This document shows, piece after piece, positions 1-38,461 of a stretch of DNA of 38,461 nucleotides. The first letter of the stretch is position 1. The number at the start of each line of letters is the position of its first letter. The notes under the pieces were generated by a model. The model made no database searches and was not told the DNA's origin. It worked only from the letters and a program-made list of their open reading frames with translations. The position numbers and the translations under genes were made by a program. Source of the stretch: Bacteroidales bacterium (GTDB taxonomy: Bacteria > Bacteroidota > Bacteroidia > Bacteroidales > Marinilabiliaceae); contig DUOK01000270.1 of assembly GCA_012838865.1 (NCBI GenBank), positions 1-38,461 of the forward strand, in the 5' to 3' direction.

Positions 1-40
1 AAAAAAGTGCAAAACAGGGGCATAAAAGTGAGTGCTCGTG

Positions 41-70
41 TTGGAAAAATCAAAAGAAGCGTTATCTTTG
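41..70 (+). promoter_or_regulatory. Bacteroidota-type promoter for tRNA-Asp genes
   Basis: A TTG at 41-43 is followed after 19 nt by TATCTTTG at 63-70, an exact match to the Bacteroidota -7 consensus TAnnTTTG with a normal -33 spacing. The first tRNA-Asp begins about 43 nt downstream, so this should drive both tRNA genes. The first 40 bases of the window hold nothing I can identify. Confidence 0.75.
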
Positions 71-112
71 CAACGCCTTTGAAAGAAAGGGCAATAGTTA
101 GACAAATCAATG

Positions 113-189
113 GGTCTGGTAGTTCAGTTGGTTAGAATATCGGCCTGTCACGCCGAGGGTCGCGGGTTCGAGTCCCGTCCAGACCGCCA
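113..189 (+). tRNA. tRNA-Asp (anticodon GTC), CCA encoded
   Basis: The acceptor arm GGTCTGG (113-119) pairs with CCAGACC (179-185). A D-loop, an anticodon loop reading GTC and the T-arm GGTTCGAGTCC are all present. The discriminator G at 186 is followed by CCA in the DNA (187-189). The mature body is 74 nt. It is the first of two identical copies 27 nt apart, and the pair probably forms one precursor transcript. The GTC anticodon reads Asp codons GAC/GAT. Confidence 0.97.
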
Positions 190-216
190 ACATTTATTGA
201 AAGAATTGAATTGCTT

Positions 217-290
217 GGTCTGGTAGTTCAGTTGGTTAGAATATCGGCCTGTCACGCCGAGGGTCGCGGGTTCGAGTCCCGTCCAGACCG
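217..290 (+). tRNA. tRNA-Asp (anticodon GTC), second copy without encoded CCA
   Basis: The 74-nt body is identical to the upstream copy, including the GTC anticodon and acceptor pairing (217-223 with 283-289). After the discriminator G at 290 the DNA reads CAAA rather than CCA, so this copy needs RNase Z-type trimming and CCA addition whereas the first copy does not. A terminator follows directly, making this the last gene of the transcript. Confidence 0.97.
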
Positions 291-291
291 C

Positions 292-328
292 AAAAACCGC
301 TCAGTTTTAAAAAGCTGAGCGGTTTTTT
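292..328 (+). terminator. Intrinsic terminator after tRNA-Asp pair
   Basis: AACCGCTCAG (295-304) pairs perfectly with CTGAGCGGTT (315-324) and is followed by a run of T ending at 328. The A-run upstream lets it also work on the minus strand for the convergent rsmD operon. The identical 10-nt arms recur inside rnz (11692-11724). Confidence 0.9.
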
Positions 329-350
329 GTTTTCAGGCAGTTTGTTAGTC

Positions 351-376
351 CCCCTACCCTCTATGCCTGGTAGGGG
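351..376. other. Hairpin downstream of rsmD
   Basis: CCCCTACC (351-358) pairs perfectly with GGTAGGGG (369-376) across a 10-nt loop. There is no T-run on either side, so it is not a classical intrinsic terminator. It sits 10 nt past the rsmD stop and may protect the 3' end of that mRNA. Confidence 0.5.
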
Positions 377-386
377 CTGGTTGGAC

Positions 387-929
387 TTACTGCGGGCGGA
401 AAAAGGAAAAGTTGACTTTGCCGTAGCTGCGAAGCTGTTCAAAGGCAGGATGGGTACTGTAGTTGCGGTCGGGACCGTGTTCCAGTATAAATAGGCCCTC
501 GCTTTGCAGCAGGCCACTTTCCAGGACAGCGGGCAATACTTTATCAAAATCGCGCAGGTCGAAAGGCGGATCGGCAAAAATGAGTGGGCAGGGTTTTAGT
601 TCTCCCTTGGCCAGTACTGTAAAAACATCCGCTTTAATAACCTGAATGATGTTTTCCAGCGCCAAATCCTGTACGCACTGCCGGATGAATTTTTGGTGAT
701 GAAAATCCTTTTCAATACAAGTCACCGCCCTGGCCCCTCTGGAGGCAAACTCCAGACTAATGGCACCGGTTCCTGCAAACAAGTCCAACACTTCCAGTTC
801 CTCAAAATCGATGTTGTTGGCCAAAATATTGAAAAGGGCTTCGCGTGCCGTATCGGTTGTAGGACGGGCTCTGAAGTTTTTGGGTGGTGAGAAACGCCGC
901 CCCTTGAAGGAACCACTGACTATACGCAT
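387..929 (-). CDS. rsmD: 16S rRNA (guanine(966)-N(2))-methyltransferase RsmD
   Basis: This is a 180-aa SAM-dependent methyltransferase of the RsmD family, which methylates N2 of G966 of 16S rRNA in the assembling 30S subunit. The opening MRIVSGSFKGRR is characteristic of the family. The SAM-binding motif I DLFAGTG lies at residues 49-55 and the catalytic DPPF at 120-123. The length is normal for the family. Its start overlaps the end of the DUF3822 gene by 10 nt, which implies translational coupling as the last gene of a three-gene minus-strand operon. Only an internal ATG or alternative start would change the 5' end; I kept the one giving the family N-terminus. Confidence 0.93.
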   Translation of the reverse strand: MRIVSGSFKGRRFSPPKNFRARPTTDTAREALFNILANNIDFEELEVLDLFAGTGAISLEFASRGARAVTCIEKDFHHQKFIRQCVQDLALENIIQVIKADVFTVLAKGELKPCPLIFADPPFDLRDFDKVLPAVLESGLLQSEGLFILEHGPDRNYSTHPAFEQLRSYGKVNFSFFRPQ

Positions 930-1774
930 ACGGGCAAGCTTAGCAGATTGTAAAACCTGGGTGCATTTAGCGAACGAAAGAGGTGACTGTAGCGAAAATG
1001 ATGGGGCAGGGTGCTGGGAGCAACATGGCGCAAATAGCGCGACAGTTGTTTGCCTAAAGCGTCAAAACGTGGATGGTGTCCGCTCATAATGATCTCTACC
1101 TCGTTGGGACTAAGCTTCAGTTGCTCAAAGGCAAAGAGGGTGAAATAAATGAAGTCGTTTTCGCTCTTAATGGGAAAATTGTTACACAGTTTAAGGCTGT
1201 TGTCGCTGAAAGCCAGCAAGTCAAAGCAAGCGCTGTGCAGATTGATGAAAAGTGTGGTTTTGTTGCCCTCATTCATCTTGGTCGCTAAATTCCCTTCAAT
1301 GACGGGGGTGTTTTGGTGAAATATGCGGGGATTGGGAAATTGTTTCTTCAACAGCTTTTCGAGTTCAGCCTCCACCGGAAAAACATTGTAGGCATCGGCC
1401 ATTGCAATTTTGTTGTAATGGACGGTCTGTTTCTCACTCAATGGGCCACAAAAACGCATCCAATCTTCGGGTTGGGCAGCGTCAAATACCGGAGTGGGAA
1501 CCAGCGTTCCCCGGGAGGAGGGCAGAAGTACGAGTGTTTTTTTATAGGGCAGATTGAGTTTTTCGATTTGCCGGAACCAGTTTTCCACCTGTTCGTTTAT
1601 GGGGCGATTGGCTTCCAGGGGGAGGTGTTGAAATTGCAGGTATTTGTTGTGAACCGGGTCCAGGATACAAAAAGAAAATCCATCCAGGCTAAGCTGGATG
1701 GATAAGTAATACGATGAGCTGATAATCGGATCAAAGGAATCGTCAACAAACGAAAAGCTTTCATTCATATCCAA
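920..1774 (-). CDS. DUF3822 family protein (actin-like fold, unknown role)
   Basis: This 284-aa protein resembles the DUF3822 family, which is found mainly in Bacteroidota and commonly lies beside rsmD. From memory, the family is assigned an ASKHA (actin/Hsp70-like) fold on the basis of a Bacteroides structure; that is family knowledge, not visible here. The N-terminus (DDSFDP, then a YLSIQLS strand) and the mid-protein LFINLHS segment fit a two-lobed beta-rich fold. No signal peptide or membrane segment is seen. It starts 5 nt after the pilin-like gene ends and overlaps rsmD by 10 nt, so the three are probably co-expressed. The function is unknown; a PilM-like role is discussed in the findings. 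Confidence 0.8.
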   Translation of the reverse strand: MDMNESFSFVDDSFDPIISSSYYLSIQLSLDGFSFCILDPVHNKYLQFQHLPLEANRPINEQVENWFRQIEKLNLPYKKTLVLLPSSRGTLVPTPVFDAAQPEDWMRFCGPLSEKQTVHYNKIAMADAYNVFPVEAELEKLLKKQFPNPRIFHQNTPVIEGNLATKMNEGNKTTLFINLHSACFDLLAFSDNSLKLCNNFPIKSENDFIYFTLFAFEQLKLSPNEVEIIMSGHHPRFDALGKQLSRYLRHVAPSTLPHHFRYSHLFRSLNAPRFYNLLSLPVCV

Positions 1775-1779
1775 GTTCC

Positions 1780-2415
1780 TTATTCCCAGTTACCGGCATT
1801 GTTATTGGCTTCAGTAAGCGAACCTACACTAAGGCCCGGATAGCGTTCCAGTTTGCGCTGACGGTCGTTGATGTTAACGACCTCCTGCTTTTCCAGTCCG
1901 TCCAAATAAATGTTGTTGTGTACCTTGGCTTCAAAAACAGGGACTTCCACCTGGGAGGCTGTAAGGATGGTTGCAGTGCCCAACTCAAATTTGGTTTTTC
2001 CGTTGGTGAAGGGAACATAGGGCAGTGAATCCACAATCCAAGGTTTTTTGTTGAACAGGGAATCCATTACACTGATACGTGTAGTATCTCGCTTAATGAT
2101 GCCCATCCGTAAAGCAGTTGCTTCAGTCATACCGGCATTCAACATACTGTCGGTGAGGGAGCCTTCCATTCTGACCATTGGGAGCGAATCGTTGGCAACA
2201 AAGGCTACCAGGCTGTCGAAACTGGCCGTGTAATGGCCATTTACGGTACGATAAGCCACCTGAGCGGAACGGATGTCTTGCAAGCGTTCAATTACTTTAG
2301 CGCGTCGGTATTCATGTTCGTCTATGAATTTCAAAGGCCTGTTGATACTGTCCACGCAAAAGTACGCCAGCGCCAGAATCGCAATGGTCAATAGAATTTG
2401 GAATACTGTTTTCAT
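1780..2415 (-). CDS. Single-pass membrane protein with pilin-like N-terminal region, unknown function
   Basis: This is a 211-aa protein counted from the ATG at 2415. The ORF track extends it 18 codons upstream, but that start lies beyond the -7 box at 2448-2455. Residues 1-20 (KTVFQILLTIAILALAYF) form one hydrophobic helix. A charged helix with RLQDIRSAQ and NGHYTASFDSL follows, resembling the spine and post-spine region of pseudopilins. However, the prepilin peptidase site (G before FTLIE) is absent, and the long C-terminal part is soluble and unrecognised. It is the first gene of the operon with DUF3822 and rsmD. Confidence 0.7.
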   Translation of the reverse strand: MKTVFQILLTIAILALAYFCVDSINRPLKFIDEHEYRRAKVIERLQDIRSAQVAYRTVNGHYTASFDSLVAFVANDSLPMVRMEGSLTDSMLNAGMTEATALRMGIIKRDTTRISVMDSLFNKKPWIVDSLPYVPFTNGKTKFELGTATILTASQVEVPVFEAKVHNNIYLDGLEKQEVVNINDRQRKLERYPGLSVGSLTEANNNAGNWE

Positions 2416-2447
2416 TATCTTTATCATTTTGTTTTTGAAACGTAGCA

Positions 2448-2455
2448 CAAATTTA
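2448..2455 (-). promoter_or_regulatory. -7 box for the 2415-387 operon
   Basis: Read on the minus strand, the site is TAAATTTG, an exact TAnnTTTG match. Transcription would start near 2441, about 26 nt before the ATG at 2415, which supports that start over the upstream one at 2469. No clear TTG lies at the ideal -33 distance. Confidence 0.5.
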
Positions 2456-2503
2456 CAAAAAAAAATCAATCCACTTTTTTTTGTGGCTTTATTTACCGAA
2501 AAA

Positions 2504-3925
2504 ATGCTGAAAGAACAGATTTTTAACAGATTTCAATCTTATTTCACATTTAAAGCAACGCCCTCGCAGTGCGCTGCCATGGCAAAAATAGCTGAGTTCA
2601 TGGCGGCTGGGGGACCCATGCCCCTGTTTTTACTGCGGGGCTTTGCGGGTACCGGAAAAACCTCCCTCATGCAGGCTTTTGTACAAAGCCTTCAGTCGTT
2701 GCACATCAAATCGGTTTTATTGGCACCCACCGGACGTGCCGCCAAAGTATTAAGCGCCTATGTTGGCGCTCCCGCCCATACCATTCACAAACGTATTTAC
2801 CGGCAACAGGGTGGCGATGCTTTCAGTGCCTTCCAGTTGAACGACAACCTTTATAAAGACACCCTTTTTATTGTAGATGAGGCTTCCATGATTGCCAACG
2901 ATAATTTTGGGAGCGCCCACTTTGGTTCGGGTCGCCTGCTCGATGATTTATTGCGCTTCGTATACAGTGGAGAGAACTGCCGTTTGCTGCTGCTGGGCGA
3001 CACCGCCCAGCTGCCGCCCGTGGGCATTGCCATGAGTCCCGCCCTCGAAAAAGCAGAATTGGAAGCACATGGAGCAAGCGTTTTTGAAAGCGTGCTTACC
3101 GATGTGGTGCGTCAGCAGGAGGGAGGAGGCATCTTGGCCAATGCCACCATGCTTCGTGGCCTGCTGGATGCTGCCGAGGACATTGAGGTGTATCCGCAAT
3201 TGCATACGCAGGGCTATCCCGATGTGCAAAATATAAGCGGCGCAGATTTGCTGGAAGAATTGAATTATTGCTACGATCATTTCGGACTGGAAGAGACGCT
3301 GGTGGTTTGCCGCAGCAACAAAAGAGCCAATCTCTTTAACCAGGGTATTCGCAATTCGGTACTCTATCGCGAAGACGAACTGACCAGTGGCGACTATTTG
3401 CTGGTAATGAAAAACAATTACCACTGGATAAAAGAGCATAAGGAAATTAATTATATTGCCAATGGCGACATTGCCCGGGTTTTGCGGGTTCAAAAGCACC
3501 ACGACCTCTATGGTCATCGTTTTGCCGATTTGAGCTGCGAGCTGGTTGATTACCGCAACGTGGAGGTGGATGTGCGTGTGAATCTCGACAGCCTGCAAAG
3601 TGCAGGTGCCGGTTTGTCGCAGCAGGAGCAGGAAACCTTTCTGAATGAGGTATTGCAGGATTACCCGGAAGTGCAATCGAAGCGGAAACAGTATGCGCTG
3701 GTGCGCGAAAACCCCTTTTACAATGCCCTGCAGGTGAAATTTGCCTACGCCATGACCTGTCACAAAGCCCAGGGTGGACAATGGAAGGCCGTTTTTATTG
3801 ACCTGGGTTATTTTACCGAAGAACACCTGGGGCGCGAAATGCTGCGCTGGCTGTACACCGCCGTCACCCGGGCCACTGAAAGGCTGTATTTTGTTAATTT
3901 CCCCAAGGCGTTTTTTGGCGATTGA
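2504..3925 (+). CDS. RecD-like (SF1B) ATP-dependent DNA helicase
   Basis: This is a 473-aa superfamily 1 helicase. I start it at the ATG at 2504 (MLKEQIF); the 77 codons before it in the ORF track run antisense through the neighbouring gene. Walker A GFAGTGKT is at residues 46-53, motif II DEAS at 125-128, motif III GDTAQLPPVG at 165-174, and the C-terminal TCHKAQGGQW and YTAVTRATE motifs are of the UvrD_C_2/RecD type. It is far shorter than RecD2 and lacks a visible RecB/RecC partner, so it probably acts alone in DNA repair or recombination. This compact type is common in Bacteroidota. It is divergent from the 2415 operon, with an 88-nt gap. No clear -7 box was found for it. Confidence 0.88.
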   Translation: MLKEQIFNRFQSYFTFKATPSQCAAMAKIAEFMAAGGPMPLFLLRGFAGTGKTSLMQAFVQSLQSLHIKSVLLAPTGRAAKVLSAYVGAPAHTIHKRIYRQQGGDAFSAFQLNDNLYKDTLFIVDEASMIANDNFGSAHFGSGRLLDDLLRFVYSGENCRLLLLGDTAQLPPVGIAMSPALEKAELEAHGASVFESVLTDVVRQQEGGGILANATMLRGLLDAAEDIEVYPQLHTQGYPDVQNISGADLLEELNYCYDHFGLEETLVVCRSNKRANLFNQGIRNSVLYREDELTSGDYLLVMKNNYHWIKEHKEINYIANGDIARVLRVQKHHDLYGHRFADLSCELVDYRNVEVDVRVNLDSLQSAGAGLSQQEQETFLNEVLQDYPEVQSKRKQYALVRENPFYNALQVKFAYAMTCHKAQGGQWKAVFIDLGYFTEEHLGREMLRWLYTAVTRATERLYFVNFPKAFFGD

Positions 3926-3928
3926 GGC

Positions 3929-3966
3929 AAAAGAGCCCTTTCTGCGCAGGCAGAAAGGGCTCTTTT
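3929..3966. terminator. Bidirectional intrinsic terminator between recD-like gene and pgm
   Basis: AAAAGAGCCCTTTCTGC (3929-3945) pairs without mismatch with 3950-3966 around a GCAG loop. The 17-bp stem ends in A/T runs on both sides, so it can end both the plus-strand helicase transcript and the minus-strand sugar operon. Confidence 0.9.
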
Positions 3967-3993
3967 ACATGGGCAACCGATACTTGTAGCTGC

Positions 3994-5739
3994 TTAGTTT
4001 AACTTCAAATCGGCTACAATATGGTCGATTTTTTCGTTGCCTGTTTGGGCTGCCGCCTCAAAATCTTCCCGGGCAGCCATGTCCGTTTTCACCTCAAAAT
4101 AAAACTTGATTTTGGGTTCCGTTCCGGAGGGACGTACCGAGACTTTGGAACCGTCTTCCGTAAAAAACTGCAGCACATCCGAAGTCGCCGGAAAGTCCAG
4201 TTGCTCACTCTTGCCCGTTAAAGGGTTACTGGCTTTTAAGGTGCTGTAATCCTTAATCAGGCAAACTTTGGAGCCACCCAGTGTGGCGGGCGGATTGCTT
4301 CGGAAATCCTGCATCATGGCCTTTATTTCATCAGCTCCCGCCTTTCCCTTTCGAACGATCGAAATCAAACGCTCTTGCGAGAACCCGTATTCGATGTAGA
4401 TGTCCTTCAGCAGCTGATACAGGGTCTTGCCCTGGTCTTTGGCCCAGGCAGCCACTTCTGCAATCATACAAATGGCCCCCACCGAATCTTTGTCGCGCAC
4501 ATAGTCGCCCGGCAAAAAGCCATAACTTTCCTCCCCGCCACAAATGTACTTTTGTTTTCCCTCCAGCTCACGAATTACCGAGGCAATCCATTTGAATCCC
4601 GTGTAGGTATCATAGAAGCCGATTTCGTTCTTCAGCGCAATTTCTTTAAGCAATTCAGTGGTAACAATGGTCTTCACAATAAACTCCTTGCCGGTAAGCA
4701 GGCCTCTTTCCTTCCATTGACTCACCATGTACCAGGTGATCAGCAGGGCCGTTTGGTTGCCGTTCACCAAAATAAACTGGTCATCATCGTTGCGAATGGC
4801 AATGCCCAGACGATCGCCGTCGGGGTCCGAAGCCGCCACCAGTTCGGCGCCGGTAGCTTCCGCCTTTTCAATGGCCATTTTTAAGGCCGCAGGTTCTTCC
4901 GGATTGGGTGAAATAACCGTGGGGAAATCACCACTTACCACATCCTGTTCCGGTACATTAATGATGTTGGTGAAGCCAAAACTGCGCAAGGCATCGGGCA
5001 CCATCTTATGGGTCGTGCCGTGGATGGGCGAGAAGACAATTTTTAAGTCTTTCTGGCGCTCAATGACCTCGGGGTTCAATGAAATCTTTTTAACTGCATC
5101 AATAAACAGGCGGTCCATATCAGCGCCCAGTATTTTGATTTTATCGGCGGGACCATCAAAGCGAATAGCGCTCACTTTAGTAATCTTAGCCACCTCCGCA
5201 ATGATGTTGGTGTCGTGCGGGGCAATGATCTGCGCGCCGTCGTTCCAATAAGCCTTGTAGCCATTGTACTCTTTGGGGTTGTGCGAAGCGGTAATGATGA
5301 CTCCGCTTTGGCAATCGAGGTGTCTGATGGCAAAGGAAATTTCAGGGGTGGGACGTAAGTCCTCAAACAAATAAGCGCTTATGCCGTTGGCAGCGAAAAT
5401 CTGAGCCGCTGTTTCGGCAAAGAGGCGACTGTTGTTGCGACAGTCGTGACCAATTACCACCTTACGTTCCGGCAGGTCGGCAAAGGCCTTGTTCAGGTAG
5501 TTGGCCAGGCCCTGGGTGGCTGCCCCCATGGTGTAGCGGTTCATCCGATTGGAGCCTGCCCCCATGATGCCGCGGAGGCCCCCCGTACCAAATTCCAAAT
5601 CCTTGTAAAAGGAATCAATCAGCTCTGTGGTGTCCGGATTGTTCAACATTTTACGGACTTCCTCCTTGGTGGCCTCGTCGTAAGCCCCATCCAGCCACTG
5701 TTGGGCCTTGGCCTTAACGTTTTCTAATATCTCATTCAT
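3994..5739 (-). CDS. Phosphoglucomutase/phosphomannomutase (alpha-D-phosphohexomutase)
   Basis: This 581-aa cytosolic enzyme interconverts hexose 6-phosphates and 1-phosphates, supplying glucose 1-phosphate to RfbA in the same operon. The phosphoserine loop TASHNPKEYNGYK has its Ser near residue 152. The metal-binding DPDGDR, the sugar-binding GGEESYGF and the phosphate-binding RPSGTEPK motifs appear in the order expected for the family. The ORF track begins 7 codons upstream at a TTG; the ATG at 5739 is preferred. It is the last gene of the five-gene minus-strand operon, 34 nt after rfbD, and is followed by the 3929-3966 terminator. Substrate preference (glucose or mannose) cannot be read from sequence alone. 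Confidence 0.93.
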   Translation of the reverse strand: MNEILENVKAKAQQWLDGAYDEATKEEVRKMLNNPDTTELIDSFYKDLEFGTGGLRGIMGAGSNRMNRYTMGAATQGLANYLNKAFADLPERKVVIGHDCRNNSRLFAETAAQIFAANGISAYLFEDLRPTPEISFAIRHLDCQSGVIITASHNPKEYNGYKAYWNDGAQIIAPHDTNIIAEVAKITKVSAIRFDGPADKIKILGADMDRLFIDAVKKISLNPEVIERQKDLKIVFSPIHGTTHKMVPDALRSFGFTNIINVPEQDVVSGDFPTVISPNPEEPAALKMAIEKAEATGAELVAASDPDGDRLGIAIRNDDDQFILVNGNQTALLITWYMVSQWKERGLLTGKEFIVKTIVTTELLKEIALKNEIGFYDTYTGFKWIASVIRELEGKQKYICGGEESYGFLPGDYVRDKDSVGAICMIAEVAAWAKDQGKTLYQLLKDIYIEYGFSQERLISIVRKGKAGADEIKAMMQDFRSNPPATLGGSKVCLIKDYSTLKASNPLTGKSEQLDFPATSDVLQFFTEDGSKVSVRPSGTEPKIKFYFEVKTDMAAREDFEAAAQTGNEKIDHIVADLKLN

Positions 5740-5773
5740 TGTATGTTGGTTTAGTAACAAAAATAATAAAGCT

Positions 5774-6649
5774 TTACAGTTTCCGGAGCTCCAGTAAGCA
5801 TTTTTGCAAACTGTCCGTCCAGTAAGGTATGTCTAGATCGAAGGCGTGAATGATGTCCGAAACATCCATTACCGAATAGGCGGGACGTCGAGCGGGAGTT
5901 GGGAAGTGTTCTGTTTTAATGGGATTTACCTTTACCTGTCGGTTGTTCGAATAATGGAAAATCATTTGGGCAAAATCGTACCAACTGCACACGCCCAGGT
6001 TAGAAAAATGATAGGTCCCGGTTTTAAAAAGGCTTGGGTTGGCCGTACTGCGTTCCAAAATCTTTAGAATGGCGGTGGCCAAATCCCCGGCATAAGTGGG
6101 CGTGCCCACCTGATCAAAAACAACATTGACCTCGGCGCGGTCGCTCAGGCCCAACATCGTCTTTACAAAATTATGGCCGTAGGCCGAATAGAGCCAGGAG
6201 GTGCGGATGATGATCGATTGTGGATTTTCCCTTTTAACCGCCTCTTCTCCGGCCAATTTGGTTTGCCCGTACACCGTATTGGGACGGGCAGGCATGGAGG
6301 GCTGCAGAGGCTTATTGGAACTGCCGTCGAAAACATAGTCGGTGGAAATATGAATGATGCCCGCACTCTTTTCCCGGGCACAACGCGCCAGCCAGCCGGG
6401 CGCCTCTGCATTAATGCGCCGGGCGTTTTCTTCATCGCTTTCCGCCTTGTCCACCGCTGTATAGGCGGTGCAATTCACCAGGAAATTGAAGTCGCTCTCG
6501 TTCATAAACTTCCGGATGTTGGCCTCACTGCTTACATCAAGCACAGCGGGCGTGGTAGAGGCAAATTCGGCAAATTCGCACCCGGCAGCCAAGCTGCACA
6601 GGCTGCTGCCCAACTGACCGTCTGCACCAACAATCAATACTTTCATCAT
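5774..6649 (-). CDS. rfbD: dTDP-4-dehydrorhamnose reductase
   Basis: This 291-aa short-chain dehydrogenase catalyses the last step of dTDP-L-rhamnose synthesis, the NAD(P)H-dependent reduction of dTDP-4-dehydrorhamnose. The N-terminal GADGQLGSSL is the RfbD form of the nucleotide-binding glycine motif. STDYVFDG and the YGQTKLAGE catalytic Tyr-Lys pair follow, and IIRTSWLY is typical of the family. Two adjacent ATGs (6649 and 6646) are equally possible starts. It lies 13 nt after rfbC. The product feeds surface polysaccharide or glycan assembly. Confidence 0.95.
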   Translation of the reverse strand: MMKVLIVGADGQLGSSLCSLAAGCEFAEFASTTPAVLDVSSEANIRKFMNESDFNFLVNCTAYTAVDKAESDEENARRINAEAPGWLARCAREKSAGIIHISTDYVFDGSSNKPLQPSMPARPNTVYGQTKLAGEEAVKRENPQSIIIRTSWLYSAYGHNFVKTMLGLSDRAEVNVVFDQVGTPTYAGDLATAILKILERSTANPSLFKTGTYHFSNLGVCSWYDFAQMIFHYSNNRQVKVNPIKTEHFPTPARRPAYSVMDVSDIIHAFDLDIPYWTDSLQKCLLELRKL

Positions 6650-6662
6650 ACAGCGGCAGGAT

Positions 6663-7226
6663 TTAGTCTTCTTGAAATAAAAAATTCATTTCAGCCTCAC
6701 TGAAAGCAGGCAACACTTCGTCCTTGGGCGAAACAATGGCCTTGGTCGGATCCACCTTCCAGTCGATACCCAGCTCGGGGTCGTTGAAGTTGATGCCTCT
6801 TTCGGCCTCACGTACATAAGGGTTGTCGCATTTGTACATAAACACCACCTCTTCGCTAAGGGCCGAAAAGCCATGGGCAAAGCCCCTGGGCAGAAAAAAT
6901 TGCAAGTGGTTTTCATCCGAAAGTTCGATGGCAAAATGCTGACCGAAGGTGGGCGAATTCTGACGCAAATCAAGGGCAACATCCAGCACCCTCCCCTTGA
7001 GTACCTGTACCAGTTTGGCCTGGGCGTAGGGAGCCAGTTGATAATGCAGACCTCTTATGGTGTTTTTCACCGACCGGGAAACATTGTCCTGCACAAAATC
7101 GGAGGAGAGCCCCTGTGTCCTGTATGTTTCCCGGTTCCACAATTCAAAAAAGCAGCCTCTCTGGTCGCCGAACACGGTGGGTTCAATGACAAGGAGCCCC
7201 GGCAGATGTGTGGTTCTTATTTTCAT
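6663..7226 (-). CDS. rfbC: dTDP-4-dehydrorhamnose 3,5-epimerase
   Basis: This 187-aa cupin-fold epimerase acts third in dTDP-rhamnose synthesis. The catalytic His is in RGLHYQ (about residue 61). DVALDLR, LPRGFAHGF and the C-terminal YKCDNPY with the active-site Tyr region are all present. The length is normal. It starts 21 nt after rfbA and ends 13 nt before rfbD, within one operon. The enzyme needs the 4-keto product of RfbB, which is not encoded in this window. Confidence 0.96.
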   Translation of the reverse strand: MKIRTTHLPGLLVIEPTVFGDQRGCFFELWNRETYRTQGLSSDFVQDNVSRSVKNTIRGLHYQLAPYAQAKLVQVLKGRVLDVALDLRQNSPTFGQHFAIELSDENHLQFFLPRGFAHGFSALSEEVVFMYKCDNPYVREAERGINFNDPELGIDWKVDPTKAIVSPKDEVLPAFSEAEMNFLFQED

Positions 7227-7247
7227 GAATACTGCACTTGCTTGTCG

Positions 7248-8141
7248 CTACAATTCGTTTTTAATATCGCCCAGGTCGAGGGTCGCAATTTTCTTCAGGT
7301 ATTTGCCATAATCGTTTTTTTCCAGGGGTTTGGCCAGTTCCAATAATTGGGTCTTACTGATCCAGCCTTTTTTGTAGGCAATTTCTTCGATGCAGGCCAC
7401 TTTAAGCCCCTGTCTGTTTTCGATGGTTGCGATGTAGTTGGAGGCTTGCAGCAGACTGTCGTGCGTACCGGTATCGAGCCAGGCCATGCCGCGTCCCAGC
7501 AGTTTTACATGCAGGGCCGCTTCATTCAAATACAAGCGGTTCAGATCGGTGATTTCCAGTTCGCCCCTTTTACTTGGACGCAAACCTTTTGCTTTTTGCA
7601 CCACATCCGGCCCATAAAAATAGAGTCCGGTTACCGCGTAGTTGGATTTGGGCGCGCTGGGTTTCTCCTCCAGACTAAGAACTCTGCCTTCCCGGTCAAA
7701 TTCGGCCACGCCATAGCGTTCGGGGTCGTTAACGTAGTATCCGAATACCATAGCCCCTGACTCCAGGCGACTGGCTTCGCGCAGTATTTTGCTGAAATCG
7801 AAACCGTAAAAGATGTTGTCGCCCAGGATGAGACAAACGGGACTGTTGCCAATGAATTCCTCCCCGATGATAAAGGCTTGCGCCAGTCCGTCGGGCGAGG
7901 GTTGCTCGGCATAACTGAAAGACAGTCCCAAATCCCGACCATCGCCCAGCAAGTTCTTATACAAGGGCAGGTCATTGGGTGTTGAAATGATGAGTATTTC
8001 CCGAATCCCGGCCAGCATCAATACGGACAGGGGATAGTAAATCATCGGCTTGTCGTAAACCGGAATAATCTGTTTGGAGATACTTCTGGTGGCGGGGTAG
8101 AGGCGTGTGCCCGATCCGCCGGCAAGAATGATTCCTTTCAT
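7248..8141 (-). CDS. rfbA: Glucose-1-phosphate thymidylyltransferase
   Basis: This 297-aa nucleotidyltransferase makes dTDP-glucose from glucose 1-phosphate and d[16 protein letters not shown] near the N-terminus is the nucleotide-binding signature. [24 protein letters not shown] and [10 protein letters not shown] match RfbA closely. I use the ATG at 8141 (MKGIILAGG) because the 11 extra codons in the ORF track precede the conserved start. It lies 44 nt after the decarboxylase gene and 21 nt before rfbC. Its substrate would come from the phosphohexomutase in the same operon. Confidence 0.96.
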
Positions 8142-8185
8142 GGTGGGTGTTTCTTTGTTTATGGATTTAACCAAATCCGGATTGA

Positions 8186-9139
8186 CTATATGCTTTGCTG
8201 TTCCTTTAAAAGCCGATCAAAGTACTGGATGGTTTTCTCCAGTCCTTCTCTGAGCTGAACCCGGGGTTCCCAGTTGTTGAGTCGCTCCCGGGCCAGGGAG
8301 ATGTCGGGCTGTCTTTGGGTGGGGTCGTCTTGCGGAAGCGGCAGGTGTTCTATTTTGGATTTGGACCCGGTAAGGTCCAAAACTTCCCGGGCCAGTTCCA
8401 GCATCGAAAACTCATGCGGATTACCCAGGTTCACGGGTCCAATAAATTCATCCGGGGCCTCCATCATCCGTATCATGCCCTCCAGCAAATCATCCACGTA
8501 TTGAAAACTGCGGGTTTGCATGCCGTCGCCAAAAATGGTAATGGGTTTATTCTGCAAGGCCTGAACAATGAAGTTGGATACGACCCGCCCGTCGTTGGGA
8601 TGCATGCGGGGGCCGTAGGTGTTGAAGATGCGAATGACCCTGATGTTGACCTGATTTTGCCGGTGGTAGTTGAAAAACAAACTCTCTGCACAGCGCTTAC
8701 CCTCGTCGTAGCACGACCGAATACCAATGGGATTAACGTTGCCCCAGTAATCTTCGGGTTGGGGGTGTACCAGGGGGTCGCCATAAACTTCGCTGGTAGA
8801 TGCCTGAAGAATTTTCGCCTTAATACGCTTGGCCAGTCCCAGCATATTTATGGCACCCATCACCGAGGTCTTTATGGTTTTGATGGAGTTGTACTGATAA
8901 TGTACGGGAGAAGCCGGACAGGCCAGGTTGTAAATCTCGTCTACCTCTACAAAATAGGGGTGGGTAACATCGTGCCGCACCAGTTCAAAATAGGGGTTGT
9001 CGAGCAAATGAACAATGTTTCGCTTGCTTCCGGTAAAGTAATTATCGAGACAGATGACTTCATGGCCTTCCCGAATCAGACGGTCGCACAAATGCGAACC
9101 GATAAAACCTGCACCACCGGTTATGAGTATTCGCTTCAT
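8186..9139 (-). CDS. UDP-glucuronate decarboxylase (UDP-xylose synthase)
   Basis: This 317-aa extended SDR enzyme of the UXS family decarboxylates UDP-glucuronic acid to UDP-xylose. The NAD-binding GGAGFIG is at residues 8-14. [21 protein letters not shown] and SCYDEGKR (catalytic Tyr144 and Lys148) are hallmarks of UXS rather than of dTDP-glucose 4,6-dehydratase (RfbB). It is the first gene of the operon with rfbA, rfbC, rfbD and the phosphohexomutase, in the position where one might expect rfbB. No UDP-glucose dehydrogenase is nearby to supply its substrate. Confidence 0.93.
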
Positions 9140-9178
9140 TTTGTTGCTGCTAGCTGGTTGTTTGGTTCAAAATTATCC

Positions 9179-9186
9179 CAAAAGTA
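9179..9186 (-). promoter_or_regulatory. -7 box for the uxs-rfb-pgm operon
   Basis: On the minus strand the site reads TACTTTTG, an exact TAnnTTTG match, about 40 nt upstream of the uxs ATG. The expected -33 TTG is not at a good distance; a TTTTTG ends only 12 nt upstream. An 8-bp inverted repeat directly abuts the box. Confidence 0.55.
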
Positions 9187-9187
9187 C

Positions 9188-9211
9188 GGCTTTATCCGCA
9201 AAAATAAAGCC
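9188..9211. promoter_or_regulatory. Inverted repeat overlapping uxs operon promoter (candidate operator)
   Basis: GGCTTTAT (9188-9195) and ATAAAGCC (9204-9211) are perfect inverted copies with an 8-nt spacer. The repeat lies 1 nt upstream of the -7 box, where a bound protein would block or assist RNA polymerase. It precedes the transcript, so it should act as DNA rather than RNA. Confidence 0.45.
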
Positions 9212-9313
9212 TTTGTGAAAATTTTAGCCCCTTACCGCCACCTTGTGGTGCAAGAGCTGTTTTTAAGCAAGTATTTTTTTGCCTTATGTGCTGTTTCTTT
9301 GGTATAAAAGTCG

Positions 9314-9321
9314 TACTTTTG
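9314..9321 (+). promoter_or_regulatory. -7 box for rpsA
   Basis: TACTTTTG is an exact TAnnTTTG match 56 nt before the rpsA ATG, giving a leader of about 50 nt. The -33 region is weak (CTG with a 20-nt spacer). The 238-nt gap 9140-9377 thus holds two divergent promoters and little else. Confidence 0.55.
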
Positions 9322-9377
9322 CAGCGATTTTTAAGTAAATATAATGTCTAACCAAGTAGTTTTGTAATTAAAATTTA

Positions 9378-11243
9378 ATGGCAGAATTAGAAGAAAAGGG
9401 TCAGGAGCTGCAAGCTGAGGCCCAAAATGCAAAGGTTCAGGCGAAAGCCGTTGAAACCGCCGACGACAATTTTGACTGGGACAGTTTTGAGGCCGACGAA
9501 GTTGTTGTAGATGGCAAGAAGAAGCAGGATCTTGAAAAAATGTACGACGAAACCCTGTCGACCATTTCTGAAAAAGAAGTGATTGATGGTACCGTGATTG
9601 CAATGAACAAGCGTGAAGTTGTAATCAACATCGGTTTTAAGTCTGACGGTATCGTCAGCCGTAACGAATTTCGTTACAACCCCGAACTGAAAGTGGGTGA
9701 TCAGGTAGAGGTTTATGTAGAAAGCCAGGAAGACAAAAAAGGTCAGCTGGTGCTTTCGCACAAAAAAGCCCGCGCACTGCGCTCATGGGATCGTGTTAAT
9801 GAGGCCCTGGAGAAAGATGAAATCATCAAAGGCTACATTAAGTGTCGTACCAAAGGGGGTATGATCGTTGATGTATTTGGCATTGAGGCTTTCCTCCCCG
9901 GTTCTCAGATCGACGTGAAGCCCATTCGCGACTACGATGTTTTTGTAGGTAAAACCATGGAATTTAAGGTGGTTAAAATCAACCCCGAATTTAAAAACGT
10001 GGTGGTATCGCACAAAGCGCTCATCGAAGCCGAACTGGAGCAGCAGAAAAAAGAAATTATCTCCAAACTGGAGAAAGGTCAGGTATTGGAAGGAACCGTT
10101 AAGAACATCACCTCTTATGGGGTATTCATTGACCTGGGTGGCGTAGACGGTTTGATTCACATCACCGACTTGTCGTGGGGACGTGTTTCTCACCCCGAAG
10201 AGATTGTACAGCTCGATCAGAAGTTGAATGTCGTTATTCTCGACTTCGACGACGAGAAGAAGCGTATTGCTTTGGGTCTGAAGCAGCTGACTGCTCATCC
10301 GTGGGATGCTCTGGATCAAGAGCTGAAAGTGGGCGATATTGTTAAAGGAAAAGTAGTGGTGATGGCCGACTATGGCGCTTTCGTTGAGATTGCTGCCGGT
10401 GTGGAAGGTCTGATTCACGTTTCTGAAATGTCCTGGTCACAGCACCTGCGCAGCGCTCAGGATTTCCTGAAAGTGGGCGACGAGGTAGAGGCCACCATTT
10501 TGACCCTCGACCGCGAGGAGCGCAAAATGTCTTTGGGTATGAAGCAGCTGAAGCCCGATCCATGGGACAATATCGAGGAGAAATATCCTTTGAACAGCAC
10601 ACATTCTGCCAAAGTCCGCAACTTCACCAACTTTGGGGTATTTGTTGAAATCGAAGAAGGTATCGACGGTTTGGTGCACATTTCTGATCTCTCATGGACC
10701 AAGAAAGTGAAGCATCCTGCTGAATTTACCGCCATTGGCGAAAACATTGACGTAGTTGTTCTTGAAATTGATAAGGAAAACCGTCGTTTGAGCCTGGGTC
10801 ACAAGCAGCTCGAAGAAAATCCCTGGGATGTTTTCGAAACCATTTTCACTGTAGACAGTATTCATGAAGGAACCATTGTTGACATTTTCGATAAAGGTGC
10901 CGTAATTGCATTACAGTATGGTGTGGAAGGTTTTGCTACCCCCCGTCACCTTGTTAAGGAAGATGGAAGTCAGGCCAAAGCTGAGGAGAAGCTTGAGTTT
11001 AAAGTGATTGAGTTCAATAAGGGTGCCAAGCGCATCATTCTTTCTCACTCACGCATCTTCGAAGACGAGCGCAAAGGGGAAGAGCAGACGGTCCGCAACG
11101 AGCAGGCTAAAGCAGCCGCAAGCACCAAGAAGAATGTGAAAAAGTTGAAGGACAATCTGGAAAAGACCACCTTAGGTGATATTTCTGAATTGGCAGCGCT
11201 GAAAGATCAGATGGAAGCCGATGAGAAGGACGCCAAGGAGTAA
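9378..11243 (+). CDS. rpsA: 30S ribosomal protein S1
   Basis: This 621-aa protein has six S1 (OB-fold) RNA-binding domains, at roughly residues 66-134, 150-215, 236-304, 321-389, 408-476 and 493-560. The repeats carry the GVFI/GAFVEI and GLIHISDLSW signatures, and KVGD segments link them. An acidic N-terminal extension (DDNFDWDSFEADE) and a basic Lys-rich C-terminal tail flank the domains, as in Bacteroidota S1. S1 helps mRNAs bind the 30S subunit. Its promoter is at 9314; the STAS gene follows after 23 nt, so it may share the transcript. Confidence 0.96.
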   Translation: MAELEEKGQELQAEAQNAKVQAKAVETADDNFDWDSFEADEVVVDGKKKQDLEKMYDETLSTISEKEVIDGTVIAMNKREVVINIGFKSDGIVSRNEFRYNPELKVGDQVEVYVESQEDKKGQLVLSHKKARALRSWDRVNEALEKDEIIKGYIKCRTKGGMIVDVFGIEAFLPGSQIDVKPIRDYDVFVGKTMEFKVVKINPEFKNVVVSHKALIEAELEQQKKEIISKLEKGQVLEGTVKNITSYGVFIDLGGVDGLIHITDLSWGRVSHPEEIVQLDQKLNVVILDFDDEKKRIALGLKQLTAHPWDALDQELKVGDIVKGKVVVMADYGAFVEIAAGVEGLIHVSEMSWSQHLRSAQDFLKVGDEVEATILTLDREERKMSLGMKQLKPDPWDNIEEKYPLNSTHSAKVRNFTNFGVFVEIEEGIDGLVHISDLSWTKKVKHPAEFTAIGENIDVVVLEIDKENRRLSLGHKQLEENPWDVFETIFTVDSIHEGTIVDIFDKGAVIALQYGVEGFATPRHLVKEDGSQAKAEEKLEFKVIEFNKGAKRIILSHSRIFEDERKGEEQTVRNEQAKAAASTKKNVKKLKDNLEKTTLGDISELAALKDQMEADEKDAKE

Positions 11244-11266
11244 TACTAATTTAATGTGACCCAATA

Positions 11267-11623
11267 ATGGATTTCAAAATTGACAAATTAGATGATTTCA
11301 ACCTGGTTCAGGTGCTGAAGGAAAAACTGGATACTTCTATCGCTCCCGGCTTAAAATCAGAATTGGTTTTGCTGTCGGGGAACAACGAAAAAAATATTCT
11401 GTTGGACCTGAGCAAATGTACTTATTGCGATTCGTCTGGTTTGAGTGCCATTTTGGTCGCCAATCGTCTTTGTAAAAACAGCGAAGGGGTATTTGTTTTG
11501 GCAGGATTACAGCCGGCTGTGGAGCGACTGATTGCTGTAAGTCAGCTGGATACTGTAATTACCATTGCCCCTACCGCTGAAGACGGAATTGAAATGATGC
11601 GAAAGGCACTGCAGTCAAAATAG
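11267..11623 (+). CDS. STAS-domain protein (anti-sigma factor antagonist type)
   Basis: This 118-aa protein consists of a single STAS domain. The motif CDSSGLSAI places the presumed phosphorylated Ser at residue 56 or 57, at the start of the helix, as in SpoIIAA-like proteins. Such proteins bind an anti-sigma or switch kinase when unphosphorylated. No partner kinase or phosphatase is adjacent; the nearest candidate in the window is SiaB at 18179. It lies between rpsA (23 nt upstream) and rnz (6 nt downstream), a tight arrangement that suggests co-transcription. Confidence 0.88.
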   Translation: MDFKIDKLDDFNLVQVLKEKLDTSIAPGLKSELVLLSGNNEKNILLDLSKCTYCDSSGLSAILVANRLCKNSEGVFVLAGLQPAVERLIAVSQLDTVITIAPTAEDGIEMMRKALQSK

Positions 11624-11629
11624 TATTAC

Positions 11630-12556
11630 ATGCAATTTTCCGTTACAATTTTAGGTAGCAATTCTGCGTTACCTACTTCGGAAAGATTTCCAACCGCTCA
11701 GGTGCTCAATGTATCTGAGCGGTTTTTTTTAATCGATTGCGGAGAAGGAACCCAGATGCAGTTGCGCAACAATCATATAAGATTTACGCGCATCAATCAT
11801 ATTTTTATATCTCATTTGCACGGCGATCATTGTTTTGGGCTGATGGGATTGATATCGACATTGGGCTTGTTGGGGCGTACAGCCGATCTGCACATTTACG
11901 GGCATGCCGACCTGGAGAAGGTTTACCGGCCCCAGCTTGCATATTTTTGTCAGGACATGAAATACCAGGTGGTATTTCATCCCGTGGACACCTCCGTATC
12001 TTCGCTGGTGTATGAAGACAACAAAGTTACGGTAACATCCATCCCTTTAAAGCACCGTGTGCCGGCCTGCGGCTATTTGTTTCGTGAAAAGCCCTACGAC
12101 CGACATTTGATCAAACAAAAAATTACGGAATACGGGATACCGGTGAGCGCCATACCCGGCATCAAGAAGGGTGCTGATTTTTGGTGTCAGGATGGAAGAC
12201 TTATCCCCAATGAAGAGCTGACCAGTCCGGGGCCTCGTTCGCGTTCCTATGCCTTTTGTTCCGACACCAAATACAACGAAAGCATGGTGCCAATAATTGA
12301 GAATGTGGATTTGCTTTATCATGAATCGACCTTTCTGAATGGCGATGAAGCACTGGCCCGAAAGACCTTTCACAGTACCGCACGCCAGGCGGCTGAAATT
12401 GCAGCCAAGGCCCAGGCGGGTCGTTTGTTGTTGGGGCATTTCAGCACGCGTTACAAAGATTTGTCGCGGTTTCAGCAGGAAGCGGCTGAGGTTTTCCCCA
12501 ACTGCAGTCTGGCCCTCGAGGGAATGGTCTTTGACCTGCCCTGGCAAAACCAATAA
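11630..12556 (+). CDS. rnz: Ribonuclease Z (tRNA 3'-processing endonuclease)
   Basis: This 308-aa metallo-beta-lactamase-fold nuclease cleaves the 3' trailer of tRNA precursors that lack an encoded CCA. The zinc motif HLHGDH is at residues 62-67. LGSNSALPT at the N-terminus, the SDTKY segment, YHESTF and the C-terminal LLGHFSTRY supply the remaining metal ligands and substrate contacts. The length is that of the short bacterial form. It starts 6 nt after the STAS gene. A complete intrinsic-terminator structure lies inside codons 22-34, which is unusual (see findings). The second tRNA-Asp in this window is a plausible substrate. Confidence 0.96.
   Translation: MQFSVTILGSNSALPTSERFPTAQVLNVSERFFLIDCGEGTQMQLRNNHIRFTRINHIFISHLHGDHCFGLMGLISTLGLLGRTADLHIYGHADLEKVYRPQLAYFCQDMKYQVVFHPVDTSVSSLVYEDNKVTVTSIPLKHRVPACGYLFREKPYDRHLIKQKITEYGIPVSAIPGIKKGADFWCQDGRLIPNEELTSPGPRSRSYAFCSDTKYNESMVPIIENVDLLYHESTFLNGDEALARKTFHSTARQAAEIAAKAQAGRLLLGHFSTRYKDLSRFQQEAAEVFPNCSLALEGMVFDLPWQNQ
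11692..11730 (+). terminator. Intrinsic-terminator structure inside rnz
   Basis: AACCGCTCAG (11692-11701) pairs perfectly with CTGAGCGGTT (11715-11724), and the run of T continues to 11730. Wobble and Watson-Crick pairs can extend the stem inward to about 14 bp. It encodes the PTAQ and SERFF residues of RNase Z, so it could stop transcription early in the gene unless ribosomes cover it. Whether it works is unknown. Confidence 0.55.
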
Positions 12557-12603
12557 TTTGGCCATAATTGGCCGAAGCGCATTATTTTTAAGGGGTTTCT
12601 GCG

Positions 12604-12611
12604 TATATTTG
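12604..12611 (+). promoter_or_regulatory. -7 box for guaA
   Basis: TATATTTG matches TAnnTTTG exactly, 41 nt before the guaA ATG. The -33 region is T-rich but lacks a clear TTG. It gives guaA its own promoter after rnz. Confidence 0.55.
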
Positions 12612-12651
12612 CGGCTCCATATTTCTTTAACTTTCAATTAACCACCGTCAG

Positions 12652-14181
12652 ATGCAGAATAAAATTATTATTCTTGATTTTGGTTCCCAGTACACACAAT
12701 TGATTGCCCGCCGGGTAAGGGAGCTGAATGTTTATTGCGAAATTCATCCTTTTTACCATGTTCCCGAACTCGACGAAAGCGTTAAAGGTGTAGTGCTTTC
12801 GGGCAGTCCCTTCAGTGTTCGCGACGAGAAGGCACCGGTACCGGATTTGAGCAAGATTCAGGGGCAGGTGCCTGTATTGGGTATTTGTTATGGCGCACAG
12901 CACATGGCCCTGGCAGCCGGTGGGGTAGTAGAAGCATCTGATTCCAGAGAATATGGACGCGCCAATCTTGAGTTCATTAACCGGGAAAACCCACTTTTTG
13001 CAGAGATAGAACCCGGGTCACAAGTATGGATGTCGCATGGCGATACCATTATGAATTTGCCCCAGGGTTTTGAAATTATTGCCAGCACACGCGATGTTAA
13101 AGTGGCTGGCTACCATGTGCCCGATAAGCAAGCCTATGGCATTCAGTTTCATCCCGAAGTGTACCACAGTATTCAGGGCCTGCAAATCCTTCGGAATTTT
13201 GTGGTTGATATTTGCGGTTGCGTTCAGGATTGGAGTCCCGCCTCCTTTGTAGAGGATACCGTAAGCCAGTTGAAAGAACAATTGGGCAACGATAAGGTTG
13301 TCTTGGGCCTTTCAGGAGGCGTGGACAGTTCGGTCGCCGCCATTTTGCTGCACAAGGCAGTAGGTACCAACCTGACCTGTATTTTTGTCGATAACGGGCT
13401 CTTGCGAAAGAATGAATTTGCCCTGGTGCTTGAATCTTATAAGCATATGGGCCTGAATGTTATAGGGGTTGATGCCAGGGACCGTTTCCTGGGCGAACTG
13501 GCCGGGGTTTCTGACCCGGAGACCAAACGCAAGATCATAGGTCGCGTATTTATTGAGGTCTTCGATGAAGAAGCCCATAAGATTCAAAATGTAAAGTGGC
13601 TGGCGCAAGGCACCATTTATCCCGATGTTATTGAATCGGTGTCGGTCAACGGACCTTCCGTTACCATTAAATCGCACCATAATGTGGGGGGCTTACCAGC
13701 GAAAATGAATCTTAAGGTAGTAGAGCCCCTTAAGCTCCTTTTTAAGGACGAAGTCCGCAGGGTGGGCAAAGAACTGCAAATTTCTCCCACCATTTTGGGC
13801 CGCCATCCTTTCCCGGGACCGGGCCTGGCCATTCGGATTTTGGGCGACATAACTGCCGAAAAAGTGGCTTTGCTTCAGGAAGTGGATAATATTTTTATCG
13901 AGGGACTCAAAAGCAGTGGTCTCTACGACCAGGTTTGGCAGGCCGGTGCCATGCTGCTGCCCATACAGTCGGTGGGCGTTATGGGCGACGAGCGGACCTA
14001 CGAAAGGGTAGTGGCCCTGAGAGCCGTACAGTCTACCGACGGCATGACGGCCGATTGGGTACATTTGCCTTACGAGTTTTTAAGCCGAATCTCCAATGAA
14101 ATAATCAATAAGGTGCGGGGCGTTAATCGTGTCGTTTACGACATCAGCTCCAAGCCGCCGGCAACCATCGAATGGGAATGA
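12652..14181 (+). CDS. guaA: GMP synthase (glutamine-hydrolysing)
   Basis: This 509-aa enzyme converts XMP to GMP using ATP and glutamine. The N-terminal class I glutamine amidotransferase domain has the nucleophile in GICYGAQ (Cys79) and the partner His-Glu in QFHPEV. The PP-loop SGGVDSS follows in the ATP pyrophosphatase domain. The C-terminal dimerisation domain ends in the conserved KPPATIEWE. Length and motif order are normal. A G-rich hairpin terminator follows at 14226, so it is probably monocistronic. Confidence 0.97.
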
Positions 14182-14225
14182 TGCTGGTTTTAATTCATGA
14201 TGGAACAATATTTGAGTAAATTAAG

Positions 14226-14257
14226 GAGTTGCCGCAAAACCTTCGGCAGCTCTTTTT
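14226..14257 (+). terminator. Intrinsic terminator after guaA
   Basis: GAGTTGCCG (14226-14234) pairs with CGGCAGCTC (14244-14252) with one G-U pair, and five T residues follow. It separates guaA from the S41 protease gene. Confidence 0.85.
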
Positions 14258-14278
14258 CGTTAGGTAGATAATAATGGA

Positions 14279-15886
14279 ATGATGCTTATGTGTAGAATGT
14301 ATAGAAATTTTAAAATCAGTTGGCTGCTCCTCTTTGTTCTAACTGCTCCCATTTTGCAGGCGCAGCGGAGTCAGCCGGGGTTAAACAACATACAGGTCGC
14401 CTGGCAGTTGATCAACAGTTTTTATGTCGATACGGTAAATGCCGAAGCATTGTCGCGGGAGGCCATTGAGGCTATGCTGGGTGCTCTTGATCCCCATTCG
14501 GTATTTATTCCTGCAGAAGATGTTAAGTCGATGAACGAGCCCCTCGATGGCAATTTCGAAGGGGTAGGCATCGAGTTTGTTATCTTAGAGGATACCTTAA
14601 CCGTAGTTTCTGCCATAGGCGGTGGCCCCTCTGAAAAAGTCGGGGTGCGTGCCGGTGACCGCATTGTCAAGGTGGACGAAAAGAACATCGCCGGTGTTGG
14701 ATTGAAAAACGCCGACGTATTGGGTTTGTTGCGTGGGAAAAAAGGAAGCGTCGTTAACCTGACGGTGGAAAGAAGAGGCAGCAGCGGACCCCTGGAATTT
14801 CGTGTGGTTCGTGATAAAATCCCCATCCACAGTCTCGAAGCCGCCTATATGGCCAGTCCCAAAACCGGCTACATCAAAATCAGCCGTTTTTCGGCCACCA
14901 CCCATACTGAGTTCAGCAGGGCCTTGCGTGACTTGAAAAATGAAGGCATGGAAGGCCTCGTGCTTGATTTGCGTGGGAATGGGGGCGGCTATTTAAAAAT
15001 GGCTCTGGATATTCTTGACGAATTTATGGAGGGCGACCGCCTTCTTTTGTACACCCAGGGAAATGCTGTTAACCGCCAGGACCATCACTCCTCACGCGGT
15101 GGACTTTGGAAAAAGGGGCGCTTGATGGTTTTGGTGGATGAAGGTTCCGCTTCTGCTTCTGAAATTGTTGCCGGCGCACTGCAAGATTGGGACAGGGCCT
15201 TGGTTGTGGGCAGGCGCTCCTTTGGCAAGGGCCTGGTACAACGTCCCTTTTCCATGCCCGACGGCTCTGAAATTCGTCTGACCATTGCCCAGTACCATAC
15301 CCCTTCGGGACGCAGTATACAAAAGCCTTATAAAAATGGTGCCGATGCCTATCGTTCCGAAGTGAGCCAACGCATGCTCAATGGAGAGCTGACCAATAAA
15401 GACAGTATTCACCTGGAGGAAGCGCCCTATTTTGAAACCCTCATCAGCAAGCGCCCCGTTTTTGGCGGAGGTGGCATCATTCCCGATGTCTTTGTGCCCC
15501 TGGACACCACCATGTACTCGGAGCAGTTAAGGGCCCTGGCCGGCAAGGGTGTAATCAACAGCGCCGTAATGCATTACCTTGATGTTGAACGGGAGACCCT
15601 GCTGAGCACTTATGAGGATTTCGAGACTTTTAACAACAGCTATAAGGTAAGCGCCGACTTGCTCAGGCTGTTGGTGGAAGAAGGTCAGGAAGCCGGGGTA
15701 GATTTGGAAACGGTGGAAGAACTGCGTCGGGACCCCCTGGTTGAAACTCAGCTTAAAGCGCTGCTGGCAAGAGATTTGTGGGATTTGAGCAGTTATTACC
15801 GGGTGATTAACCCCAGTGTTTCGGTATACAAAAAGGCCCTGGAGCTGATGGACGATGAGCCCCTGTTTTCGGATCTGCTGAAGTAA
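14279..15886 (+). CDS. S41 family carboxy-terminal processing protease (CtpA-like)
   Basis: This 535-aa exported serine protease begins with an uncleaved or cleavable signal segment (ISWLLLFVLTAPILQAQ). A PDZ domain follows, including GVGIEFVI and GVRAGDRIVKV. The S41 peptidase domain carries the Ser in GSASASE (about residues 289-295) and the Lys of SFGKGLVQ, the Ser/Lys dyad of the family. The C-terminal 120 residues are helical and lack a second recognisable domain. It should act in the periplasm on misfolded or processed proteins. Three in-frame ATGs lie at the 5' end, so the start is uncertain by up to 7 codons. No -7 box was found. Confidence 0.92.
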   Translation: MMLMCRMYRNFKISWLLLFVLTAPILQAQRSQPGLNNIQVAWQLINSFYVDTVNAEALSREAIEAMLGALDPHSVFIPAEDVKSMNEPLDGNFEGVGIEFVILEDTLTVVSAIGGGPSEKVGVRAGDRIVKVDEKNIAGVGLKNADVLGLLRGKKGSVVNLTVERRGSSGPLEFRVVRDKIPIHSLEAAYMASPKTGYIKISRFSATTHTEFSRALRDLKNEGMEGLVLDLRGNGGGYLKMALDILDEFMEGDRLLLYTQGNAVNRQDHHSSRGGLWKKGRLMVLVDEGSASASEIVAGALQDWDRALVVGRRSFGKGLVQRPFSMPDGSEIRLTIAQYHTPSGRSIQKPYKNGADAYRSEVSQRMLNGELTNKDSIHLEEAPYFETLISKRPVFGGGGIIPDVFVPLDTTMYSEQLRALAGKGVINSAVMHYLDVERETLLSTYEDFETFNNSYKVSADLLRLLVEEGQEAGVDLETVEELRRDPLVETQLKALLARDLWDLSSYYRVINPSVSVYKKALELMDDEPLFSDLLK

Positions 15887-15903
15887 TTGTTGTTGCTTTT
15901 TTG

Positions 15904-15911
15904 TAATTTTG
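15904..15911 (+). promoter_or_regulatory. -7 box for pnuC operon
   Basis: TAATTTTG is an exact TAnnTTTG match, 26 nt before the pnuC ATG. The only -33 candidate is CTG 23 nt upstream, inside the end of the protease gene. Confidence 0.5.
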
Positions 15912-15936
15912 TAGAACCCGCTTGCACCCGAAAAAT

Positions 15937-16554
15937 ATGATAACTGCATTCAGCTGGCTGGCCGAAAACTGGATGGAAATTGCCGGAACCTTATCTGCGC
16001 TTCTCTATCTTTATCTGTCCATACGTGAAAACATCTGGTTGTGGCCGGTAGGCTTTGTCACCTCCTTTTTTTACATGCTGATTTTCTTCCAGAGTCGCCT
16101 CTATGCCGATATGGGCCTGCAGGTGTATTACTTATGGGTGAGTGTTTACGGTTGGTTTCATTGGATGGGGCGTCGTCAGGTCGCCAAGCCGGAGACCCAA
16201 CTGGAGACCCGCTGCTTGTCGCCCCGCGGCTGGCTGACTTACCTGGCTCTGGTGCTTGCAGGCAGTGTTGTATTGTATTATGCTTTGCGTTTTGTGCCGC
16301 TGTGGTTGGGGCTGCCGCCTTCCGAACTGCCCCTGGGGGATGCTTTTACCACAGCAGGTGGCATCGTGGCCACCTGGATGCTGGCCCGGAAAATTCTTGA
16401 AAACTGGTTGTTTTGGGTGGTTGTGAATGCCGTTTCCCTTGGGATGTATGTATATAAGGACTTGCAAATAACAGCCGGACTGTTTGTGGTGTACACACTA
16501 ATGGCCGTGGTAGGTTACTATCGTTGGAAACAGAATTTGACCCAAACGCAATAA
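15937..16554 (+). CDS. pnuC: PnuC-family nicotinamide riboside/vitamin transporter
   Basis: This 205-aa inner-membrane protein has six to seven predicted hydrophobic helices and the PnuC pattern of W-rich segments (IWLWPVGFVTSFFY, WMLARKILENW). PnuC proteins carry nicotinamide riboside by facilitated diffusion, with trapping by a kinase. The kinase-like gene immediately downstream fits this and argues against a thiamine (PnuT) role. I start at the ATG at 15937; the ORF track uses a TTG 5 codons earlier. It ends 11 nt before the NadR-like gene. Confidence 0.9.
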   Translation: MITAFSWLAENWMEIAGTLSALLYLYLSIRENIWLWPVGFVTSFFYMLIFFQSRLYADMGLQVYYLWVSVYGWFHWMGRRQVAKPETQLETRCLSPRGWLTYLALVLAGSVVLYYALRFVPLWLGLPPSELPLGDAFTTAGGIVATWMLARKILENWLFWVVVNAVSLGMYVYKDLQITAGLFVVYTLMAVVGYYRWKQNLTQTQ

Positions 16555-16565
16555 AAGCCTTCGCC

Positions 16566-17099
16566 ATGCCTTGGATCGTTGTTACAGGACCTGAGTCCAC
16601 CGGTAAATCAACCTTAAGCGCCCAACTGGCAGAAAGCTACGGGGGAGAAGTGATTCCGGAATACGCCCGCAGTTATGTGGAAAACCTCAGGCGGCCCTAT
16701 ACTTTCAGCGACGTGGAAACAATTGCCCGGCGGCAATTGTTTACAGCCTGTAAACTTAAAAAAGCAGCAAACAGCGCTGCCCACTTGGTTTTTTTTGATA
16801 CCTTTCTGATTCTTACCAAAGTTTGGTTTGAAGAGGTTTACGCATGCTGTCCCCTTTGGCTCGATGCTGCCATAAGGACCAATAAACCCGCTTTGGTACT
16901 TCTGTGTTTGCCCGATTTACCCTGGAAGGCCGACGCAGTAAGAGAGAATGGAACGCGCAGGAGGTATCTGCTGAACCGTTATCAAAGTAATCTGGAGTAC
17001 TACGGTATTCCCTTTCAAAAAATCGCCGGAAAAGGAAGCTTGCGTTTAAAAAGAGCACAAAAGCACGTTAACACCCTAATTGAAAAGTCTTATGAGTAG
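16566..17099 (+). CDS. NadR-type ATPase / ribosylnicotinamide kinase-like protein
   Basis: This 177-aa P-loop kinase resembles the C-terminal kinase domain of NadR. Walker A GPESTGKST is at residues 8-16, followed by PEYARSYVE, which is typical of this family. The N-terminal repressor and adenylyltransferase domains of full NadR are absent. It should phosphorylate nicotinamide riboside imported by PnuC, trapping it as NMN for NAD synthesis. The ATG at 16566 is chosen; the ORF track begins at a TTG inside pnuC. Its last 8 nt overlap cysE (ATGAGTAG), indicating translational coupling. Confidence 0.87.
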   Translation: MPWIVVTGPESTGKSTLSAQLAESYGGEVIPEYARSYVENLRRPYTFSDVETIARRQLFTACKLKKAANSAAHLVFFDTFLILTKVWFEEVYACCPLWLDAAIRTNKPALVLLCLPDLPWKADAVRENGTRRRYLLNRYQSNLEYYGIPFQKIAGKGSLRLKRAQKHVNTLIEKSYE

Positions 17100-18018
17100 A
17101 TTGGAATACCCCCGGGCCCTGAAAAAGACCATTGAAGCCCTGTCTGAAGAGAAGTCCTATCATTCGGTTTGCCATCGGCATTATCCCGACCAGCCCATGC
17201 CTTCGGTAGCGGTCATGAAAGAAATTGTTGATCTGGTGCGTGAAATTATTTTCCCCGGCTATTTCGGCAATTCACCTACCCGGCCGGGCAGCGTGCAGTA
17301 TTACATTGGGGTAAATGTTGAACTTCTGTACGAAAAAATGCGTCAGCAAGTCTTTGCCGGCTTATGTTTCGGATGCCAGGATGCCGATAAGTTTGAAGTC
17401 TCGGATGCCAAACAACAGGCTGCACGGGTAACCGTTCGCTTTATAGAACAACTGCCCGAATTGCGCTACTTATTATCTACCGATGTGGAAGCCGCCTTTT
17501 TGGGCGATCCTGCGGCCCAAAGCAGTGCCGAAGTCATTTTTTGCTACCCCGCCATCCGGGCCATTACCAATTACCGCATTGCCCATGCCTTGCTTGAACT
17601 TAAGGTTCCGCTTATCCCCCGCATCATATCCGAGATGGCCCATTCCGAAACCGGCATCGACATTCATCCGCGGGCCAAAATAGGCAAGAGTTTTACCATT
17701 GACCATGGAACGGGCGTGGTTATTGGTGCCACCTCCATAATTGGCGATAATGTAAAGATTTATCAGGGGGTAACCCTGGGCGCCAAAAGCTTCCCGCTTG
17801 ATGAGAAAGGGAATCCCATCAAGGGCATTGCACGTCATCCCATTGTTGAGGATAATGTCATCATTTATGCCCAGGCCACCATCCTTGGGAGGATTACCAT
17901 CGGCGCCAATTCGGTCATTGGGGGTAACGTTTGGATCACCTCCGATGTGGCACCCAACAGCAAAGTCCTTCAAGAGCGTTTTCGTTTTGGCGGTTTTATG
18001 GGAGGCGAAGGCATCTGA
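17092..18018 (+). CDS. cysE: Serine O-acetyltransferase
   Basis: This 308-aa enzyme transfers acetyl from acetyl-CoA to serine, the first step of cysteine synthesis. The C-terminal half is a left-handed beta-helix of hexapeptide repeats. TGIDIHP and TIDHGTG supply the catalytic Asp and His, and GVTLGAKS forms part of the acetyl-CoA site. The long N-terminal helical domain is of the EpsC-like type. Its ATG at 17092 overlaps the stop of the kinase gene; the TTG at 17080 in the ORF track is less likely. Serine from the serA/serC route would be the substrate. Confidence 0.93.
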   Translation: MSRLEYPRALKKTIEALSEEKSYHSVCHRHYPDQPMPSVAVMKEIVDLVREIIFPGYFGNSPTRPGSVQYYIGVNVELLYEKMRQQVFAGLCFGCQDADKFEVSDAKQQAARVTVRFIEQLPELRYLLSTDVEAAFLGDPAAQSSAEVIFCYPAIRAITNYRIAHALLELKVPLIPRIISEMAHSETGIDIHPRAKIGKSFTIDHGTGVVIGATSIIGDNVKIYQGVTLGAKSFPLDEKGNPIKGIARHPIVEDNVIIYAQATILGRITIGANSVIGGNVWITSDVAPNSKVLQERFRFGGFMGGEGI

Positions 18019-18126
18019 TGCTTTTTTTGGTCTTATTTGGTCCTTACTTTTGGTTGTTTAGCCAAAAAATCACATTTTTAATACAGGCTTTTTTATTTCT
18101 TGGCCCATATTAAGTAGGTGTGGTGG

Positions 18127-18155
18127 TTGACGGTACATGAAAATTTATATCTTTG
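18127..18155 (+). promoter_or_regulatory. Promoter of siaB-siaC operon
   Basis: TTG (18127-18129), an 18-nt spacer and TATCTTTG (18148-18155) form a full Bacteroidota promoter, 23 nt before the siaB ATG. The rest of the 160-nt gap 18019-18178 is T-rich, with only weak A/T-rich hairpins that might end the cysE transcript. Confidence 0.7.
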
Positions 18156-18178
18156 TGAGGTTTTGATACAATCGCAGG

Positions 18179-18727
18179 ATGGGGTTCGACATCGAAAAAT
18201 GGTACACACAGAAGATGCAGGGCGAGGTACTTCTCCGTTATATGGGGGAGATTAGTTCCGAAAAGATAACCGAAGCTCTCGGCGAGATTGAGTTGAGCCT
18301 TAATTTAAAGAATGAGAAAAACAAGGTTCGTAAAAAGGTTTACAATGTGTTTGTAGAGAGCATACAAAACCTTTTTCACCATGTGGATATACCTCCGGCA
18401 ACGGCCAAAGTTCAGAACATTCCTCGTTTTGGCGTTATTATTCTGGCGCGGGATCGTTCCTTCTATCGCATTTCAACGGGTAATTTTGTTCAGGCAGAGC
18501 GGGTTCAGATTTTACGTGATCGCATTGATCAGGTCAACTCCCTCTCCGATGAGGAGTTGCGTACCGTTTATCGTGATATTTTAGGAAATGAGGGTGCCAG
18601 TCTCAAAGGCGGAGGCGGGTTGGGTATTCTTGATATTGTCCGTAAAACCGGAAATAAGCTGGAATATGCCATGTATCCACACGACGAAGATTTTGTTTTT
18701 TTTGCGATGGATGTCTATATTAGTTAA
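18179..18727 (+). CDS. SiaB family protein kinase
   Basis: This 182-aa protein matches the SiaB-like (DUF6272) family, GHKL-fold kinases that phosphorylate SiaC. The N-box-like VESIQNLFHH and the glycine-rich GGGGLGILDI are consistent with ATP binding. In Pseudomonas aeruginosa SiaA (phosphatase), SiaB, SiaC and SiaD (diguanylate cyclase) control aggregation; here only B and C are present and no cyclase is seen. It has its own strong promoter and lies 21 nt upstream of siaC. No signal peptide or membrane helix is seen, so it is probably cytosolic. Confidence 0.85.
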   Translation: MGFDIEKWYTQKMQGEVLLRYMGEISSEKITEALGEIELSLNLKNEKNKVRKKVYNVFVESIQNLFHHVDIPPATAKVQNIPRFGVIILARDRSFYRISTGNFVQAERVQILRDRIDQVNSLSDEELRTVYRDILGNEGASLKGGGGLGILDIVRKTGNKLEYAMYPHDEDFVFFAMDVYIS

Positions 18728-18748
18728 TATAACAGATGAAATACCAAT

Positions 18749-19129
18749 ATGGAAACAATAATTCGTGAGGGGAGTCCCAAAACCCCGTATGTAAGGCTCG
18801 ATAGTGAAAAAGGTTTGATCGAAATCAAGGGACGTTCTATCCCTGAAAATTCGGTAGAATTTTACAAGCCTTTGATTGACTGGCTCGACAAGTATGGTTC
18901 TACCCCCCAGGATAATACCAGTGTAAATGTACAGTTGGAGTACTTTAACACCAGTTCTTCCAAATGCATTTTGGATATATTTAAAAAGCTGGAGTTGCTG
19001 TACAAAAAAGGCAGCAAAGTACACATCAACTGGTACTACGAAGAGGACGATGAAGATATGTTTGAGGCTGGAGAGGATTACCAGTCCATCATCAACATTC
19101 CTTTCACCATGATTGAGCTGGAAGAGTAA
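18749..19129 (+). CDS. SiaC family regulatory phosphoprotein (DUF1987)
   Basis: This 126-aa protein matches the SiaC/DUF1987 family, a STAS-like fold that is phosphorylated by SiaB. The start SPKTPYVRLD and the central YFNTSSSKCILDIFK, which contains the likely phosphoacceptor Thr/Ser, are family features. The acidic C-terminal segment EEDDEDMFEAGEDY is also typical. It is the second gene of a two-gene operon closed by the terminator at 19161. Its output target is unknown, since no SiaD is in the window. Confidence 0.88.
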   Translation: METIIREGSPKTPYVRLDSEKGLIEIKGRSIPENSVEFYKPLIDWLDKYGSTPQDNTSVNVQLEYFNTSSSKCILDIFKKLELLYKKGSKVHINWYYEEDDEDMFEAGEDYQSIINIPFTMIELEE

Positions 19130-19160
19130 TTCTGTTTTCAGAAGCGCTTAGAAAAACTTT

Positions 19161-19198
19161 AAAAATCCGGACCGTCCGATAGGACGTCCGGACTTTTT
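19161..19198. terminator. Bidirectional terminator between siaC and ABC transporter gene
   Basis: TCCGGACCGTCC (19166-19177) pairs with GGACGTCCGGA (19182-19192), with one bulged C and a GATA loop. A5 precedes and T5 follows, so it can act on both strands. Its end overlaps the stop codon of the minus-strand ABC gene. Confidence 0.85.
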
Positions 19199-22100
19199 AC
19201 ATTTTGCGGTGAGCTGAGGGTGTGCTTGACTTCGTCCACCGCGCCACCAAGTGACGTTTGATGCGCCCGCCCATAAGAAAGAGTCTCTGAAAAACCTTGC
19301 TGTAGAGGAGGGCAAACAACAAAGCGTTGAAGCCCCAAATTACCGATACATTAACCGCATAGGTGCTGTATGCTGTATTTCCTATCCGTTTAGCCGGCGA
19401 CAAAAAGTGGGCCCTGATAAAAGGGTGGGTGGGACTCATGTAAATGGGATCAAATTTCTGCACAATTTCCTCTTCCAATACGACAATGCGTTGCAGGGAG
19501 AAATTGTCGGTGCGCCGAACAAAGCGTTCCAGGTTGTCGTTGTGGTAGTGCTCGCGAAGATAACGAAGGTAATCCCTTCCATTTTCTTTGATTAGCTTCT
19601 GTTTGTGAGCTTCCAAAGCCTCGTCGGCCCGGTTAAACACGCGGATATAAAAGGAGCGGACCTGCTTTAAATGCTCCAGCAAGACCTCGGGACTTGCTGT
19701 TGCAGGCGGGTCATACGGCAGTTGCAATTCAGATAAATCTACCGCTTCTTTCTCCAGCCCTTGCAGATGGGTTTTCAACTCATTGTTGAGCAGTTTTTCC
19801 AGTTGTGCTTTCTCTTCTGTTTCGTTGCACTTTTCCCAGCGCCCAAGCAAAGTGGTCATTTCGGGTACCCAATAATCCTTATGATAGGTGGCTCTGCTTT
19901 TGAGTTGTTCAAAGGCCAGGAACTCCTTTTGGTAACGGTTTTCGTTAAATTGCTTCACAGCCAGGGCTTCAAAGGCCCATCGGGCAGTAATCAGTTCGCC
20001 GTACCAGGGGATGCTGCGTTGCGACGACAGGCGGGGATTCAGTTGATCGTAATTAACAAAAACCCCGCTGAGAATCAGTTGGGGAATAATCAAAAAGGGA
20101 ATCAGAATGTAAATGTTGACCGTTTTCTTGAAACTGTCGCTGATATTCAAGCCCAGCAGGTTGGCAAAAACCGAAGCAGAAAACAGCACCAGCCAATAGG
20201 CCGTGCCCATATCTTTAATCTGCATAATGCTGTTGCCTACCAGGACAAATAAGCCGGTCTGAATGGCGGAAATGATCGAAAGGATCAGAAATTTGGAACT
20301 GAGGTAGCTCAGTCGCGAGAGACTCAAGAAGGCTTCCCGTTTTAATATCTTGCGATCGTTGATGATTTCTTCGGCACTTACCGAAAGCCCAATGAAGATG
20401 GCAATAATGACCGCAATAAACAGATAAATGGTCAGGTTCAGGTTTTGGCTGAAAATATATCCCTTGCTGTTGGTTCCTCCGTCGAAGTAAAGCACCAGGG
20501 AAGCCAGAATAAGGGCCAGCAGCGGCGATTCAAGCAGATTGATGACCAGGTATTGGCGGTTCGACAGTTTGGCCATCAGGTCACGTTGCATAAAAATAAG
20601 CGTCTGCTTCAGTCTGCCCGGAATCTTGAAATTGACCTCCGGCAACTTTGTGGCTTTGGCAACAGCAGCCTTCTTATTGTCGCCCCCCCTTTTGCGGAAG
20701 AGTTGGTACCACTCAGCCGCGCTTACTTTTCGCTCTCCGGTAGGATTGCCGTACTCATCCAGCACATTGTTGTTGATGATGGTCAGGATTTGCTCCGGAT
20801 TTACATTACCACAAACCGGGCATTCGCTCTCCTCCTTGTTGATGTGATTGATGCAGTCTTTAAAATGGTTGATGGCCTCCACTGCCTCCCCATTATAAAT
20901 CATGTAACCGCCCGAGTCGAGCACCAGCAGCTGGTCAAACATCTTAAAGATGTCCGAGGAAGGCTGATGAATAACAACAAAAATAAGCTTCCCTTTCAGT
21001 GCCTGTTCTTTCAGGAGATCCATAATGTTCTCCGAATCGCGTGAGGACAAACCCGAGGTGGGTTCATCCATGAAGATAACGGCAGGCTCCCGTATCAGTT
21101 CCAGTGCAATATTGAGCCGCTTGCGCTGTCCTCCGCTCAGTTTTTTGTTGAGCGGATTTCCCACCTTCCGGTTCCTGATTTCATAAAGGCCCAGTGTTTT
21201 CAGCAAGGAAAGCACCTTGCGTTTTATGTTTGGTTTGGAGATGTGGTCGAAACAAAGGGTGGCGTTGTAGTATAGGTTTTGGTAAACCGTAAGGTCTTCC
21301 ATCAGAAGGTCGTCCTGCGAAACATAGCCGATCAGGCCCTTGGTCCGCCAGGCTTCCTCATGGATGTCGGTGCCATTTATTGAAACACTGCCGCTGTGGG
21401 GTTTTAGTACGCCGGTGAGTAAATTTATTAAGGTCGTTTTGCCAGCCCCTGAATCCCCCATTATGCCTACCAGGCTTCCGGAGGTGGAACAGAAACTTAA
21501 GGGTTGCAATCCTCCTTCACTGTTGGGGTATTTAAAGGTCATGTTTTCCACCTCAAAGGCGAGGGCCTCCTCTTCCTGCTTTTTGTAAAAGCGGGAGGCG
21601 ATACTGGTATAAGTCAGGGGAGAGCTTCCGTGCAAGCGAAGCGAACTGCCCGGACGCATGATGTACACTTTTCCGGGTTGAACGATTTGGCCGTTGATGG
21701 TGAGATTAGCTGCCTTTTTGCTGCGCACCAGCATCAGGTTGCCCGAGTGAATGTTTAAAATGCGCAATTCGTTTTGCAAGTGCTCCTGGTAAAGGTAACC
21801 CTCCTGACGGTAATGTTTCTTGCTGTCGGTGACTACCAAAAGGTTGCTGTTGGGGGCCTCCGGAGGAAGGGCAAAGGAGTCGGTAAGAAAGCCCTTAATT
21901 TGTCGGTATTCCTTTTCCGCTACATTAAAGGTTGCGGCAATAGAATCCACAAACTCCGTTTCCAGGTCACTCATTCCCGTTTCTCCCGAGCTCAAAAACT
22001 CAAGCAACTGAATCAATACGATGAGTTTTTGGTAATGGTTCAGTTCTTCATTGATGGTGGTAGCGATGCGAAGAATCTTTACAGAGCTGGCCGCGTATCG

Positions 22101-22307
22101 TTTTTTGAGATGCGTCGTTTCACGCAGGCGCGTTTCCTGCTGCTGCATGTAAGCATCGTACATGGCCAGGTAATCTCCGGTACGGGTACTGCTGAGTTGT
22201 TGCGCCAAATAGTTTTCCACCACCTTTCTTCGGCCTTCCTCGTTTTGGCTGGGAGAGGAAACCAAAGCAAACAGTTGCATCAGCGTCTTTAAAATCTCTT
22301 CACTCAT
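19197..22307 (-). CDS. ABCG-like transporter with TerB-like and FHA-like N-terminal regions
   Basis: This is a 1036-aa half-transporter. Residues 1-150 are helical and TerB-like. Residues about 155-240 form a beta-rich segment that may be FHA-like. The ABC domain has Walker A GDSGAGKTT (284-292), signature LSGGQRKRL (390-398), Walker B VIFMDEPTSGL and an H-loop HQPSSD. A CPVCG motif (496-500) precedes an ABC-2 permease region with about five helices (586-752), then a long charged helical stretch of 200 residues and a last helix near 1000-1018. The order ABC then permease is that of ABCG exporters. The substrate is unknown. It lies 62 nt after the secreted-protein gene, so the two may be co-transcribed. 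Confidence 0.85.
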   Translation of the reverse strand: MSEEILKTLMQLFALVSSPSQNEEGRRKVVENYLAQQLSSTRTGDYLAMYDAYMQQQETRLRETTHLKKRYAASSVKILRIATTINEELNHYQKLIVLIQLLEFLSSGETGMSDLETEFVDSIAATFNVAEKEYRQIKGFLTDSFALPPEAPNSNLLVVTDSKKHYRQEGYLYQEHLQNELRILNIHSGNLMLVRSKKAANLTINGQIVQPGKVYIMRPGSSLRLHGSSPLTYTSIASRFYKKQEEEALAFEVENMTFKYPNSEGGLQPLSFCSTSGSLVGIMGDSGAGKTTLINLLTGVLKPHSGSVSINGTDIHEEAWRTKGLIGYVSQDDLLMEDLTVYQNLYYNATLCFDHISKPNIKRKVLSLLKTLGLYEIRNRKVGNPLNKKLSGGQRKRLNIALELIREPAVIFMDEPTSGLSSRDSENIMDLLKEQALKGKLIFVVIHQPSSDIFKMFDQLLVLDSGGYMIYNGEAVEAINHFKDCINHINKEESECPVCGNVNPEQILTIINNNVLDEYGNPTGERKVSAAEWYQLFRKRGGDNKKAAVAKATKLPEVNFKIPGRLKQTLIFMQRDLMAKLSNRQYLVINLLESPLLALILASLVLYFDGGTNSKGYIFSQNLNLTIYLFIAVIIAIFIGLSVSAEEIINDRKILKREAFLSLSRLSYLSSKFLILSIISAIQTGLFVLVGNSIMQIKDMGTAYWLVLFSASVFANLLGLNISDSFKKTVNIYILIPFLIIPQLILSGVFVNYDQLNPRLSSQRSIPWYGELITARWAFEALAVKQFNENRYQKEFLAFEQLKSRATYHKDYWVPEMTTLLGRWEKCNETEEKAQLEKLLNNELKTHLQGLEKEAVDLSELQLPYDPPATASPEVLLEHLKQVRSFYIRVFNRADEALEAHKQKLIKENGRDYLRYLREHYHNDNLERFVRRTDNFSLQRIVVLEEEIVQKFDPIYMSPTHPFIRAHFLSPAKRIGNTAYSTYAVNVSVIWGFNALLFALLYSKVFQRLFLMGGRIKRHLVARWTKSSTPSAHRKM

Positions 22308-22369
22308 GCCGGTCTCAACAGATTAGGTGGGAGGATGGCCGGCAGGTGTGGGTGCCGGTGCCCCTGGGG

Positions 22370-22801
22370 TCAGTTTTGTTCGTTGTGTTTAAAGCCAATC
22401 AGGAGCATAGCCACGCCCGATTCACTTACCTTGTTGTTCAAACGCGCTTCGATAATACACTCCATAGAGCCTTCCATTTTAAAGTCCCACGACGGAGAAA
22501 AGCTGTGGTCCGAACTGGTGTACAGTAAGTTGCGGTTGGTGTCGTAAAGAGAGAACGCTACGGCTTGGGCCTCGGGGGTACACAATACAACACGATATAT
22601 GTTGCCGTCAAAAAGCGTGGTGCGGAATTCAGCAACTTCCTCTCCGGTCAGAAAGGCTTTCAGGGTTTTGTTGCTGGTAATGAAGGGCGTTTCCATTTCT
22701 GCCTGGCAGTCCCTGGCCATTTGGTCTATTTGAGCGTTAAGGCCTCCGGCCAGTAAAAGCGCCATACTGAAAAGAGCAGCCGGAAAGAAGTATTTCTTCA
22801 T
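22370..22801 (-). CDS. Small secreted protein of unknown function (paralogue of 34136-34591)
   Basis: This 143-aa protein has a clear signal peptide (MKKYFFPAALFSMALLLAGG, then NAQ), so it is exported to the periplasm or surface. The mature part carries a pattern shared with the protein at 34136: a G-E-x-A-E motif, a G-x-x-YR strand, LYDTNRN, SPSWDF and a final GxxxLxxGF. It looks like a small beta-sandwich. I know no named family for it. It lies upstream of the ABCG-like transporter on the same strand and may be functionally tied to it. Confidence 0.75.
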   Translation of the reverse strand: MKKYFFPAALFSMALLLAGGLNAQIDQMARDCQAEMETPFITSNKTLKAFLTGEEVAEFRTTLFDGNIYRVVLCTPEAQAVAFSLYDTNRNLLYTSSDHSFSPSWDFKMEGSMECIIEARLNNKVSESGVAMLLIGFKHNEQN

Positions 22802-22831
22802 TTGGTGAATGTTTATTTAAGAGATGCACAC

Positions 22832-22839
22832 CAAAGTTA
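22832..22839 (-). promoter_or_regulatory. -7 box for the secreted-protein/ABC operon
   Basis: On the minus strand this reads TAACTTTG, an exact TAnnTTTG match, 31 nt before the ATG at 22801. No clean -33 TTG is present. Confidence 0.5.
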
Positions 22840-22947
22840 TTTAATTACTTTAACATTATAAACAGGCAAGAGCTGTTTTTATGAATAATCTTGTTAAAAA
22901 CAGGGCTTAAGGCATAAGCAATGTCGTTCCGGGGCTGCCGTGAGCGA

Positions 22948-22986
22948 CAGTTTGTCGTGTTATTGAGGCGTTTATGTGACAAACTG
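22948..22986. promoter_or_regulatory. Inverted repeat upstream of clpB (candidate heat-shock operator)
   Basis: CAGTTTGTC (22948-22956) and GACAAACTG (22978-22986) are perfect 9-bp inverted copies 21 nt apart. The left arm can also fold alone (CGACA-GTT-TGTCG). This is not CIRCE, the HrcA site. The right arm lies about 10 nt upstream of TTCTTTTG (22996-23003), a one-mismatch -7 box. The rest of the 251-nt gap 22802-23052 shows only a short GGCAA/TTGCC hairpin at 23003-23016. Confidence 0.4.
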
Positions 22987-23040
22987 GCCGAATTGTTCTT
23001 TTGGCAATGGTTTTGCCTGCAAAATAGAACAAATCTATAA

Positions 23041-23046
23041 AGGAGG
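23041..23046 (+). promoter_or_regulatory. Strong Shine-Dalgarno of clpB
   Basis: AGGAGG lies 6 nt before the clpB ATG. A full anti-SD match is exceptional in this window, where most genes have none, so clpB translation may start differently. Confidence 0.8.
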
Positions 23047-23052
23047 AAAAAG

Positions 23053-25626
23053 ATGAATCTGAATCAAATGACCATAAAAGCCCAGGAGGCGGTACAGCAG
23101 GCCTTTCAAATGGCTGCCGGCTACAATCACCAGGGCATAGAGAGCGGGCACTTGCTCAAGGCTTTGCTGCAAACAGAGGAAGGCCTGATTCACTTTCTTT
23201 TCAGCAAGCTGGGCTTGGGCAATGTGCAGCCGATCCTGGATAAAATTGTGGAGTCCTATCCTAAAGTGAGCGGCGGGGAGCCCTATCTGGCCCGCAGTGC
23301 CAGCGATGCCCTACAAAATGCCATGAATAAAGCGAAGGAGCTGGGCGACAGTTTTGCTTCCATTGAGCACTTGTTGATGGGACTGTTGGCGGGCAAAGAT
23401 GCTGTAGCCAAAATGCTGAAGGATGCTGGTGCTAGCGAACAGGCACTTTTGCAGGCCGTAAAAGAACTGCGTAAAGGAAGTAAAGTCGACAGCCCCACCG
23501 CCGAAGACAGCTACAATGCGCTGAACCGTTTTGCCATCAACCTGAACGACCGGGCCCGCTCCGGTAAGCTGGACCCGGTAATTGGGCGCGATGAAGAAAT
23601 TCGGCGCATCCTGCAAATATTATCGCGACGTACCAAAAACAACCCCATTCTTATCGGCGAGCCCGGGGTGGGGAAAACAGCCATTGCAGAGGGACTGGCA
23701 CACCGGATCATCAATGGCGATGTGCCTGAGAATTTGAAAAGCAAGCAGATTTTTTCGCTGGATATGGGTGCACTGGTGGCCGGGGCCAAATACAAGGGTG
23801 AATTTGAAGAGCGCCTAAAAGCCGTAGTTAAGGAGGTGATAGGCAGTGAGGGCGAGATCGTGCTCTTTATTGATGAAATCCACACCCTGGTTGGCGCCGG
23901 AAAGAGCGAGGGCGCTATGGATGCCGCCAACATTCTGAAGCCCGCCCTGGCCCGTGGCGAATTACGCGCCATTGGTGCCACAACGCTCAATGAATATCAG
24001 AAATATTTTGAAAAGGACAAGGCCCTGGAGCGTCGTTTCCAGATTGTTATGGTTGACGAACCCGATGTACTTTCCTCGGTATCCATTCTGCGCGGACTTA
24101 AAGAACGCTATGAAGCGCACCACAAGGTGCGCATTCGTGACGAGGCCATTATAGCTGCCGTAGAGTTGTCGAAGCGCTACATTTCGGACCGGTTTCTGCC
24201 CGACAAGGCCATCGATCTGGTGGATGAGGCCGCCTCGCGCCTGCGCCTCGAAATGAATTCGGTGCCCGAGGAAATCGACGATCTGGAACGCCGCATCAAG
24301 CAGCTTGAAATTGAGCGGGAAGCCATTAAACGGGAAGGGGATAAAGTCAAACTGGATTTGCTCTCCCGCGAAACAGAGGAATTAAAACAGCAGCGTTCGG
24401 TACTTCGTTCGAAATGGGAAGAGGAGCGCAGCATCATTGACGGCATTCAGCAACAAAAGGCGGCCATCGATAACTATAAGTTTGAGGCCGAAAAGGCGGA
24501 GCGGGAAGGCATGTACGATAAGGTGGCCGAACTGCGCTACGGAAAAATCAAAAAGGCAGAGACGGAGATTGAACGCCTGAAACAAAGTCTGGAGCAAAAA
24601 CAGTCGGACCAGCCCATGATTAAAGAAGAAGTGGACGCAGAAGATGTGTCGCAGGTCGTGAGTAAGTGGACCGGCATACCCGTAAGTCGCATGTTGCGCA
24701 GTGAAAGGCAGAAGCTGCTGAGTATTGAGGAGGAGCTGCACCGCAGGGTGGTGGGACAGGAAGAGGCCATTGCTGCAGTGGCCAATGCCGTGCGTCGCAG
24801 CAGGGCCGGTTTGCAGGATGCACAACGCCCCATCGGCTCCTTCATCTTTTTGGGGACGACCGGCGTAGGAAAGACCGAATTGGCCAAGGCACTGGCGGGC
24901 TTCTTGTTCGACGACGACAACCTGATGACCCGGATAGACATGTCGGAGTACCAGGAGCGGCATTCGGTATCGCGTCTGGTGGGCGCACCTCCCGGCTACG
25001 TAGGCTACGATGAGGGGGGACAATTGACCGAAGCGGTGAGGCGCAAGCCTTATTCCGTCGTTTTGCTCGACGAGATTGAAAAGGCCCATCCCGATGTTTT
25101 CAACATCTTGTTGCAAGTACTCGACGACGGTCGGCTGACCGACAACAAAGGCAGAGTGGTAGATTTTAAAAACACCATCGTTATCATGACCTCCAATCTG
25201 GGCTCAGATATTCTGCAGCAGCGTCTCGATACCAACAAGGAGCATGCAGTGGACGAAACAGCCCGACAACAGGTCATGGATTTGTTAAAACGGACCATTC
25301 GGCCTGAGTTCCTCAATCGCGTGGATGAAATAATTATGTTTACTCCTTTGGGTAAGGAAGAAATTAGGGAGGTGGTAAGGCTGCAAGTTAAGCGTATTGT
25401 TAAGATGCTGGAGGAGCAGGGCCTGACACTCGAATTTAGTGAAGCAGCCATTGATTGGCTGGCAGCAGCAGGTTTTGATCCGCATTATGGGGCCCGACCC
25501 ATAAAAAGAGCGATCCAACGTTATGTGCTGAATCGCCTGTCGCAGTTGATTTTGGCAGAAGAAGTACAAAAAGAACGCCCGGTAAGCATCGATGCCGGGG
25601 CAGAGGGACTGACTTTCCGGAATTGA
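23053..25626 (+). CDS. clpB: ATP-dependent disaggregase ClpB
   Basis: This 857-aa Hsp100 chaperone works with DnaK to pull apart protein aggregates after heat stress. Two Clp-N repeats span residues 1-145. The first AAA+ domain has Walker A GEPGVGKT (202-209) and Walker [10 protein letters not shown]. The coiled-coil M-domain, rich in Glu/Lys/Arg, spans about 400-530 and distinguishes ClpB from ClpA and ClpC. The second AAA+ domain has GTTGVGKTE (about 600-608) and LLDEIEKAH. The C-terminal [15 protein letters not shown] sensor 2 motif is present. The start is fixed by AGGAGG 6 nt upstream. Confidence 0.97.
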
Positions 25627-25638
25627 TTCCGGAAAGTC
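25611..25638. terminator. Hairpin spanning the clpB stop codon
   Basis: GACTTTCCGGAA (25611-25622) pairs perfectly with TTCCGGAAAGTC (25627-25638) across a 4-nt loop. The clpB stop TGA (25624-25626) lies in the loop. There is no real T-run on either side. It separates convergent clpB and the STAS gene and probably marks both 3' ends. Confidence 0.6.
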
Positions 25639-25644
25639 ATTTCC

Positions 25645-25956
25645 TTATTCACAAATTTCAAACACCTTGTCCAGCTTCATAAGGGTAAGTAGCCCCATCA
25701 CCTCCTTGTTTAGGCCTTTCAGGCAAAAAGTTCCGTTGTTTTCACGGGCAGTTTTTAGCGCCGAAATGAGCACGCCTATTCCGGTACTGTCGATGTACTT
25801 GATGTTTTCCAGGCTCAGGGTCAGTTGATAATGGCATTCTTTCAGTTGTCGGTTAAGCTGTTCCTTCACACGGGGAGCCACAGTCGCATTCAGTCGATCC
25901 GTCCCCTCAATCGTACTCACATTTTTGTTTTCCTGGTTCGTAATTGTTTTCAACAT
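25645..25956 (-). CDS. STAS-domain protein (anti-sigma factor antagonist type)
   Basis: This 103-aa protein is a single STAS domain with the motif YIDSTGIGVL, placing the phosphorylatable Ser where it is in SpoIIAA-type proteins. It would bind or release a switch kinase depending on its phosphorylation. It lies 5 nt after the Hpt gene in a two-gene minus-strand unit, linking a phosphorelay component to a partner switch. It is a different protein from the STAS at 11267, and the two share little beyond the core motif. Confidence 0.87.
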   Translation of the reverse strand: MLKTITNQENKNVSTIEGTDRLNATVAPRVKEQLNRQLKECHYQLTLSLENIKYIDSTGIGVLISALKTARENNGTFCLKGLNKEVMGLLTLMKLDKVFEICE

Positions 25957-25961
25957 AGCCT

Positions 25962-26438
25962 TTAGTTTTCTAGAACATGCTTTAATTCGCCACAGGCCGT
26001 GGCACAGGCACTTATAAATTTATCAATAATGTTTTTCATACTTTGCTTACTGGCATTGGCTTTGAGCCATTCCTGCTTTTCCACGGGGTAACTGAGCAGA
26101 CTGCGCTTCAAGTTCTCCAACTCTTCCGCTTCCCGCTCGGTTTTGGTCTGACTTTGATCCAGGACTTCAATGCGAAAGGTCTTCGCAATCAATTCCAGGT
26201 TTTTCAGGTCGATGTTACCCAGATCGTTCATGCCCATAGATAGAACGGACGATTTGGCTTTATGCGCTAAGCCCGCCAGCACCCGCCAATCTTCCTTTTC
26301 AAAGGCGGATTGCATGCCTTCGGTAAACTCCGGAATCTGTTCAAGGAAAATAACAATCAATTCCTTTATGATTTCCCGATCTCCATCGGCTATACTCTCC
26401 AGATAGCTGAGGTTGATCTCTTTGAAAACTGTTGACAT
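25962..26438 (-). CDS. Hpt-domain histidine phosphotransfer protein
   Basis: This 158-aa all-helical protein has the Hpt signature LAHKAKSSV, whose His accepts a phosphoryl group from a response-regulator receiver and passes it on. The upstream EIIKELIVIFLEQIPEF is also typical. A longer C-terminal helical tail includes the CATACGELKH segment, of unknown role. I start at the ATG at 26438 (MSTVF); the ORF track begins 8 codons earlier. No histidine kinase or receiver is nearby, so its partners are elsewhere in the genome. Confidence 0.85.
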   Translation of the reverse strand: MSTVFKEINLSYLESIADGDREIIKELIVIFLEQIPEFTEGMQSAFEKEDWRVLAGLAHKAKSSVLSMGMNDLGNIDLKNLELIAKTFRIEVLDQSQTKTEREAEELENLKRSLLSYPVEKQEWLKANASKQSMKNIIDKFISACATACGELKHVLEN

Positions 26439-26512
26439 ACTTTTGGCTTTTGGTCGGAGCAAAACTAATACAATCTGTGCGCATTAGAAAGTTTCCCTGG
26501 CTTTGATCCCTT

Positions 26513-26520
26513 CAAATATA
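26513..26520 (-). promoter_or_regulatory. -7 box for Hpt-STAS pair
   Basis: The minus strand reads TATATTTG, an exact TAnnTTTG match, 75 nt upstream of the Hpt ATG. This would give a leader of about 68 nt. No -33 TTG was found. Confidence 0.4.
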
Positions 26521-26610
26521 GCAAAAAACGTAAAAATTGTTAATGCATTGTGTAAATTTACCGGCAGAACAACATTTTTTAGTGTATTACTTAACAAAAC
26601 TTCCTTCGTT

Positions 26611-27702
26611 ATGCAAAAAACGCCGCTTTACGATAAACATGTGGCCCTTGGTGCCAAAATGGTTCCCTTTGCCGATTTCGCGATGCCTGTTGAATACAGC
26701 GGGATACAGCAAGAGCATATGGCTGTACGTGAGGCGGCCGGAATTTTTGATGTGTCGCACATGGGCGAGTTTTGGGTAAAGGGTCCCCGGGCACTTGCCC
26801 TCCTGCAAAAAGTTTGCAGCACCGATGTGGCCGGTCTCCCCATTGGCAAAGCCCAGTATTGTTATTTTCCCAACGGGAGGGGAGGGGTAGTCGACGATTT
26901 ACTGGTTTATGCCTACGAAGCCCAAAAGTATCTCCTGGTGGTTAATGCTGGAAACATTCAAAAGGACTGGGATTGGTTGCAGACCAACAACAGCATGGGG
27001 GCCGAACTCGAAAACGCCAGCAAGCACATGGCGCTTCTGGCTATACAGGGCCCCCGCGCCCAAAGCATATTGCAAGCCCTTACTTCGGTAAATTTAAACG
27101 ATTTGCCTGCCTTTTCCTTTACCACCGGTCGTGTGGGTGCCTGGGAGCAAGTCATTGTGTCGCACACAGGTTACACCGGGGCAGGCGGTTATGAGCTCTA
27201 TGTTGCTGCTGAACAGGCTCCGGGGCTTTGGGACCTGCTCTTGCAAGAGGGCGCGGAAAAAGGACTGATTCCTTGCGGATTGGGCGCCCGCGATAGCCTG
27301 CGCCTGGAGATGGGCTTTTGTCTGTACGGCAAGGACATTGATGAGCAGACTTCCCCCATTGCTGCGGGTCTGGGTTGGGTAACCCATTTGACCGATGGAA
27401 GGGAATTCATTGACCGGGAGATTCTGGAGCGACAAATGAAGGAGGGCGTTGCGGAGCGACTCAAAGGGATTGTACTTCTGGAGCGGGGCATTCCCCGTAG
27501 TGGCTACCAGCTGGTTAACGAAGCGGGAGAGGAAGTGGGCCGCGTAACCTCCGGCAGTCAGTCCCCCGTTTTAAAACAAGGCATTGGCCTGGCCTATGTC
27601 ACCAAACCGTATTGGAAACCCGGCAGTCGTCTTTTTGTGCGCATTCGTAACAAAGACATCGCCGCAGAAATTCGAAAGCCTCCTTTTATTGAGGGTTTTT
27701 AG
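26611..27702 (+). CDS. gcvT: Glycine cleavage system T protein (aminomethyltransferase)
   Basis: This 363-aa enzyme moves the methylene carbon from the aminomethyl-lipoyl H protein to tetrahydrofolate and releases ammonia. MQKTPLYDKHVALGAKMVPF is the usual N-terminus, so I use the ATG at 26611 and drop 36 codons from the ORF track. VSHMGEF, the catalytic-site region RDSLRLEMG and the C-terminal barrel ending in RKPPFIEGF agree with the family. gcvH and gcvP are not in the window. It stands just before serC and links serine/glycine with one-carbon supply. No exact -7 box was found upstream. Confidence 0.95.
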   Translation: MQKTPLYDKHVALGAKMVPFADFAMPVEYSGIQQEHMAVREAAGIFDVSHMGEFWVKGPRALALLQKVCSTDVAGLPIGKAQYCYFPNGRGGVVDDLLVYAYEAQKYLLVVNAGNIQKDWDWLQTNNSMGAELENASKHMALLAIQGPRAQSILQALTSVNLNDLPAFSFTTGRVGAWEQVIVSHTGYTGAGGYELYVAAEQAPGLWDLLLQEGAEKGLIPCGLGARDSLRLEMGFCLYGKDIDEQTSPIAAGLGWVTHLTDGREFIDREILERQMKEGVAERLKGIVLLERGIPRSGYQLVNEAGEEVGRVTSGSQSPVLKQGIGLAYVTKPYWKPGSRLFVRIRNKDIAAEIRKPPFIEGF

Positions 27703-27774
27703 TTTATTTAACTTTTTACTCTTGTTTAACGGTTATTTATGTCATTTTGTAATCACAGATATCTATTTTTCTTT

Positions 27775-27782
27775 TAATTTTG
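27775..27782 (+). promoter_or_regulatory. -7 box for serC
   Basis: TAATTTTG matches TAnnTTTG exactly, about 70 nt before the serC ATG. A TTTTG lies 25 nt upstream, slightly farther than usual for -33. Confidence 0.5.
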
Positions 27783-27852
27783 TGCCGCAAAACAAACACT
27801 GGTATACGGATTTTCCATATCAGGACGACAACCTTAAACATTTTTTACTCTC

Positions 27853-28923
27853 ATGAAGAAGCACAATTTCTCTGCCGGGCCATCTATCCTTCCCGATTTT
27901 ACCATCAAGAACACCGCTGAGGCTGTACTTAATTTTGCCGGTACGGGCTTGTCCGTAATGGAAGTCTCGCATCGCGATAAGGAGTTTATCGCAGTTATGG
28001 ACCAGGCTACGGCTCTTTTTAAGGAGCTGCTGGACATTCCCTCGGGCTATCAGGTTGTCTTTTTGGGTGGTGGCGCCAGTATACATTTCTGCATGATTCC
28101 CTACAATCTGCTGAACAAGAAGGCCGCCTATCTGAATACCGGTACCTGGGCCTCCAAAGCCATAAAGGAAGCCAGGTTTTTTGGTGAGGTGGTTGAAGTG
28201 GCCTCCTCAAAAGACGAGAATTACTGTTACATTCCCAAGGGTTTTGAGGTACCTGCCGATGCCGACTATCTGCACATTACCACCAACAATACCATTTTTG
28301 GTACTGAAATCCGTAAGGACCTGGATGTAAACATTCCTTTGGTGGCCGATATGTCGTCCGATATTTTCTCTCGTCCCGTTGATGTTTCAAAGTACGGCAT
28401 CATATACGGTGGCGCACAGAAGAACCTGGCGCCTTCTGGTGTAGGCTTTGCCGTGATTAAGGAAGAGCTTTTGGGAAAAGTAGAGCGTCCCATCCCCACC
28501 ATGTTGAATTACAAAACCCATATTGACAACGGTTCGATGTTCAACACCCCGCCGGTATTGCCTGTATTCTCGGCCCTGCAGACCCTCATTTGGTTGAAGG
28601 AACAAGGCGGTTTGGGTGAAATGGAGAAGCGCAACATTCGTAAAGCCACCATGCTTTACAACGAAATTGAGCGCAACAAGCTCTTTAAAACCACCGTGAA
28701 GAACGAAGAAGACCGTTCCATTATGAATGTATGTTTTGTAATGAATGAGGAGTATAAGGACTTGGAAACCGAGTTCCGTGAGTTTTCCGCTTCTAAAGGC
28801 ATGGTAGGCATCAAGGGGCACCGCTCCGTGGGTGGATTCAGAGCATCCATTTACAATGCCATGCCCGAACAAAGTGTTAAAGCCCTCATTGATGTGATGC
28901 AAGAGTTTGAGAAAAAGCATTAA
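27853..28923 (+). CDS. serC: Phosphoserine aminotransferase
   Basis: This 356-aa PLP enzyme converts 3-phosphohydroxypyruvate and glutamate to O-phosphoserine, the second step of serine synthesis. The start [11 protein letters not shown] is typical. The PLP lysine lies in [12 protein letters not shown], and [15 protein letters not shown] near the end binds substrate phosphate. The length is normal. It is the first gene of a serC, serA, DUF1015, yggS-type cluster. A separate promoter for serA lies across its last codons. Confidence 0.97.
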
Positions 28924-28936
28924 AGATGTATCTTTG
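28906..28936 (+). promoter_or_regulatory. Internal promoter for serA
   Basis: TTTG (28906-28909), a 19-nt spacer and TATCTTTG (28929-28936) form a full Bacteroidota promoter overlapping the serC stop. The predicted start near 28943 is immediately followed by the 28945-28983 hairpin, giving an 86-nt leader before serA. Confidence 0.65.
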
Positions 28937-28944
28937 AAGAATTA

Positions 28945-28989
28945 AAAAGGGAGAGCGTGGGGCAGATTCACAACCTCCCTTTTCTTTTT
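28945..28989 (+). terminator. Terminator-like hairpin between serC and serA (possible attenuator)
   Basis: AAAAGGGAG (28945-28953) pairs with CTCCCTTTT (28975-28983) across a 21-nt loop, and C plus five T residues follow. It can end the serC transcript. Because a promoter lies just upstream, it would also be the first element of any serA leader RNA. Confidence 0.6.
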
Positions 28990-29028
28990 GCACATCGTTT
29001 TTTATAGCAAACACCAAATTATACTGTG

Positions 29029-29952
29029 ATGAAGAAAGTTTTGATAGCCACCGAGAAGCCCTTTTCTCAGGTTGCTGTGGATGAAATCAGAATTATTGTT
29101 GAGGAAGCCGGTTACGAATTGGCTTTGCTTGAGAAATACAAGAGTGAGGGCGAGCTGTTGGAGGCCGTTGCCGATGCAGACGCACTCATTGTACGCTCCG
29201 ATAAAGTGACTGCTAAAGTGCTGGATGCTGCAAAAAATCTGAAAATCGTGGTTCGTGCCGGAGCCGGTTACGACAACCTTGATTTGGAGGCCTGCAACGC
29301 CAAAGACATCGTGGCTATGAATACCCCCGGTCAAAACGCCAACGCTGTGGCCGAGCTGGTATTTGGCATGATGATTTATGGTATCCGAAAGCAATTCAGT
29401 GGTGCTTCGGGCAGCGAACTGCGCGGCAAATCCCTGGGTATTCATGCTTATGGCAACGTGGGTTATTATGTAGGAAAAATTGCCGAAGGTTTTGGCATGA
29501 AGGTTTATGCCTACGATCCCTACGTGGGTTCTGACCGCATGCAGTCGCATGGTGTAGAGCCTATGAACAGTGTAGAAGAACTCTACCGTACCTGCGAGTT
29601 TGTTTCGCTGCACATTCCGGCCAACGACATCACCCGCAATTCCATCAACAAATCACTTCTTTCCATGATGCCCCAGGGCGCCGTTCTCATTAATACCGCC
29701 CGCAAGGAAGTCATTCACGAAGCAGAGTTGGTTGAATTGATGGAAGAACGTGAGGACTTTATGTATTTGAGCGATATCGCCCCTTCCAACGCTGCAGCAT
29801 TTCAGGAAAAATTTCCCGGTCGCTTCTTTTTTACCCCCAAGAAAATGGGTGCCCAGACCGAAGAGGCCAACATCAACGCCGGTATGGCAGCTGCCCGGCA
29901 GATTGTGAGCTACTTTTTGACCGGTGAAGAAACCCATCGGGTTAATCGCTAG
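29029..29952 (+). CDS. serA: D-3-phosphoglycerate dehydrogenase, short lysine-type
   Basis: This 307-aa NAD-dependent enzyme oxidises 3-phosphoglycerate, the first step of serine synthesis. It has the two D-hydroxyacid dehydrogenase domains but no C-terminal ACT domain, so it lacks the usual serine feedback site. The glycine-rich loop reads GIHAYGNVGYYVG, with the first Gly of GxGxxG replaced by Ala. Where classical enzymes have the catalytic His (TPHxGA), this one has TPKKMGA (Lys271/Lys272), like the lysine-type enzymes known from Bacteroides and Entamoeba. The NTARKEVI region has the active-site Arg. I prefer the ATG at 29029 over the GTG at 29026. Confidence 0.92.
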   Translation: MKKVLIATEKPFSQVAVDEIRIIVEEAGYELALLEKYKSEGELLEAVADADALIVRSDKVTAKVLDAAKNLKIVVRAGAGYDNLDLEACNAKDIVAMNTPGQNANAVAELVFGMMIYGIRKQFSGASGSELRGKSLGIHAYGNVGYYVGKIAEGFGMKVYAYDPYVGSDRMQSHGVEPMNSVEELYRTCEFVSLHIPANDITRNSINKSLLSMMPQGAVLINTARKEVIHEAELVELMEEREDFMYLSDIAPSNAAAFQEKFPGRFFFTPKKMGAQTEEANINAGMAAARQIVSYFLTGEETHRVNR

Positions 29953-29960
29953 ATTTACCG

Positions 29961-29988
29961 GGGCGGATGTGGACCTCCACATCCGCCC
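29961..29988. other. Strong hairpin between serA and DUF1015 gene
   Basis: GGGCGGATGTGGA (29961-29973) pairs perfectly with 29976-29988, a 13-bp GC-rich stem. The T-run after it is poor (TTCCTTA). It may be a partial terminator or an mRNA 3'-end stabiliser that lowers expression of the downstream gene relative to serA. Confidence 0.6.
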
Positions 29989-30023
29989 TTCCTTATCCAT
30001 TCATCCCCCAAAAACCTGAGCCT

Positions 30024-31271
30024 ATGGCTGTTGTAAAACCTTTCAAGGGGCTTCGTCCCCCCGAGCATTTGGCATCTGTACTATCGTGTTTGCCTTACGA
30101 CGTAATGAACAGTGAAGAAGCCGCCCAAATGGCTGCCGGAAAACCTGAGTCACTGCTCCACATTACGCGGGCTGAAATCGACTGCCCTCCGGGCACCGAT
30201 CTGCATTCTGAAAAAGTTTATCAACAGTCCCTCGCTAATTTTAAAGCCTTTAAAGAAAAGGGTTGGTTGCAGAAGGATGAGCAAGCCTGTTTTTATGTGT
30301 ATGCCCAGACCATGGATGGTCGCACACAATACGGATTGGTGGCACGTGCTGCCTGTGAAGATTACTTCAGCGGAGTAATAAAGAAACATGAGCTTACGCG
30401 ACCCGATAAGGAGGAGGACCGCATGGTGCACATTCGCACCAACAATGCCAACCTTGAGCCGGTTTTCTTCAGCTATAAAGCCGTACCCGAAATAGATGAG
30501 CTGGTGGCCACTGTGGTTCAGGGCAAAGCCGAATACGATTTTACCAGCGAGGAAGGTTTTCGACACCAGTTTTGGGTAGTGTGGGACCCTGCAGTAAATC
30601 TTCAGCTCGAAAAATTGTTTGCCGAGAAAGTACCCTGCACCTATGTGGCCGACGGGCATCACCGCACGGCAGCAGCCGCCCGTATTGGCGCAGAACGTAA
30701 GGCTGCCAATCCCACCCACACCGGAGAAGAGGCCTACAATTATTTTATGGCCGTTCACTTTCCCGATCAGCAATTGGCCATTATCGATTACAATCGGCTG
30801 ATTAAAGACCTCAACGAACTGAGTGAGTCCGATTTCATCATTGCCCTGGGTCGCAGTTTTGAAGTCTACCCGATGGGAAATACGCCCTTTAAACCCAGAG
30901 CCTTACACGAGTTTGGCCTGTATCTGGGTCACAAATGGTACCGCCTGGTAGCCCGAAAGGGAAGCTACAACGATGCCGACCCCATTGGCGCCCTGGATGT
31001 TACCATCTTGTCGAAGCAGGTCCTCGAACGTATTCTGGATATCCAGGATCAGCGCACCTCGCAACGCATCGATTTTGTGGGAGGCATACGTGGACTCGAA
31101 GCCTTGCAGCAAAGAGTTGATTCCGGAGAAATGAAAGCCGCCTTTGCCCTTTACCCTGTATCTATGGAGCAGCTGATTCGCATTGCCGATACCGGCAATA
31201 TTATGCCGCCCAAAACCACCTGGTTCGAACCCAAGCTGCGTTCGGGTTTGGTTATACATGAATTGGAGTAA
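30024..31271 (+). CDS. DUF1015 family protein (ParB/SerK-like motif, possible serine-related enzyme)
   Basis: This 415-aa soluble protein of the DUF1015 family often sits next to serA. The N-terminal VVKPFKGLRPP and CLPYDVM segments are family marks. TYVADGHHRTAAA at residues 206-218 contains DGHHR (210-214), which resembles the ParB/sulfiredoxin-fold motif used for ATP-phosphate handling by free-serine kinases such as SerK and SbnI. This is a likeness in a short motif only. I use the ATG at 30024, since the upstream 19 codons run through the hairpin. serB is not in the window, so a role in handling serine or phosphoserine is a reasonable guess, not shown. Confidence 0.85.
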   Translation: MAVVKPFKGLRPPEHLASVLSCLPYDVMNSEEAAQMAAGKPESLLHITRAEIDCPPGTDLHSEKVYQQSLANFKAFKEKGWLQKDEQACFYVYAQTMDGRTQYGLVARAACEDYFSGVIKKHELTRPDKEEDRMVHIRTNNANLEPVFFSYKAVPEIDELVATVVQGKAEYDFTSEEGFRHQFWVVWDPAVNLQLEKLFAEKVPCTYVADGHHRTAAAARIGAERKAANPTHTGEEAYNYFMAVHFPDQQLAIIDYNRLIKDLNELSESDFIIALGRSFEVYPMGNTPFKPRALHEFGLYLGHKWYRLVARKGSYNDADPIGALDVTILSKQVLERILDIQDQRTSQRIDFVGGIRGLEALQQRVDSGEMKAAFALYPVSMEQLIRIADTGNIMPPKTTWFEPKLRSGLVIHELE

Positions 31272-31285
31272 AGAAAAATTAAATT

Positions 31286-31960
31286 ATGATGTTGAAGGAG
31301 CGTTTAGCAGCCCTTAAAAAGAGAATTCCCCCGCAAACCTGTTTGATTGCCGTAAGTAAAACCCATCCTGCTTCCAGCATTCTGGAAGCCTACGCATGCG
31401 GTCAGCGTGTGTATGGAGAGAATAAAGTTCAGGAGCTTTGTGCCAAACAGGAAGAACTGCCCGGGGACATCGAGTGGCACATGATTGGTCACCTCCAGAG
31501 CAACAAGGTAAAGTACATCGCTCCCTTTGTGGCCCTGATACATGGTGTTGATTCGCTTAAGTTGTTGAAAACCATAGATAAAGAGGGTCGTAAGAACAAG
31601 CGCATTATTCCTTGTCTGTTGCAGGTGCACATTGCCGAAGAGAGTAGCAAGTTTGGATTTTCACCCGAAGAACTGCGTGAAATGTTGGCAGCCGGTGCAT
31701 GGCAGGAGCTGGAATTTGTAGAAGTAAGGGGCCTTATGGGCATGGCCACCTTCACCGAGGATAAAGCACAGGTTCAGCGCGAATTTCACAGCCTTAAAGT
31801 GCTGTTTGATGAGGTGAAGGAGCGGTATTTTGCCGACAGCAGCGATTTTAAGGAACTCAGTATGGGGATGTCCGATGATTTTGAACTGGCCATTGAAGCG
31901 GGAAGTACGATGGTGCGCGTAGGCAGCGCTCTTTTTGGGGCGCGGGATTACAATTTGTAA
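31286..31960 (+). CDS. YggS family pyridoxal phosphate-binding protein
   Basis: This 224-aa PLP-binding protein of the YggS/PROSC (PLPBP) family controls vitamin B6 and amino-acid balance and has no known catalytic activity. The PLP lysine lies in LIAVSKTHP. YGENKVQE, WHMIGHLQSNK, MGMSDDFELAIEAGSTMVRVG and the final GARDY are conserved. It lies 14 nt after DUF1015 and so probably belongs to the serine operon, whose SerC is itself PLP-dependent. Two adjacent ATGs could be the start. Confidence 0.94.
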   Translation: MMLKERLAALKKRIPPQTCLIAVSKTHPASSILEAYACGQRVYGENKVQELCAKQEELPGDIEWHMIGHLQSNKVKYIAPFVALIHGVDSLKLLKTIDKEGRKNKRIIPCLLQVHIAEESSKFGFSPEELREMLAAGAWQELEFVEVRGLMGMATFTEDKAQVQREFHSLKVLFDEVKERYFADSSDFKELSMGMSDDFELAIEAGSTMVRVGSALFGARDYNL

Positions 31961-31964
31961 TTTG

Positions 31965-31972
31965 TATATTTG
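31965..31972 (+). promoter_or_regulatory. -7 box for the DHODH-like gene
   Basis: TATATTTG matches TAnnTTTG exactly, 38 nt before the ATG at 32011. A TTTTTG is present but 27 nt upstream, too far for a standard -33. Confidence 0.5.
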
Positions 31973-32010
31973 TCTGAGCTTATAGTGACACCACATATAA
32001 AACCTAGGAT

Positions 32011-32997
32011 ATGACAAAGATGGAAACCACTTACCTGGGGTTAAAGTTAAAGAACCCTATTGTAGTTGGGAGTTCGGGACTTACCAACAGCGTAGAGAAG
32101 ATCAGAAAGGTACAGCAGGCCGGAGCCGGTGCCGTTGTTTTAAAGTCCCTGTTCGAAGAACAAATCAGTCACGATACCGAGCGCGCCATATATCAGGGTT
32201 CCGGGATGGACTATCCGGAAGCTTTGGATTACATCAAAGGCTATTCGCGCAGCAATTCGGTCGGCGAATACCTGCAATTGCTGAAGGACGCCAAAGCCGC
32301 AGTGGATATTCCGGTTATTGCCAGCATCAACTGTTACTCAGGGGAGGAGTGGATCGACTTTGCCCGTCAGGTGCAGGAAGCCGGTGCCGATGCCCTCGAG
32401 CTCAACGTTTTTGCGGTTAATACCGACAAAAACAGTGAAGCCGCTGCCTATGAAGAACTGTATCTGAAAGTAGCCCGGGAAGTCAGCAAAGTAGTAAGCA
32501 TACCCGTCGTTATCAAGCTGGGCCAGTATTTCAGCAACCTGGTAGCGGTGGTCAACAAGCTTTCGGTCAGCGGCGCCAGGGGCGTGACGTTGTTTAACCG
32601 TTACTACGAGCCCGATATCGACATCAACAGCCTCAGCTTCACCTCCTCCGAAGTTTTCAGTCAGCCCGCTGATTTGCGTCAGTCGCTGCGCTGGGTAGCT
32701 ATTGTCAGCGACAAGGTGCACAATATTGAAATTGCCGCCTCCACCGGTGTACATGATGGCGATGCGGTAATTAAGCAAATACTGGCCGGTGCCCAGGTGG
32801 TGCAAGTCTGTTCAGCCGTTTATAAGCAGGGGCCCGAAGTCATCACGCAGATGCTCCAAAAGCTGGAAAGCTGGATGCAGGAAAAAGAGTTTGAAAAAGT
32901 GGCGCAATTCCGGGGCTTGATGAGTTACGGTAAGATTAAAAATCCAGCTGTATACGAAAGAGCGCAGTTCATGCGCTATTTCTCAAAATTTGAATAA
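32011..32997 (+). CDS. Dihydroorotate dehydrogenase-like flavoprotein, catalytic Cys missing
   Basis: This 328-aa TIM-barrel protein resembles class 1 PyrD. KNPIVVGSSGLT, VIASINCYS, ALELN, VVIKLGQY and STGVHDGDAVIKQILAGA keep the FMN-binding and barrel pattern. Where class 1A enzymes have the base in NLSCPN, this reads NVFAVN, so the catalytic Cys is Ala while both Asn residues remain. It is therefore probably not a standard dihydroorotate oxidase, although such 'DHODH-like' proteins are widespread. A second in-frame ATG lies 9 nt downstream. It has its own -7 box and a strong terminator and looks monocistronic. Confidence 0.82.
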   Translation: MTKMETTYLGLKLKNPIVVGSSGLTNSVEKIRKVQQAGAGAVVLKSLFEEQISHDTERAIYQGSGMDYPEALDYIKGYSRSNSVGEYLQLLKDAKAAVDIPVIASINCYSGEEWIDFARQVQEAGADALELNVFAVNTDKNSEAAAYEELYLKVAREVSKVVSIPVVIKLGQYFSNLVAVVNKLSVSGARGVTLFNRYYEPDIDINSLSFTSSEVFSQPADLRQSLRWVAIVSDKVHNIEIAASTGVHDGDAVIKQILAGAQVVQVCSAVYKQGPEVITQMLQKLESWMQEKEFEKVAQFRGLMSYGKIKNPAVYERAQFMRYFSKFE

Positions 32998-33000
32998 GAT

Positions 33001-33026
33001 AAAAACCGGCCCGGGCCGGTTTTTTT
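33001..33026 (+). terminator. Intrinsic terminator after the DHODH-like gene
   Basis: AAAAACCGGCCC is followed directly by GGGCCGGTTTTT, a GC-rich palindrome with a T-run to 33026. The gap up to 33180 also has a weak AAGCATC/GATGCTT hairpin (33047-33070). Confidence 0.88.
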
Positions 33027-33107
33027 ATGCTTACATCCGTCCGTTTAAGCATCTCCACAGGCGGATGCTTGACCTTTAGCACATTTTTCCTCAAATTTGT
33101 ACATCTC

Positions 33108-33140
33108 TTGAAAGAAATTAAAAATATATGGCTACTTTTG
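33108..33140 (+). promoter_or_regulatory. Promoter of lipoprotein/secreted protein pair
   Basis: TTG (33108-33110), a 22-nt spacer and TACTTTTG (33133-33140) fit the Bacteroidota consensus. The lipoprotein ATG lies 40 nt downstream. Confidence 0.6.
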
Positions 33141-33180
33141 ATCTGACTGCCTCAGTCCTAATGCAAACAACCAAATAAAC

Positions 33181-34107
33181 ATGAAACATTTCAGCCTTAA
33201 AGCCACCCTTTTACTTGCGCTTCCCCTTATGCTGTTTTCCTATGGCTGCAGCCAATGTCAGCGTGATGGTTCTGAAAACCAAACAGCTCGTGATATCATG
33301 CAATCGGTAACCATCGATGAGCAATTGTTGGCCGATTTCAATAAATCCAAACTGATATTTTATTCTCTGCCTTCGCCCCTGGAAACGGCTATGCTCATTA
33401 AGCGGGCAGGGGCTGCCTTTAATCCCGACCTGCTCAATGATGTCAATGCCGCATCGCGCTACGACACCAATGCGCGCATGGCCCTTAATTTGGGCATATA
33501 CAGCGCCGACATGAGTTATTCCAGCCTTTTTGATCAAACCCAAAGCACCCTCAACTTTATGGGCGCTGCCCGTCAGTTGGCCGAGCGTTTGGGCGTTATG
33601 GAAGCCATTGATGAAGGCACCATTCGTCGCCTCGAGGAAAATATGAACAACCGGGAGGTGGTCATGGACATTATCTCAGAAACCTTTATGAATTCCAATG
33701 CCTACCTCACCGAGCAGGACCGGCCCGCCATTGCGGTAATGGTATTGCTGGGCGGCTGGGTGGAAGGTCTTTATCTGGCGACCCAGCTCACCGAAGGCGA
33801 ACTGGAAGGCAACCCTGAGCTGATAGACCGCATTGTTTATCAGAAGCTCTCCTTGCTGACCCTGATTAATCTGATGGAGACCCACAGCAGTAACGAAGAT
33901 ATCGCGCGACTCCTGGTGGATATGCAAGCGCTTATGGCTATTTACGATGAAGTGAAAATCATCACCACAGCCGATGTCGAAGCAGAAACCCACCCCGAAG
34001 AAAGAATGACCATTTTACGCTCGCAAGCCGAGACTTTCATCAGTCAGGAAACACTTAATAAGTTGGTCAGCCACGTAGCCGCGCTCAGAGCCGGTTTCGT
34101 TTCCTGA
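33181..34107 (+). CDS. Lipoprotein of unknown function
   Basis: This 308-aa protein begins with a lipoprotein signal: a hydrophobic stretch ending in FSYGC, with Cys23 as the likely lipidated residue. The mature part is almost entirely helical. It has the phrases IFYSLPSPLETAMLIKRAG and LGIYSADMSY and no known catalytic motif. I do not recognise a named family, though it reads like a conserved Bacteroidota surface or periplasmic lipoprotein. The secreted protein gene at 34136 follows 28 nt later, probably in the same transcript. Confidence 0.8.
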   Translation: MKHFSLKATLLLALPLMLFSYGCSQCQRDGSENQTARDIMQSVTIDEQLLADFNKSKLIFYSLPSPLETAMLIKRAGAAFNPDLLNDVNAASRYDTNARMALNLGIYSADMSYSSLFDQTQSTLNFMGAARQLAERLGVMEAIDEGTIRRLEENMNNREVVMDIISETFMNSNAYLTEQDRPAIAVMVLLGGWVEGLYLATQLTEGELEGNPELIDRIVYQKLSLLTLINLMETHSSNEDIARLLVDMQALMAIYDEVKIITTADVEAETHPEERMTILRSQAETFISQETLNKLVSHVAALRAGFVS

Positions 34108-34135
34108 GGGCTGCACCATACCGATGCAAGGAAAA

Positions 34136-34591
34136 ATGCAGAAACTCAGTTCAAAAATTTCTTTACTGCTCCTCCTGCTTATAGCGGGATTTGGCCTGCA
34201 GGCGCAATCGCCTTGCCTCGCTTTTGCCCGCAACATAGCCAAGCCCCTTTTGGGGGATTTTATGCACGATGGCAACTACAACGCCACTTATTTGGAAGAA
34301 GGCGAGAGTGCCGAATTGTACAAGACCTTTTACGAGGGACAATCCTACCGCCTGGTGGTATCGGTGGTGGACCAATTGCCCAATGCCAGGGTGCGACTGC
34401 TCGACAGTAAACGCAATGTGGTATTCGACAACGCCAATTATGAGCTGGCTCCCGTGTGGGATTTTGTGGCAGAGAGTACCGGTACCATGATTGTTCAGAT
34501 CAGGTTGCCAGATCCGGCCGACGACGCCAACATTGTTGGCGGTTGCATCGCCATCCTGTTTGGGGTGGAAAATACGGGGCGCCGTCGTTGA
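34136..34591 (+). CDS. Small secreted protein of unknown function (paralogue of 22370-22801)
   Basis: This 151-aa exported protein has a signal peptide (ISLLLLLLIAGFGLQAQ). The mature part matches the 22370 protein in order and spacing: EEGESAE against TGEEVAE, GQSYRLVV against GNIYRVVL, LLDSKRN against LYDTNRN, APVWDF against SPSWDF, and a closing ILFGV. I start at the ATG at 34136 because AAGGA precedes it; the ATG at 34124 in the ORF track is possible. It ends 22 nt from convergent uvrA, with no visible terminator between them. Confidence 0.75.
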   Translation: MQKLSSKISLLLLLLIAGFGLQAQSPCLAFARNIAKPLLGDFMHDGNYNATYLEEGESAELYKTFYEGQSYRLVVSVVDQLPNARVRLLDSKRNVVFDNANYELAPVWDFVAESTGTMIVQIRLPDPADDANIVGGCIAILFGVENTGRRR

Positions 34592-34613
34592 TCCCCATTT
34601 TTTCCAAAGATTA

Positions 34614-37421
34614 TTATCCTTTTAAATAAGGCGCCAGATACTGACCGGTATAAGAGGCCGGTATATTGAGGAGCGCTTCAGGCGTTCCCTCAAAGACCAA
34701 ATGGCCCCCTTCCTTTCCACCCTCGGGACCCAGGTCGATCAGGTAGTCGGCCGATTTGATTACCTCCATATTGTGTTCCACCACCACCACCGAATGGCCT
34801 TTCTCAATAAGGGCAGAAAAGGCCTTCAGTAGTTTGGCAATATCATGGAAATGGAGCCCTGTGGTTGGTTCATCAAAAATAAACAAGGTAGGCGCTGTTT
34901 TTTCCAGGGCCAGGAAAGAAGCAAGTTTCACCCTTTGACTTTCCCCGCCACTTAAAGTGCTCGAAGCCTGTCCCATTTTCACATAGCCCAGGCCCACCTC
35001 AGCCAGCGGTTGTAAACGATTAACCAGTCGACGCGCAGTAGCCCCCGCGCTTTCGGAGAAAAAGGCAATGGCTTCGTCTATGGTCATATTCAGTATGTCA
35101 CTTACATCACAACCACGATGTTTGATTTCCAACACCTCTTCCTTAAAGCGTTTTCCCTTACAACTTTCGCAGGTCAGCACCAGGTCGGCCATAAATTGCA
35201 TTTCCACCTTTATGCTGCCTTCGCCCTGGCACTCTTCACAACGCCCGCCTTCTACATTGAAGGAAAAGTGCGCCGGTTTCAGGCCCTCTGCCTTCGCCTG
35301 CTTTTCGTCCGACATCAGTTTACGTACCTCGTCCCAGGCCTTTAAGTAGGTCGCCGGATTGGAGCGAGAAGATTTGCCGATGGGATTCTGGTCGATAAAC
35401 TCCACCTCACTTATGGCCGCTACATCGCCCTTCAGCAGGTCAAAATCGCCGGTTTTGTCGGCAAAACCGCCTTTTAATTTCTTGAGTGCAGGGTAGAGGA
35501 TCTTCTTTACCAGGGAGGATTTCCCCGAACCACTGACCCCCGTGATGACCGTCAGTACATTCAGCGGCACGCTAACGTTGATGTTCTTTAAGTTGTTTTC
35601 GCGTGCGCCCATTATTTTAATCGATGCCGAGAAGGTGCGCCTGGAGGTGGGGACCGGCAACTGTCGTGTGCCCGTAAGGTATTGGGTGGTGAGACTCTCA
35701 GGTACCGAGGCCAGGTTGGCAAAAGGACCCTGAAAAACCACTTCGCCACCGTGTTGACCGGCAGCGGGACCAATATCAATCAAATCGTCGCAGGCGCGTA
35801 TGATGTCCTCGTCGTGCTCCACCACCACCACTGTATTGCCAAGTTGTTGCAGACGGCGCAGCACCTCAATAAGCAAATGGGTATCGCGGGAGTGCAGACC
35901 AATGCTTGGCTCATCGAGGATGTAGAGTGAGCCAACCAGACTGCTGCCCAGGGAGGTGGCCAGATTGATGCGTTGGCTTTCTCCCCCCGATAGCGTCGAA
36001 CTCAGGCGGTTGAGGGTCAGGTAACCCAGGCCCACCTTCACCAGAAAATCCAGGCGGTTGTTTATCTCGGTCAACAAGCGGCGCGCCACCTCCAGGTCGT
36101 GCTGTTCGGGCTTAAAAGCTGCAAAAAACTGCTGCAGTTCATCTACCGGCAGAGTCACCAGTTCGTGAATACTGCGGCCGTTTACTTTAACCCAGCCCGC
36201 TTCCTTGCGCAGGCGGGTGCCTCCGCAATCGGGACAGGTCGTTTTTCCCCGGTAACGGGCCAGCATTACCCGGTTCTGTATCTTGTAGAGCTTTTGCTCC
36301 AGGTGCTCAAAAAAAGCATCCAGGCCATGAAAATAGCTGTTGCCCGTCCACAATAAACGACGCTGCTCCGGGGTCAATTCGTAGTAGGGGACATGTACCG
36401 GAAAATCGAACTTGTGCGCATTGCGCACCAGTTGGTTCTTCCATTCGCTCAGCTTATCTCCCCGCCAGCAGGCCACCGCATCCTCGTAAATCGACCGGTT
36501 TTTGTCCGGAATCACCAGATCCTCGTCGATACCAATAACGCTCCCGAAACCTTCGCAACGGGGACAGGCGCCCAGGGGACTGTTGAAAGCAAAAAGATGT
36601 TCATTGGGTTCCTCAAAGGTGATGCCATCGGCCTCAAAGCGGTTGGAGAAGCGCCGGGCCTCCGGCGCCTCTTTGCCGTAGGTCTTTATGATACATTCGC
36701 CCCGGCCTTCGTAAAAAGCCGTCTGTACCGAGTCGGCCATCCTCGAAAGGGTATCGCTGTCCCCGGCATTCACCGCCAGTCGGTCAATCAGCAAAAGAAT
36801 TTCCGCACAGCGGGCCCCCTCAGCATCCAGATAATCTTCTATGGCTACAAATTCATTGTTTTGTTCTATGCGACTGAAGCCCTGCTTGGCCAGCAAGGCC
36901 AAATGCTCCTCGCACGACCTCCCCTCAGGAGGTAATACCGGCGCCAGAATGGCCAGGCGGGTCCCTTCTTCCAGCTGCTCCATGTACCTGACCACATCCA
37001 TAACCTGATGGCGGCGCACTTCCTTACCCGAAACCGGGGAAATGGTGCGGCCAATACGGGCGAAGAGCAATTTTAGATAATCGTATATCTCGGTAGAGGT
37101 GCCCACCGTAGAACGGGGGTTGCGGGTATTTACTTTTTGCTCAATGGCAATGGCCGGGGGGATGCCCTTAATGTAGTCCACTTCCGGTTTGTCGATGCGC
37201 CCTAAAAACTGCCGGGCGTAGGCACTCAGACTCTCCACGTAGCGGCGCTGGCCCTCGGCGTACAAAGTGTCGAAGGCCAGGGAACTTTTGCCCGAGCCCG
37301 AAACCCCGGTGATGACCACGAAGCGGTTGCGTGGAATATCGAGAGAAATGTTTTTAAGGTTGTGTACACGGGCACCCTTTATCAGGATGTGGGTATGTGC
37401 GTTGGCCTTGGTAAGCGTCAT
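34614..37421 (-). CDS. uvrA: UvrABC excinuclease subunit A
   Basis: This 935-aa DNA-damage-recognition ATPase finds helix-distorting lesions and loads UvrB. Two ABC modules are present, each with Walker [10 protein letters not shown], signature LSGGESQR and Walker B (ILDEP and IFDEP). Zinc-binding CxxC pairs occur at CPRC, CPDC, CEEC and [23 protein letters not shown] is diagnostic of UvrA. I start at the ATG at 37421 (MTLTKAN), since the 14 extra codons in the ORF track begin near the -7 box. It appears to be a single-gene transcript. Confidence 0.97.
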
Positions 37422-37451
37422 AGTGCAGGATGCTTCAAATGAAATTTCGTG

Positions 37452-37459
37452 CAAAGATA
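37452..37459 (-). promoter_or_regulatory. -7 box for uvrA
   Basis: The minus strand reads TATCTTTG, an exact TAnnTTTG match, 31 nt before the uvrA ATG. No -33 TTG at good distance and no obvious LexA-type box were seen. The remaining gap to 37623 is A/T-rich and has no exact plus-strand -7 box for the sigma factor gene; a TTGACA at 37535-37540 is noted. Confidence 0.5.
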
Positions 37460-37623
37460 CCAAACAAAATCCATTTGTGAAGGTCCCGGCCTTTACAGCA
37501 AAAAGTATTATTCTGAAGCAAAATTTGTTTTTATTGACATTTTTTTATTTATTCGTGGTCTCAAACATTTAAAACGCCATTGCCTATTGAAACAGTTTTA
37601 CAAGTTATCTATTCAGATTTGTT

Positions 37624-38217
37624 ATGACAGATTTAATCAAGCTGTCGGACGAAGAACTTGTAAAAAGTTTCGTTTCCGGTAAAAAGAAATGCTTTGATGT
37701 GTTGCTCGAACGACACAAGCAAAAGGTGTTTTCCTATATTTTTATGATGGTTCGAAAGGAGGAACTCACCGAAGATCTCTTTCAGGATACTTTTGTGAAG
37801 GTGTACCATACCTTGCAGGACGGGCGCTACGCCGAAAATGGGCGTTTTGTGTCCTGGGTGATGCGTATTGCCCACAATTTAATCATCGACCATTTTAGGC
37901 GTCAGAAACATTTTCCGGTGGTTTACAACGACGATCATGCACGCGATTTATTCAATCATCCCCGCTACTCAGACCAGACCATTGAAGACCAAATGGTGAT
38001 GGAGGAGGTGTTGAAGGATGTGTCGGAACTTGTAGAACTGCTGCCCGATAATCAGCGCGAAGTGGTAAAGATGCGCCATTATATGGGCCTGAGCTTTAAA
38101 GAGATTGCCGACGAGACCAATGTGAGCATCAATACCGCCCTGGGCCGTATGCGCTATGCACTGATTAATTTACGCAGGATGATGGAGGAACGCTCTTGCA
38201 GTCTTTCGGTTTTTTAA
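37624..38217 (+). CDS. ECF-like sigma-70 family RNA polymerase sigma factor
   Basis: This 197-aa sigma factor has region 2 (about residues 25-95, with EDLFQDTFVKVY and FVSWVMRIAHNLIIDHFRR, which bind core polymerase and the -10 DNA) and region 4 (about 130-185, with LPDNQREVVKMRHYMGLSFKEIADETNVSINTALGR, cut here into shorter recognisable parts such as MGLSFKEIA). Regions 1 and 3 are absent, as in extracytoplasmic-function sigma factors. No anti-sigma factor is immediately downstream; the next ORF is partial and unrecognised. A strict ECF group cannot be assigned from reading alone. Confidence 0.9.
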   Translation: MTDLIKLSDEELVKSFVSGKKKCFDVLLERHKQKVFSYIFMMVRKEELTEDLFQDTFVKVYHTLQDGRYAENGRFVSWVMRIAHNLIIDHFRRQKHFPVVYNDDHARDLFNHPRYSDQTIEDQMVMEEVLKDVSELVELLPDNQREVVKMRHYMGLSFKEIADETNVSINTALGRMRYALINLRRMMEERSCSLSVF

Positions 38218-38277
38218 TAAGAAACATACTAAGCAGTGGATTTTGGCGTTTAAGAAAGAGATTAGCGCCAAACTTGC

Positions 38278-38461
38278 ATGAAACATTTTACCGAAGGACA
38301 GCTGGAACTACTTAACAGAAAAGGTAAACAGTTCAGAAAGATGCTGTTGCCCCTGACGGACGAAGATCTCCGTAATCTGTTTCCGAGCCCCTCCACCGAA
38401 ACAATCCGTAAACTCAAATACAAAATAGCTCGCATAGAGCGTTTGCGCAGGGCCCGTAATT
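38278..38461 (+). CDS. Partial CDS, unknown small basic protein
   Basis: An ATG at 38278 opens a frame with no stop to the window end (61 complete codons). It begins MKHFTEGQLELLNRKG and is rich in Lys/Arg and predicted helix (RKLKYKIARIERLRRARN near the end). It starts 60 nt after the sigma factor stop and is too short for the ORF track. I do not recognise it. It could be a regulator of the sigma factor, but nothing visible proves that. Confidence 0.5.
   Translation, partial: MKHFTEGQLELLNRKGKQFRKMLLPLTDEDLRNLFPSPSTETIRKLKYKIARIERLRRARN

Follow-up and report, generated by a model that had tools for sequence, protein, structure and literature searches.

A probable internal operon terminator written in the RNase Z codons of Bacteroidia

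Terminators inside bacterial genes are usually regarded as noise or as something avoided. The closest systems described are internal operon terminators located after ribosomal-protein genes, namely the rplJL-rpoBC attenuator and the terminator T1 of the rpsU-dnaG-rpoD operon in Escherichia coli. In Methanococcus maripaludis, ribosomal protein-RNA polymerase operons contain ioTTSs, which are intergenic by definition (PMC10450193), and the ORF-internal 3' ends of E. coli are partly linked to translation, the cases in coding sequences being mostly Rho-dependent or RNase-processed (PMC7815308). A search of open-licence papers retrieved no account of a terminator within rnz.

Here, we analysed a stretch of 38,461 nucleotides from a Bacteroidales bacterium of the Marinilabiliaceae (contig DUOK01000270.1, hereafter the window), in which we consider it quite probable that the rpsA-STAS-rnz operon carries an internal terminator or attenuator written in codons 21-34 of rnz. 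As in rplJL-rpoBC, rpsU-dnaG-rpoD and the ioTTSs, a partial terminator inside the operon would lower a less needed gene relative to a ribosomal-protein gene. Unlike in these intergenic cases, the stem and the T tract lie wholly within the downstream coding sequence, constraining its residues, and the downstream gene encodes RNase Z. The element shares with the ORF-internal ends of E. coli a predicted RNA 3' end within a coding sequence but differs from them by its intrinsic-terminator structure and by covariation across about 40 families. It also recalls the leader-peptide attenuators of the trp and pyrBI type, where an intrinsic terminator stands soon after a start codon and ribosomes could control its folding; unlike in those systems, ribosomes here translate the enzyme itself and no leader peptide. 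Neither a short leader ORF, a diagnostic codon run nor an alternative antiterminator hairpin was seen at the rnz hairpin, where a single fold dominates and the reading frame is that of rnz.

Three genes on the forward strand form the neighbourhood of the element: rpsA, encoding the 30S ribosomal protein S1 (9378-11243; Pfam PF00575, E 6e-78, with the S1 domain in 6 stretches), a gene for a STAS-domain protein of the anti-sigma-antagonist type that is conserved beside rnz (11267-11623; PF01740/PF13466) and rnz, encoding an RNase Z (tRNA 3' endonuclease) of 308 aa (11630-12556; PF12706/PF13691). The gaps between them are 23 nt (rpsA-STAS) and 6 nt (STAS-rnz). The hairpin, on the same strand, lies 62-94 nt downstream of the rnz ATG at 11630. 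Its perfect arms, AACCGCTCAG (11692-11701) and CTGAGCGGTT (11715-11724), are lengthened by GTGC/GTAT to a stem of 14 pairs, composed of a 5' arm AACCGCTCAGGTGC (11692-11705, codons 21-26), a loop TCAAT (11706-11710) whose sequence varies among relatives, and a 3' arm GTATCTGAGCGGTT (11711-11724, codons 28-32), both arms being delimited by fold and covariation. The final two stem bases double as the first two T of a T8 tract (11723-11730, codons 32-34, Phe-Phe-Leu). The preliminary description of this DNA had reported a perfect terminator-like hairpin within the rnz coding sequence, and its arms, T8 tract and coordinates are confirmed. With a GC-rich stem directly 5' of a U tract and a fold of -27 kcal/mol for 11680-11735 (z = -7.2; no shuffle was equally good), the structure is that of an intrinsic terminator. 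A simple terminator finder (consensus scan) ranked it first among the terminator-like sites listed in the first 20 kb, narrowly above the tRNA-Asp terminator, and Rfam covariance models run over 9000-13000 gave no match at E up to 1.

Upstream of rpsA, a pattern scan detected a Bacteroidetes-type -7 promoter element, TACTTTTG (9314-9321, forward strand), as a consensus match. By the crude consensus TAnnTTTG, the last forward-strand motif before rnz stands at 9357-9364, ahead of rpsA; none was found on that strand between 9364 and 11942, and the next, at 11942, is inside rnz beyond the hairpin. The conserved N-terminus of RNase Z spans the hairpin and precedes the HLHGDH motif, and the full enzyme cannot be made from a start located past the hairpin; together with the lack of a consensus promoter, this means that transcripts of rnz must arise by read-through of the terminator. 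Any rnz mRNA has to pass the terminator element that the preliminary description placed inside rnz; the dependence of this element on the upstream operon (see below) had been missed. Over the whole window, TAnnTTTG has 45 occurrences where 26.6 are expected, a number reached in no shuffle, suggesting that Bacteroidetes-type promoters can be mapped there by motif.

The arms coincide with conserved residues, and the preliminary description had left room for chance because they encode PTAQ and ERFF. That the hairpin is a by-product of protein conservation (PTAQ...SERFFL) and codon bias is nevertheless hardly conceivable, being excluded by synonymous resampling, register control and compensating amino-acid changes. 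When the window's residues were resampled synonymously by local codon usage, the fraction of draws with ten Watson-Crick pairs was 2.5e-5 and that with 14 pairs 9e-5. The comparison with relatives covered 288 distinct rnz loci, which share ancestry, 279 of them anchored for pairing counts: at least 11 of the 14 pairs form in 122 of the 279, against never above 10 in registers slid by 1-4 nt. In 156 sequences for which gene order was the sole criterion of choice, the share of paired cells is 79%, versus 53% (at most 55%) under synonymous resampling for the same proteins, and at least 13 pairs are found in 53% of the sequences versus 0.09%. Covariation, counted in a diverse set of 44 taken from hairpin loci, amounts to 84 double-changed cells versus 25.5 when shuffled and no more than 28 in slid registers, the double changes affecting 10 of the 14 stem pairs. 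Register, codon and covariation tests thus agree on selection on the stem and the T tract, and by these tests the hairpin is far from chance and held beyond the needs of the protein.

The individual changes make the same point. Within the genus, rnz proteins with identity down to 69% keep the element nearly letter for letter, and in relatives the T tract is conserved together with the stem. Pairing is kept in family relatives when GCT becomes GCC together with GAG becoming GGG (Glu30Gly), and other pairing-preserving changes are ACC to AGC with CGG to CGC, AGT with CAC, Thr22Ser with Phe32Ile or Thr, and Gln24His with Ser29Asn or His. An alignment of relatives' rnz genes, proposed in the preliminary description as a check, therefore finds the stem conserved and co-varying beyond what the protein requires; the outcome named there as contrary evidence, pairing lost while the protein is conserved, is the opposite of what is seen, since residues change and pairing stays. 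The Glu30 codon is GAG in 97 of 97 hairpin loci and the Ala23 codon is only GCT or GCC, and loci without the hairpin mostly carry other residues (Lys-Leu-Phe-Met in place of Arg-Phe-Phe-Leu), pointing to a probable influence of the RNA signal on the RNase Z residues at the hairpin.

The 10-nt arms had also been reported after the tRNA-Asp pair (295-324), and they do recur at 295-304 and 315-324, after the second tRNA-Asp gene, the two places being the only such ones in the 3.08-Mb genome. The connection drawn from this between the rnz hairpin and the tRNA-Asp terminator was rejected because the homologous terminator differs in relatives: in the nearest one, a Geofilum-like genome (G001), AACCGTTCAG..TTGAACGGTT follow tRNA-Asp and the rnz stem is unchanged, and the tRNA-Asp terminators of G002 and G004 are unrelated. 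A single substitution per arm divides identity from difference between the two stems, and on this comparison the identity is a coincidence. A genome-wide repeat or uptake-like motif was also rejected, ACCGCTCAG occurring 28 times versus 14 for the reversed control and forming two inverted pairs only. The tRNA-Asp genes stand in tandem, two in the window (113-291) and three or more in the nearest relative; on contig C185 of G000, a further tRNA-Asp copy is also followed by AAAAACCGCTCAGTTT, so that the assembly probably breaks within this repeat.

The presence of the hairpin follows the arrangement of the genes upstream. When no terminator follows rpsA in an rpsA-STAS-rnz cluster, the hairpin is found in 97 of 97 loci (mean -21.1 kcal/mol), versus a mean of -9.7 in the nine loci with a terminator right after rpsA, three of which have no hairpin and two a strong one (p = 3e-5, before any relatedness correction). 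When rpsA is directly upstream of rnz, the hairpin is present in all three loci with a gap under 30 nt (6, 19 and 27 nt) and in none of the 38 with a gap over 60 nt, where an intergenic terminator is found in 35. All contexts taken together, a codirectional gene ends within 45 nt upstream in 167 loci, 123 of which have the hairpin, and none of the 48 loci with an intergenic terminator has it. The 44 loci that have a close upstream gene and no hairpin mostly have other upstream genes, and four loci are off pattern, three of them weak (L096, L138, L298) and one of ambiguous context (L297). A tree-based pair test went nearly always in the right direction, with about 3-4 informative supported pairs and no significance. 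In some families of other orders of the class, rnz is preceded by STAS alone or by a gene for a T9SS-type secreted protein and the hairpin is often kept; the rule is thus one about genes running straight into rnz and not about rpsA alone, and the neighbourhood explains much of the presence or absence of the hairpin.

Several individual loci deserve mention. In seven loci from families of other orders (L212, L215, L216, L220, L227, L230 and L232), the gene at the rnz start encodes a secreted protein of some 255 aa whose C-terminus resembles a type IX secretion sorting domain; STAS comes before it in most, and the in-gene hairpin is kept. L237 (and also L290, L296 and L310) appears to hold a relic, a weakened in-gene hairpin beside another terminator after rpsA, which looks like a terminator exchange under way. 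In L217, L234, L321, L330 and L333, STAS ends less than 20 nt from rnz and no in-gene hairpin was found.

We propose that a strong rpsA promoter would drive transcription across rpsA and STAS and that most RNA polymerases would stop at about 11725-11730, the main transcript ending inside rnz, so that the polymerases reading through would alone make rnz mRNA. Output would thereby be stepped down, with no promoter for rnz, from the level of the abundant ribosomal protein S1 to that of RNase Z, a scarce enzyme of tRNA processing. We infer termination in vivo, its efficiency and the rpsA promoter from sequence, and a partial read-through lowering rnz is implied by the absence of an rnz promoter motif. 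Read-through may depend on translation of rnz or be a fixed leak. Translation is a plausible way past the terminator: a ribosome loading fast on the rnz start, about 60 nt before the hairpin, would open the stem and help the polymerase through. The upstream stop codon lies at a median of 70 nt before the hairpin, so ribosomes ending there would leave the hairpin uncovered, and those starting at rnz would cover it.

A stronger version, in which completion of rnz mRNA requires timely initiation by a ribosome at the rnz start codon and a failure to initiate stops transcription, would be an extra layer on the step-down more than an alternative to it, and we give it somewhat less than an even chance. 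The terminator lies downstream of the rnz start at an invariant distance of about 62 nt, and the upstream stops, usually 0-20 nt before that start, are spaced suitably for termination-reinitiation, which short intergenic gaps of this kind favour (PMC10666635). Moreover, a promoter of its own tends to go with the intergenic terminator and not with the in-gene one, as if the coding position permitted passage: TAnnTTTG is found between the terminator and the rnz start in 27 of 41 intergenic-terminator loci versus 2.6 expected, and of the 123 hairpin loci 18 have it at up to 300 nt, versus 19.2 expected. The cost to the protein is also tolerated across many families. However, descent alone could fix the position and the short intergenic space is already a sufficient reason for placing the terminator in the coding sequence; in species with runaway transcription, ribosomes do not follow closely behind the polymerase (PMC13323073), and the open-licence papers searched gave nothing on transcription-translation coupling in Bacteroidia. 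It is only tentatively that we envisage an ancient gate of the Bacteroidia, an in-gene terminator opened by ribosomes, with RNase Z as the translation-gated fraction of S1 transcription and a signal that has shaped the residues of the enzyme.

Two other readings take the hairpin away from operon structure. It might act after transcription, by affecting how the rpsA-STAS mRNA is processed or how stable it is, and a stable hairpin could indeed shield a 3' end, but this is very improbable, since stem and T tract are conserved together and ordinary stem-plus-T terminators stand in for the element elsewhere. Autoregulation, whereby low tRNA maturation, or binding or cleavage of the hairpin by RNase Z, would control termination, has in its favour the sole point that the gene encodes RNase Z; we consider it very improbable, and the feedback between tRNA and RNase Z suggested in the preliminary description is not borne out, as the hairpin tracks the upstream gene arrangement rather than rnz, its loop is not conserved, no Rfam family matches and relatives do not preserve the arms common to it and the tRNA-Asp terminator. 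We thus favour the step-down terminator.

About 120 of the 288 distinct rnz loci keep the hairpin at exactly the same codons. The carriers include the window's own family, with Geofilum rhodophaeum (Marinilabiliaceae) as a close relative, another 31 families in the same order and 10 in other orders of the class; among cultured species, G. rhodophaeum and Carboxylicivirga mesophila bear the hairpin. Nearly all of the Bacteroides- and Prevotella-type loci examined lack it, and a covariance model run on an even sample of the phylum detected no further carrier under strict filters, by which weak matches would be lost. Viral contigs scanned for the 3' arm and T tract gave 27 matching records, as raw pattern matches. 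The use of the same codons across families points to one old origin followed by many losses, repeated gain being an alternative.

An in-gene terminator thus appears to have been kept at the same codons across many families, with compensating amino-acid changes, and a simple rule emerges: the rpsA unit is followed by one terminator, which lies in the intergenic space or else inside the next gene. The conserved protein motif PTAQ...ERFFL calls for caution, as such a motif can reflect an RNA signal. In the Bacteroidia, whose ribosomes work without Shine-Dalgarno pairing (PMC9976891), the rnz hairpin would be a natural case in which to test whether intrinsic terminators are protected by translation.

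Follow-up and report, generated by a model that had tools for sequence, protein, structure and literature searches.

The gene at 30024..31271 (+) in the window, i.e. the whole analyzed DNA stretch of 38,461 nt, encodes a DUF1015 protein of 415 aa (plus stop) that is predicted here to be a free serine kinase of the SerK/SbnI type. We assign a probability of roughly 0.7 to the reading that its function is phosphoryl transfer between serine and phosphoserine, which would make DUF1015 the bacterial counterpart of SerK and SbnI within the free serine kinases. To our knowledge, such kinases are known just from a few archaea and from SbnI. The assignment draws upon the conserved motifs, a predicted structure and a gene linkage to serC and serA that is repeated in different phyla.

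Family assignment and conserved residues

The Pfam profile PF06245 (DUF1015) matched residues 4–327 of the protein over profile positions 1–325 (E = 1.7e-104, 349.7 bits against a gathering score of 25.8). It was the sole Pfam domain detected in the 415 residues, with no match to ParB, HTH or HAD profiles; NCBIfam gave the protein no name, and both Pfam and NCBIfam still list the family without a function. The family, which we take to be the same as COG4198, was present in 252 of the 297 sampled Bacteroidota genomes, with further matches in Thermotoga maritima and Methanosarcina acetivorans. A virus or phage origin was rejected, the matches in phage and plasmid collections looking like chromosomal contamination or megaplasmids. 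An alternative in-frame ATG is present at 29967; the methionine of MAVVKPFKG (30024) was taken as the start because the relatives begin there and M1 is invariant.

The DGHHR motif was located exactly where the first-pass annotation had put it, at residues 210–214 (30651..30665, +). Residue conservation was followed in a set of 65 sequences consisting of 19 diverse Bacteroidota proteins, 42 closer relatives and the members from Listeria, Enterococcus, one gammaproteobacterium and one clostridium (the latter with 26% identity). Apart from D210, G211, H212, H213 and R214, whose invariance in all 65 relatives across phyla means that the motif is not a chance occurrence, the invariant positions included P24, Y25 and D26; H122, E123 and T125; R133; R258; D325; and, at the C-terminus, K397, T399, F401, P403, K404, L405 and G408. 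The first of these groups belongs to a PYDV motif (residues 24–27; 30093..30104, +) in an N-terminal part that is absent from SerK, while the second falls into the sequence KHELTR (residues 121–126; 30384..30401, +), whose H122-E123 pair resembles PHE30 of SerK. The C-terminal group is contained in MPPKTTWFEPKLRSGL (residues 394–409; 31203..31250, +), where residues 395–399 read PPKTT. In the 19 diverse Bacteroidota proteins (42–59% identity to the window protein) DGHHR, PYDV, H122-E123 and MPPK-x-TWFEPKLR were all invariant.

Predicted fold

The AlphaFold2 model of the window protein, built on 43 sequences, had a pLDDT of 92.2 and a pTM of 0.87. A Foldseek search of this model against the PDB produced exactly nine matches with E ≤ 0.001, six of them SerK (1vk1, 5x0k, 5x0e, 5x0b, 5x0j and 5x0g; E from 2.0e-8 to 4e-7) and three SbnI (5uje, 6nr6 and 5ujd; E from 3e-7 to 4.7e-5), all at a probability of 1.00 and with a TM of 0.56–0.62 on the target length, and the tenth match was at E = 0.018 and a probability of 0.08. 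ParB and sulfiredoxin were absent among the significant PDB matches; therefore, the likeness is specific to the two families of free serine kinases. Judging from the model, the DUF1015 fold almost certainly belongs to the SerK/SbnI group. The first-pass annotation had read DGHHR as a lead to this fold and had named an unrelated predicted fold as the result that would count against it; the model bears the lead out.

The fragment 88–262 (175 residues including HE and DGHHR), folded alone, reached a pLDDT of 90, and had no significant match in the PDB: the SerK chains appeared at E = 0.43 to 0.94, among them 5x0k (E = 0.88, probability 0.75, rmsd 2.9 Å over 117 columns), so that this fragment did not place E123 on E30 of SerK. 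A search of the viral structure library gave no significant match.

The DGHHR motif is also similar to the phosphate motif found throughout the superfamily that includes the ParB-CTPase fold proteins and sulfiredoxin. In one alternative reading, DUF1015 has a ParB-like fold but no catalytic activity, and binds nucleotides to regulate SerA/SerC or to act as their scaffold. Other ParB-like proteins are nucleotide switches, and a ParB fusion with 'DU1015' was among the 50 proteins selected in a PNAS survey of 2025; however, the window protein has neither a Pfam ParB match nor an HTH, its best structural matches are kinases with no significant match to ParB or sulfiredoxin, and the glutamate that is typical of the kinase motif is invariant, all of which makes a regulator very improbable.

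Relation to SerK and SbnI at the sequence level

The reference for these comparisons was the PF0380 sequence of the Pyrococcus SerK, checked against 1vk1, with two residues taken from the PDB alignment. The protein is not a member of the narrow archaeal family: the NCBIfam SerK equivalog NF053625 scored 12.1 bits (cut-off 380), at residues 207–225. A single-sequence phmmer search of the PDB recovered 1vk1 below the threshold (E = 0.2) in two collinear pieces, one being DGHHR and the other a stretch ending in PPKTT against SPKTT of 1vk1; a profile search of the PDB with one of the DUF1015 alignments (A1) returned no SerK chain, so that SerK came from the phmmer search only. With hhalign the same alignment scored 46.8 against SerK (probability 85%) and three other alignments 35.3–36.5 (probability 38–44%). 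The real score of the merged DUF1015 alignment was 35.6, compared to at most 24.4 for 60 column-shuffled SerK profiles and 10.9 for the reversed one. The relation between DUF1015 and SerK is thus real, since the profile scores exceed the shuffled and reversed controls, yet weak by sequence alone, the phmmer match being sub-threshold.

DGHHR was aligned by both phmmer and hhalign with D69–R73 of SerK, and the segment at 394–409 with SerK 219–224, the PKTT of residues 396–399 lying on SerK 220–223 (SPKTT, K221–T223). In the longer profile alignments DGHHR and PKTT of the two proteins were collinear, and HE, DGHHR and PKTT follow each other in the same order in both. The second motif and the conserved HE pair extend what the first-pass annotation had noticed, and they strengthen the SerK/SbnI reading. 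The alignment of HE with PHE30 was not reproduced in the global and low-threshold modes of hhalign, where the low-confidence settings put SerK E30 elsewhere. In the model HE is carried by a loop which is followed by a helix (127–140), and it is from this local secondary structure, the order of the motifs and the invariance that we infer E123 to be the equivalent of E30. Among the SerK entries of the PDB, 5x0b is the wild type, while residue 30 of PHE30, the active-site glutamate, is mutated in 5x0e (PHA) and 5x0j (PHQ), both of which contain phosphoserine and AMP.

SerK is an ADP-dependent enzyme (TK0378 of Thermococcus kodakarensis, 5x0b; PF0380 of Pyrococcus, 1vk1), and its full-length fold resembles the one predicted here. 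In contrast to SerK, the window protein is bacterial and mesophilic, much larger (415 aa against 242 aa, with 12–14% identity), and has about 90 extra N-terminal residues with the invariant PYD as well as a spacing from HE to DGHHR that is longer by about 48 residues. SbnI, the serine kinase of staphyloferrin B synthesis (5uje, 5ujd, 6nr6), is likewise similar in predicted fold, but it acts in a siderophore pathway, is only about 11–12% identical and lacks the serC/serA context. On the evidence of the model, DUF1015 is probably a bacterial variant of a kinase type that is already known, though rare, and is enlarged by the additional N-terminal residues and by a large insertion. A literature search, mostly outside subscription journals, found no paper that assigns serine kinase activity to DUF1015, PF06245 or COG4198, albeit an earlier publication is possible.

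In the mechanism that we infer, free L-serine would be converted to O-phosphoserine by phosphoryl transfer between its hydroxyl and a small donor, which may be ATP, ADP or some other compound. By analogy with SerK, DGHHR and PPKTT would hold the phosphates and the nucleotide, and E123 would activate the serine hydroxyl by deprotonation, as E30 does in SerK. With respect to the donor, a SerK-like archaeal protein in the PNAS 2025 survey bound CTP and not ATP.

Conserved linkage with serC and serA

As stated in the first-pass annotation, the gene follows serC and serA, both of which are located upstream on the same strand: serC (27853..28923, +; Pfam Aminotran_5) encodes the phosphoserine aminotransferase and serA (29026..29952, +; GTG start; Pfam 2-Hacid_dh and 2-Hacid_dh_C) a protein of the D-3-phosphoglycerate dehydrogenase family. 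Upstream of serC lies gcvT for the glycine cleavage T-protein (26503..27702, +; Pfam GCV_T, E = 5.9e-91). DUF1015 was accompanied by serA and/or serC in 84 of the 118 related stretches, in 82 of them in the same direction, and this proportion is a lower bound because many stretches carried just 1.5 kb of flank. The gene orders varied (serC-serA-DUF1015, serA-DUF1015, serC-DUF1015, DUF1015-serC and others); the window serC was 56–75% identical to that of related Bacteroidota loci keeping the order serC-serA-DUF1015, and gcvT-serC-serA-DUF1015 was repeated in eight other loci. Intact serC-serA-DUF1015 operons were also present in two records of Listeria monocytogenes and on megaplasmids of Enterococcus gilvus and E. 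raffinosus, where DUF1015 begins at the last base of serA. A linkage that survives reshuffling and crosses phyla argues for a shared pathway.

A longer arrangement within 26503–37463 of the window, gcvT-serC-serA-DUF1015-yggS-DHOD-two ORFs-uvrA(−), is kept in three other Bacteroidales loci; the two ORFs (33181–34107 and 34124–34591) had no match in Pfam.

In Desulfurococcales, serK clusters with serA and an aminotransferase gene, much as DUF1015 does with serA and serC, and for Thermococcus it was proposed that serine reaches 3-phosphoglycerate by the combined action of SerK, an aminotransferase (SerC) and SerA (PMC5120207). The same three-gene logic, taken by analogy, fits the operon of the window: DUF1015, SerC and SerA would form a chain from serine through phosphoserine and phosphohydroxypyruvate to 3-phosphoglycerate, and may feed the carbon of serine and glycine into central metabolism, as suggested for Thermococcus. 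In a survey of 2007, glycine riboswitches were reported to precede serC and also, within fragments presumed to come from Firmicutes, COG4198 genes (PMC2211319); glycine-induced expression of the latter would fit an assimilation of glycine and serine. Such control was rejected for the organism studied here, with no glycine riboswitch found either in the window region or in the whole genome.

SerK in Thermococcus also has a role in cysteine synthesis through O-phosphoserine sulfhydrylase (PMC5120207), and DUF1015 could correspondingly supply phosphoserine for cysteine. This is quite improbable, given that phosphoserine is already made by SerA and SerC and that the acetylserine route is available through a cysE-like serine acetyltransferase gene of the window (17080..18018, +; TIGR01172, E = 1.4e-49, below the curated cut-off of that family).

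SerB and the direction of the proposed reaction

The first-pass annotation had argued from a missing serB. The gene is indeed absent from the window, but the genome encodes it on another contig (G000:C227:13850-14506, −; ACT-SerB, TIGR00338, E = 8.8e-85, above the cut-off and with an intact frame), so that the argument fails, and the idea that DUF1015 replaces a missing serB here was rejected. SerB, a HAD phosphoserine phosphatase, shares the metabolite pair with the proposed role of DUF1015 and belongs to an unrelated family. Its presence means that DUF1015 is not needed in this organism for finishing serine synthesis, and, because SerB already makes serine, the direction from serine to phosphoserine is the likelier one.

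The same enzyme could work mainly in biosynthesis, dephosphorylating phosphoserine (with AMP, ADP, Pi or water as the acceptor) and replacing SerB wherever it is absent. We consider this rather unlikely: the reverse kinase reaction, starting from phosphoserine, is unfavourable in thermodynamic terms as long as its product is not drained, generic HAD phosphatases could do the job, the genome under study has SerB, and there was no clear complementarity between the two proteins. Among 40 relatives of the same class, a SerB-like protein (canonical, or a long HAD protein at about E = 1e-17 to 1e-29) was found in 18 of 20 DUF1015-negative and 15 of 20 DUF1015-positive genomes, and a strict complementarity of serB and DUF1015 was rejected; serC was present in all 40, in two of them with weak, divergent matches only.

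On the side of SerB replacement stand the five DUF1015-positive class relatives without a strong SerB match and a part of 18 further DUF1015-positive genomes or records, of which five had SerB, eight had serC without SerB and five had neither, MAG incompleteness being a caveat for these counts. The eight were a 2.9-Mb circular Listeria record, Mariniphaga anaerophila and six Bacteroidales MAGs, none with a SerB-family match above the cut-off; in M. anaerophila and the complete Listeria record, the serC-serA-DUF1015 operon was present and no SerB-family protein was found. Moreover, 450 gut genomes of diverse Firmicutes have SerA and SerC and no known phosphoserine phosphatase (PMC9026213), and Clostridium perfringens grows without serine although its SerB candidates are poor (PMC7311316).

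Five nearly complete genomes of class relatives (G057, G258, G053, G007 and G017) had serC and DUF1015, with just weak generic HAD matches for SerB. The 2.9-Mb record NZ_CP030101.1 is evidently chromosomal, although its label calls it a plasmid of Listeria.

If DUF1015 is a serine kinase, as we favor, enzymes of this type would count as one of the most common sorts of amino-acid kinase in gut anaerobes, SerA and SerC together could serve bacteria as a route of serine assimilation, and the serine pathways without SerB in the 450 gut genomes (PMC9026213) would have a concrete candidate. More tentatively, and at slightly less than even odds, DUF1015 may represent a large unrecognized family of amino-acid kinases, with serine as the substrate of the main branch and possibly threonine or homoserine as that of side branches, which gives many bacteria a reversible step between serine and phosphoserine, lets SerA and SerC run from serine to 3-phosphoglycerate and explains at least a part of the missing phosphoserine phosphatase of Firmicutes.

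Side branches and possible substrate range

Two side-branch members were found in other gene contexts. On a plasmid of Monoglobus pectinilyticus (NZ_OY725744.1), a divergent DUF1015 gene whose product is 26% identical (L124:3107-4429) is located directly upstream of the genes for homoserine dehydrogenase, homoserine kinase and aspartate kinase, and this protein possibly represents a subfamily acting on homoserine or threonine. On a plasmid of Candidatus Thiodictyon syntrophicum (NZ_CP020372.1), the DUF1015 gene (L123:5977-7266) is divergent from a cbiA-bluB-cobD group; CobD requires threonine phosphate, which makes a threonine kinase a candidate role for this member. The position of these side branches beside homoserine/threonine genes and cobD means that the substrate may vary. 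They also lend some weight to a reading in which the fold and the kinase activity are as proposed but the protein naturally acts on a different small hydroxy acid (threonine, homoserine), serine being a minor or lineage-specific substrate; this is improbable, since the main branch, the window protein included, is linked to serC and serA and not to threonine or cobalamin genes. The Thiodictyon cbiA-bluB-cobD group is preceded by a cobalamin riboswitch (L123:5513-5768, −).

Four alphaproteobacterial MAGs of about 0.9–1.0 Mb had no serC, serB or cysE match of note. At least in these reduced genomes, lacking serC, DUF1015 therefore does something that does not require SerC. Their DUF1015 proteins were 58–61% identical to that of the window, and the gene looks horizontally acquired.
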